From: Bombiscardovia coagulans
Lineage (GTDB): Bacteria > Actinomycetota > Actinomycetes > Actinomycetales > Bifidobacteriaceae
Direction: 5' to 3'
Length of the DNA: 64,000 bases
NCBI RefSeq assembly: GCF_002259585.1
Contig: NZ_MWWS01000004.1
Location: 496,001-560,000, forward strand
Shown here: positions 1 through 64,000 of the stretch, piece by piece
How the letters are laid out: each line of letters begins with the position of its first letter
How positions within the stretch are numbered: the stretch's first letter is position 1
Translations under genes and position numbers: made by a program
The notes under the pieces: model-generated
Seen by the model: the letters and a program-made list of their open reading frames with translations, nothing else
Databases searched by the model: none
What the model was told of the DNA's origin: nothing

Positions 1-1
1 T

Positions 2-1138
2 GCTGAATTTGTCATGATGGGTATCTTGCCCCAAACTGCCCAGGCCTTGCATGTCAGTATTCCGCAAGCAGGCAACTTTGTTTCATCCTACGCAATTGGT
101 GTATGCATAGGCACGCTCATGCTAGTTTTTGGCCGGAAAGTACCACCTAAGCGGCTGATTATTCTCTTTTTGTCCCTCATTGTCCTTGGTAATACCTTGT
201 CAGCTATTTCAGTGTCTTCCACCATGCTGATTGTTGCACGTTTTATTGCTGGACTGCCCCACGGTGCCTTCTTTGGTACCGCAGCCTATATTGCCAAATC
301 AACTGCTCAGCCAGGCAAGGAAGCCCGAGCTGTTTCAGTAACCATAACCGGACAAACCCTGGCTAATATGCTTGGTGTACCGGGCGGAACTTTGCTTGCT
401 GAATATGCCAGCTGGCGTCTCTCTTTCACTATTTTGGCAGTCTGGGGTGCAGCTACTATTTTCCTCTCCTTGGCATGGATTCCTGATATTCAGCCGGTTC
501 CAGACTCAGGTATCCGCGGACAGTTCCGCTTCCTCAAGCATCGTGGTCCGTGGGTCATTTTGCTAGCCGTTTTTACAGGCAATGCGGGTATTTTTTGTTG
601 GTGGAGCTACATCTCCCCATGGTTAACTCAGGTTGGAGGCTGGTCAAAAGGCGCAGTTTCTCTACTGATGATGCTCGCTGGATTTGGCATGGTTGTCGGC
701 GGTCTGGCGGGTGGTGCTCTCTCGGATCATTGGAGACATGCTGGCACAGCAGCCCTAGGACAGGGCATTTCCTGCTTAGGACTTACCTTGATTTTCTGTA
801 TTCCTGGCTCTCAGCTTTCTACTGCAATACTGACCTTCTGGGTTGCGTTTGGACTCTTCTTTATCTCCACACCCCAGCAAATCCTCATGGTTGAGGCTGG
901 ACAGGGAGGTGGTGAACTCATAGCTGGTGCAGCCATACAAGTAGCCTTCAACTTTGGTAACGCAGTCGGATCTTCTCTCGGAGGAAGCGCGCTGACGCTC
1001 AGTGGCATGAACTACCACTACCCTGCTTTAGCCGGGGCACCTCTGGCACTGTTAGCTGTCCTACTATTAGTGATCTACTCCTGGAAACTTGAAACCCAAA
1101 CAGACGCGGCAGAACGTCTCGAAACCGTAACAGTGTAA
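2..1138 (+). CDS. MFS efflux transporter, 5' end cut by the window
   Basis: The reading frame is open from the first bases, before any start codon, so the gene begins outside the window. The first residues (AEFVMMGILP) match the end of the first membrane helix in AraJ/drug-exporter type major facilitator proteins (usual form TEFVxMGLLP), so perhaps 20-25 residues are missing. About eleven further hydrophobic helices follow, with the motif-A-like stretch FGRKVPPKR after helix 2 and a short charged C-terminal tail. The family exports sugars, drugs or small metabolites by proton antiport; the substrate cannot be told from sequence. A TPR-DUF4037 gene follows on the same strand after 54 bp with its own strong ribosome binding site. 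Confidence 0.85.
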   Translation, partial: AEFVMMGILPQTAQALHVSIPQAGNFVSSYAIGVCIGTLMLVFGRKVPPKRLIILFLSLIVLGNTLSAISVSSTMLIVARFIAGLPHGAFFGTAAYIAKSTAQPGKEARAVSVTITGQTLANMLGVPGGTLLAEYASWRLSFTILAVWGAATIFLSLAWIPDIQPVPDSGIRGQFRFLKHRGPWVILLAVFTGNAGIFCWWSYISPWLTQVGGWSKGAVSLLMMLAGFGMVVGGLAGGALSDHWRHAGTAALGQGISCLGLTLIFCIPGSQLSTAILTFWVAFGLFFISTPQQILMVEAGQGGGELIAGAAIQVAFNFGNAVGSSLGGSALTLSGMNYHYPALAGAPLALLAVLLLVIYSWKLETQTDAAERLETVTV

Positions 1139-1192
1139 CTCTCTGCCTGACCGAATAAGATAGAAGGATATTGGCTACGCTAAGGAGGCTTT

Positions 1193-3211
1193 ATGCCCAA
1201 CGACAGCATGGAACAAGCATCCTACTTGCATGAAGACGGTAGTTTTGACAGCTCGGCTTTTATGCAACAATTGGATACCTTCTTCAACTCCGAGCAGGCA
1301 AACGAAGACATTGAAACATACCTCCTTCAAGCCCTAGCAGAAGCTGAAAATGCTGGAGATAATGCTGGACTACTCACAGTCCTCAATGAAGTAATGGGCT
1401 TCTACCGTTCTCGCGGTCGCCACGAAGACAACATGTGGATGATTCAACGTTCCTTAGAACTAGCAGCAAAAATGCAGCTAGAAGGCACCGAAGCTTGGAT
1501 AACCACCTTAATAAATGCCGCTACAGGTCTTCGCGCTGCTGGACGTTACGAACAAGCAGAAGACCTATACCAGCAAGCTCTGGCTTCGGCAGAAAAACGC
1601 TTGGCTCCTAGCGACCGAAAATTGGCTGCCCTTCACAACAATCTGTCCATGCTTTACAGCGATACTGGACGCCCAGAACAAAGTAGTCGCGAACTCGAAA
1701 AGGCATTGGCTATTCTCACTGGCTCTTCACCTAACCCTGAGCAAGATATCGATCTAGCATCCACACACGCCAACCTAGCTCTGTCCATGCTCGCACAAGC
1801 AACTCAAGAGGATCAAGTTAACCAAAACATGCTCCTAGATACCGCTAGCGAGCATGCTGCTCAAGCCTTACGGATCTATCAAGCCGGACACTTGGTAAGT
1901 CACCCCCACTATGCTTCAGCTTTAGCTAGCTACGCACAAGTAGCTCACGCGCAAGGCGCATATAGCAAAGCCGCTGCCGCTTACCAAGAAGCACTGAACA
2001 TCATTAGCCTTAACTACGGCCAGTCGAGTGACGCCTACCGCATCACGAGCCAGAATCTCAAGCAGGCCCTGGGGGACGCACAGGCAGCCGGCCAGTCCGT
2101 AGAAGCATTAGATACGACAACAACCAAACCAACTAATGGTCCTGCATATCGAGCAGAAAAAGCAATGCATCAAAACCAACAAGCACAGACACAATCTCGA
2201 ATGACCGGTCTCAAACTGGCTCGTGCTTACTGGGAGCAGTATGGCAAACCCCTGCTTGAAAACAAGTACCCGGAATACGTAGGCAGAATTGCGGCTGGAC
2301 TAGTTGGGCATGGATCTGAATGCTATGGGTTCGACGATGAATTCTCACAAGACCATGATTATGGTCCAGGTTTTTGCCTCTGGCTTACGCGAGAGGACTA
2401 TGACATTATCGGCGACGACCTCCAAGCCGATTACAATGCTCTTCCTAGCACCTTCATGGGTTATGGTCCCCGTCAGCATAGCGTGAGAGCTAAGGGTAGC
2501 AATAAGCGTGTGGGAGTGTTTGAAATCGGAGATTTCTTTGCCTCAATTACTGGCTTTCAGCAGGCTCCCCCACAAGATGCTCCTCACGAATGGATGCTGG
2601 TCGATGAAGCAACCCTAGCGGCTGCTACCAATGGTGAAGTGTTTGCCGACCCTCTAGGAGCCTTCCTCCAGACACAGCAAGGATTTCAGTCAATGCCCGA
2701 CGACGTCCGTTTTTCCCTTATCTCCCGTCGGTTGGGCATGATGAGTCAGAGTGGACAGTACAACTTCCGTCGTATGATTGATCGAGGAGACGGCCCTGCT
2801 GCTTGGCTATCGATAAGCGAATTCACTAAAGCCACTGCCTCTCTCATGTTCCTCATCAATAACCCTCTGACTGTAGGCTACCTACCTTATTACAAGTGGC
2901 AATTTGCAGCGCTTAGGGAAATCAGCGGGCGCATAGCTACCCGTCTGAGCCAAGTACCTCAGGAGCTTGAAACCCTCTTACAACTGGCATCAGCAGCCTG
3001 CTTTGGAGGCGCAGGCTTTGGCGAAGGTGGCAGGGGTGCTGCACCATCCATTGATCGCATCCAAAACGAAATTGATCTCATCTGCCAGCAAACTATTGAA
3101 GAACTCCAGGCAGAAGGCCTCACTACTTCTCATGAAACGTTCTTAGAATGGCAGCGCCCCTACATCGAAGCTCACATCACCAGTAATGCACCAATCCTGC
3201 ACAGTTTATAA
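1193..3211 (+). CDS. TPR-repeat protein with C-terminal DUF4037 (nucleotidyltransferase-like) domain
   Basis: 672 residues. The start is set by AAGGAGG placed 5-6 bases before ATG. Residues about 40-300 are helical tetratricopeptide repeats (for example AAGRYEQAEDLYQQALASAE and the QGAYSKAAAAYQEAL unit). From about residue 335 the protein matches DUF4037. Near residues 370-390 it carries a Gly-Ser, then DDEFSQDHDYG, which resembles the GS...DxD metal site of nucleotidyltransferase-fold enzymes. No substrate is known for DUF4037. A gene for DUF4125, which in my recollection is often adjacent to or fused with DUF4037, lies 3.2 kb downstream on the same strand, separated by a minus-strand ABC operon. 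A role as a nucleotide- or aminoglycoside-type transferase is inference only. Confidence 0.8.
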   Translation: MPNDSMEQASYLHEDGSFDSSAFMQQLDTFFNSEQANEDIETYLLQALAEAENAGDNAGLLTVLNEVMGFYRSRGRHEDNMWMIQRSLELAAKMQLEGTEAWITTLINAATGLRAAGRYEQAEDLYQQALASAEKRLAPSDRKLAALHNNLSMLYSDTGRPEQSSRELEKALAILTGSSPNPEQDIDLASTHANLALSMLAQATQEDQVNQNMLLDTASEHAAQALRIYQAGHLVSHPHYASALASYAQVAHAQGAYSKAAAAYQEALNIISLNYGQSSDAYRITSQNLKQALGDAQAAGQSVEALDTTTTKPTNGPAYRAEKAMHQNQQAQTQSRMTGLKLARAYWEQYGKPLLENKYPEYVGRIAAGLVGHGSECYGFDDEFSQDHDYGPGFCLWLTREDYDIIGDDLQADYNALPSTFMGYGPRQHSVRAKGSNKRVGVFEIGDFFASITGFQQAPPQDAPHEWMLVDEATLAAATNGEVFADPLGAFLQTQQGFQSMPDDVRFSLISRRLGMMSQSGQYNFRRMIDRGDGPAAWLSISEFTKATASLMFLINNPLTVGYLPYYKWQFAALREISGRIATRLSQVPQELETLLQLASAACFGGAGFGEGGRGAAPSIDRIQNEIDLICQQTIEELQAEGLTTSHETFLEWQRPYIEAHITSNAPILHSL

Positions 3212-3260
3212 TCACTGGAACATGCGTTGAGGGCATTACTGGTGAGGCTCTCATACACTT

Positions 3261-3890
3261 TCAGTGTTGAAGAATCCCGTCATGCATGCTATAAATCTCG
3301 TCTGCAATCTTATGTAATTCGTCACTGTGATGAGTCGCAACAATAATTGTTTTACCTAAATCACGCTGATGGTCCATTTCATTCAGGAACTGTGAGACAG
3401 AATCCTGATCCAAACCATTGGTCGGCTCATCTAAGAGTATGAGGTTCTGGTGCTCCATCAGAGCCTGCACTATCGCTAGTTTCTGCCTCATTCCTAGCGA
3501 ATAAGATTTAACCTTTTTATCACGGTGCTCGTCCAGGCCAAAAACGGTCAGAAGCCGATGGGTTTCCTCTTCATCGAATGCCTGATTAATCCCGGCAAGG
3601 TACTTCAGGTTCTGCATGCCTGTCTCTGAGTCCACAAAGCCCGGGGTCTCAATAATGGCACCGACATTTTCCGGCAACTTCCGGTTAAACTCAACGAGCT
3701 TCCCATCGATAGTAATGCGCCCTTGAGTTGGTCTAATAAACCCGCATATGGCACGTAGTAGCATGGTCTTACCAGAACCATTCGGACCTACCACACCGTA
3801 AATTCGACCTTTATCAAAATCTGCATTCACATCCTGCAGCACCGGCCTATTCTTGATAGTTTTTGAGAGTTCAGATACTTGTACGTACAT
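3261..3890 (-). CDS. ABC transporter ATP-binding protein
   Basis: 209 residues, a single ATPase domain: Walker A GPNGSGKT near residues 36-43, signature SLGMRQKLAI, Walker B LILLDEPTNGLD and the H-loop VATHHSDE. The SLGMRQ form of the signature is typical of exporter ATPases of the CcmA/drug-resistance/bacteriocin-immunity type rather than importers. It is the last gene of a four-gene minus-strand operon, 33 bp after the third membrane subunit, and powers those subunits. Substrate unknown; a peptide or lipid exporter is the best guess from the family. Confidence 0.85.
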   Translation of the reverse strand: MYVQVSELSKTIKNRPVLQDVNADFDKGRIYGVVGPNGSGKTMLLRAICGFIRPTQGRITIDGKLVEFNRKLPENVGAIIETPGFVDSETGMQNLKYLAGINQAFDEEETHRLLTVFGLDEHRDKKVKSYSLGMRQKLAIVQALMEHQNLILLDEPTNGLDQDSVSQFLNEMDHQRDLGKTIIVATHHSDELHKIADEIYSMHDGILQH

Positions 3891-3923
3891 ACTATTTCCT
3901 TAGATAGTGACTGATGAGGGTTA

Positions 3924-4586
3924 TCAGATTATTTGTAAACGACTAAAAGCAAACGCGTTAGCAGCAATGAGGACAAGTGCCAAGACACCGTACACTGGTA
4001 CCCAGTGAGGCAGATAAACCGCATCTTGTATAAGCCAACGCAAGAGCGGATTCAGGCATAACACTAATCCATATAGAACAAGGGCTGAAATGTAACCAGC
4101 AGCCCTATTGTCTAGAAGGTAACCGAAGTTGGATACCAGCATGAGCAGGATCAGGGTAAATTGAGCGCACAAGGAAGTGCTTAGAAGGGTCTTTGCATTG
4201 CAATCTGGTATGACCAAGAATGCAATCCACACCTGTATGCCTGTATATACTGCCGAATACACGAACAAGATAGCCAGGTAACGACAAAAGTGAGCGGGGC
4301 CCCGCCTCCTCCGTATATAGATCAAGCTATCGGGAATGCTTAAATACTCAGAAAATATCTCTAATGGCAGCGCTACTCCACAAACTACGAAGAGTATAGG
4401 ATACATGTTTTCTACCAGAGGAGGGGTAAACGAATCTACAGCAGGCCGAAATGCACCTACAAAGATACTGGACGGCATTGTTTTAGCATAGTATTGCCAC
4501 ACTAGAATGGCATAAACCGCTAGGAGGAGCAATCTCATTCCGTTATTGCGCCTCATAAGTGCGAATAATTGGTTATATGTCCGCAT
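3924..4586 (-). CDS. ABC-2 type permease subunit, membrane protein
   Basis: 220 residues with about six hydrophobic helices and little else; it starts with a short basic segment (MRTYNQLFALMRRNNG) before helix 1. No enzymatic motif is visible. It begins 2 bp after the stop of the preceding membrane gene and is followed by the ATPase, so it is almost certainly one of the membrane subunits of the exporter. Assignment to the ABC-2 superfamily rests on context and topology, not on a recognisable motif. Confidence 0.65.
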   Translation of the reverse strand: MRTYNQLFALMRRNNGMRLLLLAVYAILVWQYYAKTMPSSIFVGAFRPAVDSFTPPLVENMYPILFVVCGVALPLEIFSEYLSIPDSLIYIRRRRGPAHFCRYLAILFVYSAVYTGIQVWIAFLVIPDCNAKTLLSTSLCAQFTLILLMLVSNFGYLLDNRAAGYISALVLYGLVLCLNPLLRWLIQDAVYLPHWVPVYGVLALVLIAANAFAFSRLQII

Positions 4587-4588
4587 AT

Positions 4589-5290
4589 CTACACTCCCAA
4601 GTGGTCCTTGTGTTCAAAGGCTTCTAAGCTAGCAAATATCAGCAGTAGGCACAGACCGATGAAAGGAATAATTTGTTGGGTAAGAGCAAGCGACCAAGAT
4701 CTGTCATCTATTGGATACCAGAAGTAAAAAGCAACTCTCACTGCATCTCCTGGTAAAACTGTGAGCACAAAATTAGCTACCACTATTAGACCAATGAGTA
4801 CTGATGTGGTCAGACCCCAAGGTAGCCCGCAGCAAATAAACAGGAGCTCAATCAAACACATGGTCATTGCCAAAATAAATAATCGCGTCCCAAACAAGAG
4901 CAGCATGGAACAATCACTGAGCGATAAACTATGGGAATACACTACATACTCAAGAAAGACAAACACAACGACATTAGCTGCACTACTCAATACAGAAACA
5001 CAAGGCACAGAACACAGATTGCTGTAGAACTCTGTTCGAGGGTCTCGACGCAGCAAATCAAAGGCTCCATAATGCGTACTCAGCAGGTAGAACAGCATTA
5101 AAGCAAACGGAGTAATAGCAACCGGGGCAGACGTCATTATAAATCCACCTGTGTCTTCTTGAACAGACCCCTTTGTGTTAAAGACAACAGTTGCCACACC
5201 ATACAGAATGCAACACAGAGAAGCAACACCAACCAGCCATTTGCTGACCCGTGAAGATCGTTGGAAGGCTATAACCATGTTAGAGAACAT
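4589..5290 (-). CDS. ABC transporter membrane subunit
   Basis: 233 residues, about six membrane helices. AGGAG lies five bases upstream of the ATG at 5290; an in-frame GTG one codon earlier is too close to it. The first 11 bases overlap the 3' end of the previous gene, implying translational coupling. No motif beyond hydrophobic segments can be recognised; the N-terminal basic stretch FQRSSRVSKW precedes helix 1. Likely a partner permease of the two neighbouring membrane proteins. Confidence 0.65.
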   Translation of the reverse strand: MFSNMVIAFQRSSRVSKWLVGVASLCCILYGVATVVFNTKGSVQEDTGGFIMTSAPVAITPFALMLFYLLSTHYGAFDLLRRDPRTEFYSNLCSVPCVSVLSSAANVVVFVFLEYVVYSHSLSLSDCSMLLLFGTRLFILAMTMCLIELLFICCGLPWGLTTSVLIGLIVVANFVLTVLPGDAVRVAFYFWYPIDDRSWSLALTQQIIPFIGLCLLLIFASLEAFEHKDHLGV

Positions 5291-6131
5291 CACGGCTCCT
5301 GTCTATGAGCCGGGCCGTAACTGCAATGAGGCCAGCACCCAGAAGTGTCATTACGAAACCCACGATGTTCTGATTCCGCGGTCCACTATCTCCAGTTCCT
5401 AATGCAAAATGCAGGTAAAGGTTATGACTCCATTGTTCTGGTATCACCCAATTTGTGAGCGCAGGAACTACCCATACTAGCAAGCTGAGAAGGAAGGGAA
5501 CAAAAAGCTCAACATATCGATAGCGGGTAAAGAGTGATGCACTCATTGCAATCACCGATAATGCCGCTGAAACAGAGAATACAAGGAGCACTGACACTAT
5601 GATGAACAGAACTTGATTCTGCTTATACAGGGGGTACAGCCAAGACTCAGGATCAATAAGCATAAAATGATCCGTGCTCAATGATTTAACAGCAGCCTCA
5701 CCATCGATAAAGGATAAATTGGGGGTTTTCAAGGCAGATAGTAACAGGTTCAGTAGAAGAGGCAGAACCCCACCGAAACCACCAAGAAGGAAGCTGGCCA
5801 CAGTTAACGTATTGAGCGTTGCGCTTCGTCCTTCGCGCACAAGCACATTTTGCAAACGTCCACTATGACGTTCAACTGCGAGAACACTACCACCCAAAAG
5901 CGCAGCCAGAAAGGGCAGTATAAACAGATACAAAGCCGTGCCAGTTCCATCAATACTATAGAGCATCACCCCACGCAAGAATGTAGGAGCACTGTCAGCA
6001 ATGACATATCCTGCGTGAACAGTGGTCCAATACTGGAGTCCAATCAAGAGAACTGCTACAACAACAATCACCGCCATGCGCAAGCTGAGCACATTTGAGA
6101 TCAGCTTCCGCCGTAATAACGGCCAATTCAT
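5280..6131 (-). CDS. ABC-2 type permease subunit, first gene of the exporter operon
   Basis: 283 residues with about six membrane helices. The segment GGSVLAVERHSGRLQNVLVREGR after helix 2 resembles the cytoplasmic loop of ABC-2 permeases (the usual form is ERExGTLxxLLxxPxxR). A good ribosome binding site (AAGGAGAT) precedes ATG at 6131. The gene heads the operon 6131 to 3261: three different membrane subunits and one ATPase, a layout like bacteriocin or lantibiotic immunity exporters (LanFEG), although no precursor peptide or modification gene is near. Confidence 0.7.
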   Translation of the reverse strand: MNWPLLRRKLISNVLSLRMAVIVVVAVLLIGLQYWTTVHAGYVIADSAPTFLRGVMLYSIDGTGTALYLFILPFLAALLGGSVLAVERHSGRLQNVLVREGRSATLNTLTVASFLLGGFGGVLPLLLNLLLSALKTPNLSFIDGEAAVKSLSTDHFMLIDPESWLYPLYKQNQVLFIIVSVLLVFSVSAALSVIAMSASLFTRYRYVELFVPFLLSLLVWVVPALTNWVIPEQWSHNLYLHFALGTGDSGPRNQNIVGFVMTLLGAGLIAVTARLIDRSRDVL

Positions 6132-6434
6132 ACCATCTCCTTCCTATATCAACTTTGATACAGCAAATGCAATCCAACTACAGTCTCAATCAAACGTTGC
6201 CAGAATCACCGTAGATTGATTACCGCATACCCCTTCGATTTGCTGCTATAGGCTTATATCACCGGTAGTCTACCAAACAGCTAACTTGCTTAGCAACAAC
6301 CCAGCAGGCACATAAGTAAGCACGCTAAGCTAGAAGCAGCAACATTAAAGTCATTACAATATTGAGAAAAGCAACATTCATCATTCAGAATCAACCTAAG
6401 TTCAAAACCTTACTAGCACAGGAAAAGAGCAGAG
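6132..6434. other. Intergenic region between the ABC operon and the DUF4125 gene
   Basis: 303 bp between divergent genes. It must hold the promoter of the minus-strand ABC operon and that of the DUF4125 gene. No clear -35/-10 pair, operator or small gene could be picked out by eye. Confidence 0.4.
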
Positions 6435-7100
6435 ATGACAGCGTCAAGTCTTGACCGCATTCTGAGCATACACATGGACTCTCCTAATGATGACGACCTA
6501 CGCGAGCAGATTGTCAAACATGAGTGGGCACAGTTCCAGCAGGTCACCAACGAAGGCGGCCGAGCCAACTGCCAGGGGAATTGGCCGACCTTCCACCAGA
6601 TGCGTTTCAGCCAATTCGCTACCTGGCCCCATAAGTTGTTAGCAAGCTACTCGAATGATCTAGATCAAGCAGATACAGAAGGCCGCAACCTCCTCACAGA
6701 GAAGTACGCTCGCATGATGGAGTCCACAGCTCCAGATGAATACCAAAAGCACATAGCACCCTTCATACCTAAGTTAGGCATTGAACGTCAGAGCCAGCAA
6801 GAACGCATTATTAACCAGCAGGTAAGGTGGGCACAGGACTTTCGCGACCGCTACCCTACTGTAGGACAAACAATGAGGGTCTTGCGTACAGCAGATGATA
6901 CACCAGAGGATACTTCGTTTGAAACATACTTACGAGGGGAACTGTCTACATATTCCTCGCAAACCTTCCAGTTATATGATGCGTTTATTGTCCAACTAGC
7001 TTCCTTAGACATTAACCTTACAGAGGCTACAGTGCTAGAAACAGTTAGACTCGCAGGGTATGAGAACCTGGACCAGGCAGAGGCGGCCCAAGGTATCTGA
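6435..7100 (+). CDS. DUF4125 family protein
   Basis: 221 residues, no signal peptide or membrane segment, so cytoplasmic. The N-terminal third has the hallmark of DUF4125: EWAQFQQVTNEGG, then CQGNWPTFHQMRFSQF with invariant-looking Trp, Gly-Gly, Cys-Gln and the MRxSQF motif. Function is unknown. The same-strand TPR-DUF4037 gene ends at 3211; I recall the two domains as neighbours or fusions in other Firmicutes and bifidobacteria, so the ABC operon at 3261-6131 may have been inserted between them. The ATG is preceded by a purine-rich stretch (GGAAAAGAGCAGAG). Confidence 0.75.
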   Translation: MTASSLDRILSIHMDSPNDDDLREQIVKHEWAQFQQVTNEGGRANCQGNWPTFHQMRFSQFATWPHKLLASYSNDLDQADTEGRNLLTEKYARMMESTAPDEYQKHIAPFIPKLGIERQSQQERIINQQVRWAQDFRDRYPTVGQTMRVLRTADDTPEDTSFETYLRGELSTYSSQTFQLYDAFIVQLASLDINLTEATVLETVRLAGYENLDQAEAAQGI

Positions 7101-7137
7101 GACTATCCAGGGGCACCCCTTGTGTAACAGTTAATTT

Positions 7138-8778
7138 GTGCACAAAGTAAAGCGTCTAGCTATATTTCTACTAACGTTCACGGTTCTTTTGGCCATTGTT
7201 GCTGGTTTGGGTTCAGCAACTACCCCCTCTTGGGAGGTGTCCAAAAATACCGACCATGTCAAGGTTGCAACTGCTGATACCACCATTGCATCACAACTTG
7301 GCAGCACCAGTTTAGAAGGCAGCTACCGCACCAAAGAAACCAAAACTACCGTCCGCCTAGCTCCTCATGTTTCTGTTAACGCCATTATTCGCGAACCAGT
7401 CAATGCACCTGCCAATCATCCAGCTTGTCTTTTCATACATGGGGCAGGTACAGGTTTATCATCACAAGTATATGGCGACCTGGCTTCTGCCTTAGCTTCA
7501 GCAGGAATTACCACATTAGTTCCGGATAAGCGTATGGATACTTATACTACCTTGCACCGCGATTACCAAGGTATGGCTGAAGATTATACGAAGTCGTTAG
7601 CTATACTTCGTACATGGCCTGGTGTAGATCCCAGCAAAACCGGTTTGTATGCTGAGTCCGAAGGCACATGGGTTTCTTCTGTCATGACAGCACAAGATCC
7701 CAGCATCGCTTTCTCAATTCTGACCTCAGCCCCAATATACCCAGGCCGCAGGCAAATGCCTATGGCCATAACTTCGTACTTAAATCAGATTCACGCTCCT
7801 CAGGGTGTACAAGCCATCATTCCAAAATTGCTAGGCATGAATTTTAGTCCCTTGGGACTGGAATACGCTGATTTTAATGCCTTACCGTATTGGAATCAGC
7901 TCAAAGTTCCAGCCCTTCTCAACTACGGAACCGAAGATACTTCTATGCCTATTGAGCAAGGGACACTAGAGCTTTTAAAGCGTGCTCGTTCATCGAATAA
8001 CACTAATGTGACAGTACGGTACTATAACACTAACCATCAGATGCGAGTTGGCAGTCAGCTCCCCCAAGCCAACCTTCCCTTAGACGACCACTACACACAT
8101 AATTTAGAGGCTTGGATTGGTGCTGTCTGCCAGGGAACGAAGACTTCGGATTGGGCAACTCCACTCATTGCCGGCACCCAGCCCCAGCAGCATTTTAGTG
8201 TACCTGCACACCCGCAACCTGGCCTCTTCAAATCTCTAGGAACATTGATCGCTTTGCTGGCTGCCAGCCTCATCTTCAACCTGTTAGCTGTCATCGGTGC
8301 TGTGATGATAGCTCTTTGCCGATTATTCAACCGTTCTCAGTCATCCATGAAACGTTATCGTTTTGGTACACATCTTCCACTCCTACTGGCATCACAGGGG
8401 TTGGCAAGTTTCCTTATGCTGGTGGCCTGCTCAGCTTACATTGCCCTAGTCATGGTACATGCGTTGACGCTCTCACCATTAAGCGACAACCAGGTTCAAC
8501 TGTGGGTAATAGTGAAAGCGCTGAGCCTACTTCCCCTTGTCCTTCTTGCAGCACTCATCGAGCATGTACTCAATGCGGCTGTCATGCAAAGAGCTGGTCG
8601 CGCGCACCTTGAGGGCAAACATGCGTCAGCAACTTCCGGCATGGGCAACTATGGATTCACTAGCCAAACACCCATCATAGCTAGAGGTTGGGGGCATTGG
8701 ATCGTCTTTGCTCTTGCAATAGGCGGCAGTCTGGCCTGCCTGTGCTGCTTGTCCTTTTGGGGAATGTATAGCTTTTAG
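7138..8778 (+). CDS. Alpha/beta hydrolase with C-terminal membrane domain
   Basis: 546 residues from a GTG start with only a weak ribosome binding site. Residues 7-26 form an N-terminal hydrophobic helix or signal anchor. The next 300 residues are an alpha/beta hydrolase: oxyanion segment HGAGTG (101-106), nucleophile elbow YAESEG with Ser174, Asp267 in YGTEDTS and His300 in NTNHQM as the probable triad. About four hydrophobic helices occupy residues 350-545. The hydrolase domain is likely on the outer face of the membrane. Substrate unknown; an esterase or a lipid or peptidoglycan modification role is possible. The stop is 2 bp from the stop of the convergent neighbour. Confidence 0.75.
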   Translation: MHKVKRLAIFLLTFTVLLAIVAGLGSATTPSWEVSKNTDHVKVATADTTIASQLGSTSLEGSYRTKETKTTVRLAPHVSVNAIIREPVNAPANHPACLFIHGAGTGLSSQVYGDLASALASAGITTLVPDKRMDTYTTLHRDYQGMAEDYTKSLAILRTWPGVDPSKTGLYAESEGTWVSSVMTAQDPSIAFSILTSAPIYPGRRQMPMAITSYLNQIHAPQGVQAIIPKLLGMNFSPLGLEYADFNALPYWNQLKVPALLNYGTEDTSMPIEQGTLELLKRARSSNNTNVTVRYYNTNHQMRVGSQLPQANLPLDDHYTHNLEAWIGAVCQGTKTSDWATPLIAGTQPQQHFSVPAHPQPGLFKSLGTLIALLAASLIFNLLAVIGAVMIALCRLFNRSQSSMKRYRFGTHLPLLLASQGLASFLMLVACSAYIALVMVHALTLSPLSDNQVQLWVIVKALSLLPLVLLAALIEHVLNAAVMQRAGRAHLEGKHASATSGMGNYGFTSQTPIIARGWGHWIVFALAIGGSLACLCCLSFWGMYSF

Positions 8779-8780
8779 TC

Positions 8781-9290
8781 CTATTGACGATTTCTACGAG
8801 ACCTTAACCAGTTGGACAGTCCCCATATCAAGGAGATGAGTAGTAGGAAGACGCCAATAGAGCCACTAGCGAGAGCCACTAAGAATCCTAGATTGACGGC
8901 AGAGCCAAGATGTTCAATCCATGGCAACCCAATACCTAATAGCAAGCAGCCTAAACCTACCACAGCTACCGTTATACCCCATATAATAGTTGCTGGACTT
9001 GGTCCGAGAGATGGTACTGCTAATACTTGATTACCCGAAGACACTTGATCAGCATATGCAGCTGACGCTACATCGTTTAGTGGTAGCTGAGCATGGTTCT
9101 GGCTCGTAGGAATGTCGTGTGAGTTGAGTTGCTGGGTTGTACTGGTATCTTCGGCACTTACATGAGGTGCGGTTTCAGATTGCTGTATTTCTTCCGTTTC
9201 AGGAGCAATCAGGTCCTGCGCATCTGTTGCCTTGTTTGTACTACCCTGTCCTATCAGTTGTGTTGGTTCTTCTTGCTCACTCATCATCAT
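8781..9290 (-). CDS. Hypothetical membrane protein next to the PspC gene
   Basis: 169 residues. The first 90 are acidic and rich in Gln, Thr and Ser with no fold suggested; two hydrophobic helices (about 101-124 and 131-156) follow and the protein ends in a basic tail (LRSRRNRQ). Its start overlaps the last 14 bases of the PspC gene (ATG codons lie inside the DDDE-stop end of that gene), so the two are translationally coupled. No family recognised; probably an accessory of the envelope-stress locus. Confidence 0.65.
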   Translation of the reverse strand: MMMSEQEEPTQLIGQGSTNKATDAQDLIAPETEEIQQSETAPHVSAEDTSTTQQLNSHDIPTSQNHAQLPLNDVASAAYADQVSSGNQVLAVPSLGPSPATIIWGITVAVVGLGCLLLGIGLPWIEHLGSAVNLGFLVALASGSIGVFLLLISLIWGLSNWLRSRRNRQ

Positions 9291-11229
9291 CCTGATCCTC
9301 GTTTGGTTTTGACCGATAGTCGTCGGAGGTCTTGTCCTTTGAACTGTCAGCGCTCTGGGGCAACGTAGCTTGCCCTTCGTGGACGACCTTACAATCGCTC
9401 TGCTGATTTGCTACCAGATATACTTGTAATTCAGGCCAAGCAACATATGACTCGTCACTTTCATCGTCATAGCTCGACCTATTCCAGTCAACAAAGGGCA
9501 CACCCGAGCGGCTTACACCAAATCTCAGTCCCTCCCCAGGCCAGTACTGCACGCTGTGGGAGTTATACAAATCACGCATAGTTAACGGTGAACCATCCCG
9601 CAACCCTAAGGTCCGCGATGAATGTAGTAAGCCATATGAACATCCCCGAGGCAACTTGAGCTCTACTACTACATTTCGGGTAGCTAAGTTCACATCTCCG
9701 GTAGGACAGCCAGACCTAGAGTGAGTGCCATCTTCCATTTCAACCCTATGAGAGCCATTGTCATCTTCATACTTACTTAAATCGAGCGTTACATGTGCTG
9801 GAGAACCTGGCGAGCCTTCCAGCAGCATACCATCGCGGTATCGCTGCATCTGAGCCGGATCTGAGCCGAAAGTCGTTACCTGACCAGGGGACAGATGGTA
9901 TGTTTGGTAACCTTCGAGACGTGTACGAATCTCATGAGTTCCAGCAATGTAGCTGAGAGAAGCACCCATCAAACCAACCACCACTACCATGCCGATAATG
10001 GCTATTGGAGTGAGACCACCAGAACGACGACCTGCCAATCCCATACCAACGATAAGTAGACCTAAGAGGAGGCATAGCCCTCCACCGACAATCAAGGCTA
10101 GCTGCACGTTGGCATCTACTCTGGCATCAGGATGTAAAGCAATCAGGCAAAACACCATAATACTCACGAAGAGAATACCCAAAACAGCTAACACAACAGC
10201 AGGCCCTGCACCTTTTCGGCGATGAACTGGCTTTGGCTGGTGACTAGCAACTACTGGACGATAGGTTGGTACATATTGAGCACTGGAAGCAAAATTTGTC
10301 TGCTGCCAACCGGAAGCAGTTTGTTCGTTCTCATACTGGCTAGGCTGCGCTACCGGCGATTGCTGGCCTTGGGTGTTGTTTCGGCTCGCCTGATACGGGT
10401 ACTGCTTGCGCTGAGTTGCTTGCGCAAACGCATCAGCCCCTGCATCAGAGCCGAAAGTAGGATCAAAAGGGCGCGGTTCCTCCTCCCTACTAGTCGGCCC
10501 ATAACCCCATCCATATCGGCGAGCTTGACTGTGTGACCATGCTAAGAAGCCATAGAGAATAAGGGCAGCCACAATTGGCGAGACAAACCAACTAGAGCAC
10601 ACTGCTGCAATCCAGCAAATAATAATGCCCACCATTGAACCTCGCCACTGACCTGCAAAAAGATCTTCGGCAATAATAGTATTGCGTCTATCTGGAAGGA
10701 TAAACCAAGCGAAGCCATAGAAGGCTGCGCCAGCACCGAAAAAGAGAACACAAATAAACATAATGGCTCGAACCAAAGCCGTTGACCAGCCTAAGCGTTC
10801 GGCCAAACCACCGCAAACACCGCCAATCCAACAATTATCAGAACGGCGCAAGTAGGAACCTCTCACCCAGTTAAAGAAACGAGAAGCAGTCTGCGAACCA
10901 ACTGGCGGGTATCCCCTCATAGGCCCTTGGCCATGAGGATCACTGTATGGCCCCGATCCCGTAGGACCATATCCCGACTGAGGACCCGCATAATAGCGAT
11001 CTTCATAAGGACCACCCTGCCAACCAGAGTTCTGCTGCCACTGAGGTGAACCCTGTTCACCAGACGGAGGCTGTGGACCGGGAGCGTATTGTTGCGAGCC
11101 AGAATGGAACTGTGGAGAGCCCTGACCTTCTTGTTCTGGCTGCCCAGATGCCTGACCAGCAAAGGTACCAGGCGTTTGCTCAGCACGTGGTCCTTGGGAT
11201 GGGTCTTGAAAACTATTGAAATTACTCAT
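9277..11229 (-). CDS. PspC domain-containing membrane protein
   Basis: 650 residues from ATG at 11229; the frame stays open upstream, but the stretch before it would run into the divergent promoter. Residues 1-115 are Gly/Gln/Pro-rich and disordered. Residues about 120-180 are a PspC domain (NCWIGGVCGGLAERLGW, then a hydrophobic helix). More helices follow near 195-225 and 330-420, and the C-terminal 230 residues are an exported region with a possible disulphide pair, ending in an acidic tail. Family knowledge: PspC proteins sense or respond to membrane stress. The divergent kinase gene also has a PspC domain, so this is likely its partner or target. Confidence 0.85.
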   Translation of the reverse strand: MSNFNSFQDPSQGPRAEQTPGTFAGQASGQPEQEGQGSPQFHSGSQQYAPGPQPPSGEQGSPQWQQNSGWQGGPYEDRYYAGPQSGYGPTGSGPYSDPHGQGPMRGYPPVGSQTASRFFNWVRGSYLRRSDNCWIGGVCGGLAERLGWSTALVRAIMFICVLFFGAGAAFYGFAWFILPDRRNTIIAEDLFAGQWRGSMVGIIICWIAAVCSSWFVSPIVAALILYGFLAWSHSQARRYGWGYGPTSREEEPRPFDPTFGSDAGADAFAQATQRKQYPYQASRNNTQGQQSPVAQPSQYENEQTASGWQQTNFASSAQYVPTYRPVVASHQPKPVHRRKGAGPAVVLAVLGILFVSIMVFCLIALHPDARVDANVQLALIVGGGLCLLLGLLIVGMGLAGRRSGGLTPIAIIGMVVVVGLMGASLSYIAGTHEIRTRLEGYQTYHLSPGQVTTFGSDPAQMQRYRDGMLLEGSPGSPAHVTLDLSKYEDDNGSHRVEMEDGTHSRSGCPTGDVNLATRNVVVELKLPRGCSYGLLHSSRTLGLRDGSPLTMRDLYNSHSVQYWPGEGLRFGVSRSGVPFVDWNRSSYDDESDESYVAWPELQVYLVANQQSDCKVVHEGQATLPQSADSSKDKTSDDYRSKPNEDQDDDE

Positions 11230-11342
11230 ACCACTATTACAGCAGGATTTCGGTGCACGTGTTATCCGGTGATACCCTGATTCAACCCTGATTTTTGTAT
11301 AACACACTGGCTCAGGGGAGAAAAACAGGCAATAATAGCGGT
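11230..11342. promoter_or_regulatory. Divergent promoter region with matched leaderless -10 elements and a direct repeat
   Basis: 113 bp between two divergent start codons. Neither start has a good ribosome binding site. On the minus strand TGTAAT (11236-11241) and on the plus strand AATAAT (11331-11336) each end exactly six bases before the ATG, the spacing expected when transcription begins at the start codon. Between them ACCCTGATT occurs twice (11274-11282 and 11285-11293), 11 bp apart, one helical turn, on the same face: a candidate binding site for the LuxR-type regulator encoded at 12828. -35 elements are not obvious. Confidence 0.45.
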
Positions 11343-12815
11343 ATGTCCTATCCATCCTCACACCAGCCATCCAAAGCTAACCCGAACACCCCTCCGGTAC
11401 AAGCAAGGTACTCAGAGCACACGGCTTACCAGGGATTCACTGGATATGAACCACCGGTGTACCCTGCAAATCCTGGTGCTCAACCAGCTGCTGCACCTCC
11501 ACCACTCTTCCCAGCCCGACTGCCCCTCATGCGCCCTAAGCATGGTCGGGTTTTTTGTGGAGTATGCCAAGGAATCAGCCTTCACCTAGGTGTGAATGTT
11601 CTTTGGATTCGACTGATAATGATTGGACTCACCCCAGCTTGGGGAATTGGTCTCGTAGCCTATATTTTTTTGTGGATTTGCATTCCCTCAGGAGACCCGG
11701 TTGCTGCTGCGCAAACAGTGAATCATAACCCCGCATTTGCACCTTTGTCCCGAGGAAATACACCATTTGTCAATGCTGCAATTGAACAAACCCAAGATAA
11801 TGCCAGCAAAAACAGCGACCAAGATACAGGGCTGACTGAACTGTTTCACAGCGCTTCCAAACCAGCACTCTTAGCCGGCATAGGTACACTACTGCTTACC
11901 CTAGCTTTCTTCATACAATTTAATAGTCACTCCGATCGATTACTCCTTCCTGCAATATTTCTCGGAGCTGGCATTGTCTCTGCTTGGCTACGTTTTGGTG
12001 GAAACAATCATCACTGGTGGACACTGCCCCTATCTGCCAGTCTCATTCTGGCAGCTTTAGCAGCATATGTTTTCCCATCCTTTCCTTGGACTGAAGCATG
12101 GCAAATGATGGCTCTAGCACTGGCAGTATTGGCCGCAGTAGCAGTTATCCTGACCCCTTGGGCTGGGACCTTGCTACAGCGACTCAGCTCAGAAAGAGCA
12201 GAGAAAGAGCGTGAAGAGGAACGGGCAGATATAGCCGCCCACCTTCATGATGGTGTCTTGCAGACACTAGCTCTTATTCAGCTTCACGCATCGGAGCCAC
12301 AAACCGTATTCACCCTAGCCCGAGGACAAGAACGAGACCTACGAGAGTGGCTCTATCAAGAACGTACCCCCTCTGAACGCTCAGTGAGCTCAGGACTCAA
12401 ACTGATTGCCGCAGATATAGAAGACACATATAGCAAGCCTATAGATATTGTGACCGTGGGTGATGCGCTACCTTCTGCACAGACCGACGCTCTTTTGGAC
12501 GCTACCCAGCAGGCTCTCATCAATGCAGTCACCCACGGCAGTGAGCCAATCTCCGCATACTGTGAAGCCAGCACCGATAAAGTAGAAATTTTTGTCCGCG
12601 ATCATGGAGAAGGCTTTGAACTAGAAGACGTTCCGCTAGACCGTTTAGGTATCCGACAGTCCATTATTGGGCGCATTGAACGCAGGGGCGGTACAGTAGA
12701 AATAGTTTCTAAGCCTCATTGGGGTACGGAAGTTCGCATGCACATGCCAATATCTGCCTCCTACACTGGGAGTGGGAGCTCTACCAATATATCCCAGCCA
12801 CAAGGTCAGCACTGA
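11343..12815 (+). CDS. PspC-domain sensor histidine kinase
   Basis: 490 residues from ATG at 11343. Pro/Ala-rich N-terminus, PspC domain at about 60-120 (RVFCGVCQGISLHLGV plus a helix), four to five further membrane helices (about 175-275), then a HisKA_3 dimerisation region with phosphoacceptor in AHLHDGVLQTL (His302) and an ATPase domain: N-box ALINAVTHGS, G1 RDHGEGF, later GIRQSIIGRIERRGG. This is the NarL/LiaS-type kinase class common in actinobacteria, here with its own stress-sensing PspC head. The response regulator starts 12 bp downstream. Confidence 0.9.
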   Translation: MSYPSSHQPSKANPNTPPVQARYSEHTAYQGFTGYEPPVYPANPGAQPAAAPPPLFPARLPLMRPKHGRVFCGVCQGISLHLGVNVLWIRLIMIGLTPAWGIGLVAYIFLWICIPSGDPVAAAQTVNHNPAFAPLSRGNTPFVNAAIEQTQDNASKNSDQDTGLTELFHSASKPALLAGIGTLLLTLAFFIQFNSHSDRLLLPAIFLGAGIVSAWLRFGGNNHHWWTLPLSASLILAALAAYVFPSFPWTEAWQMMALALAVLAAVAVILTPWAGTLLQRLSSERAEKEREEERADIAAHLHDGVLQTLALIQLHASEPQTVFTLARGQERDLREWLYQERTPSERSVSSGLKLIAADIEDTYSKPIDIVTVGDALPSAQTDALLDATQQALINAVTHGSEPISAYCEASTDKVEIFVRDHGEGFELEDVPLDRLGIRQSIIGRIERRGGTVEIVSKPHWGTEVRMHMPISASYTGSGSSTNISQPQGQH

Positions 12816-12827
12816 GAGCGAGTACGT

Positions 12828-13562
12828 ATGGGACAGGCACAAAGTGATAGCACAGCACATATCAGGCAGCAAGAGGAAAGCAGGTCTGGTTTAGAAGCTA
12901 GTTCCACCTCCATCCGCGTAGGCATTGTTGATGATCACGAGATGTTTCGGGCTGGAGTCATTGCTACCCTCCAACCATTTTTCGACATCATTGGACAGGC
13001 AGCCGACGTAGATGCATCAATAGAAATGATCCGCCTAGCTCAACCAGATGTGGTGCTGTTAGATGTTCATGTTCCTGGTGGACAGGGCGGAGGTGGCACT
13101 GAAATCCTCACCAGAAGTCAACCGCTCGCTCCCAACACTTCATTTTTAGCCCTTTCCGTCTCGGATTCCCCGCAAGATGTAGGCTCTGTGATACGGGCCG
13201 GAGCTCGAGGATATGTAACAAAAACTATTTCGGCAGACGACTTGATTTCCTCTATACACCAAGTCTATGAAGGCTACGCTGTTTTCTCACCTAAACTAGC
13301 TGGTTTTGTGTTGTCAGCCTTCCAAGCAAATGGACCTACTGGTTCTGCTCCCATTCACGATGATGAGCTGAACCGGCTCTCTGGCCGCGAACAAGAAGTG
13401 ATGCGACTCATTGCTCGTGGGTACACATATCGAGAAGTAGCTGCCGAACTCTTCATTTCTATCAAAACCGTGGAAACTCATGTCTCATCCGTGTTACGCA
13501 AGCTTCAGCTATCCAACCGTTCAGAGTTAACCCGCTGGGCAGCAGACCGTCGTATCGTCTAG
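12828..13562 (+). CDS. LuxR/NarL-family response regulator
   Basis: 244 residues. A 28-residue polar extension precedes the receiver domain (RVGIVDDHEMF with the acidic pair; phosphoacceptor Asp79 in DVVLLDVHVPGG; Thr/Lys positions at LALSVSD and VTKTI). The C-terminal helix-turn-helix is LSGREQEVMRLIARGYTYRE through IKTVETHVSSVLRKLQL, the LuxR signature. It is the cognate regulator of the kinase just upstream and probably acts on the divergent PspC promoter. The gene ends 22 bp from a convergent HAD gene. Confidence 0.92.
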   Translation: MGQAQSDSTAHIRQQEESRSGLEASSTSIRVGIVDDHEMFRAGVIATLQPFFDIIGQAADVDASIEMIRLAQPDVVLLDVHVPGGQGGGGTEILTRSQPLAPNTSFLALSVSDSPQDVGSVIRAGARGYVTKTISADDLISSIHQVYEGYAVFSPKLAGFVLSAFQANGPTGSAPIHDDELNRLSGREQEVMRLIARGYTYREVAAELFISIKTVETHVSSVLRKLQLSNRSELTRWAADRRIV

Positions 13563-13584
13563 TACAGAAGAGAGCCCAAATCTT

Positions 13585-14217
13585 CTATATACCAAGTTCA
13601 TGCAATTGCGTACGGAAGGTCCGTGAATCTCGAAAGACAAAGCTTCGAATTCCTAATTGCTGAGCCGCATTCACGTTTTCTGGACAGTCATCGACAAACA
13701 CAGTCCGCTCGGGTTCAATCTGAAAACGACGCAACATCACCTGGTACACAAGTTCATCGGGCTTGCGCAGTCCTTCTTGACTAGAAATAACGGTACCTTC
13801 TAACAGGCGCATAGGCGCAAACATCTCAAACATGGCATCCACATACTGCTTGGTGGAATTGGTAAGACCCCACAGATGAATACCATTGGACTGTAACTCT
13901 TCCAGCAACTCCCCCATACCAGGCATCATGCGTTTGAGTGCCTTGCGATAACCTTCAAAGTATGTGCGGAATACCCAAGCCACAGCTGGACCGTGAGTAG
14001 ACTCATAATCATCGAGAATCTTGCTTTCACCCCACCCGACATGTGACAGTTCGTTATAACGCCAGAAACCCCATTCATCAGTAGGATCTAAAAACATATC
14101 AATGACTCCGTCAGGGTAAGAGCCTTGTAGTGGAAGATGTGGATCCCAGTCAACTAGCACTCCGCCAAAATCAAATACAACGTTCTCAATACTGCAGTTC
14201 TTAACTAGTTCATTCAT
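13585..14217 (-). CDS. HAD-superfamily (subfamily IA) hydrolase
   Basis: 210 residues. Motif I is VVFDFGGVLVDWD (nucleophile Asp and the +2 Asp position replaced by Gly-Gly, as in many HAD-IA enzymes of this type, so check), motif II is WGLTNSTKQ, motif III Lys in GLRKPDELVYQ, motif IV VFVDDCPENVNAA. The cap domain is helical (about residues 20-95). This type hydrolyses small phosphate esters or haloacids; substrate unknown. A possible small gene ends 9 bp upstream and may share the transcript. Confidence 0.85.
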   Translation of the reverse strand: MNELVKNCSIENVVFDFGGVLVDWDPHLPLQGSYPDGVIDMFLDPTDEWGFWRYNELSHVGWGESKILDDYESTHGPAVAWVFRTYFEGYRKALKRMMPGMGELLEELQSNGIHLWGLTNSTKQYVDAMFEMFAPMRLLEGTVISSQEGLRKPDELVYQVMLRRFQIEPERTVFVDDCPENVNAAQQLGIRSFVFRDSRTFRTQLHELGI

Positions 14218-14226
14218 ACTGCAAGT

Positions 14227-14439
14227 TTAAGCCTCTTCAAGAACACCAGTTATAATCGCACCCTCATCACTGTTCACTAGCATGTATTCAAACAAATACA
14301 CAGAACGATCGGTGTATTTGACTATCGAACCATAGGTGCGTATTGATGGGCCTCGAAGTCGAATGAAACGCGAGCCCCACGTAGACATCCTTTCGTCCAC
14401 TGGCATAACAGCATTGGAACATCCTGCTGGGGAAACCAA
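14227..14439 (-). CDS. Small hypothetical protein, TTG start
   Basis: 70 residues if it begins at the TTG at 14439; GGAGG lies about ten bases upstream, and the frame is closed by a stop at 14488-14490. The product has hydrophobic beta-like stretches and no membrane helix; no family recognised. It ends 9 bp before the HAD gene. It could also be the degraded C-terminal part of a longer gene, since the frame reads sensibly for 16 codons upstream of the TTG. Confidence 0.4.
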   Translation of the reverse strand: MVSPAGCSNAVMPVDERMSTWGSRFIRLRGPSIRTYGSIVKYTDRSVYLFEYMLVNSDEGAIITGVLEEA

Positions 14440-14770
14440 TGCAATGCAACCTCCGTTCCAGACCTCACCCCAGCGACCTAAGAGCTCTCAATCACAGCAG
14501 AGGCTGGTATACATTCCTTGCAAGAGAGCAGGTTAGAAGAATTATCTGCATCGACAACAACCCTCGATATAGTCTTCCAGCGGACAGGAACACATCAACC
14601 TGAGTGTTGAGTATTTTTGCAATTACCCACCCGCATACAGTTTGTTTTTTGTATACGACATACTTTTATTACATACACCTTTGAGTTTCGGCTATGCTTA
14701 TCAGTAGGCCATGAGAAGGCCAACTGTATGGTCGCCCAATGAAGCGACGACCGTAATGAAAGGAAACTCC
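14440..14770. other. Intergenic region upstream of glycerol dehydrogenase
   Basis: 331 bp between a small minus-strand ORF and gldA. It should contain the gldA promoter. Short imperfect repeats of GTATAC/CATAC type occur near 14650-14672 and two small hairpins (GGCC...GGCC near 14707; GTCGC...GCGAC near 14739) lie in the probable leader. No gene was seen. Confidence 0.4.
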
Positions 14771-15856
14771 ATGCGTAAGGTTTTATGCTCTCCAGGTAGT
14801 TACATTCAGCAAGAAGGCGCCATAGGGCAACTAGCCCAAGAATATAGCGCAATTGGTTCCAAGGGAGCTCACTTAATCGTTGATCCCACCATCAACAAAC
14901 TCTATCATGATGCCATTGTGTCTTCTTTTGACAAGGACAATGTTCCTTATGAGTTGATGGAGTTCGGTGGTGAATGCTCTATGGAGGAAATTGACCATCA
15001 TCGCCAACAACTCGGCTCTGCCGATGTAGTAATAGGAATTGGCGGCGGAAAGACACTGGACACTACGAAAGCAGTAGGGTTCTTTGCACATCTTCCAGTC
15101 ATCATAGTACCCACCGCTGCATCTTCAGATGCTCCCTGTTCTCGACTCTCGGTGCTGTACACTCCTGATGGCGTTTTTGATAAGTATCTAACACTGCCGT
15201 CAAATCCGAATGTCGTCATTATGGATACTGACATCATCGCCAAAGCTCCGGCACGCTTCCTTGTCGCAGGTTTAGGCGACGCTTTTGCCACATATTATGA
15301 AGCTGCAGCCTGCGTACAATCCAATGCTATGACAATGACAGGAGGCCATGCTACTAATGCAGCTTTCGCTCTAGCTAAACTCTGCCATGACAACCTCCTG
15401 GCAGACGGGGTCAAAGCTGTGGCTGCCGTTAAAGCTGGGGTACGCACTGCTGCCCTAGAGAACATCGTAGAAACGAACACTCTGCTGAGCGGCATCGGCT
15501 TTGAATCCTCCGGACTTGCAGCTGCACACGCTATTCACGATGGCATGACAGCCCTAGAAGGCACCCATAAGATGCTCCACGGAGAAAAGGTTGCATACGG
15601 CACTCTAGCGCAACTTGTCTTGGAAGACCGCCCCTTAGAGGAAGTCAAGGAAGTATATTCCTTCTTCCGCGAGGTTGGTCTACCAACTTCCCTCAAAGAA
15701 ATTGGTATTGAAAATGCAAGTGACGCAGACTTACTGAAAGTGGGAGAGCATGCTTGCGGCCCAGATGAAACCATGAGCAATATGCCTTTTGAAGTCACCC
15801 CAGTAGAAGTAGCCTCTGCCCTACGCGCTGCTGACGAAATCAACAAGACCTTGTAA
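14771..15856 (+). CDS. gldA: Glycerol dehydrogenase (NAD+, metal-dependent)
   Basis: 361 residues from ATG at 14771, preceded by AAAGGA; a longer in-frame reading exists but has no ribosome binding site. Iron-containing alcohol dehydrogenase fold: NAD-binding GIGGGKTLDTTKAV, the VPTAASSDAPCS segment, metal ligand Asp in GDAFATYYEA, and the two His ligands in AIHDGM and MLHGEKVAYGT. The enzyme oxidises glycerol to dihydroxyacetone (or reduces ketones in reverse). Length equals the family norm of about 365. Monocistronic: its own leader, and a strong terminator 24 bp after the stop. Confidence 0.93.
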   Translation: MRKVLCSPGSYIQQEGAIGQLAQEYSAIGSKGAHLIVDPTINKLYHDAIVSSFDKDNVPYELMEFGGECSMEEIDHHRQQLGSADVVIGIGGGKTLDTTKAVGFFAHLPVIIVPTAASSDAPCSRLSVLYTPDGVFDKYLTLPSNPNVVIMDTDIIAKAPARFLVAGLGDAFATYYEAAACVQSNAMTMTGGHATNAAFALAKLCHDNLLADGVKAVAAVKAGVRTAALENIVETNTLLSGIGFESSGLAAAHAIHDGMTALEGTHKMLHGEKVAYGTLAQLVLEDRPLEEVKEVYSFFREVGLPTSLKEIGIENASDADLLKVGEHACGPDETMSNMPFEVTPVEVASALRAADEINKTL

Positions 15857-15879
15857 ACCATAGTTTACGAATGCTAATG

Positions 15880-15913
15880 CCTGGTTCTATCTTACTGGTA
15901 GAACCAGGTTTTT
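15880..15913 (+). terminator. Rho-independent terminator of gldA
   Basis: Perfect 10-bp stem CCTGGTTCTA / TAGAACCAGG around a 9-base loop, followed by TTTTT. Confidence 0.92.
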
Positions 15914-15955
15914 GCTGTTAGAAAGCACCATGAGAGAACTGAGTACCACACCAGA

Positions 15956-16438
15956 TCACAGATGTGCTCGTTCACGCAAATGTGCAGCTAGTCCTTCTTG
16001 AGTAAGAGAACCTGCAACCAATGATTCAATCCATCGATAGAGCTCATTTTGCCAGGGATTTGGAGAGTCCCCAATCTCGAGCGTCACATTCCGTAGAGCG
16101 ATCATTGCCAGAGCTATACGGATAGCAGTGCGCTTATTACCATCTCCAAATGGATGGTCGCGCACGAGATAATATGCGAAAGAAGCTGCCTGGTCGAAGA
16201 TATCCGAATACCTGTCAGCTGGACTGAGCCCAAAGCTCGTCAGAAACGTTGCAGCTACAACAGATTGAACCCTCGCCTCTTCATCTCCTTTCTCAATAGA
16301 GTATCCACCCGAACCAGTCACTTCAGCCATGTGTGCGTCGAGAACTGTTTGCACAAAAGCTAGAAAGTCTGGTTCATTATCCAGTTCTAGAGGTGGAGCC
16401 TGCTTCTTCCAACTGCGATCCGCATAGTTATCAAGCAT
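15956..16438 (-). CDS. Fic/Doc-family toxin
   Basis: 160 residues. The active-site motif HPFGDGNKRTA (residues 95-105) matches the Fic/Doc consensus HxFx(D/N)GNKR. The overall length and helical pattern fit Doc (death-on-curing), which phosphorylates EF-Tu, more than long Fic AMPylators; which reaction occurs cannot be told. There is no visible inhibitory (S/T)xxxE(G/N) helix in this protein, consistent with a separate antitoxin. Its start overlaps the 3' end of the upstream Panacea-domain gene by 8 bp, the normal antitoxin-first order. Confidence 0.85.
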   Translation of the reverse strand: MLDNYADRSWKKQAPPLELDNEPDFLAFVQTVLDAHMAEVTGSGGYSIEKGDEEARVQSVVAATFLTSFGLSPADRYSDIFDQAASFAYYLVRDHPFGDGNKRTAIRIALAMIALRNVTLEIGDSPNPWQNELYRWIESLVAGSLTQEGLAAHLRERAHL

Positions 16439-16946
16439 TTTTTAAGATCCTAAACGTGTTTGGCCAAGTTCTATTAACCTGCTCAATGGCTGCGGCCAGA
16501 GATCCCTGGCTTTTTGGTTGAACTACGCCATCTGTAGAAGCTAGGATGAGATCTTCCGTAATCTGACTCTCTGCACCCTGCTGGTAGGCCAACTGCCATG
16601 CGGAGCCAGGTCGTTGCGTAAAACAGACAAGATCATAAGTAGTCAAAAAACCGTACTTGTCCATGACATCAGCAACCAAGCTAAGTGATAGTTGATCGGA
16701 AGCGATCTCACCTCGAGGCAAAACCAAACGTCGCTTGCCGTAACCCTTAAACGCTTGGAATACCTCCAATGCAACAGGACCCATCAGCCAAGCCTCTACA
16801 TGGTCAGTAAAAACTGGCTTCTGCCAAATTCGGAAAGACTCAACCTGAGCCCAGTACACCAGTGTATTTAATCGAACATTGTTGAGAATGAGATCGTAAC
16901 CATGAGCCTTGATAAAGAGATTAGCTAATTCCAACGCAGTTGTCAC
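16431..16946 (-). CDS. Panacea-domain (DUF4065/SocA-like) antitoxin
   Basis: 171 residues from GTG at 16946 with GGAGG four bases upstream. Matches DUF4065: N-terminal ALELANLFI then LNTLVYWAQVESF, and AWLMGPVALEVFQAFKGYG, the classic GPVxxxxYxxFKxxG-like segment. The family is known as the Panacea antitoxin domain, which neutralises many unrelated toxins including Fic/Doc. Here it overlaps the Fic/Doc gene by 8 bp, so the pair is a probable type II toxin-antitoxin module. It lies on the 3' side of tRNA-Ser(UGA). Confidence 0.85.
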   Translation of the reverse strand: MTTALELANLFIKAHGYDLILNNVRLNTLVYWAQVESFRIWQKPVFTDHVEAWLMGPVALEVFQAFKGYGKRRLVLPRGEIASDQLSLSLVADVMDKYGFLTTYDLVCFTQRPGSAWQLAYQQGAESQITEDLILASTDGVVQPKSQGSLAAAIEQVNRTWPNTFRILKNA

Positions 16947-17170
16947 GCTTCCTCCAATCTCGTATGACTTCCAGCACGCTCAATCTGCCCTCCCTGTTCA
17001 TCCCACTGCAAGCAAGCAGCCGTACGATATGCAGCTAGATGCAGCAGAACAAACATACCCATACTGTTCACTACGAAACTCTCAGCCTCACCAAGCCCCT
17101 AATCCCATCCCGCTCAAAGCCAAATAATCTGCTCTTTCGCGCTGTTGAGGCAACCTGGTAAGCAGTAACA

Positions 17171-17206
17171 GAAAACCCAGAATCACTGGTGTAAGTGATT
17201 CTGGGT
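17171..17206 (-). terminator. Terminator of tRNA-Ser(UGA)
   Basis: Perfect 12-bp stem ACCCAGAATCAC / GTGATTCTGGGT with an 8-base loop; on the minus strand it is followed by TTTTC. It sits 7 bp after the tRNA 3' end. Confidence 0.9.
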
Positions 17207-17213
17207 ATATGCG

Positions 17214-17298
17214 CGGACAGGGCGGGATTCGAACCCGCGGTGACTTGCGCCACAACGGTTTTCAAGACCGTCTCTTTCGACCGCTCAGACACCTGTCC
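17214..17298 (-). tRNA. tRNA-Ser, anticodon UGA
   Basis: Class II tRNA, 85 nt. Acceptor GGACAGG pairs with CCTGTCC at the 3' side, discriminator G; anticodon stem-loop GACGGTCTTGAAAACCGT gives anticodon TGA (UCA codons); a long variable arm follows and the T-loop is GGGTTCGAATCCC. CCA is not encoded. Confidence 0.96.
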
Positions 17299-17357
17299 CT
17301 AGCACTTTCTCAAGCGCACCTCATATAGTTTAGCGGGAGTACCCTACATCGTAAAAC

Positions 17358-18866
17358 TCAATCTAGCGTTGGCTTGTCGCGCACCACACGCCCCTGATTA
17401 AAGGTCACATACCTAGAGCAGGTTTTCAAAAGAAACTCACGATCATGGGAAATAACAAGAACAATCTTTCCTAACCTGTGCAGGTATTCAATAGCTTGGG
17501 TCACCTGCTGCATGTGCATCAAATCAAGCCCACTCGTCGGCTCATCCATAATGACTATCCGTTTGCCTGAAAGCACAGCACAACCCACTGCCACCCGCTG
17601 TTTTTGACCTCCTGATAAGGTGTTCGGATTGCAATTCAGTAATTCAGTTAAGCCCAAGTGATGAGCCACCTCATCCAGCTGATCTTTGGCCTGTTCTGGT
17701 GCCCCCAGCAGGAGTTCTTTACCTACACTCTCAGAAAAAAGCTGATAATTAACATCCTGAAAAACTAAGAACGACTCTCTGGTTACATCATGATCACTCA
17801 TGGTTTGCTCATTCAGTTGGAAGACCGCCCCAGCCTTGGCCTTCAACAGTCCTGTAAGCACCCTAGCAAAGGTTGATTTTCCAGCACCGTTGCAGCCGAC
17901 GATTCCAACCACCTCACGATTACTCAGCTCTAAATGTTCCACAGTGAGCGCTGGAGTATGCCCACCCTTGTAGGTGTAGGTGAGATGAGATAGTTGAAGT
18001 TTCATTTCAGGAATGGTTGCACTACCACCTATATTGTGCTCTGCTTGCTGATGCGGTCTAGTTGTAGGATGTTCCCCTTCCGACACCACGGAAGAGCTAG
18101 GCTTATGCAGCTCTTCCCCCTCTTGGCCGAAAGACAAGGCCCGCAACCCCAACTGCTGTCTTGTGTCCTGACTTAAACTTGCCATCTGTTCAGAACTAAA
18201 TTCTTGTATAGCTTTGCCCTTGTCCATTACCAAAAAACGGTCAGCCAGGTCACGCAAGTAGTAGAGCCGATGTTCAATAACAACCATAGCTAAGCCCATT
18301 ACTTTAAGCTTGCCTAGAACTCCAGCCAAAGTCTCAACAGCCTGCGCATCTAAATTAGAAGATGGTTCGTCCAACAACAATAGAGCCGGATTGAGCATAT
18401 AAGAAGAAGCAATCGCAACCATCTGTTTCTCCCCTCCAGAAAGGGCGAACATGCTCCGATCCAGCAAGTGCGAAATATCAAAAAGCTCCGCCACCTCGGC
18501 AATTCTGGAACGGATGCGTTCTCGGTCCACCCCGAGATTTTCTAGAGGGAAAGCAAGCTCACTAGTTACATCCGTGGTAAAGAACTGTGTCTTGGGATTT
18601 TGAAAAACAGACCCTACACGTTGTGAAAGTTGATACATAGGCAAAGAAGCAATCTCAGTACCCTCCAGCTGGCAGTTTCCTTCTTTCTGCCCCTCATACA
18701 GTTCCGGAATCAGACCATTGATGAACCGGGAGACTGTCGTCTTCCCACAACCAGACTTCCCAGTCAAACACAGTACTTCGCCGGAAGCTAGTTGAAATGA
18801 AAGATCAGTCAGGGTTGGCTGGATGTGATCTTCGTACGTAAAGGAAATTCCATTAACCTCAAGCAT
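17358..18866 (-). CDS. ECF transporter ATPase, two ABC domains fused (EcfA1-EcfA2)
   Basis: 502 residues holding two complete ABC domains. First: Walker A TGKSGCGKTT, signature LSGGEKQMVAI, Walker B LLLLDEPSSNLD. Second, after a linker around residues 230-275: GCNGAGKSTF, LSGGQKQRVAVG, IVIMDEPTSGLD. The Q-loop/ERL-like FQNPKTQFF and FQDVNYQLF segments are typical of energy-coupling factor ATPases. It overlaps the 3' end of the EcfT gene by 8 bp and is the third gene of a three-gene ECF operon. Confidence 0.92.
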   Translation of the reverse strand: MLEVNGISFTYEDHIQPTLTDLSFQLASGEVLCLTGKSGCGKTTVSRFINGLIPELYEGQKEGNCQLEGTEIASLPMYQLSQRVGSVFQNPKTQFFTTDVTSELAFPLENLGVDRERIRSRIAEVAELFDISHLLDRSMFALSGGEKQMVAIASSYMLNPALLLLDEPSSNLDAQAVETLAGVLGKLKVMGLAMVVIEHRLYYLRDLADRFLVMDKGKAIQEFSSEQMASLSQDTRQQLGLRALSFGQEGEELHKPSSSVVSEGEHPTTRPHQQAEHNIGGSATIPEMKLQLSHLTYTYKGGHTPALTVEHLELSNREVVGIVGCNGAGKSTFARVLTGLLKAKAGAVFQLNEQTMSDHDVTRESFLVFQDVNYQLFSESVGKELLLGAPEQAKDQLDEVAHHLGLTELLNCNPNTLSGGQKQRVAVGCAVLSGKRIVIMDEPTSGLDLMHMQQVTQAIEYLHRLGKIVLVISHDREFLLKTCSRYVTFNQGRVVRDKPTLD

Positions 18867-19542
18867 AAACCAAGCACCCCAGTAACCCTAGCCCGACTAC
18901 CACCATACCTATATCCACAACTCCAATGGAAACCTCAGTCAACGATGACTTTGTACCTGGGTCAGAAATGCCTCGCGTCAAAGCTGCAGCAGTAAGATCA
19001 GCGGCTACATTAGAAGCATTATTGAGCAGCGGAACGTAAATAAGTTCCATACTTCTGAACGGATGCAACAACATACTGGCTCCACTGACAGCTAGCCCTC
19101 TGAACTTCATTGCCTCACGTATCTGCCGGTAGTCATATCGAATAGTCGGAAAGAAACGAAACAGCACACTTAAGGGGATAATGATCCATTGGGGAACATG
19201 AAGACAACGCAAACCGTACACCAGCTCGGACACACGCGTGGTTGAAAATACTACAACTGCCACAATAACCACTGGCAGAAGCTTGCCAAAGCCTGAGAAC
19301 AGAAACAGAAGGTAGTGCCCCCAGAAATTATCTGGATACAGTAAAACACAGGCATTACCTACCACAAATATGGCACTTATCAACAGCCATTTCAGTCCCT
19401 TTTTGTACTTACGGGTTAGAAATAAGGGTGCACACAAGAAACAGCACAATGCTGCCTGTAACCAGACAGGCATACTAAAAAAGAGCGAAACGTTAGCTAA
19501 AATAATGAGGAAAAATGTGGTAAAGATCGAGGCTTGCTTCAT
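18859..19542 (-). CDS. ECF transporter transmembrane component EcfT
   Basis: 227 residues, about five to six membrane helices. The two coupling-helix motifs of EcfT are present: AMKFRG near residue 142 and AALTRG near residue 191, each fitting AxxxRG. It transmits ATPase movement to the substrate-binding S component. Coupled to neighbours on both sides by short overlaps (4 bp with the S component, 8 bp with the ATPase). Confidence 0.9.
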   Translation of the reverse strand: MKQASIFTTFFLIILANVSLFFSMPVWLQAALCCFLCAPLFLTRKYKKGLKWLLISAIFVVGNACVLLYPDNFWGHYLLFLFSGFGKLLPVVIVAVVVFSTTRVSELVYGLRCLHVPQWIIIPLSVLFRFFPTIRYDYRQIREAMKFRGLAVSGASMLLHPFRSMELIYVPLLNNASNVAADLTAAALTRGISDPGTKSSLTEVSIGVVDIGMVVVGLGLLGCLVYA

Positions 19543-20165
19543 CCCCGGCCTGCCCCCGAAGTGAAGTGTTTAGAGACCAGTTTGTCCCCAAAATATGCGC
19601 CAACAAGAGCACCTACAAGGGTAACCAGAATGCAGGCAATAAAAGTGGGGAGGGTGATATGTGAAAATAGAACATTGATGTAGTCCTGACTTTTACCCCG
19701 CTTAACGAGACTTGCAACGTAAGCGTTTTTCATAAACCACAACGGCAGCACAGGACCTAATGAACCAAAAGTAAAGACAAGGTAACTGCCAATACGCAAA
19801 CCCTTTTTCTGGGGGTCACCTTGTCCCACTACAGTTTGGATAACATCAGCCAGGAATCCACACACGGCATAGGGAATGAATGCGAACGCAAAGTGCCCAG
19901 AAATAAGGAAGAAAAGCCCCATGAGCACCCCCATTATGGTTATCGCCCCAAAACGGGGAACCTTTTGACATAACAGCATGTACACCGGTCCAGCAAGTAA
20001 TCCCACCATGGCAGGCACAAAAATCGATGTAAAACCAGGAAAGAGCAGGCCTGTTATCAGTGTCGTTAAACCCTCAGCGATACCCATGCAGATAAAATAC
20101 AAGGCACTGTAAATACCTACATTTATTAAGTCTTTTGTTCTCAGTCCCGTAAATTTGCGCATCAT
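19539..20165 (-). CDS. ECF transporter S component, MptD/Trep_Strep type
   Basis: 208 residues from the ATG at 20165, preceded by GGGA; a longer frame to 20207 begins with GTG and lacks a binding site. Six helices; the start RTKDLINVGIYSALYFICMG matches the Trep_Strep (MptD) family of substrate-binding proteins for ECF transporters. Being next to its own EcfT and fused ATPase makes this a dedicated (group I) system. The substrate of this S family is not established; a vitamin or other micronutrient is inferred. Confidence 0.82.
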   Translation of the reverse strand: MMRKFTGLRTKDLINVGIYSALYFICMGIAEGLTTLITGLLFPGFTSIFVPAMVGLLAGPVYMLLCQKVPRFGAITIMGVLMGLFFLISGHFAFAFIPYAVCGFLADVIQTVVGQGDPQKKGLRIGSYLVFTFGSLGPVLPLWFMKNAYVASLVKRGKSQDYINVLFSHITLPTFIACILVTLVGALVGAYFGDKLVSKHFTSGAGRG

Positions 20166-20292
20166 TTTCCCATCATTGAACTCTACTTGGCCACAGGTAA
20201 TCACCACAACAGCCGGTACATACCTACCAGACTAAAAGACAAAAGACGTCCTGACAAGAGTTAATTTCCACTACAACTCGAGATATACTTCG

Positions 20293-20342
20293 CCCCACAG
20301 GCAGACCTCTAGGCGATAAAGCGCTGAGAGGAGCCTGTGGGG
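20293..20342 (-). terminator. Two-tier hairpin between serS and the ECF operon
   Basis: Outer 10-bp perfect stem CCCCACAGGC / GCCTGTGGGG, with a second inner stem CCTCT / AGAGG. It begins 16 bp after the serS stop on the minus strand. No T-run follows (CGAAGTATAT), so it may be a non-canonical terminator, a 3'-end stabiliser or part of the ECF leader. Confidence 0.55.
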
Positions 20343-20358
20343 GGCAGAAATACAGAAC

Positions 20359-21645
20359 TTACGCTTCCCACTTTGTAGGTTCGATAACTTCCTTGCCACC
20401 CATATATGGTTGCATAGCTTTGGGTACCGTAATTGATCCATCGGCGTTTTGGTGATTTTCCAAGATCGCGACCAACCAGCGGGTAGTTGCTAACGTACCG
20501 TTCAAGGTTGCAACCGATCTTGTGCCACCATCACTAGTGCGCTCACGAATATTCAATCGGCGTGCTTGATACTGAGTGCAGTTAGAGGTAGAAGTCAACT
20601 CGCGATAACGCTCCTGGGTAGGAACCCAGGCTTCACAATCGAACTTGCGGGCCGCTGAGGAGCCCAAGTCACCAGCAGCGGTGTCAATAATCCGGTAAGG
20701 CACATCAACTTTACCCAGCATTTCCTGCTCCATACCGAGAAGCTGCTGATGCTGCGCTTGAGCATCTTCCTGTTTGCAGTACACAAACATCTCCACCTTG
20801 TCAAACTGGTGGACACGGATAATGCCCATGGTATCCTTGCCGGCTGCTCCAGCTTCACGGCGGTAACAAGAAGACCATCCACAATAACGCAAGGGACCAG
20901 TTTCTAGGTCTAAAATTTCACCCTCATGCATTCCTGCCAAGGCTACCTCAGAAGTACCAACGAGATACTGGTCATCTGGCTCACGCAGACGGTAAATCTC
21001 ATCGGAATGAGAGTTCAAAAATCCAGTGCCAGCCATCACTTCAGGCCGTACCAGCGTCGGAGTAATTGTAGGAATAAAACCATGGGACATGGCCTGATCT
21101 ACTGCCATGGTCAGCATAGCTATCTCCATGCGGGCGATGTCTCCGCGCAAGAAGTAAAAACGAGATCCCGAGACCTTAACACCTCGGCGCATGTCGATTC
21201 CAGCTACACCTTCACCGAGTTCCAAATGATTTTTGGGTTCAAATCCTTCAGCATGGAAATCTCGAGGTGTACCCACCTTGGTAACGACAACATAATCATC
21301 CTCGCCACCTTCAGGTGCCTCTGGTTCAACCACGTTGCTGAACTGCCACATCAACTCAGTATATGCGTCATTTGCCTTGTCTGCTGCTTCTTTACACGAC
21401 CCCACCTGATCCGAAAGTTCCTTGGTACGGGCCAGCAGTTGCGCTTTCTGATCTCCCTGAGCTTGAGCAATTTGTTTACCTAAACTTTTTTGCTCAGCTC
21501 TCGTTGACTCATATGACTGTAAGGCCTGGCGACGTTCAGAATCAGCCTGTAGAACCTGATCCACCAGCTCTACAGACTCGCCGCGCTTACGCTGAGACTC
21601 TTTGACAATGTCCGCATGCTCGCGGATGAACTGAATATCTAACAT
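20359..21645 (-). CDS. serS: Seryl-tRNA synthetase
   Basis: 428 residues, full family length. N-terminal coiled-coil arm (about 30-105) that grips the long variable arm of tRNA-Ser; class II core with motif 2 [18 protein letters not shown] and FDKVEMF, and motif 3 [19 protein letters not shown]; serine-pocket [11 protein letters not shown]. Charges the tRNA-Ser species, two of which are encoded in this window. It lies 85 bp downstream of the L-serine dehydratase genes on the same strand. Confidence 0.97.
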
Positions 21646-21730
21646 GGCTTTATCGTACTTCCAAAAGAAGACACCTCACCGGCAAGAGCCACCTCGCTTT
21701 TGGTAGTGTACAGAAGGCATTGCCGCTCAC

Positions 21731-22606
21731 TCACTGCCCAAAGATTGTCTTACGAAAACCCTGCCCTGTCTTAGTCCCAGCAAGACCTCCGATCCCAGTT
21801 TCCCTCAAGGAAGATGGAAGAGCCATTCCGACCTCATGCATGGCTTCAATGACCTCATCGGCAGGAATCTTGTTGCTCCCACCAGCCAAGGCTATATCGG
21901 CAGCTATGAGAGCATTTGCAGCACCAATCGCGTTACGCTTGACACACGGTAACTCCACTAAACCTGCCACAGGATCGCACACGAGCCCCAACAGATTACT
22001 CATCGCTATAGCGAAAGCTTCAGCACAGGTCGGAGGGTCTCCCCCAGCAGCTTCAACAGCAGCAGCAGCACCCATAGCCGAGGCCGAACCCACCTCAGCC
22101 TGACAGCCTCCTGTAGCACCTGCAATCATGGCGTTGTTCGCAGTTACCAACCCGAATGCTCCAGCTGTAAAAAGAAAGCGAATTTGCCCGTCACGATCTA
22201 GGTCAATCCTCTTTTTCAGCGCTGCCAGAACACCAGGAAGGGTACCAGAAGAACCCGCTGTAGGGGTGGCACAAATAACACCCATCGAAGCATTGACCTC
22301 ATTGGTAGCCATCGCTGCTTGGACCGCTGCCAGCATCGTGTCACCAGAAAGACTGACGTGCCTACTCCTGTAATCACGTATGAGAGCGGCTTCTCCACCC
22401 GTCAGTCCCGTAGATGAAAAAACTCCTTTACCAGTGGAGCCTTTAAGAACCGCTTTGTCCATAGCATCGAGATTCTGACTCATACGGTGCCAAACTTGCT
22501 TGCGGCTTTCGTTGTACCGCTCCATCTCCTGCCTAATCATGATTTCACTGATAGGAAGGTCTTGTTCTTGAGCAATAGACACCAGTTCTTGAATTGAGGC
22601 AAACAT
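21731..22606 (-). CDS. sdaAA: L-serine ammonia-lyase (dehydratase), alpha subunit
   Basis: 291 residues. Fe-S-type serine dehydratase: cluster cysteines in ICATPTAGSSGTLPG, GGCQAEVG and CDPVAGLVELPC. Splits L-serine to pyruvate and ammonia together with the beta subunit encoded 29 bp upstream. Length fits the two-subunit Bacillus/actinobacterial type (about 290-300). The oxygen-labile 4Fe-4S cluster fits an anaerobic gut organism. Confidence 0.94.
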   Translation of the reverse strand: MFASIQELVSIAQEQDLPISEIMIRQEMERYNESRKQVWHRMSQNLDAMDKAVLKGSTGKGVFSSTGLTGGEAALIRDYRSRHVSLSGDTMLAAVQAAMATNEVNASMGVICATPTAGSSGTLPGVLAALKKRIDLDRDGQIRFLFTAGAFGLVTANNAMIAGATGGCQAEVGSASAMGAAAAVEAAGGDPPTCAEAFAIAMSNLLGLVCDPVAGLVELPCVKRNAIGAANALIAADIALAGGSNKIPADEVIEAMHEVGMALPSSLRETGIGGLAGTKTGQGFRKTIFGQ

Positions 22607-22635
22607 TCGTAATTTTCTCTTTTCGACCCTCTTAG

Positions 22636-23322
22636 CTAGTTGATATAAATCATATTGGGAGCATACCGACTAATTTGCTGAAGGAGCTCAGGAAGGAGCG
22701 GTTTGTCTAAATCATAGACATGAATACTGCTATTACCATCACCACTTCGATAGGTATTACTTTGTCTGAGAGCACCAGCTGCTCGAATACTGTCAGCAAT
22801 TCGATCTCCCTTATCTTGCCCATCGTTCGACAAAGACTGATCCATCTCCTCAACCAAGAGCAGGGGCAGCATTCCTTCAGTCTGCAAATCGTAACCCGCC
22901 ATCTGAATACGACGTATTTCTACAATTCCGCCTCCGATAGAGCACCCGTAAATTGTCATTTTTCGTTGCTGACGCTGCATATGCAAAACGGCAGTATTGG
23001 GATGTCCAATTGGACTAGGTCCTTCTTTTTCACAAAATTCAATGTGTACACCCTGATCTCTTGCAATACTAACTGCTTGAGGCACACGGCCGTCGTCAGG
23101 AGCATAACCCAACAAGCCGGAAACGATTGCGTAGTCTGTACCATGTCCCAGATGCGTTTGAGCGAACGACTCATAGTAGTCGATGCGTACACTCTGTGGC
23201 AGACCTCCAATAAGATGCCTAGCTGCCCGCCCGATGGCCACTGCACCTGCCGTATGAGAACTTGAAGGACCGACCATAACTGGGCCGATAATGTCAAAAA
23301 CACTCTTGTACTCTCCTGGCAC
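22636..23322 (-). CDS. sdaAB: L-serine ammonia-lyase (dehydratase), beta subunit
   Basis: 228 residues from the GTG at 23322, chosen because GGGGAGG lies six bases upstream and because the family begins close to the motif SVFDIIGPVMVGPSSSHTAG (the frame continues open to 23376 without support). C-terminal region resembles an ACT-like regulatory fold. Partner of SdaAA. It is first in the order sdaAB-sdaAA-serS. Confidence 0.92.
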   Translation of the reverse strand: MPGEYKSVFDIIGPVMVGPSSSHTAGAVAIGRAARHLIGGLPQSVRIDYYESFAQTHLGHGTDYAIVSGLLGYAPDDGRVPQAVSIARDQGVHIEFCEKEGPSPIGHPNTAVLHMQRQQRKMTIYGCSIGGGIVEIRRIQMAGYDLQTEGMLPLLLVEEMDQSLSNDGQDKGDRIADSIRAAGALRQSNTYRSGDGNSSIHVYDLDKPLLPELLQQISRYAPNMIYIN

Positions 23323-23537
23323 CTTCGACCTCCCCAATCCCCAACTCAACGACAAGGCATCCTTGATAATCCACATAAACCATACAGCAGAAGCAACAAA
23401 GAACTATTACGAAAGTGTTTCTTCGCAACCGTATAGATAACCTGTATTGTAACGGAGCAGGTAGGTTTGCTAAACGTCAACCGCTGGAACGTGCAGGATT
23501 GGTCAACATATGAGTAAATTTCACCCTTTGGAGCTAG

Positions 23538-24662
23538 ATGACGACACACAATAGGGTCATGCCCTTATCTGCTGTCATTGTCCTCGTTGCGGTAGTATGT
23601 GTCATCATCGTGCTGGCCTGTGTAACCCTGTGGGTGCGGGTACGTTCCCGACATGAATTGGAGGAACACCTGAATGCCAGACACGACGATCAGGTTTCCT
23701 ATGCCTTCATTATCAACCCATCCAAACCGCAGGCTGAACAAATTCGTGAGCGCATCTCGATCTTTTGTCGTAACAAGGGACTTGAAGACGTTCATTTTTA
23801 CGAGACTCAGCTCAACAAAGATGGCAAGGCCTGCGCACAAGAAGCTTTGAAGCAAGGAGCAGGCATCGTGGTAGCTGTGGGCGGTGACGGCACTGTTCGT
23901 ACCGTGGCGAGCGCTGTGGCGGGCACAGGTCACACCCTTGGCATTATCCCCATTGGAACTGGCAACCTCTTCGCCCGAAACATGGGTATTCCAGTAGGAG
24001 ACCCTGAGGCGGCACTCGCTGTGGCCACCTCTCATGGCTCACGGCAAGTAGATGTCGGACGGATGCGAATTCTCGACGGCTCCGACAACCAGACACGACA
24101 TGCATTTCTCATCATCGCTGGTATCGGTTTTGATGCCCTCATGATTGATGATACAGACCCAAACCTTAAAAAGACGCTCTCCTGGTTAGCTTATTTCATA
24201 TCCGGAGCCAAACACCTCTTCGCTGATAAATATCAAGGAGACATCACTATCCGCCAGCGCAACGGCAAGACTCATACCAACACCAATGTCGAATTCCGTA
24301 CATTTATGGCTGGAAATTGTGGGGAAATTCCCGGCTTTTCTCTCATGCCGAATGCCTCATTTGACGACGGCCTGTTGGACTTTGAACTCATTGATACCTC
24401 GGGTGGTCTGATTGGTTGGGCCAATCTTTTTGGCGATGTTATGCACCAGACCATTACAGGCAAGGCATCCCAAAGTCCTCTCTCAACTAACTCTTCAATT
24501 GTGCAAGTACAAGGAGCCAGCGCTGAAATTACGCTCAAAAAACCTGCTTTAGCCCAGGTTGATGGGGATATTTTAGGGCAAACTCAGCACATAGAACTTA
24601 CTATTGACCACCAGTCACTAAATGTACGAGTGCCAGTAGATGATTCTCCCTCTGCGAAGTAA
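23538..24662 (+). CDS. Diacylglycerol kinase-family lipid kinase
   Basis: 374 residues. An N-terminal membrane helix (about 8-34) anchors the protein, followed by a DAGK catalytic domain: FIINPSKP, nucleotide-binding GGDGTVRTVASA, IPIGTGNLFARNMGIP, and the C-terminal domain with GFDALMIDDT, GNCGEIPGFSLMPNASFDDGLLDFELI. Members phosphorylate diacylglycerol or related lipids with ATP to phosphatidate (YegS/DgkB type). GGAG lies five bases before ATG. Divergent from the serine dehydratase genes. Confidence 0.9.
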   Translation: MTTHNRVMPLSAVIVLVAVVCVIIVLACVTLWVRVRSRHELEEHLNARHDDQVSYAFIINPSKPQAEQIRERISIFCRNKGLEDVHFYETQLNKDGKACAQEALKQGAGIVVAVGGDGTVRTVASAVAGTGHTLGIIPIGTGNLFARNMGIPVGDPEAALAVATSHGSRQVDVGRMRILDGSDNQTRHAFLIIAGIGFDALMIDDTDPNLKKTLSWLAYFISGAKHLFADKYQGDITIRQRNGKTHTNTNVEFRTFMAGNCGEIPGFSLMPNASFDDGLLDFELIDTSGGLIGWANLFGDVMHQTITGKASQSPLSTNSSIVQVQGASAEITLKKPALAQVDGDILGQTQHIELTIDHQSLNVRVPVDDSPSAK

Positions 24663-24748
24663 ACAACAACTGTCAGATGTGAAATATCGTCATTTTACGT
24701 TACATTTTACACACATTTCTGTCAGGTCTTTATGCCACTATAAAAGCT

Positions 24749-26425
24749 ATGATTGCACAGAACGCAGGCAAACAAGCTACACCACAAGATCTCATCAACG
24801 TTGACGAGGTTTTGAGCAAGTACTACGATATCGCACCGGATCCAAGCCAGCCAAGTCAGCGTGTCTCTTTCGGCACTTCCGGACACAGAGGATCATCGCT
24901 CACCATATCCTTCAACGAAGCCCATATCGTAGCCATTACTCAGGCTATAGCGGAGCAACGTATCAAGGAAGGCGTAACAGGTCCCCTCTACCTGGGACGG
25001 GACACACATGCGCTTTCGCTACCAGCCTGGAAGACAGCTATTGAAGTACTGGTTGCCAATGGGGTACGCGTACGCATAGATTCCCGTAACGATTACACCC
25101 CAACTCCCACTATCTCCCAAGCGATTTTGACGCATAACCGGGCCAGTGATGGTTCACAACGCTTCTCTGGCAACGACATCGCTGACGGTATCGTAGTTAC
25201 CCCCTCTCACAATCCTCCCACTGACGGAGGATTTAAATACGATCCACCCACAGGAGGCCCTGCCTCTCAGTCAACTACACAGGCCATAGCCGACCGGGCC
25301 AATGAACTGCTAGGAGCCTACAAGCATATTAAACGTGTTCCATTCGAGCAGGCCTTAAAGTCTGACCTTATAGAGCACTTTGATTATAGGCAGCATTATG
25401 TTGAAGATCTCAGCTCAGTCATTGATTTTGACCTTATCCGTTCTTCTGGTGTCCGCCTTGGCATCGACCCATTAGGAGGGGCTTCTGTCAACTACTGGCC
25501 CCTGATCAACGAACAATACGGTCTCGAGATTGGTGTCATCAATCCAGAAGTAGATCCCACCTGGCAGTTTATGACCATAGACCACGATGGCAAAATCCGC
25601 ATGGATCCTTCCTCACCATATGCGATGAAGGGTTTGGTAGACCGCCTTAATGCAGGCGCATGGGACTCTTTTGACCTGGTCGGAGGCACTGACCCAGATG
25701 CAGACCGCCACGGTATTGTGTGCCCTGGCTCTGGAGTTATGGATCCCAACCACTATATAGCAGTATGCGTAGAGTATCTTTTCTCCGGCCATCGTCCAGG
25801 CTGGCCCTCCAGTGCAGGAGTCGGTAAAACTCTGGTCTCATCCTCACTCATCGATCGGATAGCAGCTGCTATTGGAGCCAAACTCATCGAAGTACCAGTA
25901 GGATTTAAGTGGTTTGTCGATCCCCTGTTCAAGAGACAAGTTGCTTTTGGCGGCGAAGAATCCTCTGGCATGAGCTTCCTGCGCAAGGATGGACATGTAT
26001 GGACTACCGACAAAGACGGTCTGATACCAGACCTGCTAGCAGCAGAGATTACTGCCAAAATGGGCAAAAACCCAGCTGAACTTCATGCCGACCAGGTAGC
26101 CCGCTTCGGCGAAAGCTGGTACCAGCGGGTTGATACCCCTGCCAGCATGGAGGAAAAAGCTCAATTTGCCTCACTGAATCCGCAAGACGTGGAGGCAAGC
26201 CAACTCGCTGGTGAAACAATTACCGCTACATTAACGAAAGCTCCCGGTAATGATGCAGCAATCGGAGGCGTCAAGGTAGTGACCCAGAATAACTGGTTCG
26301 CAGCCCGTCCTTCCGGGACTGAAAATATATACAAGGTATATGCCGAATCATTCATCTCACCGGAGGCGCTGAAGCAGGTCTTGTCTGACGCTCAGCAAGT
26401 AGTTTCCAAAGCCCTCAACAAGTAG
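24749..26425 (+). CDS. pgm: Phosphoglucomutase (alpha-D-glucose phosphate-specific)
   Basis: 558 residues, normal for the PgmA type. Phospho-serine loop [13 protein letters not shown], metal-binding DPDADRHG, sugar-binding GGEESSGMS, and phosphate-binding [16 protein letters not shown]. Interconverts glucose 1- and 6-phosphate, linking glycogen and exopolysaccharide synthesis to the bifid shunt. There is no ribosome binding site; TATAAA at 24739-24744 lies only five bases before ATG, so transcription may start at or near the start codon. Confidence 0.96.
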
Positions 26426-26518
26426 GCAATAAGGACCTATAACAGAAACGGTGATTCACTATCCTGGTACGTGCAGTCCTGAGTCTCTTTTTCGATAGAG
26501 TCGTTTAGGGTTGTAAAT

Positions 26519-27607
26519 ATGAATCAAAGTCAGATCGTAGTTTCTACAGATGGCAGTGCACTAGGCAACCCCAATGGGCCTATGGGCTGGGCATGGGCTG
26601 ACCACCAAAATGGGAAGTCCGACGCTGGAGGAGCCACCAATGGCACTAATCAGATTGGTGAACTATGCGCAGTTTTGCAGGCACTACGCACTCATCCTGG
26701 GGCAGCACCTCTCACCATACAAACTGACTCCCAGTATGCCATCAACTGCTCCACAAAATGGGTCCAGGGCTGGAAGAAAAAAGGCTGGAAAAACGCTGCC
26801 GGCAAGCCGGTAAAAAATAGAGAGCTCATTGAGGCTATCGATCATGAAATCCAGCAACGAGAAGGCAAAGTCACATTTTTCTGGGTTAAAGGGCATGCAG
26901 GTGATGAGTTTAATGAGAAGGTTGACGACTTGGCTCGTAGCTACGCTGAACATGTACGCTCTGGAAGCAAACGTTCATACCTGCCGTTAGAAGGCTGGCG
27001 TTCTTTACTAGCATCTCCTTATACCAAAGGCCTCAAAATCTCTGAGGAAGTACGCTTACAACTCCACGGGCAGGCACCTATCAACGAAGCAGCAAACCAG
27101 ACACAAATTATTCCACCTGTCGTCTCCGATATACCTGATGAGACTCAAGTGTTGGAACCTATCGATGAAGAATCACCGAACGAAATACTGCCTATAGAAG
27201 AAACTCAAGTATTACCAACAACCACGGAACTTCCAACGAAGCAGCCAGCTCCTAGTGATCAAGGAGAAGCTTCTAGCACTGACAAGGAAGAGACAGCGAT
27301 TACAGACGGTCACAGTGACACTGGTAGTAATCGCTCCGATATGAACCAAACTGATACCGCCAACCAGCAAGATCCCCAGGACCAAGTAACTCGAGGATTG
27401 CAGGCAAGCGGCGACGTAGTTATTACCCCTCCCCCTTCGAGAAGCCCCTACTTTGCAGGCAAAGAGCTCCATATAAGCGGTTCGATTTCTTTCGAAGCTG
27501 ACATCGACCAAGAGGGGCGGGTACATATCAGTTCGGCCCCCTTCCGCTTACATGCAGTCAATGTTCGACAGGATGATAAGCCAACAACAGATGCTTCTGA
27601 AAGCTGA
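26519..27607 (+). CDS. rnhA: Ribonuclease HI with long acidic C-terminal extension
   Basis: 362 residues. Residues 5-145 are a complete RNase HI: Asp11 (STDGSALGNPNG), Glu48 (GELCA), Asp70 (TDSQYA), His126 (GHAG) and Asp136, the four-acid plus His active site that cuts RNA in RNA-DNA hybrids. The handle WKKKGWKNAAGKPVKN is present. Residues 150-362 are an extra region: acidic, Pro/Thr/Gln-rich, with the motif TQ(V/I)(L/I)xP repeated at about residues 195, 209 and 229, then a short conserved-looking end (residues 310-350). The tail function is unknown. Confidence 0.93.
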   Translation: MNQSQIVVSTDGSALGNPNGPMGWAWADHQNGKSDAGGATNGTNQIGELCAVLQALRTHPGAAPLTIQTDSQYAINCSTKWVQGWKKKGWKNAAGKPVKNRELIEAIDHEIQQREGKVTFFWVKGHAGDEFNEKVDDLARSYAEHVRSGSKRSYLPLEGWRSLLASPYTKGLKISEEVRLQLHGQAPINEAANQTQIIPPVVSDIPDETQVLEPIDEESPNEILPIEETQVLPTTTELPTKQPAPSDQGEASSTDKEETAITDGHSDTGSNRSDMNQTDTANQQDPQDQVTRGLQASGDVVITPPPSRSPYFAGKELHISGSISFEADIDQEGRVHISSAPFRLHAVNVRQDDKPTTDASES

Positions 27608-27703
27608 AAAGAATCGCATATATACCTAGGGCATACCCCTCGCGTACTATAGATACAATGCATAAAGCGCCCTTTTAATCCGGTGCTCATAAAGGAGATG
27701 TTG

Positions 27704-28402
27704 ATGGACAAGTCACAGCAAGATGCTTTAAAAAAAGCCGCTGGTATTGAAGCTGCAAAACTAGTGACAGACGGCATGATAGCTGGATTAGGCACTGGCT
27801 CAACCGTGCGCTTCTTAGTCGATGAGTTAGGACGTAGAGTTCAAGAGGAAGGCCTCAACTTTATCGGTGTTACTACATCGCGCCGCACTCAAGAACAAGC
27901 CGAAAGCTACGGCATCAAAATTGTAGATGTTGACGACGTTGACCATATTGATGTCACTATTGATGGCGCAGATGAAGTTGATAAGGATTTCAACGGCATT
28001 AAAGGTGGTGGCGCTGCCCTACTTTGGGAAAAAATCGTAGCCACGAATTCCAACAAGATTGTATGGATCGTAGATGAATCCAAGGTAGTAGACACCATAG
28101 GCAAGTTCCCCTTGCCAGTCGAGGTTATACCATTCGGCGCTGGACATGTCATCAAGCACTTTGAAGACCGCGGCTATCAGCCAGTTCTACGGTTAGATAA
28201 AGACGGGAAGCCTGTACGCACAGACGAAAACAACTATGTAGTCGACCTCCATATGGAGCGTATCGAGCATCCTCAGGATCTGGCTGAAGACCTCATCAAT
28301 ACCGTAGGCGTAGTCGAGCACGGTCTTTTCCTGAACATGGTGGACACTGTCATCGTCGGAGACCCCCACGGCCCACGTGTAATGACAAACTCCAACAAGT
28401 AA
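27704..28402 (+). CDS. rpiA: Ribose-5-phosphate isomerase A
   Basis: 232 residues from ATG at 27704, with AAAGGAG seven bases upstream; two in-frame starts further up overlap that binding site. Motifs [35 protein letters not shown] and the C-terminal [13 protein letters not shown] define RpiA. Converts ribose 5-phosphate and ribulose 5-phosphate, part of the pentose branch of the bifid shunt. TACAAT at 27654-27659 may be its -10 element. A strong hairpin follows the stop. Confidence 0.95.
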
Positions 28403-28420
28403 CCTACCAACTGTTGCCCT

Positions 28421-28462
28421 ACTGATGCCCTAACACACAACTTTGTGCGTTAGGGCATCAGT
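28421..28462. terminator. Bidirectional terminator between rpiA and a small convergent gene
   Basis: Perfect 14-bp stem ACTGATGCCCTAAC / GTTAGGGCATCAGT, extended by an inner CACAA / TTGTG stem; followed by ATTTATAA. The stop codon of the convergent minus-strand ORF lies inside the stem. Confidence 0.8.
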
Positions 28463-28696
28463 ATTTATAATCCAAAACAATATCTTGCTTACAGTTGTCT
28501 GTTTTGCATCCATAGTCATCCTGACTTCATAGCTGACAAGAAGAATCAGCAGAGCCACTACCAATATGAGGATACATGGCCTAACACTCAAATCTTTCCA
28601 GGAGTCAGCAATCAAGCAGCCTATGATCATGACTACAACTGTTACAGCGCAAAAGATTCCAGCAAGCAAGGACGTCCATGCGCACTTACGGTACAC
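28430..28696 (-). CDS. Small hypothetical membrane protein
   Basis: 88 residues from a GTG start; the upstream sequence CTTGGGAATAT offers only a weak ribosome binding site. Two hydrophobic helices (about residues 9-31 and 40-60) and a polar C-terminal tail. No family recognised. Its stop lies within the rpiA terminator stem, so it may be spurious, but hydrophobic patterning and separate position argue for a real small gene. Confidence 0.5.
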   Translation of the reverse strand: MYRKCAWTSLLAGIFCAVTVVVMIIGCLIADSWKDLSVRPCILILVVALLILLVSYEVRMTMDAKQTTVSKILFWIINTDALTHKVVC

Positions 28697-29030
28697 ATAT
28701 TCCCAAGTTTTATCTGAGGCCAGTATCTGATCATTGGTCTACCCAGCGAAGACCGTGAGTTTCTGCTTAACGTATCCTACTTAATAAGAACATAGATACG
28801 TGTCAATAGAAGGGTATCCGTCCCCCATAATAAGGTTCAGCACAGCAACTGTCGTGCAACACCCTAGACCATGAACTCATCGTGGTTGGCTCAAGACAAA
28901 GAAGTAAATAAGTTGTAGCAGGTGAAAGGATTACCATAACAGAGAACCCCTCCTGCTGTCATGGAAGGATGCGCTTCCACGAAAACAGGAGGGGCTCTCG
29001 GCTTATTTCAGCCTCAAGTCTGTACTAGGA
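28697..29030. other. Intergenic region with a long hairpin after the bS22 gene
   Basis: 334 bp. Near its right end is a long inverted repeat, GAGAACCCCTCCTG / CAGGAGGGGCTCTC (28942-28999) with inner TGGAAG / CTTCCA, placed 32 bp after the minus-strand bS22 gene and probably its terminator although no T-run follows. The rest carries no gene and should include the promoter of the small membrane gene. Confidence 0.5.
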
Positions 29031-29120
29031 CTACTTGCGCTGGTGACGAGTCTTCCGCAGCATTTTGCGGTGCTTTTTCTTGCTCATACGCTTGCGGCGC
29101 TTCTTGATGACAGAACCCAT
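29031..29120 (-). CDS. Small ribosomal protein bS22 (AURKAIP1/COX24-domain)
   Basis: 29 residues, start ATG at 29120 with GGAGG six bases upstream. The product begins [20 protein letters not shown] and is almost entirely Lys, Arg and His, matching the tiny AURKAIP1/COX24-domain protein of actinobacteria, identified as bS22 in mycobacterial ribosomes (binds the small subunit near the decoding region). Too short for default gene callers. Confidence 0.9.
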
Positions 29121-29191
29121 CCGAGCCTCCGTTCCTTCTAGAAAGATAGTAAGTGTGCAACCCGCCTAATAATACACCGCTTACGCGACCT

Positions 29192-29842
29192 TTACAGAGG
29201 AAAGTCCTTATAGAAGCTTTCCACTGCAGCAGTTGGCCCCTCGAGCCGGAAAACCACTGTTGCGTTGCGCCAAAGAATTATAGCTTTTTTAGTATCGGCC
29301 GTATCAGTCTTTTCGACATATGATCCTGACTCCTTGCCTGAAACTTTCACCTTACCCGAAGCCAACTCTTTACCTGCAAGCGACGATAGGAGGGAACTGT
29401 ATTGCTTGTTGGCGTCATCATCTTGACTCCACTGAGCCACATGTAGCGTTACATCCTTAGTAGCGGCACCAGTAGAGTATGACATCGAGTACTCCTCTAA
29501 AGGTGAAGAAGCTGTCCAATCTCCAGCCGACTCTAGATTGATACGAACATGAGAACCAACAGTGTCAGGCATAGCTTTCATCAAATCTGTCGCACCCTGA
29601 GGCAAAGGTTGTGCCTTAATAGTGGGCTTGGTTGCAGGCCTACTAGGATGTGCACTGCCACCCGATTCTGGTGCTGCCTGTGAAGATACTCCACTCTTGG
29701 TTGCCCAGTGCGGCCACACAAAAGCAGAGAAGAGGGTAAGAATCACAACGACGGCTATGGCAATAACCACTGTCAACCGGCGGCGTCGGACGACGACGGA
29801 CTGACTACTCTGCTCGAAAAGATTCAACTTGTTGTCAGGCAT
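29192..29842 (-). CDS. Hypothetical membrane-anchored exported protein
   Basis: 216 residues. A cytoplasmic basic segment (VVRRRRL) precedes one membrane helix (about 22-44); the rest is exported: a Ser/Pro/Ala-rich linker (45-80) and a mixed beta domain to the end with no cysteine. No recognised family or catalytic motif. Position between bS22 and radA is, as far as I recall, usual in bifidobacteria, so it is probably a conserved envelope protein. Confidence 0.65.
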   Translation of the reverse strand: MPDNKLNLFEQSSQSVVVRRRRLTVVIAIAVVVILTLFSAFVWPHWATKSGVSSQAAPESGGSAHPSRPATKPTIKAQPLPQGATDLMKAMPDTVGSHVRINLESAGDWTASSPLEEYSMSYSTGAATKDVTLHVAQWSQDDDANKQYSSLLSSLAGKELASGKVKVSGKESGSYVEKTDTADTKKAIILWRNATVVFRLEGPTAAVESFYKDFPL

Positions 29843-29993
29843 ACTTCGATTCTCTCACAAAGGCTGTGAAGTGCCTGCAAAAAGCAGCAGTAAAACTGTA
29901 ACAACTATAACAATTCACCACATATCGTGCACTGATACTATGAGAACAGACAGCATACTCCTCTTGTCCTTCAAAGCCGATAGCGTCACCAGT

Positions 29994-31394
29994 ATGGCAA
30001 AAAGTTCTACGCAGTATGTCTGCACCGAATGTGGTTGGACCGGTGCCAAGTGGTTTGGACGATGCCCTGAATGTGGACAGTGGGGCACTGTTGAAGAGTT
30101 CCACCAAGCAAGGCCATCCAAGCGCTCTGCTGGAAGCTCTGGATCAGGCAGAACTCAGCCAAGTCTTCTTTCAGCAGAAGCTCAGGCTCAGCCAATCACG
30201 CAAGTTGGCATGGAAACCACAAACCGTCTAAGCACTGGATTTGAAGAATTTGACCGCGTTTTAGGAGGCGGCATAGTTCCAGGATCGGTGATTTTGATAG
30301 CAGGAGAACCAGGCATAGGCAAATCCACGCTACTCTTGGAAACTGCTGGCAATATTGCAAAGAACTCTACCAAGAACGTACTCTACATTTCAGGCGAAGA
30401 GTCCCAGGCTCAAATACGCATGCGAGCATCCCGGGTAGGAGCAGTTCACGAATCCCTCCTACTAGCTGCAACGACTGACTTAGGAACATGTTTAAGTCTC
30501 ATTGAAGCAAATAAACCTGAGTTAGCTATCGTAGATTCTGCACAAACTATCACTTCACAAGATGTCGATGGCATATCAGGCGGTTCAACGCAAGTCCGTG
30601 AAGTAGCTTCTGCCCTTATTGACGTGGCAAAGACTCACGATATCCCTATCATGTTGGTTGGTCACGTCACTAAAGACGGCGCTATAGCAGGGCCGCGTAC
30701 CTTAGAACATCTCGTAGATGTAGTCTGCCAATTCGAAGGTGACTCACAGACAGCTTTGCGCATGCTACATGCAGCCAAGAATCGGTTCGGCCCCACAGAC
30801 GAGATGGGATGTTTCGATATGAGTGGCCAAGGAATAGAAGAAGTCACAAACCCCGCAGGCCTTTTCTTGTCCACCTCCGAAGCGCCAGTAGAAGGCACCT
30901 GTGTTACGTTTACTGTAGATGGTCATCGCAGCTTGCCTATAGAGATACAAGCACTCGTAACGAATTCAGTTTTACCAACACCCCGGCGCAATACTAACGG
31001 GATTGATGCTAACCGCTTGGCTATGCTAGCTGCGGTCCTCTACCGACACGGGCGAGTTAACCTGCTGACCAAAGATTTATATGTCTCAACCATTGCAGGT
31101 GGTTTAGCAAAGGAACCTGGCAGTGATTTGGCTATTGTCGCAGCTTTAGCTTCAGCAGCATCCTCAAAACCGATAGACAAAACGGTCTGTGCGATGGGAG
31201 AGATTTCTCTGACTGGACAAGTCCGTCCTGTGCCCCAGCTAGCCCACCGTATGAGCGAGGCAGCGCGCCTAGGGTTCACCCGAGCTGTTGTACCAGCCCA
31301 CCGTAGTGATCAACGCATTAAGGCTGTGCCCGGTTTAAAAGTAATTGAAGTGTCTTCTCTTGCAAGTGCTTTGGACGCCTTGCAATTGCGTTAG
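29994..31394 (+). CDS. radA: DNA repair protein RadA
   Basis: 466 residues from ATG at 29994; the frame is open 165 bases further up but the protein family starts at the zinc finger. C4 zinc finger CTECGWTGAKWFGRCPECG at the N-terminus, Walker A GEPGIGKST, the RadA-specific KNRFG motif (AAKNRFGPTDEMG), and a C-terminal Lon-like domain. RadA is a RecA-like DnaB-type helicase driving branch migration in recombination repair and transformation. Divergent from the membrane protein at 29192. Confidence 0.96.
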   Translation: MAKSSTQYVCTECGWTGAKWFGRCPECGQWGTVEEFHQARPSKRSAGSSGSGRTQPSLLSAEAQAQPITQVGMETTNRLSTGFEEFDRVLGGGIVPGSVILIAGEPGIGKSTLLLETAGNIAKNSTKNVLYISGEESQAQIRMRASRVGAVHESLLLAATTDLGTCLSLIEANKPELAIVDSAQTITSQDVDGISGGSTQVREVASALIDVAKTHDIPIMLVGHVTKDGAIAGPRTLEHLVDVVCQFEGDSQTALRMLHAAKNRFGPTDEMGCFDMSGQGIEEVTNPAGLFLSTSEAPVEGTCVTFTVDGHRSLPIEIQALVTNSVLPTPRRNTNGIDANRLAMLAAVLYRHGRVNLLTKDLYVSTIAGGLAKEPGSDLAIVAALASAASSKPIDKTVCAMGEISLTGQVRPVPQLAHRMSEAARLGFTRAVVPAHRSDQRIKAVPGLKVIEVSSLASALDALQLR

Positions 31395-31487
31395 ATTTTA
31401 ATATGCTGCAAAACACTCCATTTGTAAACAGCTCAGTGTATAAACAGGAGTATCACCGGTACATACCACTTCAGGAGGCTGAATGGC

Positions 31488-32999
31488 ATGAGCCAACAGC
31501 ATATATCTCACAGCGACGCTTCAGCCAATGCCACCTCATGTGACTTCGCAACGTGGGCTCGTGACTACTCGCAGCACACCAATCGTTCCCTAGCAGGATC
31601 CCGGTTCATCCTAACCAAAACGCTCAATTCAGGTTCGACAGGCTGTGCTTTCGAACAGGTAGCTCAAGAGTGGGGTATGAATATTGTACAAGCTGACAGC
31701 CCTGAAGACCATAACAATTTCACAGCACACGTTGAGTCCACTGCCGTAGAACCTGATTTGCGAACCAGCTCAGGAAAACAAGCTATGGACTTGGCTCAGC
31801 AACACATGCCAGTTTTAAAGAAACTTGTAGACCAACTTAGCCACGAGCACGACATGAGGCAGCTAAGGGTGGCCATGTGCCTTATTCTAGAGCCCAAAAC
31901 CGCAATCCTGGCCCGCCTCCTAGTTCAAGCAGGTGCGCAAGTAGGTATTTATAGCGGACCAGAAACTCTAAATACTCGTGTGGCTCAGCAACTTGAATCA
32001 GAGGGTGTTACAGTCTATGCAAATCCTGCTTGGAATCCAGAGGAAGCAAAACAAGCTGCGCTAACGTTACTCGATACCCTCAAGCCGAATCTCATCATCG
32101 ACGACGGCGCATCGTTTGCCCGCTTAGCTGCCCGTGAGCGCCCAGAATTGGCAGCAACGCTTATTGGGGTTGCAGAAGAGACCACATCTGGTGTACGCGC
32201 TTTCGATGCTATGGAAATTGACCAGGTTTTACCTTTTCCTGTAGTAGCAGTTAATGACAGCCTCATGAAAACTGGATTCGACAATGCACACGGTACCGGC
32301 GAAACCTGCATCACGACCATACAGCAACTGCTGGGCGCACACTGTTTCCAAGATACAGCTCTAACAGTTATCGGGTTCGGCCCCGTAGGCCGCGGATTTG
32401 CCCGGCGAGCACGAACGTTAGGAGCACAAGTAACCATCTGTGACACAGATCCTAGAGCATGCTTACAAGCTGTATTTGAAGGATTTCCAACACGAGACCT
32501 CAAGGATACTCTGCCCGCTGCTGACATGGTTATCTCAGCTACCGGTGTGTACCACACTGTCAATCTGACTCATATGCACAGTATGCGCGATGGGACTATC
32601 CTTGGCGTCATCGGAGGCATGGCAAATGAGATAGCACTGGATAACATACCTCAAAAATGTTCCCAAATGAACGAACCCGTCAGCGAATTGCATATACCCC
32701 ACGGCCCTCATCTCACCTTGCTGGCAGGAGGCAATGGCATCAATTACACTGCTGGCGGAGGTAACCCTATCGAGATAATGGACTTGAGTTTTGCTGTACA
32801 AGTTGCGGCCCTCAAATGGCTGTTAGAGAACTACCGCACGCTAGACAAGAAAGTCTACCGTCTGCCTGACCTGGTAGATCAACAAATAGCCTTGGCTGCA
32901 CTCTCATCTCGCGGCTATGAAATAAGCCACAGTGAAGACAACACCAGTAATAACTGGCAAGTTACACGCTTCGACCAACCTAACGGTACACAATACTAA
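31488..32999 (+). CDS. Divergent adenosylhomocysteinase homologue
   Basis: 503 residues; AGGAGG nine bases before ATG. The NAD(H)-binding fold is intact (VIGFGPVGRG 294-303; acidic DTDP 319-322) and several adenosylhomocysteinase (AHCY) landmarks are clear: EPKTA (135-139), PNLIIDDG (200-207), VAEETTSGV (228-236), VNDSLMKTGFDN (255-266) with the catalytic Lys. By eye alignment other key residues differ: the His of the LHxxxKT motif is Ile133, the Asp of DDGGD is replaced, the His of GHFD is Gly377, the His of GHP is Asn426, and the C-terminal Lys-Tyr signature is absent. It forms a likely operon with the deaminase 60 bp downstream. Confidence 0.75.
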   Translation: MSQQHISHSDASANATSCDFATWARDYSQHTNRSLAGSRFILTKTLNSGSTGCAFEQVAQEWGMNIVQADSPEDHNNFTAHVESTAVEPDLRTSSGKQAMDLAQQHMPVLKKLVDQLSHEHDMRQLRVAMCLILEPKTAILARLLVQAGAQVGIYSGPETLNTRVAQQLESEGVTVYANPAWNPEEAKQAALTLLDTLKPNLIIDDGASFARLAARERPELAATLIGVAEETTSGVRAFDAMEIDQVLPFPVVAVNDSLMKTGFDNAHGTGETCITTIQQLLGAHCFQDTALTVIGFGPVGRGFARRARTLGAQVTICDTDPRACLQAVFEGFPTRDLKDTLPAADMVISATGVYHTVNLTHMHSMRDGTILGVIGGMANEIALDNIPQKCSQMNEPVSELHIPHGPHLTLLAGGNGINYTAGGGNPIEIMDLSFAVQVAALKWLLENYRTLDKKVYRLPDLVDQQIALAALSSRGYEISHSEDNTSNNWQVTRFDQPNGTQY

Positions 33000-33059
33000 A
33001 CCGTTCACCGCGAACCAGTAACAGTAATCATTCACAGCACAGGAGGGGCGACATCCAAG

Positions 33060-34472
33060 ATGAGCATGAACACGCAACCTAACCCATCACAACCGACGCT
33101 CAACCATGCCGCCCTCACCGATGTCAGCATTTACTCAGCTCGTCTAGTCATTCCCGTAACAGCACCCGTCATCGTTAACGGTTCCGTAGCTGTGAGCGGC
33201 AGGCGGGTAATTCACGTAGGAACAAGGAATTGGGTACGGCAAGAACTGTCTGACGAACTGGCCCAGGGCGCTCATGTACGTGAGTATTACTGGGATGGAA
33301 TCCTCATGCCTGGTTTAGTCAACGCCCACACCCATTTGCAATACACTGGTATGGCAGCTGTCGGGAAAGGCAATTATGACGATTTCCACGCTTGGGAGAC
33401 AGCTTTCAATGATATATATGATGACGATACTGTCTCTCATGACTGGCAGCACTGGGCAAAACTAGGCGCTAGGCAGATGGTCGAATCTGGTACTACTGCG
33501 GCAGCAGATATCGTTACTGACGCAGAAGCAGCCATAGCACTTACTTCCCAGCATCTGCATGGGATTTCATACTGGGAAGTCATGGGATGGAACAACGAAG
33601 ATTGGGAACACAGGGGATTATCCCAACTTAATGCGGATCTCAACTATCTGAAAAATGAGCATGTGAATGCAATCGGTATCAGCCCCCACGCACCGTACAC
33701 ACTCGACTCTGAACCCTTTGTGGACCTACCAAGCATAGCCAGGATGCTCAATATGCGGTTACACATCCATCTAGCTGAAACTCCATTGGAAGCATCTGCA
33801 AATCCTCCCGTACTATCTACATATTCTTCGCCCGAGTGGCAAAACCAGTACTGGACCAGCTATCGTGACTTAAAAAACCAAGGCCGACGGGCTTCAGCCA
33901 TTCAATTCATGGATTTACTTGGTTCGCTCGGACCTGATGTTCACATCGCTCACGGTGTTTGGGCAAATGAGGAAGACCGCCGTATTTTGCGTCAGCGACA
34001 GGTATATGTGGCCCTCTGCCCTCGCTCAAATCGAATCACTAACACCGGTCGCGATGCCCCAGTTCGCGAATATCTCGAAGAAGGCAATGCTTTGTCCATC
34101 GGAACTGATTCTCTTTCCAGCTCCCCCAGTTTAGATGTGATGGACGAATGCGTTGCCCTTTACGATCTGGCCCGCTCCCAGGGTTACCAAAGACCCGACC
34201 TCTCTCACCGGTTGATTCACATGGCCACCCTAGGAGGAGCGGCGTCTATGGGCATGCATGTAGGAATGAACCGTATCGGCCAGCTTAATTCAGGCGCTCT
34301 TGCTGATCTTGCTTTCTTTGACATACCAGTAAAATCGAGGAGCCCACAAGAACTCGAAGAAACGTTCGATAATCTCGTCCGATACGGTGGTGGCACAAAT
34401 CGAGCTACCGTTATTTCTGGATCACTAGTCTATGGGCAAGATACGCTAGATACTGAAGACAGCATCGCGTGA
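33060..34472 (+). CDS. Amidohydrolase, SAH/methylthioadenosine deaminase type
   Basis: 470 residues; AGGAGGGG about 11 bases upstream, with a second ATG two codons in. Metal-dependent amidohydrolase of the MtaD/TrzN branch: HxH in NAHTHLQ (His90, His92), His237 and Glu240 in HIHLAE, His298 in IAHGVWA, Asp350 in IGTDSLSS. Close relatives deaminate S-adenosylhomocysteine, 5'-methylthioadenosine or adenosine to the inosine forms. Pairing with an AHCY homologue points to SAH as substrate, giving S-inosylhomocysteine. Confidence 0.82.
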   Translation: MSMNTQPNPSQPTLNHAALTDVSIYSARLVIPVTAPVIVNGSVAVSGRRVIHVGTRNWVRQELSDELAQGAHVREYYWDGILMPGLVNAHTHLQYTGMAAVGKGNYDDFHAWETAFNDIYDDDTVSHDWQHWAKLGARQMVESGTTAAADIVTDAEAAIALTSQHLHGISYWEVMGWNNEDWEHRGLSQLNADLNYLKNEHVNAIGISPHAPYTLDSEPFVDLPSIARMLNMRLHIHLAETPLEASANPPVLSTYSSPEWQNQYWTSYRDLKNQGRRASAIQFMDLLGSLGPDVHIAHGVWANEEDRRILRQRQVYVALCPRSNRITNTGRDAPVREYLEEGNALSIGTDSLSSSPSLDVMDECVALYDLARSQGYQRPDLSHRLIHMATLGGAASMGMHVGMNRIGQLNSGALADLAFFDIPVKSRSPQELEETFDNLVRYGGGTNRATVISGSLVYGQDTLDTEDSIA

Positions 34473-34525
34473 AGAAATGTTGATACAAGACTTTGTGCCA
34501 ACCACAGTAACCAAAAGGAGAAAAA

Positions 34526-35005
34526 ATGAGCCTACCTCTTAGCGATATGAGCCCCTTCGCCCAGTCACTGGTGGAACGACTGCACCTAGAGCCCCATCCC
34601 GAAGGAGGCTGGTACGATTCAACTTGGCGAAGCAGCCACATTGATCAAGTTTCAGATCGACCACTGGCTTCTCTGATTTACTTCCTGCTGGCCGAAGGCG
34701 ATGCTAGCGCCTGGCACAAGGTTGATGCAGATGAAATTTGGCTCTGGCACGGACCAGCACCAGTCCTCCTTGAACTGGGCGGCTACGGGGACGCTCCCAG
34801 CGAAGATCCCTCCCAGCGCAAACAAATTACCTTAGGCGCCCAACTCACCAATGGTGGCAGCCAGGATGCAGACACGGAGCCTGTGGGACAGCTGTTAGTG
34901 CCCAAGGGCTGCTGGCAGCGCACCCTACCAGGTCAGGGCGATGCTTTGGTCTCATGCGTCGTAAGCCCTGGTTTCACTTTTGATGGTTTTACACTTCAAG
35001 ACTGA
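34526..35005 (+). CDS. Cupin-family protein (DUF985/Cupin_5)
   Basis: 159 residues; AAAAGGAG directly upstream of ATG. Matches DUF985: HPEGGWY, then SLIYFLLAEGDASAWHKVDADEIWLWHGP with the His and Glu positions that hold the metal in cupins, and a C-terminal VSPGFTFDGF. Structures of the family are small beta-barrels; the reaction is unknown (sugar isomerase- or epimerase-like is often guessed). Follows the deaminase by 53 bp; possibly the last gene of that transcript, ended by the hairpin at 35011. Confidence 0.88.
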   Translation: MSLPLSDMSPFAQSLVERLHLEPHPEGGWYDSTWRSSHIDQVSDRPLASLIYFLLAEGDASAWHKVDADEIWLWHGPAPVLLELGGYGDAPSEDPSQRKQITLGAQLTNGGSQDADTEPVGQLLVPKGCWQRTLPGQGDALVSCVVSPGFTFDGFTLQD

Positions 35006-35010
35006 GCCAC

Positions 35011-35057
35011 TGAGGGCAGGTACATGCGATGTTGAACGCATCCAAGTACTGCCCTCA
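35011..35057 (+). terminator. Two-tier hairpin after the cupin gene
   Basis: Outer stem TGAGGGCAGGTAC / GTACTGCCCTCA with one bulged base, inner stem ATGCG / CGCAT. It starts 5 bp after the stop codon; no T-run follows. Probable transcript end. Confidence 0.55.
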
Positions 35058-35252
35058 ATAAAGCACAATTTGTACAAGATGTGTACCTGTCATATGGGAT
35101 AACCCGGTGACATCTAATTATTTGCACCCTGTTTTACCAAGATTTGTAGCCTACCTCCTTTAAAATAAAAGTGAGTCAGTTATTGGGGCTGATTCATCAA
35201 CCCATCCATCTTCAACGCATAACATTCAAATAATGCACTAGGAGTTCCGGGT

Positions 35253-36113
35253 ATGACACTCATGAGCAAAAATAACATTATCCGCATGGTTGCAGCATCA
35301 CTGAGTACACTACTGCTCATAGCAGGGTCTGGATGTGGGTCTTCTGCTACTTCTTCAGAGTCTTCTCAAGCACAGTCCATCACTGAAGAAACACTCGTTC
35401 CTGGTACGCTAACTATCGCAACTGGCGAACCGGCATATGCTCCTTATGTTATCGACAACAAGCCTGAAAGCGGCAAAGGCTTCGAATCTGCTGTGGCCTA
35501 TGCGGTAGCAGAAAAGATGGGATTTACCAAAGATCATGTTAAGTGGACCCGCACCACTTTCGACGCAGCGATTGCGCCGGGCACCAAAGACTATGACATG
35601 AACATTCAACAGTTCTCAATTACTCCAGAGCGTAAAAAGGCAGTGGACTTCACCCCTGCATACTATAACTCCACACAATCGGTTCTCATCAAAAGTGATT
35701 CAAAGTATGCCAACGCCAAAAGCTTGAATGAAATCAAATCCGGCAGTATTGGCGCCATGGTAGGTTCAACTTCCTATACCTTTGCCAAGAGCAAGATCAA
35801 AGATGATATACAGACCTTCAACGATAACGTATCTTTAGCGCAAGCTCTTGATTCCAAACAGGTTGACGCTATTGTTTTTGATACACCGGCAGCTGTTCAA
35901 GCTATCCAGTCAGGACAGATCAAGGACGGTAAGATACTCGGTCAGATTGAGGGTTCTACCGATCCTGAAGGTGCAGGCATTGTGCTGCCTAAAGATTCAA
36001 AACTCACCAAGGCCGCATCCAAAGCTGTGACGGACTTAACCAAGGACGGCACAATGAAAAAACTTCAAGAGACTTGGCTGAAAGAATACAACGACATCCC
36101 CGTACTCAAATAG
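35253..36113 (+). CDS. Amino-acid ABC transporter substrate-binding lipoprotein
   Basis: 286 residues. Signal peptide to about residue 27, lipobox-like end AGSGCGSS (Cys28), then a Ser-rich linker. SBP family 3 features: LTIATGEPAYAPYV, GKGFESAVAYAVAEKMG, NIQQFSITPERKKAVDFT. These bind polar amino acids (Glu, Gln, Arg, cystine) outside the membrane. AGGAG eight bases before ATG. First of three genes encoding a complete importer. Confidence 0.92.
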   Translation: MTLMSKNNIIRMVAASLSTLLLIAGSGCGSSATSSESSQAQSITEETLVPGTLTIATGEPAYAPYVIDNKPESGKGFESAVAYAVAEKMGFTKDHVKWTRTTFDAAIAPGTKDYDMNIQQFSITPERKKAVDFTPAYYNSTQSVLIKSDSKYANAKSLNEIKSGSIGAMVGSTSYTFAKSKIKDDIQTFNDNVSLAQALDSKQVDAIVFDTPAAVQAIQSGQIKDGKILGQIEGSTDPEGAGIVLPKDSKLTKAASKAVTDLTKDGTMKKLQETWLKEYNDIPVLK

Positions 36114-36146
36114 TCAACTCCACAACCGAATAATGAAAGAGCTTTA

Positions 36147-37010
36147 TTGAGTATGTCGTCAGCAGATCAGATACAAGTCTCGTCCGTACAACGCGAGAGA
36201 GAAGCGTATCAGCGCAAACAAAATCTCAAGTCAGTAGCGACATCGGTAATTTCTACAATTGTTTTTGCTTTCCTTGTTGCGGTTGGTTTACAGCTATCGC
36301 CAGGCTGGCCCAAGGTAAAGGAATCTTTCTTTTCGGGCCAGTACTTCGTTCAAGCCTTCCCTAAGGTACTTCAAGGACTTTGGCTCAATGTGCAAGTGCT
36401 GTTCTTTGCCGTTATTGGCGTGGCAATCTTAGGAACGCTCTTAGCTGTAATTCGCACCAGCAAATCAGCTTTCCTTTTTCCGCTGCGGGTGCTAGCTCAA
36501 CTTTATACCACAATCATGCGTGGCATACCCATGATTGTGGTATTGTATTTGATCGGTTTTGGCATTCCTGGTTTGGGCATTTTTGGTCGGATTCCAGCCG
36601 CTTTCTTAGGCACGGTTGCGGTTATCCTCTCCTACTCAGCCTATATTGCTGAGGTCTTGCGGGCTGGCTTCCAAGACGTGCACCCATCCCAGCGTGCATC
36701 AGCACGTTCTCTTGGCTTGACTTCTGGTCAGACGATGCGTCTAGTTGTCATCCCTCAAGCCTTACGTAAAGTGGCACCAGCCCTCATGAACGATTTTATT
36801 TCCATGCAAAAAGATGTTGGATTGATTTCAGTTTTGGGTGCGGTAGACGCGGTAAGAGCGGCTCAAATCGTAGTCGCTTCTTCATACAATTTTACCCCGT
36901 ATGTAGTCGCATCAGTCCTCTTCATTGCCACTTCTGTACCATTCATCTTGCTCAATGACTGGTATTCAGCACGCTTACGTCAGCGCGAGCAGAGCGGAGG
37001 TACAGTATGA
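36147..37010 (+). CDS. Amino-acid ABC transporter permease
   Basis: 287 residues from a TTG start (GAAAGAG five bases upstream); the ATG two codons later at 36153 is the alternative. A 35-residue polar head, then six helices of the HisM/GlnP type with the EAA loop AEVLRAGFQDVHPSQRASARSLGLT contacting the ATPase. A single permease gene implies a homodimer. Overlaps the ATPase gene by 4 bp (ATGA). Confidence 0.92.
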   Translation: MSMSSADQIQVSSVQREREAYQRKQNLKSVATSVISTIVFAFLVAVGLQLSPGWPKVKESFFSGQYFVQAFPKVLQGLWLNVQVLFFAVIGVAILGTLLAVIRTSKSAFLFPLRVLAQLYTTIMRGIPMIVVLYLIGFGIPGLGIFGRIPAAFLGTVAVILSYSAYIAEVLRAGFQDVHPSQRASARSLGLTSGQTMRLVVIPQALRKVAPALMNDFISMQKDVGLISVLGAVDAVRAAQIVVASSYNFTPYVVASVLFIATSVPFILLNDWYSARLRQREQSGGTV

Positions 37011-37810
37011 TCCAGCAAGAAACTCAGGAGAAAACGGCCATGAGTGAGTCTAAGCAAGCTGACTCCCAGCAACTACAAACCGTGCTTAGGCTGGATCAGG
37101 TACGTAAATCTTATGGTTCGAATGCAGTGTTACGAGGGATCTCTTTTCAAGTACGTGCTCATGAAACAGTTGCCCTTCTGGGACCTTCAGGTTCTGGAAA
37201 ATCGACATTGATGAAATGTATCAATTTACTTGAAGAAGTCAATGATGGGCAAATATGGTTGGGAGACACAGACATTACGAACCCAACAGTCAATCGTGAT
37301 CATTGTCGCTCCAGAATTGGGGTTGTTTTCCAGCAGTTTAACCTCTTCCCCCATATGAACGTGTTAAAAAACGTGACTTTGGGCGCTATTAAGGTTCATA
37401 ACATGCCGAAAGATGAGGCCAATGACAAGGCACTGGAATTACTAGATCGAATTGGAATGAGAGCAAAGGCTAGCTCATACCCCGACCAGCTTTCTGGTGG
37501 TCAACAGCAGCGCGTCGCCATCGTACGTGCCCTCATGTGCGATCCAGAGCTTTTACTCCTCGACGAAATAACTTCTGCCTTAGACCCTATGCTGGTCGGC
37601 GAAGTCCTTGAAATGGTTGCCGAGTTAAAAACCAAGGGAACCACCATACTCATGGCCACTCACGAAATGTCATTTGCTCATGATGCTGCTGATCGCATAG
37701 TCTTGCTTTTAAACGGAAAAATTGCTGAAAATGGCAGCCCCCGAGAAGTAATGGACGAATCTCAGAACCCACAAACGATCGAATTTTTCAGCCATTTCCG
37801 CGGCATCTAA
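37007..37810 (+). CDS. Amino-acid ABC transporter ATP-binding protein
   Basis: 267 residues with GGAGG six bases before ATG. GlnQ/HisP type ATPase: Walker A GPSGSGKST, Q-loop VFQQFNLFPHM, signature LSGGQQQRVAI, Walker B LLLLDEITSALD, H-loop ATHEM. The usual Pro of DEPTSALD is Ile here (DEITSALD), a minor variant. A 25-residue polar head precedes the domain. It completes the importer started at 35253; the ribF gene converges 76 bp downstream. Confidence 0.94.
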   Translation: MIQQETQEKTAMSESKQADSQQLQTVLRLDQVRKSYGSNAVLRGISFQVRAHETVALLGPSGSGKSTLMKCINLLEEVNDGQIWLGDTDITNPTVNRDHCRSRIGVVFQQFNLFPHMNVLKNVTLGAIKVHNMPKDEANDKALELLDRIGMRAKASSYPDQLSGGQQQRVAIVRALMCDPELLLLDEITSALDPMLVGEVLEMVAELKTKGTTILMATHEMSFAHDAADRIVLLLNGKIAENGSPREVMDESQNPQTIEFFSHFRGI

Positions 37811-37886
37811 ATGAGGTATTGTAAGAACCAACCACCCAGCTTATACACAAGTGACATAGTTGAATACGAGATAGCACAGAGGAAGG

Positions 37887-39140
37887 TCACCCTACAGATT
37901 CTTGCGCAATTCGTAAAGAATCAGCTGCATCTTGTGCAAGCTGTTTTACTAACGCATCAGCATCTGGATACTTCTTTTGGGGACGTAAATAGGACAAGAA
38001 CTCGACCCTGACCCTGTGACCATACAAATCAAGCCAGTTATCTCCTGCTATAGCGTTGACTTCGAGAACCCGTTCGTACTGCTTCCCCTCACTGGCAAAC
38101 GTTTCTTTAGTACCAATAGATATAGCAGCCGGCCACCGCCACACCGACCCCGAAGCCAGACGTACATCGTGCCCGGGATCAGCAGTCAAGGTCTGTGTAT
38201 GGTTATCCGATTGAGACTGATTGTCTGAATCACTGTCTTGCCTTGGTTTTCCCAGATCGACGAGCCAACCTGCATACACTCCATCAACCGGCATATAACC
38301 TTCATGCTCTTGTGATACGTTAGCTGTTGGGTAGCCGAGTTCTCGCCCTCGCTTCTCACCATGCACGACCTCACCTTCAACCGCGTAAGTATGGCCTAAA
38401 ACTGCATTGGCAGCATGTATTCGACCACTTGCCAGTAGGTAACGAACGTTGGAGGAGCTCCACATACGAACCTTTTTACAGGCATGAGCTTTAGTCCAAG
38501 CCCGCATCTCAGCTTTGCTCATCTCTACAAGAGGATCACTCGGTTCTCCTGGACCATCAGGTACTTGCTGATGAACAATTTGTGGTACCCATGTGTAGCC
38601 AGGACCAGCATCATCTACGATATCAAGTGTAAACACCCCAGTAGCTTGTGAAAGTTCCTCAACAGCCTGTACATTACCCGACCGTCCAGCTCCCATGGTT
38701 GCATCGCGACCTAGGACCAATGTACGCATGCCAAGCTTACCCACAAGAGTTCCTATGAAATACCGGAATGATTTGGCAGCAAAAGCTAAGTTGTAGCTGA
38801 TAGACAGTACCCAATCAACCCCCAGTTGCTTCATGAGGCGAATTCTCTCCGAAGCAGCCATTAATTCATCTTCGTGGTTTCTAAGCTCTTGATCTGGCAG
38901 CTCAGCACCAGAATGAGACGCAGCATAGGAGTGTACCCTTTTAGGGCTCGGGTCAAACAGAATAACTACAGCAAAATCACCCTGTTGATGAGCTAATTGT
39001 ACGACACGTTGTATCACTGCTTGATGCCCTCGGTGCATGCCATCGAAAACTCCTACAGTCACTACGCACTTTTTTGTTGTACTGAGGGTGGGCCAGTTCA
39101 CAATACCACTTGCGTCTGGTTCAAGTCTGCTGATTTTCAT
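37887..39140 (-). CDS. ribF: Bifunctional riboflavin kinase / FAD synthetase
   Basis: 417 residues; longer than the usual 310-340 because of inserts around the interdomain region and a polar stretch (near residues 305-335, rich in Asp, Ser, Gln). N-terminal FMN adenylyltransferase: TVGVFDGMHRGHQAVI; C-terminal flavokinase: GRELGYPTANV and DGVYAGWLVD. Makes FMN and FAD from riboflavin. Its ATG overlaps the truB stop by 4 bp. Last gene of the nusA-infB-rbfA-truB-ribF group. Confidence 0.94.
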   Translation of the reverse strand: MKISRLEPDASGIVNWPTLSTTKKCVVTVGVFDGMHRGHQAVIQRVVQLAHQQGDFAVVILFDPSPKRVHSYAASHSGAELPDQELRNHEDELMAASERIRLMKQLGVDWVLSISYNLAFAAKSFRYFIGTLVGKLGMRTLVLGRDATMGAGRSGNVQAVEELSQATGVFTLDIVDDAGPGYTWVPQIVHQQVPDGPGEPSDPLVEMSKAEMRAWTKAHACKKVRMWSSSNVRYLLASGRIHAANAVLGHTYAVEGEVVHGEKRGRELGYPTANVSQEHEGYMPVDGVYAGWLVDLGKPRQDSDSDNQSQSDNHTQTLTADPGHDVRLASGSVWRWPAAISIGTKETFASEGKQYERVLEVNAIAGDNWLDLYGHRVRVEFLSYLRPQKKYPDADALVKQLAQDAADSLRIAQESVG

Positions 39141-40195
39141 CTGCTTCCTATCTGCTTACCACTAGCTTCTTGTATGGGCTTATTATAAGTAGGTTCAAAG
39201 GGAAATACTGCTGACGGCTTAGCTGTATCTTTACCACGGGGCTCCACAAGGGCGATAAGATGCTCTTCTTTGTCTTCTAAAGTCAGCACTGCTGCTGCCG
39301 GTTCCGTTAGTGGCAGGTTAAGAAATTGACCGTGTTCCAATGCTTGAGCTTGTTCAAGGCTGACAGGCAATGAAGGCATGGCCATCTTAGCCCCTTGAAC
39401 GAGACTTATAGCACGAGCAAGTATTTGTGCACGGTCTTGATCTAAGATGGCCTTATTTTTGGTTTGATAGAGTCCTTCTCGGTCACGGAATGTGTGTGGC
39501 ACCACATGTGCTGTAAGCACATGCTGAGACAGTGATACATTGCTTATATCAAAACGCCCTACCCGGGTACGCCGCAGATACGTAAGGTGACCACCAACAC
39601 CTAGCTCACGGCCTAAGTCTCGACCTAAAGCACGAATATACGTGCCTGATGAGCAAGAAATACGAGCCTGGATATCAATAACTGCCTGACCATTGTCTGC
39701 AACGGTCCGTTTGAATCCAAGTAAACTGTATTCGCTAACGTTGATATTACGAGCCTTTAAAGCAACTACTTGCCCTTGTCTAGCCAGCTCATACGCACGC
39801 TTACCGTCCACTTTAATAGCTGAATATGCATTAGGTACTTGCTGGATATTCCCGGTGTAGTGGTTGGCGATTATATTCTCTACCTGACTTTGAGTCACTC
39901 GTTCTATTCGTTCCACCACTTGTGGAGGCGAAGGCAACACTGTGCCTTCAGCATCATCTGTCTGCGTTGCTTGGCCTAAGCGAATCGTGGTTTCATAAGT
40001 CTTGTCGTGGTCCACGATGACATTGAGAAGTCTCGTGGCCTGTCCAAATCCAATGATGAGAGCTCCGGTCGCCATTGGGTCTAAGGTCCCCGCATGCCCT
40101 ACTTTTCGTATGCCCAGCTGAGCACGTACAGCAGCAACCAAGTCGTGGCTGGTTACTCCTTGAGGCTTGTCAATGACTAATATCCCGCTCTTCAT
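39137..40195 (-). CDS. truB: tRNA pseudouridine-55 synthase
   Basis: 352 residues. Catalytic Asp in GHAGTLDPMATGALI; start motif VIDKPQGVTSHDLV; YEL/AYSAIKVDGKRAYELAR; SCSSGTYIRALGRDLG. Makes the universal psi55 in the T-loop. C-terminal region (after about 250) includes a PUA-like part and a polar tail. A hairpin lies between rbfA and this gene. Confidence 0.95.
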   Translation of the reverse strand: MKSGILVIDKPQGVTSHDLVAAVRAQLGIRKVGHAGTLDPMATGALIIGFGQATRLLNVIVDHDKTYETTIRLGQATQTDDAEGTVLPSPPQVVERIERVTQSQVENIIANHYTGNIQQVPNAYSAIKVDGKRAYELARQGQVVALKARNINVSEYSLLGFKRTVADNGQAVIDIQARISCSSGTYIRALGRDLGRELGVGGHLTYLRRTRVGRFDISNVSLSQHVLTAHVVPHTFRDREGLYQTKNKAILDQDRAQILARAISLVQGAKMAMPSLPVSLEQAQALEHGQFLNLPLTEPAAAVLTLEDKEEHLIALVEPRGKDTAKPSAVFPFEPTYNKPIQEASGKQIGSR

Positions 40196-40220
40196 GGATT
40201 CCGGTAATCGCTTTCTACAG

Positions 40221-40261
40221 AACAGGGGCCCGTACCAATATAAACGGTACCAGCCCCTGTT
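40221..40261 (-). terminator. Hairpin between rbfA and truB
   Basis: Stem AACAGGGGC-CCGTACC / GGTACC-A-GCCCCTGTT with a 9-base loop. No T-run follows on the minus strand. Could attenuate read-through from rbfA into truB-ribF or mark an RNA processing site. Confidence 0.5.
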
Positions 40262-40266
40262 GCGGT

Positions 40267-40803
40267 TCAGATCAAGGAAGTAGCATCCTCATCAGGAATG
40301 TCAAACCTGTCGGCCATATCAAAACTGGTGTCTTGAACTTCACCTGTTTCACTGTCACCTGTTTCGTCTTCATCATGGCGATAAGGATCTGGATCACCTG
40401 CATACTGCGCATGAGCACGTGCTTTTTGTAACTCTTCATCGCGCTTTTGCGCCACTGTAAGCACATCTTCGATTTCATTAGCCTGTGATGGAACCTCATC
40501 GTAGATGAATCGCAAAGCAGGTGTTAGTCGCAGGCCAGCTTTGGCACCCACAAGTGAACGTAAACGCCCCGTAGCCTGGCGAAGTGCCTGCTGAGCCCGC
40601 TTACGTTCACCTTCCTCATGTCCTGGTTTACCGATTTGTGTCCAATACACCTTAGCCAGCTGCATGTCATTGGTAACACGGACTTCGGTAATGGTCACCC
40701 CATTAAGGCGTTTATCATGCATGTGGGTTTCAAGGGACGAAGCGATGACCCGCTGAATCAGTGATGCTATTCTCACAGCTCTTGGATTTGTGCCAGAGGC
40801 CAC
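40267..40803 (-). CDS. rbfA: 30S ribosome-binding factor A
   Basis: 178 residues. KH-type domain in the first 120 residues (NPRAVRIASLIQRVIASSLE, the VTITEVRVTNDMQLAKVYWT strand, LRLTPALRFIYDE). The last 50 residues are an acidic tail (DEDETGDSETGE) beyond the normal RbfA length of about 120-150. Assists 16S 5' end maturation and cold adaptation. Lies 48 bp after infB. Confidence 0.94.
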   Translation of the reverse strand: MASGTNPRAVRIASLIQRVIASSLETHMHDKRLNGVTITEVRVTNDMQLAKVYWTQIGKPGHEEGERKRAQQALRQATGRLRSLVGAKAGLRLTPALRFIYDEVPSQANEIEDVLTVAQKRDEELQKARAHAQYAGDPDPYRHDEDETGDSETGEVQDTSFDMADRFDIPDEDATSLI

Positions 40804-40851
40804 CGCTTACTCCTTCTTGTTCTTGTGCATTGCTTGTTCACACGCACTTGC

Positions 40852-43743
40852 TTACTTGCGTTCAACTTCACGCATTTCAAATGTCTCGATGATATCGCCG
40901 AGCTGAATGTCATTGAAGTCACCCAAGTTAATACCTGCCTCGTAGCCCTCAGAGACCTCGGTAACGTCGTCCTTGAAACGACGCAAGGTGGAAATCTCCA
41001 GATCGTTGATGGTCACAACACCGTTGCGAGAGATACGAGCCTTGGTGCCGCGCTTGACTGTACCGTCTTGAACCATAACACCTGCGATGTTGCCAAACTT
41101 GGAAGAGCGGAAGATCTCGCGAATCTCTGAATGAGAGGTTGTAGTTTCCTCATATTCAGGCTTGAGCATGCCCTTCAAGGCGGCTTCGATGTCCTCGGTG
41201 GCCTGGTAGATAACGGAGTAGTACTTGATCTCTACCCCTTCTTTGTCTGCCAGCTCTTGGACCTGCCTGTTGGGTCGTACATTGAAGCCAATGATAACTG
41301 CCTTGTCGACGGTTGCTAGGTTGACATCGTTCTGGGTAATGGCGCCCACTCCGCGATGAATAACCTGGATGCCTACTTCGTCGGATACTTCTATCTTCAT
41401 CAAGGCATCTTCCAGTGCTTCCACAGAACCAGAAGACTCACCCTTGATAACGATATTGAGCATATCCACTTCGGACTTGGCAAACTGCTCTTTGAGGCTT
41501 TCCAGAGAGACTATCTTACGACGCTTTGCCAATTGCGCTGCTCGAGCAGTTGCCTCACGCTTCTCAGCAATCTGACGGGCTGTACGATCATCTGGAGCCA
41601 CTAAGAAGAGGTCACCAGCAGTTGGAACAGAAGTGAGACCAAGCACCTGTACAGGTGTCGATGGACCAGCTTCCTTCATGGCAGTGCCATTTTCGTCTAA
41701 CATAGCACGAACACGACCGTATGCTGAACCAGCTACGATAGCGTCACCCACATGAAGCGTACCTTGTTGCACAAGGACGGTTGCAATCGCACCCCGCCCC
41801 TTATCCAAACGGGCTTCAACTGTGGCTCCACGACTATCCATCTTGGGGTTAGCACGCAAATCCAAATCCGCGTCCGCAGTCAGCAAGACAGCTTCTAGGA
41901 GCTTGTCCACATTTGTACCCATCTTGGCAGAAATATCAACGAACATGGTATCGCCGCCGTACTCTTCAGATACCAGGCCAAACTCGGTAAGCTGACCACG
42001 TACCTTGTCAGGGTTAGCGCCGTCCACATCAATCTTGTTGACAGCAACCACAATCGGCACATTGGCGGCCTTGGCATGGTTAATAGCTTCGACAGTCTGG
42101 GGCATCACACCATCATCCGCAGCCACAACCAAGATAGCCACATCAGTGAGTTCTGCACCTCGAGCACGCATTGCGGTGAACGCCTCGTGACCTGGTGTAT
42201 CAAGGAAGGTGATCTTTCGTGGTTCACCTTCTAGCTCAACTGTCACTTGATAAGCGCCGATACGCTGAGTGATGCCACCAGCTTCGTGAGCGCTGGTATT
42301 GGTCTGACGAATCGTATCAAGCAACCGCGTCTTACCATGATCAACGTGGCCCATGACCGTAACGACAGGAGGTCTCGAGACCAAGTTACTTTCATCCTGA
42401 TCCGCCTGCTCAGAATCTAGGTCGATGTCGAATTGCTGTAGAAGTTCTCGGTCTTCTTCCTCAGCCGATACGATCTTGATATTCCAACCAATCTCTTGGC
42501 CTAGAATCTCGAAAGTGGCCTCATCCAAAGATTGGGTTGCAGTAGCCATCTCTCCTAAATGGAAGAGCACCGTAACTAGGGCGGCAGGGTTGACATTAAT
42601 CTTCTCTGCTAAATCAGAAAGTGTAGCTCCCTGACGCAATTTGATAGTTTGCCCGTTACCTGAAGGAATACGCACTCCGCCGATAACGGGTGCTTTCATC
42701 TCCTCGAATTCTTGCCTCTTGGCCATCCTGTTCTTACGAGCCTTGGAGGATTTACCCCCCTGGCGACCAAAAGCACCTGCGGCCCCACCGCGTCCGCGAC
42801 CGCGACCTGAAGGACCAGAATTCTGGAAGCTTGCGCCTGTGCCCGCACCTGCACCTGGACCCGCACCAAAGCGATTACCACCGCCTTGACCAGGACGGGC
42901 TGAGCCTCCTGCCGGTGCCCCAGAACGGTTGTGTCCCCACTGATTGGGTCTACTGCTGCCTGCACCTGATCCTTGACCTGGGCGCCCGTTACGGAAGTGA
43001 CCACGTCCGCCGCCATTGCCATTAGAGCCCGACTTCCGACCTTCACCTGCACCTGGCTTAGCCATTGGATGTGGGCGTGGAATATCACTAGGCATTGGGG
43101 CATGCATCCCCTGCTTGCGGCTGAATGGATTATTTCCGGGACGAGGAGTGGCAACACTTTTCCGAGCACCAGGCTTTACCGGCGAATGCGATCCTGGTTG
43201 AGCACCTGGGGTTGCTGGTTTAGGAGTCGGATTCTGGCGGCGCTGAGTCTGGTCGTTATGAGCACGAGCTGGCGCCGCAGGGCGTCCAGCACCTGGTTTC
43301 GCCTTGTTTTCTGACTTATGTTGCCCTGTAGGAACATGAGCCGAAGTTCGTGCTGGTGACTGTGGTGAAGGTTTGCGTGCATTATCGTTTACCTGTACTG
43401 TTTCAGGTTCAACTACAGCGCTCACTTCTTGTTTCTTCTGGGACACTGACCTTGCTGGTCCAGGCTTCACAGAACTCTTTTTTGCTGAACCCTTGCTCGG
43501 AGAAGCAGCATCTGTAGAGCCGGTTGAAGTGTGTCCAGATTTAGCTGGTTTTTCAGTAGTCCCTTGGCTAGATTCTTGCTGATCAGCCGAGGGAAAAGCA
43601 GTTTTTAAACGACGCACTACTGGCGCCTCTACCGTGGAAGAAGCTGACTTAACAAACTCTCCCATTTCTTTGAGCTTATTTAAGACAGTCTTGCTATCTA
43701 CGCCAAGCTCCTTGGCTAATTCATACACGCGCGCTTTGGGCAC
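40852..43743 (-). CDS. infB: Translation initiation factor IF-2
   Basis: 963 residues. N-terminal IF2_N subdomain ([24 protein letters not shown]), then a 290-residue Pro/Gly/Arg/Asn-rich linker (about 55-345) typical of actinobacterial IF-2, a second IF2_N domain (about 370-420), then the G domain: G1 GHVDHGKT, G3 DTPGHEAF, G4 NKID, followed by the C-terminal domains that bind fMet-tRNA. GTPase that joins the ribosomal subunits at the start codon. Confidence 0.96.
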
Positions 43744-43966
43744 TTATTTTCTCCTTACACCGACCGCGCGTATGGAGGCGCAGTCATCCCAGTTTGACGG
43801 TGAACATATCCTGTCTCATCGTGCGACCATGATTGTGTTACCTCGTCTCTTTTACAGCACCCGGGCAGCTTCAAGCTACACATGGCAGATGCTCTTTTAA
43901 GCATACTCGTCATTGCGGATGTTTCAGTCAGCTGCTTTCTCCCGAAGTGAAGCTTGCTGAAATGTC

Positions 43967-45115
43967 TTAATCCTGCTTCTCGATATCAGCAGTAGACTCT
44001 TGCTCAGAACTGCTTTCACATTCAGCGCTAGCCAGATCCGACTGAGATTGCTCACGTTCCATCCGAACCTGATTTTCAGCTTGCTGAATCTTCTCCTGAG
44101 CCTTGAGCTGTGCTTGATGCGTTTCTAACGATTCAATTCCGATTTTCCAACCAGTGAGCTTTGCTGCTAAACGAGCATTTTGTCCCTCCTTGCCTATAGC
44201 AAGAGAGAGCTGGGAATCACGAATGTAAGCTACAGCAGTTTGATTGCGTTCCGATACGATCTGCACTTCTCGCACAGCAGCGGGAGAAAGCGCTGCTCCA
44301 ATGAAAGCAGCTGGATCTTCCGACCAATCAACAATATCAATTTTCTCGTTACCTAAGTTTTCCATGACTGCCCGCACACGAGCCCCATTAGGACCTATGA
44401 GAGCCCCCTTAGGATTGACACCTTTAGTGTTTGCCCTCACAGCGATCTTGGTCCGTGCTCCGGCCTCGCGAGCAATGCCCATAATGGAAACCGCTCCAGA
44501 ATTAAGCTCAGGCACTTCCAATTCAAAGAGACGACGGACTAGCCCAGGATGAGAACGCGAGACCACAATCTCAGGTCCCTTGAAGCCACGAGAGACCGTA
44601 ACCACGTACACGCGAATGCGCTGCCCGTGCCTATAACGTTCACCAGGCACTTGCTCACGTCTGGGTAATATAGCTTCTACATCTCCGACAGCAACATGTA
44701 CGTTGCTTAAATCTGAGGCATCCTGCTGTACCACACCAGTAACAAGGTGCTCTTTTTGTCCTGCAAAAGCACCGAAAATACGCTGGTCTTCTGCTTTGCG
44801 GAAGAGATCACTAAGAACACCTCTTGCTGTAGATGCCGCTACACGACCAAAATCTTTCGGAGTATCGTCATACTCGGCACCCAGCATAGGACTCGGATGA
44901 GGATTATCTGGTGTGGGTTCCTGCGGGATTTCATCCTGAGCCCAGATAGTAAGTGCATTCGCTCGATTATCGAGTTCAACACGTGCATGCCTAGCCGCAT
45001 GTGGGGTCTTTGAATATGCTAGGCGGAGGGCTTCAGAGAGAGCTTCCTCTAAGGTCTCGGCATCTATTCCTTGCTCTGCTGCTAACTGATGAATTTCAGC
45101 CAGATCCAATTCCAT
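43967..45115 (-). CDS. nusA: Transcription termination/antitermination factor NusA
   Basis: 382 residues. N-terminal RNA-polymerase-binding domain, S1 domain (about 130-200: [36 protein letters not shown]), KH1 and KH2 (VGARTK-like [26 protein letters not shown] and [21 protein letters not shown]), then a Gln/Glu/Ser-rich tail. Good GGAGGG before ATG. Heads the operon; neither rimP upstream nor ylxR downstream is present, unlike the common bacterial order. Confidence 0.95.
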
Positions 45116-45195
45116 GTCAAGGCCCTCCTATGAAGTTATACGACTCAACAAAGCCATTCGGCTTAGGTCTACAATCCAAGCTATCGTAGCCTCTC

Positions 45196-46098
45196 ATGCA
45201 GACACTTTTCAGGTTAATGACGCGCAGAAAAAGTCATATCCTAACCCGAACCATTGCTATGCTCCTATTAAGTGCGATAGCAGTATCCTTAGGTGGCTGC
45301 TCTCCCCTCATCTCAATTCAAGAAACAGACCCACCACAAGAACACGTCGAACTCAGCCTTTGTGACCAAGCTTGGACCAAAGCTCACAGAGCAGAACAAT
45401 TCATGGCTGATCCCCTGTTCAGCAGAGCAGCAGGTTCCCGTACCATAGAACCTCTCGCGGCCAGCCATGCTTGGAGCGAGGTCGCCGTCAACTGTCCAAC
45501 CCGACTTGAAGAGGCAGTCACGCGCTCAGCGTTAGCCTTAACCCAAGCCAATACACGGCAGGCAGTTACACAACCTTACGAAATGACAGCAGATGTCTTA
45601 CCTAGCTTAGCGTCAACAGCCAGCGTCATGTCTGTTGACGAACTGGTAACAGCAGCTAAAGCTGAAGATGAGGCTGGATTTGCTACGACAGTCCTCGCGG
45701 GGCGCAACTCAAGTGCTTCAAATTTTCTTTTACAAACCGCAGATCATCACCATACAGCCGCTCAAACATTCGCATTAACACTCTCAGGGTCAAACGATCC
45801 TCGACAAGGAGTGTACTCGGTTGAAGAACTGTTACGAGCTCCCCAGGTAACTGTTGACCCTAGCACTCAGCTTCAGGCGCCCACTCCTGCAATTGTGGAA
45901 ATCAATTGCGCACGGTCCCTACTAAAGGTTACCAACGATTTTTCCATTTCTCACGCCGCAGCTCATCAGTCCGGAGAAGGTAGGCTAAAAGCCGGACTGA
46001 CAGCTTTAACACAATTAGCGATCGCACACGTCTATACTGCCTTCTTACTGGGTTATCCGACCTTCGATCAGGCCCTCTTTCAAAGTCTTAACCAGTAG
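45196..46098 (+). CDS. Hypothetical lipoprotein
   Basis: 300 residues. Signal peptide with basic head (MTRRKSHILTR), hydrophobic core and lipobox SLGGC (Cys35), so membrane-anchored outside the cell. The mature part is helical and Ala/Thr-rich with no known motif; a SADHHHTAAQTF-like His cluster at about residue 177-181 is present. An ATG at 45217 is an alternative start with a slightly better upstream AGG. Divergent from nusA with 80 bp between. Function unknown. Confidence 0.7.
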   Translation: MQTLFRLMTRRKSHILTRTIAMLLLSAIAVSLGGCSPLISIQETDPPQEHVELSLCDQAWTKAHRAEQFMADPLFSRAAGSRTIEPLAASHAWSEVAVNCPTRLEEAVTRSALALTQANTRQAVTQPYEMTADVLPSLASTASVMSVDELVTAAKAEDEAGFATTVLAGRNSSASNFLLQTADHHHTAAQTFALTLSGSNDPRQGVYSVEELLRAPQVTVDPSTQLQAPTPAIVEINCARSLLKVTNDFSISHAAAHQSGEGRLKAGLTALTQLAIAHVYTAFLLGYPTFDQALFQSLNQ

Positions 46099-46427
46099 TC
46101 AACGCCACCATCAGCCACCGATGTATCACACAATACTGACTGAGTATTTGTCCGACTGAATATTTGACTGACTGGATATTCGTCTATCTTGAGCGCTCAT
46201 CTCCGAGCACAAGGCACATTGGGATGTTGCAGCAGTCACTCACAGACACAATTACAACTTACATATTCAAACAAAACACTCCTCCTTGAAAACTCGCTCT
46301 GATGCTCAGATTGACTAATAGAGACTGGAAGAAATCAATGTGATATCATTTATATATCAATGTAACAACAGTGAACTATGTAAGGACCAACTGCACAGAT
46401 TACTGGAAAGCAAAGTAAGGAAGAGCA
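46099..46427. other. Intergenic region upstream of the SPFH gene, with tandem repeats
   Basis: 329 bp. It holds three tandem 16-bp repeats (46138-46185, listed separately) and must contain the promoter of the SPFH gene. The remainder is AT-rich with no gene seen. Confidence 0.45.
46138..46185 (+). repeat. Three tandem 16-bp repeats
   Basis: Units GACTGAGTATTTGTCC, GACTGAATATTTGACT and GACTGGATATTCGTCT lie head to tail with no gap. Pairwise they share 12-13 of 16 bases. Confidence 0.75.
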
Positions 46428-47477
46428 ATGTCAGAACAAACAGCATTTACTCACATCAAGCCTCCTACTCAAGAAAAGATCGTTCATGCCGCTCACGGTT
46501 GGAAGGTGCTCCCGCTGCTTACACTTGGCTTTGTTGCCTCCATAGCACTCATCATTGCGGGAGGTTTGGTACTCAATAGCAACGAAGAAACTCACAATAG
46601 TACGTTCTTCTTAGGCCTGTGTGCGCTACTCCTTGGCATTGTGTGCGTCATTTGCACCTCCATTTCATATCTTGGCTTCTTTACCCTTGAGCCCAACGAA
46701 GCACGTGTACTCATCTTATTTGGCGAGTATAAGGGCACTGTACAGGAGACCGGCTTCTACTGGGGCAACCCATTTTATACTCGTTCACCCAAAAGCTCCA
46801 TACAGGTAAACACCAAGACCACTAAAGATGACCACGAAGAAAACAATACAGAGAGCAACAAGGCAGTCAAATCACTCATCAGCCTAAGAGCTCGCACTCT
46901 CAATAGCTCCAAACTCAAAGTGAATGACAAAAACGGTAATCCCATCGAAATCGCGGCAGTCATCGTATGGAGGGTCATAGATACCGCCAAAGCAGTGTTT
47001 GATGTCGATGATTACGAACAATACGTACGAACCCAGTCAGAGACAGCACTACGCTATGTAGCTAGCTTATACGCTTACGATCACAATGCCGACAGTGACG
47101 ATGCAAGCATTGACCAGATCACCTTACGCTCTAATATCAGCGAAATTTCAACGACCCTCAAAAATGAATTGGAAGAACGCCTGTCGGACGCTGGTATTCA
47201 GATCGATGATGCCCGCCTCAGTCATTTGGCTTACGCCCCAGAAATAGCTCAAGTCATGCTCCGCCGTCAACAAGCAGAGGCTATTATCGCAGCACGGACC
47301 AAGATTGTACAAGGAGCAGTATCTATGGTTGATATGGCTATAAAAGAACTCGAGGCAGACAACGTCGTTGAACTCGATAGCGAGCGCAAAGCCGCTATGG
47401 TATCCAACTTGATGGTTGTACTCTGCTCGGAAAACGACGCACAGCCAGTACTCAATACTGGTACTCTCTACAATTAA
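46428..47477 (+). CDS. SPFH/Band 7 domain membrane protein
   Basis: 349 residues; AAGGAAG upstream of ATG. Two N-terminal hydrophobic helices (about 28-50 and 60-85), then an SPFH domain ([56 protein letters not shown]), a coiled-coil-like part, and the end [29 protein letters not shown] proteins scaffold membrane microdomains and proteases. This two-helix actinobacterial form is usually followed by a small Arc-like gene, as here. Confidence 0.9.
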
Positions 47478-47559
47478 AATCTGAAGCAGGGGTTAATGGC
47501 AAGCACAGTAGACCCCTGCTTACCTAGTTCTATGAGACAGGCAGGCGAAAGGACAGTTG

Positions 47560-47763
47560 GTGACTGCGCGCAAACAATATCCACTCAGGATTGACCCTTC
47601 TTTATGGTCAGCTGTGGAACAATGGGCTGCCGACGATTTGCGCTCCATCAATGCTCAAATGGAATTTATTGTCCGTGACTCATTACGCCGAGCTGGTCGT
47701 CTACCCAAATCCAAACCCCCTCAATTTCACGATGATGTATCTCAACGCACACAGCATGAGTAA
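47560..47763 (+). CDS. Small Arc/ribbon-helix-helix-like protein
   Basis: 67 residues from GTG at 47560, with AAAGGA six bases upstream (an in-frame TTG precedes it by one codon). The [22 protein letters not shown] / [18 protein letters not shown] pattern is that of Arc-type ribbon-helix-helix proteins: a beta strand, then two helices with an NAQ turn. It follows the SPFH gene by 82 bp and is probably co-transcribed. It may regulate its own operon or act as a membrane-associated partner; not a proven antitoxin. Confidence 0.75.
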
Positions 47764-47890
47764 CTGCCTTATAGTGAATGCTAATCCACTATCGCCGCAA
47801 ACTGAAACGAACCTGTTTTATTGACAATAATAGGGGCATCACAACCACCCCCCCCCATAAGAAGAGTGAGAAGTGAAGCCCCCACCAAAC

Positions 47891-48790
47891 TTAAGCCATG
47901 TCCGCTAAGACTGGGAAGGCATCGTGGTTGCCTATTTTACTCACTTTGATGGCCGCAGCCTTATTGGCAAAATTGACCGCATCCAAAAAGTTACCATGCT
48001 GTGAGTAATGTACTGCAAGCGCTCCAGCAAACACATCGCCAGCACAGACGCTATCCACAGCTTTTACCTTGACAGAGTCAATCTCGTAAATATCGTCTTC
48101 ATGCAAGACCACACTGCCTTCACTACCGAGTTTTACAATCACGGTACTCGGCCCCATGTGATGAATAGCCTTTGCTGCTTTGATTGCTTCAACTTTATTA
48201 GTCACTTTGATACCAGTAATACGCTCGGTCTCTTGTTGGTTGGGAGTAACACAATCAGCATATGTTAGCGACTCTTCAAAAAACCCATCAGCGGGAGCTG
48301 GATCAAGAATAATATACATGCCCTTTTCCCTACCAGTACGTAGGGCAGCCATAACAGAATCTCGGCTTGTCTCCAATTGCATCAGCAACACTGGTGCTTC
48401 AATTTCTGAAAGCGAACGTACGACTTGATCTCCTTGTAGCGCAGCATTTGCCCCCAATGTACCGACCATTGTATTTTCTGAAGTCTGATCTATTTGTACA
48501 ATAAAAGTGCCAGTTCCTTCGTCTGAGCTTTGTTTCACAAACTGTGTATCAACACCCCAAGAGTTCATATCATCCAGAAGCTGCTTACCAGCACCGTCAG
48601 CACCGACCATGCCCACCATAGCAACTTTTCCACCTAGTTTGGCAGCAGCGACTGCTTGATTCGAACCCTTGCCACCAGGCAGCATATTGATTCTTTTTGC
48701 CAATGCAGTCTGCCCACGTTCAGGATAGTTCAGAACGAGTGCCTTAACATCAAGATTAATAGACCCTAAAACTGCTACGTCATACTTCAT
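47891..48790 (-). CDS. rbsK: Ribokinase
   Basis: 299 residues. PfkB family: N-terminal GSINLDVKA, GGKGSNQAVAAAKLG, and the C-terminal catalytic AGDVFAGALAVHYSQ with the catalytic Asp. Phosphorylates ribose (or deoxyribose) at O5. Preceded by AGGAA. It is the last gene of the minus-strand group EIIC-lacI-rpe-rbsK, separated from rpe by 144 bp with no obvious terminator. Confidence 0.9.
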   Translation of the reverse strand: MKYDVAVLGSINLDVKALVLNYPERGQTALAKRINMLPGGKGSNQAVAAAKLGGKVAMVGMVGADGAGKQLLDDMNSWGVDTQFVKQSSDEGTGTFIVQIDQTSENTMVGTLGANAALQGDQVVRSLSEIEAPVLLMQLETSRDSVMAALRTGREKGMYIILDPAPADGFFEESLTYADCVTPNQQETERITGIKVTNKVEAIKAAKAIHHMGPSTVIVKLGSEGSVVLHEDDIYEIDSVKVKAVDSVCAGDVFAGALAVHYSQHGNFLDAVNFANKAAAIKVSKIGNHDAFPVLADMA

Positions 48791-48934
48791 TGTTAAATTC
48801 CTTATCTTGCATTACAACATAACTACATCCATCTGCCTCAGCCATTGAGGACACCGGATTGATACGGCTGACGATACTTCTTTGGTGACTACGTATTGTG
48901 TGTATAACTGCTCATCCAGCAACACACGAATTCA

Positions 48935-49612
48935 TTACGACGCAGGCATGACCTGTGCAAAGAGAGCACGCATATGCTCTACATTGTCAGCAAGTGAAGC
49001 GTCAGAGCGAAAAATAGCACTCGTTCCACCAATGAACCGTGTCGCTCCCCTGCGAGCGCATTCTGGAACCGTTTGAGCACCAATATTGCCATCAACCTCA
49101 ATTGGCGTATCTAAACCACACTCAGTGAGCCTCGTTTTGAGGTTAGATATTTTTCCGTACATCGATTCAATAAAGTGCTGTCCAGCAAATCCTGGATTGA
49201 CAGTCATCAGTACTATGTAGTCTGTAACATCATAAAGATAATCAAGCACGTCAAGAGATGTTGCCGGACTGATTGCCAAACCTGCCTCTAGGCCTGCTGA
49301 CCGAATAGCAGAAAGTGTGCCTTGCAGATTCGTCGTTGATTCTGCATGAACGGCAATACGATTAGCTCCGGCATCAGCAAACATCGACACATACCGCTCC
49401 GGACTGTTGACCATGAGATGCAGATCAAGAGGTTTTTGCGTAATTCCACGAACCCTCTTAACAATGTCTGGACCTAAGGTGAAGTTGGGAACAAATTCTC
49501 CATCCATAACATCAATATGATAAAAATCTACTCCCGCTTGATCGAGCTCTCTAACATCCCGTTCCAAATTGCCGAGGTCAGCGCACATAAGCGAGGGACC
49601 AATTTCAAACAT
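48935..49612 (-). CDS. rpe: Ribulose-phosphate 3-epimerase family protein
   Basis: 225 residues. Start IGPSLMCADLGNLERDVREL, metal-site residues in DFYHIDVMDGEFVPNFTLG and LDLHLMV, phosphate-binding end FIGGTSAIF (the usual GSAVF). Interconverts ribulose 5- and xylulose 5-phosphate, or a close variant acting on allulose phosphate (AlsE), which this operon-borne copy could be. Its ATG directly abuts the stop of the LacI gene (TAAATG), so the two are coupled. Confidence 0.85.
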   Translation of the reverse strand: MFEIGPSLMCADLGNLERDVRELDQAGVDFYHIDVMDGEFVPNFTLGPDIVKRVRGITQKPLDLHLMVNSPERYVSMFADAGANRIAVHAESTTNLQGTLSAIRSAGLEAGLAISPATSLDVLDYLYDVTDYIVLMTVNPGFAGQHFIESMYGKISNLKTRLTECGLDTPIEVDGNIGAQTVPECARRGATRFIGGTSAIFRSDASLADNVEHMRALFAQVMPAS

Positions 49613-50620
49613 TTACACTCCTTCAACGCTCCTTGCCTGAGACGTTTCCCGAATAACAAGGTGCGGTTCAATGACTTTTTTAATGGGTGCTCCGCCCGCG
49701 TCTACAGTCTCTTGGAACAAATCCAGAATGATACTTCCTATATCTTCTGGAAGCTGGTTCACTGTACTTAACCGCGGTACGCAGTATTGGCTGAGCTGGA
49801 TATTGTCGTAGCCAATAATTCGCACATCCTCTGGGACTCTCAATCCAAGGTCAGCGCAAGCCCTTAAGGCCCCTAAGGCAATGGCATCGTCAGCGCAGAC
49901 AATGCCGTTGACATCCTTGTGCTCCACAAGGTAAGCACTCACAACCTTGTAACCGTCCGCCACCGAAAAAGAAGCGTTCACCTTTGCCACAGCAGTTGCA
50001 TTATGCTCAGTCACCGCCTGCAAGTATCCCGCATAACGATCAGATGAGCTCTTATCTTGCTCTGGACCGGACACGAATATCAATCTGTCACAATTACCAT
50101 GTTCGATAAGATAAGCTGTGGCCTTATATGAACCACTCCGGTGGTTTACAGCCATCGCCGAATATGGGTGTGAGAACTGAGCCCTGTCGATAGTGAGTGT
50201 GGTAATACCCAACTGGTGCAAGCGATTCAAATCCTCTTCACTCACGAAGAGTGAATTGATAATTGCCCCACGAACCCGAATGCCTTCCATGAACTTTAAG
50301 TAGTACTCAACTCTAGAGCGATCATCTTCACTATCACACAAGTAAACGCGATATCCCTGAGCTTGCGCTGCTTGTTCAATGTGCTCAACCAATTCCGCAA
50401 AGAAAGGGTTGGTCAAGTTAGGCACTAGCACAGCTATTACATCAGATGACTGTTCTGAAAGAGTTTTTGCCACAAAGTTGGGCTCATATCCCAGATCATT
50501 GACTACTTTTTGAACTTTTTTTATGGTTGCATCGCTTGCACCCCCCTTACCGTTGATAATTCGAGAGACCGTAGCAATAGATACACCACTCATTTCAGCG
50601 ATCTGTCTAATCGTTGTCAT
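49613..50620 (-). CDS. LacI-family transcriptional regulator
   Basis: 335 residues from ATG at 50620 (GGAG seven bases upstream; the frame has a TTG one codon earlier). HTH and hinge: TIRQIAEMSGVSIATVSRIIN then ATIKKVQKVV; periplasmic-binding-protein-like sugar domain follows (VIAVLVPNLTNPFFAELV; CADDAIALGALRA). Likely controls the sugar genes around it through the palindromes upstream of the EIIC gene. Confidence 0.92.
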   Translation of the reverse strand: MTTIRQIAEMSGVSIATVSRIINGKGGASDATIKKVQKVVNDLGYEPNFVAKTLSEQSSDVIAVLVPNLTNPFFAELVEHIEQAAQAQGYRVYLCDSEDDRSRVEYYLKFMEGIRVRGAIINSLFVSEEDLNRLHQLGITTLTIDRAQFSHPYSAMAVNHRSGSYKATAYLIEHGNCDRLIFVSGPEQDKSSSDRYAGYLQAVTEHNATAVAKVNASFSVADGYKVVSAYLVEHKDVNGIVCADDAIALGALRACADLGLRVPEDVRIIGYDNIQLSQYCVPRLSTVNQLPEDIGSIILDLFQETVDAGGAPIKKVIEPHLVIRETSQARSVEGV

Positions 50621-50753
50621 CAATCAACTCCATCTGTCAATACAGCTAAACAAGGGTTGCAGCTTTTCGTATTACTGCTTTTTCAGACTAAACCGGAGTA
50701 ATGATTTGAGTGGATACCTACACGAGACTGCCAGTTATGAGACTTCCTAAGTA

Positions 50754-52154
50754 TCACTGAGCCAAAACAGCACTCGCGCGAAGCTTGCGAACGTACCAAG
50801 CAAAAAGACCAATATAAGCCAGTAGAGCAGCAAGAGAAGCAGCTATCAGTTTCAAATCAAGGGTCTTTACAGCTGTACCGATTACCATGGCTAGCATTTT
50901 TTCTAGAGGATCAGAATCCACTGCACTGAACATTTCATTCTTCCCCAAGCCAGCAGGAAAGACCCCCATGGTTTTGGAAATCTCGGTCAAGAAAGGAGCA
51001 ATAAGGCTTGCCGCCCACAAGAACAGAGGAATCATAATAGTACCAATTAGCGTCATGCGCACCACCTTGCCCTTGGTCCCCACTAAGAGGGAAGGAGCAA
51101 GCACAGTCAAAATAATCCCCCCTAAAGGTAGGACCGTATTTCCTGGGAGCACCATAGCTATCAGCAGGAGAATGGGAGCAAGAATATTGGCAACCGCCCA
51201 CAACTCAGCTCTGGATGCCAGAATCGGCCAGTCTATAGCAATAAAGAGCTTACGACCACCCAACCGCCGTTCCATGAACGACGTAACACCTTCTGAGAGT
51301 GGACCAATAGCTGGCCCGAACCATCCACCGACGACGCCAAAGAGTTCCAAAGCTACTCCCGACGAAAATGCCAAGGCAAAAATGTGAGCAGCATCTTGAC
51401 GACCTAGCAGACCTACAAAAACTCCCAAGTATGCCCCAATCGCACCTTTGCTTCCTAAGAAACCTACCTTTTTATTCAGTGTTTCCGCATCGAAATCAAA
51501 CTTATCAATAAAAGGCAAGACTTTACTGATTATTCGATCAAGCAGCACTACTACAGGCGTTATTAAAAGAGCAGGGTGAGCCGTGGTCGTAATGTTCGTA
51601 TCATCATATCCCAGAAGTTCATTAATAGTAGGTTTCATAGCATCCGCATTGAAGAGCATCAATGCATAGATAAACACTACAAAGACGGACATCAGGAAGA
51701 AGTTACCGCCTGAACTCCAATTGATTAAAAGACCTAAGATAGAAACATTCCAAATATTAAACAAATCTACATTGAGCGTATTAGTTACTTGAAGAGCTAG
51801 CATAACTACATTAGTAACAATGCAAATGAAAGCAAAATAAAGGGTGTAGAGAGAACTCCATGTAATGACAGCAATTGGGGCCCAACCGAGATCTGTCACC
51901 GAGAGATGCAAACCAGTAAACTCTACAAATGACTTGAGGGCCGGACTAAAAGTATTGGTTAGCAACGATATAACGGCGCTCATACCCGTTAAAGCCATCG
52001 CCATTCTTAGACCACCCTCGAAGGCCTTCGAGAGCTTAACACCAACCGCGAGAGAAAGCAGCGTAATGATAATAAACATCATTGCCGCTCCACCCAAACC
52101 AATAAACCAGTTAAAACCGTGGTCTAGAGTATCGATAATCGAATGAACGTCCAT
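50754..52154 (-). CDS. PTS galactitol-type EIIC permease, no EIIA or EIIB nearby
   Basis: 466 residues from ATG at 52154 (AGGAGG upstream; the GTG at 52166 is too close to it). Matches EIIC-GAT: repeated helices, VGVKLSKAFEGGLRMAMALTG near the start and GATxx-like ALELFGVVGGWFGPAIGPLSEG in the middle, about ten helices. Galactitol PTS carriers need EIIA and EIIB partners; none is encoded here. Grouped with a LacI regulator, an epimerase and ribokinase, so it may carry a pentose or pentitol. Confidence 0.88.
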   Translation of the reverse strand: MDVHSIIDTLDHGFNWFIGLGGAAMMFIIITLLSLAVGVKLSKAFEGGLRMAMALTGMSAVISLLTNTFSPALKSFVEFTGLHLSVTDLGWAPIAVITWSSLYTLYFAFICIVTNVVMLALQVTNTLNVDLFNIWNVSILGLLINWSSGGNFFLMSVFVVFIYALMLFNADAMKPTINELLGYDDTNITTTAHPALLITPVVVLLDRIISKVLPFIDKFDFDAETLNKKVGFLGSKGAIGAYLGVFVGLLGRQDAAHIFALAFSSGVALELFGVVGGWFGPAIGPLSEGVTSFMERRLGGRKLFIAIDWPILASRAELWAVANILAPILLLIAMVLPGNTVLPLGGIILTVLAPSLLVGTKGKVVRMTLIGTIMIPLFLWAASLIAPFLTEISKTMGVFPAGLGKNEMFSAVDSDPLEKMLAMVIGTAVKTLDLKLIAASLAALLAYIGLFAWYVRKLRASAVLAQ

Positions 52155-52192
52155 ACTCGGCCTCACCTCCTCGTAAGACTGTACCTATTGTA

Positions 52193-52206
52193 CGTAACCG
52201 TTTACG
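52193..52206. promoter_or_regulatory. LacI-family operator, proximal
   Basis: CGTAACCGTTTACG, a near-perfect palindrome with central CG typical of LacI-family sites, 39 bp upstream of the EIIC start codon. Confidence 0.7.
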
Positions 52207-52375
52207 CTTTTATCATAGCAAGCATTCCCATTTTTGCAAGTGCTCGATAGGACTCTATTTACCAAGATTTGTACAAAGCCTGTTATAGCAACCATTTTAT
52301 GGAAGGTAAACCAGAGACATAGAGGCCATTAGCTCAATACTGCCTCTGTACAATATGCCAATAATCAATACGTAA

Positions 52376-52389
52376 GTTAAACGGTTACG
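52376..52389. promoter_or_regulatory. LacI-family operator, distal
   Basis: GTTAAACGGTTACG matches the reverse complement of the proximal site at 12 of 14 bases. The centres are about 183 bp apart. Confidence 0.6.
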
Positions 52390-52684
52390 TTTCTTCCACA
52401 GACACCATTCATCTTCTCAACGAACTCGTCGATACAGATGTAACGACAACTAATCTGTGCACAAAACCATCCTTCGTACTGTAATTTGCCAAAACGAACT
52501 ACAACAAGCACCTACTTCGCTCATCAATCAAGTACAGTTCTTCCCCCACTCCCCAGGCGTGAGTCTCACAACTTATACAAGCAGGGACCACGTTTACATG
52601 CGCAGCTATCAGCACTTGCCTCCAACAGCTCAAACCAACATCTGAGTGTAATCATTGCTGCACATACAACAGCACAAAATACAG

Positions 52685-52726
52685 TAAAGCCCCACCACAG
52701 GGTACAACCTTGTGACAGGGCTTTTA
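52685..52726 (-). terminator. Probable terminator of the GH3 gene
   Basis: Outer stem TAAAGCCC / GGGCTTTA, inner CACAGGG / CCTTGTG, located 26 bp after the stop of the minus-strand beta-glucosidase gene; followed by TACTGTATTTTG. Confidence 0.65.
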
Positions 52727-52751
52727 AGGAAAGAGACCTTACGAGTAGCTT

Positions 52752-54992
52752 TTACTTAGACAAGGCAGCCTCGTAAGCATCCAAGAGCTCTTTGGTAACT
52801 GTACGTCCGTCAGCACCCGAGAACATAAGAACTGTCCCCAAAGGCATCGTGCGGAAGAGAACCATAGTATTGGGGTTGTCTGGCAGGTGCACTCCTGCTG
52901 CCTCCAGCTCCTCAATCTTTTTGCTCATGATAGGACCACCAATGGGATCTTCCTCCCACTCCCCCATGCTGGACTCACTATTCAGACGGAAGTGCTTTCC
53001 ATCGCCTTCGAGCGTCACGTCGACGCTCTTAACGATGTCACGTGAAGATGTAGCTACTTCGATACCATAAGTACCGGCCTCAACATGCCAATCATTCATT
53101 GCCCGAGACCAGTATGCAAAATCACGCTCATTCAGATCCATTGAAACGCTTTGAGATTCGCCAGCCTTCAAAAAGACCTTACTAAACGCTTTCAGCTCGT
53201 GGGAAGGTCGACTAACCTTTGCCTTACCTGGAGCCACATAGACCTGCACAGTTTGAGCACCATCTACTTGAGAAGTGTTGGTCACTGTTGCGCTAACACG
53301 TACTGCATTCTTACCGGTCTTTTCCACAGACACATCAGTGATCTCGAAACTGGCATATGACAGACCAAAGCCGAATGGGAAGAGTACCGGCTTTTTAAAG
53401 GTGTCATAGTACCGATAACCCACATATACACCTTCACCATAGCGAACATGCCCCTCATCACCAGGGAAATTCATGACTGTAGGATCATCATCTAAATGAA
53501 CTGGTATTGTCTGCGCTAACTTGCCTGAAGGAGTAGACTGCCCCGTCAACAAATCAACAATGGCCAGACCACCAGCTTGCCCCAACAACCAAGTTTCAAG
53601 CACAGCCTTGGCCTGTGGCAACCATTCCGTCAAGCTTACAACGGAACCATTGGAAAGCACCACGATAGTATTAGGATTGACTTCGCTAACCTTCTGTAAC
53701 AGCTCCACCTGCTTGGCAGGAAGGTCCAGACTCGTACGATCAAACCCTTCTGACTCAGCATCCTCAGGCAAGCCCATGAAGAGGATGATCTTATCTGCCT
53801 GCTTGGCAACCTGAAGGGCTTCTTGAGTAAGCGCTTCATCTTGCTGAGCTCCATCAAGGGTGAAACCAGGAGCAAAATCAACTTCCATACCCGCATGCTC
53901 AAAAGCATCTAAAGCGGTTGTCACCATAGTTGGGGTGATATGAGAAGAACCGCCACCCTGATAGCGTGGAGTACGCGCAAACTCACCGATTACGGCCACC
54001 TTCTCCCCCTGTCGCAGCGGTAGAATAGAGTCCTCATTTTTCAAGAGAACTACAGATTCTTGAGCTGCCCGACGGGCTACCTGATTGTGAGCCTCAACAT
54101 CGTATCGGAAGCCTTCACGTGACATTGCAGGCCTGGCCTTTTCTATAAGGTCGATCATGCCCTGAGCCATCTTGTCAAGCTGTTCTTTGCTTACTTCACC
54201 AGCTTTGACCGCTTCAACGATTTCGTTGTCTGTACCGGATGGAGGCATCTCCAAGTTGAGACCTGCGTTAAGAGCTGCTGCACGGTTGTGCACGGCTCCC
54301 CAGTCGGACATGACAATACCATCGAAGCCCCATTCATCGCGCAAAATATCGGTGAGGAGTCGCTTGTTTTCAGAACCGAATACACCATTCAAACGGTTAT
54401 ATGCGCACATGAAGGTCCACGGCTTAGCATTCTTGACGATGTATTCAAAAGCTGACAGATAGATTTCACGCAAGGTACGTTCATCAACATCAGAGCTAGC
54501 TCGCAAGCGCTCGGTCTCCTGATTATTGGCTGCAAAGTGCTTAACTGAGGTACCGATGCCCTCAGACTGCACACCATTCACCAATTCAGCTGCCTGATGG
54601 CCTGTTAGGACCGGATCTTCTGACCAATACTCAAAGTTACGACCACCCAGTGGGCTGCGCTTAATATTTACGCCTGGCCCCAAGATCACAGCAACTTTTT
54701 CCTGTATGCATTCTTCACCCATCGCCTGTCCAACCTGGTGAGCCAGCTCAGGATTCCATGAAGAAGCTAGACCTGCCGTGGGCGGGAAACATGTTGCAGG
54801 AACGGATCCGTATACATCATTTGAGGCAGAATCCTTCGCCTTACGCAAGCCGTAGGGGCCGTCGGTAATCATGTAACCTTCGAGTCCTTGCTCAGGGACG
54901 CCTTGCACATGCCAAGAGTCGGAGCCGGAAGTCAGTGATGCTTCCTCTTCCAAGCTCAAATCACTAGCATTCACATGCGTTTGTTCAGTCAT
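52752..54992 (-). CDS. Glycoside hydrolase family 3 beta-glucosidase
   Basis: 746 residues from ATG at 54992 with AAAGGAA upstream (frame open to 55052 without support). GH3 N-terminal barrel with the catalytic nucleophile in GIVMSDWGAVHNR, the KHFAANNQE and LLTDILRDEWGFDG motifs, a C-terminal alpha/beta sandwich, and a fibronectin III-like end (VTNTSQVDGAQTVQVYV, then KAFSKVFLKAGESQSV). No signal peptide, so intracellular. Cleaves beta-glucosides brought in by the MFS porter encoded 88 bp upstream. Confidence 0.93.
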   Translation of the reverse strand: MTEQTHVNASDLSLEEEASLTSGSDSWHVQGVPEQGLEGYMITDGPYGLRKAKDSASNDVYGSVPATCFPPTAGLASSWNPELAHQVGQAMGEECIQEKVAVILGPGVNIKRSPLGGRNFEYWSEDPVLTGHQAAELVNGVQSEGIGTSVKHFAANNQETERLRASSDVDERTLREIYLSAFEYIVKNAKPWTFMCAYNRLNGVFGSENKRLLTDILRDEWGFDGIVMSDWGAVHNRAAALNAGLNLEMPPSGTDNEIVEAVKAGEVSKEQLDKMAQGMIDLIEKARPAMSREGFRYDVEAHNQVARRAAQESVVLLKNEDSILPLRQGEKVAVIGEFARTPRYQGGGSSHITPTMVTTALDAFEHAGMEVDFAPGFTLDGAQQDEALTQEALQVAKQADKIILFMGLPEDAESEGFDRTSLDLPAKQVELLQKVSEVNPNTIVVLSNGSVVSLTEWLPQAKAVLETWLLGQAGGLAIVDLLTGQSTPSGKLAQTIPVHLDDDPTVMNFPGDEGHVRYGEGVYVGYRYYDTFKKPVLFPFGFGLSYASFEITDVSVEKTGKNAVRVSATVTNTSQVDGAQTVQVYVAPGKAKVSRPSHELKAFSKVFLKAGESQSVSMDLNERDFAYWSRAMNDWHVEAGTYGIEVATSSRDIVKSVDVTLEGDGKHFRLNSESSMGEWEEDPIGGPIMSKKIEELEAAGVHLPDNPNTMVLFRTMPLGTVLMFSGADGRTVTKELLDAYEAALSK

Positions 54993-55080
54993 AATTATTC
55001 CTTTCTCTGCGCCACAGTGTCCTTCAACTCTGAAAAAGAGAGCAACACGCACCTGTGACGTTCATGTTTGTATATTGTGG

Positions 55081-56400
55081 TCACTTGACCTTGCGAATAG
55101 CCATAATGAAGAAAGTACCAGCAAGCAAGAAGACGATAGCTACTGGGAAGACCATCTTGTATCCACCTGTCATGGCAATTACTTGCGTGGTAAATACAGG
55201 CGCCAACACCTGTCCGATTGTATTAGATAAGTTCAAGATTCCCAGATCCTTACCGGCTTCGTCTGGGTTTGGCAGCATGTCAACATTGAGTGCTTGATCA
55301 ACAGACATGTAGCAACCATTGGCAATACCTGCAAGTGCAGCATAAATGTACATACCAGTAGCAGTAGGGATAAAGAATGGAATTGCCAATCCAACGGCAA
55401 ACAATACGGTAGACGCTGCGACGATAATTTTACGGCGCTGAAGGAAGTCTGACAGCGGACCAGAAATAGCTGATGCAGCAATCGTAGTAATAACAGTAAT
55501 CACAGCTATTAACTGCAAAGCTGTCTTAGACGCGTCAAGGCTCAAATGAATGTACTTTTGCAAGATGAACAGCTGGTATCCCGAAATCATGAAGGCACCG
55601 ATTACGAATACCAGACGACCGCCCAAGGCTAGGTAGAAATCACGGCAGTTCTTTGTTGGAGGAATGAAAGAACGGGCAAGGTCAACGGCCGAAACCTTGG
55701 TGTCGTTCGTGGCTGCAGACTTCTCTCGTGGCCAAACCAAAACCACGATAATGCCAGAGAAGAAGAAAATACCCGTACCAATAATGGCACCTGTGTGAAC
55801 ATTAGACAGGAAGAAAGAGCCAACAAAGGTACCTAGCTGCTGTCCCACAATCATACCTGCACCATAGAGGGCAGAGAAAGTACCACGAGTTAGTTCTGGA
55901 ATTCGGTCAGACAGGACAGCAACAGCAGGAGCAATAATGCAGTTAAGTCCAACTTGAACCACACACCAACCAACAACCACTATTGCCAAGCTATGGGCGT
56001 TAAACGAAGTTATATAACCGACAGCAGCAATAAAGCCACCTAACACAATCCAAGGAGTACGCTTGCCTACTTTGAAACGAGACATGTCAGATAAGGCACC
56101 AAAAACAATGTTGGCAACCAAGGAGAATATGGAACTGACAGAATTAACTACAGCAATAGCACCTTCCGCCGAAACGCCTTTCATTCCATCGAAAACGTGG
56201 GGCAACAATACGCTGGAGCCCATAAAGAACGGGAGCGCCCACAGAATTGATACTAGCGCAAAACCGCAGGCAAAACGGAAGTTCATACTCTTTGTTAATG
56301 GTTTACCTGTATCCGGAGCTACATTAGCGCCAGCTTTTACATTCTCGACCGATGAAGCCCCAAACTGCTCACCTGCTTCACCATGCTTTGTACCTACCAT
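55081..56400 (-). CDS. MFS sugar transporter
   Basis: 439 residues from ATG at 56400, chosen because GAGGAAGG lies six bases upstream; the frame is open to an ATG at 56466. Twelve hydrophobic helices after a 40-residue polar head, with FGALSDMSRFKVGKRTPWIVLGG (motif A, GALSDxxRxxxGKR) typical of GPH-like or plant-type sucrose/glycoside porters. Operon partner of the GH3 enzyme: imports a beta-glucoside or similar glycoside. Confidence 0.88.
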   Translation of the reverse strand: MVGTKHGEAGEQFGASSVENVKAGANVAPDTGKPLTKSMNFRFACGFALVSILWALPFFMGSSVLLPHVFDGMKGVSAEGAIAVVNSVSSIFSLVANIVFGALSDMSRFKVGKRTPWIVLGGFIAAVGYITSFNAHSLAIVVVGWCVVQVGLNCIIAPAVAVLSDRIPELTRGTFSALYGAGMIVGQQLGTFVGSFFLSNVHTGAIIGTGIFFFSGIIVVLVWPREKSAATNDTKVSAVDLARSFIPPTKNCRDFYLALGGRLVFVIGAFMISGYQLFILQKYIHLSLDASKTALQLIAVITVITTIAASAISGPLSDFLQRRKIIVAASTVLFAVGLAIPFFIPTATGMYIYAALAGIANGCYMSVDQALNVDMLPNPDEAGKDLGILNLSNTIGQVLAPVFTTQVIAMTGGYKMVFPVAIVFLLAGTFFIMAIRKVK

Positions 56401-57116
56401 TGGTACCTTCCTCTCATATGCTAAGTTTCGTCTACTCCGTTGGAAACTATGGTCAGTATCACTCATTGAATACCCAGTGAGTCGTAGCTCAATCGATCCC
56501 CTTATGAGCTGAACCCGAGTTTCATGTAACTACACTTTATAACCATTGTCAACAGCAGTATCGAACCGTGTCGAGTCCACTTGTCGCTAGCTTATTTCGT
56601 TCTATAAGAAGCAAGGACAGACGTAGGTATGCTATTCTTGGTCGCATATTGGCATTTGTGTAGAATAAGACAATTTTCCAATATAAGCATCTAAATATGC
56701 ATTTCTATGTAATAGAAATTCGGATTAACCAGATTCCACCCAACACAGAATCTTACGGCTTCTAATAAGTTTGCACAGACAGATTATTTTTACTTTTAGG
56801 CGAAACTTGCATTTTAAGTATTTTACACATGTAAGCCACTCTCATATAAATCAGAATTCATTCATAAGAACTTTCCACCTAGTCGCTGTTATAACGGTAG
56901 TCATTCAATTTGCTGAAAACAATATGTGTTCATTTTATTCGTAGTCCTTGCTTAGCAGCTTTGACTCTACCCGGAAAACCTAGCATCCAAAACCTGCCTC
57001 ATATTTACTGCAAGCTATGGAGGTAATTCTTACCTTGTAACAACTGAGTATCTTATTTTCCCCTATACTGAAAATTAATGTTTGTCCTTTCTCATCAAAA
57101 CCAGGGAGAAAAACAT
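56401..57116. other. AT-rich intergenic region
   Basis: 716 bp between divergent genes, visibly more A+T-rich than the genes on either side, with no credible ORF. It holds the promoters of the MFS gene (toward 56400) and of the MrcB_N-DUF3883 gene. No tRNA-like or transposon end was found. Confidence 0.45.
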
Positions 57117-58301
57117 ATGAACATGGAATTAAGAGATGTTTTTTCTGGGGTCCTAAACAGATATTTAGTAGAAAGCCAAACGCGGCAGATCGATAAGGAC
57201 ATTCGTACAGAGTTTTCTGATGTAATTCGATCATATCTTCCCTCTGAGAGGGAATACCTAGTCAAAGGATCCGCTGGTTCCGGAAGCAGAGCGCAAGTAC
57301 CATGGTTTTGCATATTTGACCAGCGAGTAACTAGCAAAGCCAGTGAGGGCTATTACTTAGTTTACTTATTTAAAACAGATATGACAGGATTTTACCTTTC
57401 ATTAAATCAGGCATGGACTCCATTCCGCAGCCACGAGGGTATAAAACTAGGACGGAAAAACTGTAGAAAAGTCTCAGAATGGCTCTGGGATATATTACAA
57501 AGTAAGAGGTATGTTACTTCTGACTTGCATGAACCTATCGATTTAGCTGGTTTAGGCAGGAGCGGTGATCTTGCTTCAGGTTACGAGGCGGGACATATTT
57601 GCGGACTGTATTACAGCAGTGAATCTCTGCCGGATGAAACTAGATTAAAAACAGATTTAGACCGAATGCTAACGGTCTATTCGAGATTGGTGAATCTGCT
57701 TATCGGAAGTTCTGATAAAGATCCGCTCAAGTCATATCAGGCAGTCGTTTCCGAAGTTTGTAATTCAGCCGAAAACCTTTCCAAAATGTTTCAAGATATA
57801 AAGACCCCACTGCCACCAGTCAGCAAGTTCAGAAAAATTGAGTTTCCCAGAATCAATCAACCATCTTCCAGTGCAAAGAGCAAAAGAAATAACTCCACCA
57901 AAGTTAATTACGCGCTGCGTCAGGAGCACAATACACGAGTTGGGTCTAAAGGCGAAACAGCAGCGATTGAATTACTAAAGCAATTATATCCGAAAAGAAA
58001 AATAGAACAGGTTTCTTCGAAAGATGACTCTTTAGGATACGACATACAAGTGAGTGGACAGACTCAAGGAGAAGAACTGTACGTAGAAGTCAAAACAACT
58101 AGCAGTAAGAGTCAGTACACTCCGTTTTTCATTTCAGCAAGAGAACTTGAACAAGCAAAAACATATGGAAGACGATTTTTACTACTGAGACTGTACGATA
58201 TCGATAGCAACCATCCGAGTTACTATATGATGACCGGTGATCAACTTGAACAACTTTCTATTACACCGGTCACATATATAGCAGAAGTTCCATACTCATA
58301 G
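57117..58301 (+). CDS. MrcB_N (DUF3578)-DUF3883 fusion protein, putative defence factor
   Basis: 394 residues from ATG at 57117 with AGGGAGAA eight bases upstream. N-terminal domain matches MrcB_N: VKGSAGSGSRAQVPWFCIFD and GYYLVYLF then FYLSLNQAW (residues 48-105). C-terminal domain (about 270-375) is DUF3883, a PD-(D/E)xK-like nuclease fold: GSKGE with Glu280, GYDI with Asp309 and VEVKTT with Glu324 and Lys326. MrcB_N belongs to McrBC-like restriction factors that read modified DNA. Composition is AT-rich against its surroundings and it stands alone, so horizontal transfer is likely. Confidence 0.82.
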   Translation: MNMELRDVFSGVLNRYLVESQTRQIDKDIRTEFSDVIRSYLPSEREYLVKGSAGSGSRAQVPWFCIFDQRVTSKASEGYYLVYLFKTDMTGFYLSLNQAWTPFRSHEGIKLGRKNCRKVSEWLWDILQSKRYVTSDLHEPIDLAGLGRSGDLASGYEAGHICGLYYSSESLPDETRLKTDLDRMLTVYSRLVNLLIGSSDKDPLKSYQAVVSEVCNSAENLSKMFQDIKTPLPPVSKFRKIEFPRINQPSSSAKSKRNNSTKVNYALRQEHNTRVGSKGETAAIELLKQLYPKRKIEQVSSKDDSLGYDIQVSGQTQGEELYVEVKTTSSKSQYTPFFISARELEQAKTYGRRFLLLRLYDIDSNHPSYYMMTGDQLEQLSITPVTYIAEVPYS

Positions 58302-58764
58302 TCTTGGAAATATGTAGATCATCGAAACGTAAATTTAGCAATAGTATGTTGCATCTATGCCCTCCACCAAAACCTTTTTTATCGTTAGCAATCTATTCAA
58401 AAACTGTAAACCCACACCTGAGAGTTTATGGTTTAGGTATTCTAACAAATTCTAGTAGCCACTAAGTGTCTCTGCTAATGTCAGGTAAGGCTGGTTAATA
58501 ATCTCTTTTATGCTCCCAGTCCAAGCACTTTTCTTGTACTGAAGCTACTAAAAATGGCACATGTCACCTGGTTTTAGAGGGAGGGTAAGTAGACTGTCTT
58601 ATAACACGAATTGCGATTTACTCATTTTATAGTTAAACTCCATTTTCGCGAGTAATCTCAAGGTCATCAAACAGAATACAGTATCAACTCAAATCAAAAA
58701 ACGATTCGTTACTTACTTTTCCAATATAAAAGGGCTCCGAGATGACTCCCGAAACCCTCACTTG
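58302..58764. other. AT-rich intergenic region beside tRNA-Ser(CGA)
   Basis: 463 bp, AT-rich, no credible gene. The terminator of the tRNA lies at its right end. No second copy of the tRNA 3' end was found in it or near 56400-57100. Confidence 0.45.
58726..58758 (-). terminator. Terminator of tRNA-Ser(CGA)
   Basis: Minus-strand stem AGGGTTTCGGG / CTCGGAGCCCT (with G-U pairs), 6-base loop, followed by TTTTATATT. Confidence 0.75.
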
Positions 58765-58850
58765 CGGATAAGGCGAGATTCGAACTCGCGGAGGGGGTTA
58801 CCCTCACACGCTTTCGAGGCGTGCTCCTTAGACCGCTCGGACACTTATCC
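58765..58850 (-). tRNA. tRNA-Ser, anticodon CGA
   Basis: Class II tRNA, 86 nt. Acceptor GGATAAG pairs with CTTATCC, discriminator G; anticodon stem-loop CACGCCTCGAAAGCGTG gives CGA (UCG codons); long variable arm GAGGGTAACCCCCTC-like; T-loop GAGTTCGAATCTC. CCA not encoded. Confidence 0.95.
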
Positions 58851-58950
58851 AGTCGCCCGCAGAGAAACCCATTCAGGCAACTGTACTATTATGCCACATG
58901 CAACCGACCGAACGTGATATGGGAAGCGATTTTGTCGAGCCCGAACAAAC

Positions 58951-59898
58951 TTACAAGGTACGTTTAGCACGGATAGCCTGTGCTCGTGAAGCCAACTGGT
59001 TATCAGGAGGATATGCGACATGCTCAAGGCTCAATCCACATGCTGCAACCGGACCGGTTGAGCCCTCACGAACTGGTTGAGCAACCTTATCCTTGAACCA
59101 TTCCAGATCCTGTTTTCCTAATCCCACACGCAGGCAGGCGTTAACCAAGGATCGAACCATGTTGTGAGCGAAAGCATCGGCAACAATAGTAAAGCAGACT
59201 AGTCCTGACTCGAGAATTGGTGCTTGATAAAATTGCGTTCTCTCAAGCGACGAGCTATTACTAACACGCTCCCAATGAGCATATTTTACCTTGCGTATAG
59301 TGGTCCCGCCAGGATTCGCTCGGGCGAAGGATCCGAAATCATGCAATCCAACAATTGATGCCGCAGCAACATTCATAGTTTCAATATCTAGTGGACCGTC
59401 AATATTTAACACAAAAGGACGCATACGAGGATCAACCACCGACAGGTTGTCACAAATACGATAGATATAGGTGCGTTCAAGTGCTGAAAATCGAGCGTCA
59501 AATCCTTCAGCGGCAACACTTATACGGTGTAGGGCAATATCTCGAGGAAGCACGTGCTGGAGTCTATGTTCTAAGGCTTGAACGGGAGAGCTATTGAGGT
59601 GACCCACACACCCTTCTATCGTCTCTCTCGGGATATCTAAATGGCAAACTTGGTGCGCAGCATGGACTCCTGTATCAGTGCGTCCCGCCACGACCAATTG
59701 TGGTACCCACGGATACTGAGACATTCCTGCATGTTCGGCAGATATGAAATGGTCTCCAGCAGGTAAGCGCAATACCTGAGTCAGACCAGCTTCTATCTCC
59801 CCTTGTACAGTTCTTAGATGACGCTGCTTTGCCCAGCCGTTGAAGTTACTACCATCATAAGCAAGGTCAATCCTGAGCCTCATCAGGTCTTCATTCAT
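58951..59898 (-). CDS. truA: tRNA pseudouridine-38/39/40 synthase
   Basis: 315 residues from ATG at 59898, GGAGG five bases upstream. Catalytic Asp in GRTDTGVHAAHQVCH; LRIDLAYDGSNFNGWAKQ at the start; DARFSALERTYIYRI and DAFAHNMVRSLVNACLRVG. Slightly longer than the usual 250-270 because of inserts between about 50-65 and 85-105. Modifies the tRNA anticodon arm. Sits after rplQ as in many actinobacteria, behind a terminator. Confidence 0.93.
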   Translation of the reverse strand: MNEDLMRLRIDLAYDGSNFNGWAKQRHLRTVQGEIEAGLTQVLRLPAGDHFISAEHAGMSQYPWVPQLVVAGRTDTGVHAAHQVCHLDIPRETIEGCVGHLNSSPVQALEHRLQHVLPRDIALHRISVAAEGFDARFSALERTYIYRICDNLSVVDPRMRPFVLNIDGPLDIETMNVAAASIVGLHDFGSFARANPGGTTIRKVKYAHWERVSNSSSLERTQFYQAPILESGLVCFTIVADAFAHNMVRSLVNACLRVGLGKQDLEWFKDKVAQPVREGSTGPVAACGLSLEHVAYPPDNQLASRAQAIRAKRTL

Positions 59899-59970
59899 TG
59901 ATACCTCCAAGTGCTTTTACTATCACAGTCCTGTGGAATTTGCTTCAGTGTGGACCAGAACAGTACCTTA

Positions 59971-60008
59971 TACAAAAGTGGACTGGGGCTTGATACCCCA
60001 GTCCACTT
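59971..60008 (-). terminator. Terminator of the rplQ operon
   Basis: Perfect 13-bp stem AAGTGGACTGGGG / CCCCAGTCCACTT, 7-base loop, minus strand followed by TTGTAT (TTTT with the stem end). Confidence 0.9.
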
Positions 60009-60049
60009 ACGTACAGTCAGTACTGAACATCAGCAGGAAGCGATTATGC

Positions 60050-60715
60050 TCACTTGCTACTGTCTTCAGCAGCCTCAGCAGCCTCAGCAGCTTCCTCTGC
60101 TACATCAGCATCTTCTTCGGCTTGAGCTTCAACTGCCTCATCCTTCTTGGCTTCTTTCTGCAAATCAACAGCAGCCTGATCAGCCGCTGCGACATTCTCG
60201 CCAGACTCGTTGGCTTCTACTGCTTGTTTCGTTGCATCTTCAGCCATACCCTCAGTGATAGCAGCTTCTGTAGCTGCTGCCATCTCTGTATCCTCTTCCT
60301 TGGCAGCCTGCTTAGTTGCAGCTTCAGCTTCGCGCACAGCGGCCTTCTTGGCCGATAATGGCTCGGTCACCAATTCAATAATTGCCTGTGGGGCATTATC
60401 GCCCTTGCGTGGAGCAATGTGGGTAATACGGGTGTAACCACCTTCACGCTGTTCCATCTGCTCGGCAATCTCAGTGAAGAGCTTATGAACGATGGACTTG
60501 TCACGAATAACACGCATGACTCGACGACGTGAACTTAAATCACCATGCTTAGCAAAGGTGATAAGACGCTCAGCGAGTGGGCGTAAACGCTTAGCCTTTG
60601 GTAGGGTCGTCGTAATACGGCCATGAGCAAACAGGCTGGTGGCCATGTTGGCCAGCATCAAACGCTCATGGGCTGGGCTGGAAGCCAGACGTGGGCCCTT
60701 TTTTGGTTGTGGCAT
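60050..60715 (-). CDS. rplQ: 50S ribosomal protein L17 with acidic C-terminal extension
   Basis: 221 residues from ATG at 60715, GGAG upstream. Residues 1-120 are the normal L17 ([56 protein letters not shown]). The remaining 100 residues are an Ala/Glu-rich, acidic, probably helical tail with repeated AEEA/AAEAAE blocks. Extended L17 is known in actinobacteria; this tail is on the long side. Confidence 0.95.
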
Positions 60716-60787
60716 AATTTCTCCTTGTAATACTCCCTGCTTAGGTGGGCATTCGCCCAAACATCCAAGTAGGAAGACTTTTATAAT

Positions 60788-60823
60788 AGGGGCGGACGTT
60801 GTGCCGTATTACCATCCGCCCCT
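60788..60823 (-). terminator. Hairpin between rpoA and rplQ
   Basis: Stem AGGGGCGGA / TCCGCCCCT with an 18-base loop, 24 bp after the rpoA stop; followed on the minus strand by ATTATAAAAG. Could attenuate rplQ expression. Confidence 0.5.
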
Positions 60824-60846
60824 CAGTTAGACCCGCCTATGAGGTC

Positions 60847-61839
60847 TTAATCCTCTGGTGAAAAGAAGGTTCCACTCTCTAGGCTTGACGCGTCAAAGCC
60901 GAGAGGTGAGGGCTTTAATCCTAGACCCATACCTTCAAGCTTCTCCTTCACTTCGTCTATAGATTTCATTCCGAAGTTCCGAATATCAAGCAGGTCTTGT
61001 TCCGTGTGAGCAACAAGTTCGCCGATCGTATGAATGCCTTCACGCTTCAAACAATTGTAAGAACGCTGCGTGAGGTTCAAATCCTCAATAGGAACATTCA
61101 TCTCAGGGTCGGCTTCTTCTTGCACCGGCTCGGGACCAATCTCTACACCTTCGGCCTGGTCGTTCAAATCACGGCACAGACCGAACAGTTCTACCAACGT
61201 AGAGCCTGCAGAGGCAACAGCATCACGAGGTGTGATAGCAGGTTTTGTTTCCACATCTACGATCAGCCTGTCGAAGTCGGTACGCTGCTCAACGCGAGTA
61301 GCTTCTACCTTATATGATACTTTCAACACGGGTGAATAGATTGAATCGACAGGAATACGGCCGATTTCGTCAGAATCCTGCTTGTTGAGCTGTGCTTGTA
61401 CATACCCACGGCCACGCTCAACAGTGAACTCAATCTCAAGTTCACCATCTTCGGCGAGGTTCGCAATATGTAGGTCAGGGTTGGCAACAGTAACTCCAGC
61501 GGGAGGAGTAATATCTCCTGCGGTTGCTTCGCCCTTGCCGCTCTTACGCAAATACATGACGACCGGCTCGTCATACTCACTGGTAAGCACGATGTTCTTA
61601 ACATTGAGCAAGATTTCTGTCACGTCTTCTTCTACACCAGGAAGGGTAGTGAATTCGTGCAGAGCCCCAGTGATACGTACCGATGTAACGGCAGCACCTG
61701 GAATCGAGCTCAGCAGGGTACGACGCAAAGAGTTGCCTAGGGTATAGCCAAACCCAGGCTCTAGTGGCTCAATGGTAAACCTTGAACGCTGGGCATTGAC
61801 AACTTCTTCTGTAAGTGTCGGACGCTGTGCAATAAGCAC
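60847..61839 (-). CDS. rpoA: RNA polymerase alpha subunit
   Basis: 330 residues from GTG at 61839 with AAAGGA upstream. N-terminal assembly domain ([44 protein letters not shown]), linker, and C-terminal domain ([45 protein letters not shown]) that contacts activators and UP elements. Full length, standard position between rpsK and rplQ. Confidence 0.97.
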
Positions 61840-61915
61840 TGTTCTTATCCTTTCAGCTCAAATCGATGGTGCACTCACCGATCATCGCGGGTGGATGTTA
61901 ATGGTTTTCTAGTGC

Positions 61916-62314
61916 TCAGACGCGACGGCGCTTGGGTGGACGGACACCGTTATGTGCCTGTGGGGTTACATCAGAGATGGAACCAACCTCGAGTCCAGCA
62001 GACTGCAGGGAACGGATAGCGGTCTCACGACCGGAACCTGGGCCCTTAACAAAGACGTCAACCTTCTTGACGCCATGCTCCATGGCCTTACGTGCTGCCG
62101 ACTCAGCAGCCATACCAGCTGCGTAAGGGGTTGACTTACGTGAACCCTTGAAGCCGACGTCACCACCTGAAGCCCAAGCGACTACTGCGCCAGATGGGTC
62201 AGTAATTGAGACGATAGTGTTGTTGAACGTAGACTTAATATGCGCTTGCCCGACGGGAACCGACTTGCGATCCCTACGACGAGGTTTGCGCGTGGCCTGC
62301 TTTGTTGCTGCCAT
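61916..62314 (-). CDS. rpsK: 30S ribosomal protein S11
   Basis: 132 residues. Typical S11: [58 protein letters not shown] and the end PPKRRRV. Part of the 30S platform. 78 bp after rpsM. Confidence 0.97.
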
Positions 62315-62392
62315 TGATCCTCGTTTCCTTTAACGATTAAGATTACTTATTTGCTGATCGGAGGAGTACTGAAACTCCACCTGTTACGACCC

Positions 62393-62770
62393 CTACTTGG
62401 TCGCCTTCTTCTTTCCGGCGACTGTGCGCTTTGGTCCCTTGCGGGTACGGGCGTTGGTCTTAGTGCGCTGACCACGTACAGGGAGTCCCCTGCGGTGGCG
62501 CTGGCCCTGATAGCAATTAATCTGGATCTTCCGGCGAATGTCAGCGTCAATCTCACGACGCAGATCACCCTCGATCTTGTAGTTGCCTTCGAGGTAATCA
62601 CGCAGCGTTACTAGCTGCTCATCCGTGAGATCCTTGACGCGAATATCTGGGCTGATGCCCGTTGCGGCAAGAGTTTCTTTCGCACGAGTGCGACCCACAC
62701 CAAAGATGTAGGTGAGAGCTATCTCAATGCGCTTCTCATTGGGGATGTCGACTCCGGCAAGACGTGCCAT
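62393..62770 (-). CDS. rpsM: 30S ribosomal protein S13
   Basis: 125 residues from ATG at 62770 with AAGGA upstream. [21 protein letters not shown], helix-turn-helix [32 protein letters not shown] and a basic tail. Contacts the 50S subunit (B1 bridge). 129 bp after rpmJ, with a GGCCCGGGCC palindrome in the spacer. Confidence 0.97.
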
Positions 62771-62899
62771 GCTCGATTCCTTCTGTTTACGCAGGTCGTG
62801 CACCAAATCGTCCGAATGCTCGGCCCGGGCCTGCGTGCTCGGGGTTCAGTCTCTCGACTGTGATTTGACGCCTATTGAATTATGCCGATGGAAATCTGC

Positions 62900-63013
62900 T
62901 CAGCCTTGGCGCTGCTTATGACGCGGGTTGGTGCAGATCACCATGACGCGGCCGTGACGACGGATCACGCGGCAGTTCTCGCAGATCCTCTTCACACTAG
63001 GGCTGACCTTCAT
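62900..63013 (-). CDS. rpmJ: 50S ribosomal protein L36
   Basis: 37 residues: [20 protein letters not shown] start, with the zinc-finger pattern C-x2-C...C-x4-H (Cys11, Cys14, Cys27, His32). Full family length. It lies 23 bp after infA, the normal place. Confidence 0.96.
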
Positions 63014-63036
63014 GGTTTTCCTTTGCTTCTTGTACC

Positions 63037-63255
63037 TTACTTATACCGGTACGTAATACGACCCCGGTTCAAATCATAAGGACTCATTTCAAGAACTACC
63101 CTATCCTGTGGCAGAATACGGATGTAATTCTTGCGCATCTTCCCAGATATGGTAGCTAGAACGATGTGCTTATTCTCAAGTTCGACCCGGAACATTGCAT
63201 TGGGCAACGCTTCCACGACCCGACCTTCAACTTCTATCACACCGTCTTTTGCCAT
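63037..63255 (-). CDS. infA: Translation initiation factor IF-1
   Basis: 72 residues, full length: [60 protein letters not shown] and the end [10 protein letters not shown]-fold protein that binds the A site. First gene of the infA-rpmJ-rpsM-rpsK-rpoA-rplQ group. Confidence 0.97.
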
Positions 63256-63299
63256 GAGCCTTCAATCCGTCCGTTGGCTGATTACTTAACGTATCTTAA

Positions 63300-63352
63300 G
63301 ACACGCCAACTTGCTAGTATAGCACTCTTTTTATTGCATTGCTAGGCGTGTC
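63300..63352 (-). promoter_or_regulatory. Promoter region of infA within an inverted repeat
   Basis: On the minus strand TATACT (63316-63321) is a good -10 element about 60 bp before the infA start; the -35 is weak. It lies between the arms of an 8-bp inverted repeat GACACGCC / GGCGTGTC (63300-63307 and 63345-63352). Confidence 0.45.
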
Positions 63353-63404
63353 GTCCTGATCCGTTAAGACCATGTCCTCTACCCGATATCTCATTCCTAC
63401 TATC

Positions 63405-63443
63405 AGAAAATGCTGCCGATGAAACAGTGTTCTTCGGCAGCAT
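63405..63443 (-). terminator. Terminator of the small heat-shock gene
   Basis: Perfect 10-bp stem ATGCTGCCGA / TCGGCAGCAT, 14-base loop, followed on the minus strand by TTTCTG, 18 bp after the stop. Confidence 0.85.
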
Positions 63444-63461
63444 GTATCGTTAGAACAACAA

Positions 63462-63917
63462 TCAGCCTTCGATTGCAATGGTTTTCTTATTCTCAACAGG
63501 CGCAACGGAGTCCTTGGGGACACTTAGGTGCAAGGTGCCATTTTCAAACTTTGCATGAATATCAGTGTCTCTTATATTCCGCCCAACATAGAAACTGCGA
63601 GAGCATGAACCTGTGTAGCGCTCACGACGGATCCACTTACCATCATCATCCTGCGATCCCTGCTCACTTTGCTTTTCAGCTGCGACCACCAGATAACCAT
63701 CTTCGAGATGTACGTTAACATCATCCTTGGTGAAGCCCGGCATATCGATGTCTAACTCGTATTTACCGTCCTTATCGCGAACATCCGTGTTCATCATATG
63801 AGAAGGAACCACCCGATTGCTACTAGAGCGGCGGTTATCGCCCCAGTTATTGAAGAAGGGATCCTCGAAGAAATCGTTAAAAATTGAATTGCTCATCAGA
63901 GCTGGAAGCATTGCCAT
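63462..63917 (-). CDS. Hsp20/alpha-crystallin small heat-shock protein
   Basis: 151 residues from ATG at 63917 with AAGGAG eight bases upstream (a GTG further up overlaps that site). N-terminal head MAMLPALMSNSIFNDFFEDP, alpha-crystallin domain (about 40-140): YELDIDMPGFTKDDVNVHLEDG, RRERYTGSCSRSFYVG and the LSVPK end. ATP-independent chaperone that holds unfolding proteins. Monocistronic. Confidence 0.94.
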   Translation of the reverse strand: MAMLPALMSNSIFNDFFEDPFFNNWGDNRRSSSNRVVPSHMMNTDVRDKDGKYELDIDMPGFTKDDVNVHLEDGYLVVAAEKQSEQGSQDDDGKWIRRERYTGSCSRSFYVGRNIRDTDIHAKFENGTLHLSVPKDSVAPVENKKTIAIEG

Positions 63918-63976
63918 AATACTCACTCCTTAGCGTGAAACACTGAACTGCCCTAAGCAAGAAGGTACTTTCATTT

Positions 63977-63994
63977 CCTTGCCGGTTAGCAAGG
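63977..63994. repeat. Inverted repeat upstream of hsp20
   Basis: CCTTGC, 6 bases, GCAAGG, 60 bp before the hsp20 start. It could be an operator or the end of the next transcript; it is not the CIRCE or HAIR consensus. Confidence 0.35.
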
Positions 63995-64000
63995 CAAAAG

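Follow-up and report, generated by a model that had tools for sequence, protein, structure and literature searches.

The window analysed here is a 64,000-nt stretch of the Bombiscardovia coagulans genome (GCF_002259585.1, NZ_MWWS01000004.1:496,001-560,000, forward strand). On its plus strand, positions 31488..32999 encode a 503-aa NAD-dependent protein of the adenosylhomocysteinase (AHCY) fold with an altered active site (ORF, Pfam/NCBIfam, alignment and structural model), followed at 33060..34472 (+) by a 470-aa COG0402-type amidohydrolase, a predicted adenosyl-nucleoside deaminase (ORF, Pfam, alignment and model). The next genes, all on the same strand, encode a DUF985 (Cupin_5) protein, the usual third member of the cluster (34526..35005, +; Pfam and locus comparison), and a polar amino acid ABC importer made up of a family-3 solute-binding lipoprotein in which the SITxxR arginine is present (35253..36113, +; Pfam/NCBIfam and alignment), a permease (36147..37010, +) and an ATPase (37007..37810, +; both from Pfam/NCBIfam and locus comparison).

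Annotation and predicted structures

The AHCY-like protein was matched by Pfam AdoHcyase and AdoHcyase_NAD (98.7 and 81.9 bits) and by the NCBIfam model NF004009 “adenosylhomocysteinase” (637 bits against a cut-off of 485). Its predicted structure (mean pLDDT 90.9) superposed best on P. furiosus AHCY with inosine (7r37; Z 45.2, 2.1 Å over 400 residues), with the T. maritima and M. maripaludis enzymes within 1 Z of this match; by Pfam and by superposition, the protein has both the fold and the NAD-binding domain of AHCY. NF004009 probably over-annotates the altered clade, described below, as adenosylhomocysteinase.

The deaminase was matched by Pfam Amidohydro_1 (111 bits) and carries the metal-binding and catalytic residues of amidohydrolases (H90, H92, H210, H237, E240, H298, D350) together with the PHAPY motif, as MTA/SAH deaminases do. 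It reached the cut-off of no curated NCBIfam deaminase equivalog, with all scores far lower, among them 74 bits against 779 for the MTA/SAH deaminase model NF012037 and 121 bits against 522 for the 5′-deoxyadenosine deaminase model. The first structural matches of its model (mean pLDDT 88.6) were adenosine/MTA/SAH-type deaminases (TM ∼0.74), followed by aminofutalosine deaminases and TM0936, and its profile matched aminofutalosine deaminases and DR_0824 across most of its length.

Active-site residues

The active site was read from phmmer alignments to solved AHCYs, with P. furiosus numbering mapped on. According to Koeppl et al. 2024 (PMC10978960), key residues of the P. furiosus enzyme are Glu57 and Lys59 of the HxExK motif, Asp128, the gate His298-Phe299 and, in the pocket for the nucleobase, Asp348; these numbers, mapped on our alignment, land on the residues named there. 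In the window protein I133 occupies the position of the catalytic His (LHxxxKT), which belongs to the HxTxE(Q) or HxExK motif of AHCYs; the molecular gate His-Phe is replaced by G377-M378 (the His of GHFD becoming Gly377), and the His of GHP by N426. Retained are E135, K137, D206, E231, K261, D265 and N266. D206, the second of the two Asp residues in DDG, is the catalytic Asp (equivalent to rat 130 and P. furiosus 128), and S209 stands at the third Asp of DDGGD, which is a different residue. The rat AHCY mutagenesis papers in the reference list of PMC10978960 name Asp130, Glu155, Lys185, Asp189 and Asn190, and their offsets from Asp130 (+25, +55, +59, +60) give a spacing identical to that of D206, E231, K261, D265 and N266.

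An earlier note on this DNA had placed both ORFs where they are given above, and its description of the first as an AHCY homologue with the NAD fold and the KTGFDN and EETT motifs, lacking His at Ile133, Gly377 and Asn426, agrees with the alignments, the Pfam/NCBIfam matches and the predicted structure. The adjoining deaminase, which the note called MtaD-type with all metal ligands, does have amidohydrolase metal and catalytic residues (H90, H92, H237, E240, H298, D350). Its claim that the catalytic Asp is also lost proved mistaken: the third Asp of DDGGD had been chosen, and on alignment the Asp is conserved and the His is lost. The C-terminal Lys-Tyr signature is absent, as the note had said, but its loss was rejected as a special feature, being ordinary in archaeal- and Thermotoga-type enzymes. 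Overlooked at that stage was E135-x-K137, a nucleobase motif of the S-inosylhomocysteine (SIH) type.

Conservation and phylogeny of the altered family

Thirty-six altered proteins from Actinobacteria, one Clostridiales MAG and Granulosicoccus were aligned. E135, K137, D205-D206, E230-E231-T-T, K261, D265 and N266 were invariant in all 36, and G376-G377 and N426 were likewise without exception; in the bifidobacterial alignment the catalytic His position was occupied by I or V, and in the other carriers by a residue other than His. Between close species pairs dN/dS was 0.09 to 0.26, indicating purifying selection. Since the residue changes are held across 36 diverse homologues under such selection, they are not attributable to chance or decay. 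Canonical enzymes sampled in the same way (Firmicutes HxExK, gammaproteobacterial and actinobacterial) have the catalytic His, and GHF and GHP were also present wherever those motifs were read. Altered proteins fell on one side of a single branch (support 100/100; 100% of 200 bootstrap trees), separated from the T. maritima and P. furiosus enzymes, the M. maripaludis SIH hydrolase (SIHH) and the Firmicutes HxExK enzymes, and speaking of one clade presumes a root among the canonical enzymes, as the tree is unrooted. Firmicutes homologues in the same score range and, Granulosicoccus excepted, those of Gammaproteobacteria were set aside as canonical, with the His intact in those inspected; the motif pattern was not cleanly readable in two loci (L190 and L198). 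One copy (L031) has an internal stop. A search for viral relatives returned no match.

HxExK enzymes favor SIH and HxTxE(Q) enzymes favor SAH (Koeppl et al., PMC10978960), and in P. furiosus N1 of inosine is bound by Glu57 and O6 by Lys59 (PMC10978960). The altered family retains the E-x-K of HxExK, present and invariant as E135 and K137, and has lost the His, so the full SIHH fingerprint is absent, and by the branch described above the family lies outside the SIHH clade. At the level of sequence, the E-x-K fingerprint predicts a hypoxanthine-type substrate for the altered AHCY, and this would match the product that the adjacent deaminase would make.

Distribution and gene neighborhood

The AHCY-like gene had a strong match in 57 of 189 Bifidobacteriaceae genomes, and the deaminase was found in the identical set, each genome having both or neither; five further weak AHCY-like matches in this search (E 1e-5 to 1e-3) resemble other Rossmann proteins. 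The two genes are adjacent in every Bifidobacteriaceae locus examined, and their linkage is retained in Coriobacteriia, Microbacteriaceae, Actinomycetaceae and Clostridiales. Bifidobacterium, Gardnerella, Alloscardovia, Coriobacteriia, Microbacteriaceae, Demequina and Schaalia share one gene order (AHCY-like gene, deaminase, cupin, ABC importer), which Clostridiales MAGs also have, minus the cupin. In Mycobacterium, Rathayibacter and Cryobacterium the ABC importer is replaced by an ECF transporter between the AHCY-like gene and the deaminase, consisting of a fused double ATPase, a CbiQ-type T component and an S component (PF07155 in L078); the Cryobacterium S component belongs to a vitamin-type transporter family. 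The DUF985 cupin, which was not found in the mycobacterial, Clostridiales or Granulosicoccus versions, is a regular member of the actinobacterial cluster and might process the sugar product. Across 21 clusters the solute-binding proteins have a distinctive common sequence, with a SITxxR-type arginine in nearly all; a few are without the amino-group Asp. We take this arginine to hold the ligand carboxylate in amino-acid binding proteins, and the Asp to be the amino-group contact.

An Rfam search of eight loci found no riboswitch at gathering level, and none was found in the window region at E up to 1; a scan for consensus promoters and terminators did no better than on shuffles. Three side observations were made in individual loci: an abiF RNA match (RF03085, L081:4436-4471) in a Rathayibacter locus, unrelated to the cluster; a luciferase-like monooxygenase downstream of the mycobacterial cluster (L083:13500-14693), with a possible link to sulfur metabolism; and a Bifidobacteriaceae locus in which the AHCY-like gene and the deaminase are both interrupted (G050:C27:36235-39205), through joint decay or possibly an assembly error. 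Literature searches on SIH, SAH deaminase, DUF985 and SAH uptake brought up the archaeal study (PMC10978960) but no paper that deals with this cluster.

N-terminal extension

Approximately residues 18 to 70 of the window protein (31539..31697, +; conservation, hhalign and model) form an N-terminal extension with an SQxTNxSLAG motif, a stretch that is conserved at the start of the bifidobacterial proteins and modelled as a folded beta-alpha-beta unit (pLDDT ∼80 to 95). In Rathayibacter, Cryobacterium and Mycolicibacterium this motif (ASNLSFA, ATNLSFAG) lies in a separate upstream ORF of 184 to 251 aa that has a Gly-rich dinucleotide motif. The profile of this ORF aligned to the AHCY NAD domain over 83 columns, TN..AG on TN..AG, with an hhalign probability of 96.5%, a value that is supportive and not proof, as Rossmann folds generally can score well. 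Small Rossmann-like ORFs directly 5′ of the altered AHCY were seen in L078, L081, L083, L088, L090 and L097 (∼7210-7968); they are apparently decayed AHCY NAD domains, fused or truncated in other lineages. In a Granulosicoccus MAG (L101:3916-6413), a near-canonical AHCY (HLEAKT, DDGAE, GHH, GHP; third Asp of DDGGD changed to Glu) directly precedes the altered AHCY, and this tandem, possibly the ancestral arrangement, is followed by an amino-acid ABC importer with no deaminase alongside. From these sequence comparisons the extension is probably what remains of a second AHCY NAD domain that has decayed. With moderate confidence, a simple history would start from an AHCY tandem whose first copy dwindled to a Rossmann fragment and later to the extension seen in bifidobacteria.

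SAH recycling in carriers

The window genome has luxS (G000:C10:392649-393083) and mtnN (C10:609418-610104) as well as metE and metK, and among the 57 carriers luxS was found in 55 and mtnN in all. With these genes in place, the altered AHCY is unlikely to serve ordinary SAH recycling. Mycolicibacterium, Leifsonia, Granulosicoccus and Clostridiales MAGs also encode a second AHCY, one that has the canonical His. metE was missing in 3 of the 57 carriers (G001, G002 and G092; 78 to 84% complete) and gave weak matches only in G005, G006 and G009 (94 to 99% complete), and a MetH/MmuM-type homocysteine methyltransferase was found in none of the nine genomes tested (the window's own and eight carriers), which makes it doubtful that homocysteine is the sole useful product in those strains; where MetE is missing it would not supply methionine.

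Proposed function

We tentatively favor, at somewhat less than an even chance, a salvage module in which an imported adenosyl compound is deaminated and then undergoes NAD-dependent cleavage by the altered AHCY. From the observed linkage, co-occurrence, residue losses and retentions, fold and clade, we infer import, step order, substrate and chemistry. The ABC importer would bring in an adenosyl compound whose head group is an amino acid (SAH, or a closely related molecule, for instance SAM), and the deaminase would convert its adenine to hypoxanthine. The altered AHCY would then hold the inosyl product via E135 and K137, the 3′-OH would be oxidized with NAD by K261, D265, N266 and E231, the C4′ proton would be taken by D206, and the 5′ sulfur substituent would be released. 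With neither acid/base His nor His-Phe gate, the enzyme must carry out release, and any addition of water, differently from a normal AHCY; the difference might lie in a leaving group that departs more readily, another acid, or a larger substrate occupying a pocket without a gate. Given that the residues for 3′-oxidation and C4′ deprotonation are intact, the likeliest reaction is one in which the 5′ substituent of an inosyl compound is eliminated in an NAD-dependent manner through a modified route, with base elimination or a purely binding role as the main alternatives.

This proposal is consistent with the joint occurrence of both genes in 57 of 189 genomes, the invariant E-x-K and oxidation residues, the closest structures being inosine-bound and SIH-type, the MTA/SAH/adenosine-type fold of the deaminase, the amino-acid importer with its binding-protein Arg, and purifying selection. 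Against it stands the loss of the catalytic His, reported to be important in known AHCYs (PMC10978960), so that cleavage by the altered AHCY is a prediction; likewise, the SAH-type deaminase fold fits, but its substrate is a predicted one, and the protein is distant from curated MTA/SAH deaminases. SAH is already handled by LuxS and MtnN, some carriers have ECF instead of amino-acid ABC transporters, L101 is without an adjacent deaminase, and 6 of the 57 carriers are without a full MetE match. The earlier note had suggested a deaminate-then-hydrolyse SAH route comparable to that of Methanocaldococcus. A deaminate-then-cleave pairing is supported by joint presence or absence in 189 genomes, linkage in other phyla and retention of E-x-K; kinship with the archaeal SIHH is not supported, as SIHH retains every catalytic His and the family tree places the altered set outside it (100/100), and a part in ordinary SAH recycling is improbable with luxS and mtnN in the genome. 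The note's other suggestion, a new NAD-dependent nucleoside thioether lyase, keeps some probability.

An ordinary adenosylhomocysteinase hydrolysing SAH for the methyl cycle, as the name of NF004009 implies, would account for the score above cut-off, the AHCY fold and the retention of most catalytic residues, the Asp included. We nonetheless hold it to be very unlikely: the whole family is without the catalytic His, the gate His-Phe and the GHP His, whereas sampled Firmicutes, archaeal and other AHCYs retain them, the nucleobase motif is of the SIH and not the SAH type, mtnN and luxS are in the genome, and in several carriers a canonical AHCY is encoded as well. Another candidate is a pseudoenzyme, related to AHCY as AHCYL1 is, that would bind NAD together with an inosyl ligand and work as a sensor, as a scaffold or as the partner of the deaminase. 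Loss of the acid/base His would suit it, as would the tandem of altered and near-canonical copies in L101 and an extension that resembles the remnant of such a neighbor. The residues of 3′-oxidation and C4′ deprotonation are, however, all invariant, which argues against a mere scaffold, as it would not need them; we consider a pseudoenzyme unlikely.

Canonical SAHHs are reported to liberate adenine or hypoxanthine in a side reaction (PMC10978960), and retention of the 3′-oxidation set with loss of the His of 5′-chemistry might reflect a nucleoside lyase or dehydrogenase that has made this NAD-dependent side reaction its main one, the 3′-keto intermediate losing its base or being released or epimerized; with D206, the residue of C4′ chemistry, also retained, and with MtnN in the window genome already freeing bases from SAH and MTA, we regard this as rather improbable. 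Little probability attaches to an imported non-SAM nucleoside as substrate of both proteins, such as a natural product of nucleoside type or a modified nucleoside released in tRNA turnover. The vitamin-type family of the Cryobacterium S component, the match of the deaminase profile to aminofutalosine deaminases and DR_0824, and the lack of a SAM or SAH riboswitch near the cluster point that way, but most carriers have an amino-acid-type ABC importer whose binding protein carries the amino-acid Arg. There is a slim chance that SAM, another sulfonium or a bulky 5′-substituted adenosyl amino acid is imported, converted to its inosyl form (S-inosylmethionine, for example) and split by the AHCY-fold NAD enzyme, with direct release of methionine; a neutral thioether would be the leaving group, so this cleavage would require no general-acid His, and direct methionine release would suit carriers without a homocysteine methyltransferase.

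Gut, bee-gut and vaginal actinobacteria have the module, and databases label its enzyme adenosylhomocysteinase, so that metabolic models credit the carriers with an SAH hydrolase that is possibly absent. If the enzyme does cleave an inosyl compound with no catalytic His, it would reveal which share of the AHCY mechanism can be dispensed with, and would establish a route by which host-associated bacteria scavenge nucleosides derived from SAM.

Comparison with known systems

The altered protein shares with AHCY (EC 3.13.2.1) the fold, the NAD domain and the Asp/Glu/Lys/Asp/Asn set of 3′/4′ chemistry, all five residues being invariant, and differs from it in lacking the catalytic His and the gate, in its SIH-type nucleobase motif and in its extra N-terminal mini-domain. 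AHCYL1/IRBIT-type relatives also combine an AHCY fold with a changed function, and are a different lineage. The deaminase has the amidohydrolase fold and metal ligands of MTA/SAH deaminases (MtaD, DadD, TM0936) and aminofutalosine deaminase, and its PHAPY motif is common to 4f0r, 3lnp and 4dyk; its identity to solved MTA/SAH-type deaminases is ∼22%, and it has conserved GTDSLSS and CPRSN where MTA/SAH-type and aminofutalosine deaminases have GTDGAAS and NPASN or CPESN. SIHH and DadD of Methanocaldococcus, Methanococcus, Pyrococcus and Thermotoga likewise join a deaminase to an AHCY-fold enzyme, with the E-x-K hypoxanthine motif, a short C-terminus and the closest structures in common. Unlike the window protein, SIHH has His55, the gate His-Phe and the GHP His and belongs to a separate clade (100/100); in archaea the SIHH route constitutes the methyl cycle, whereas the window genome has LuxS and MtnN, and the altered pair, unlike the SIHH/DadD system, is linked to importers and a cupin.
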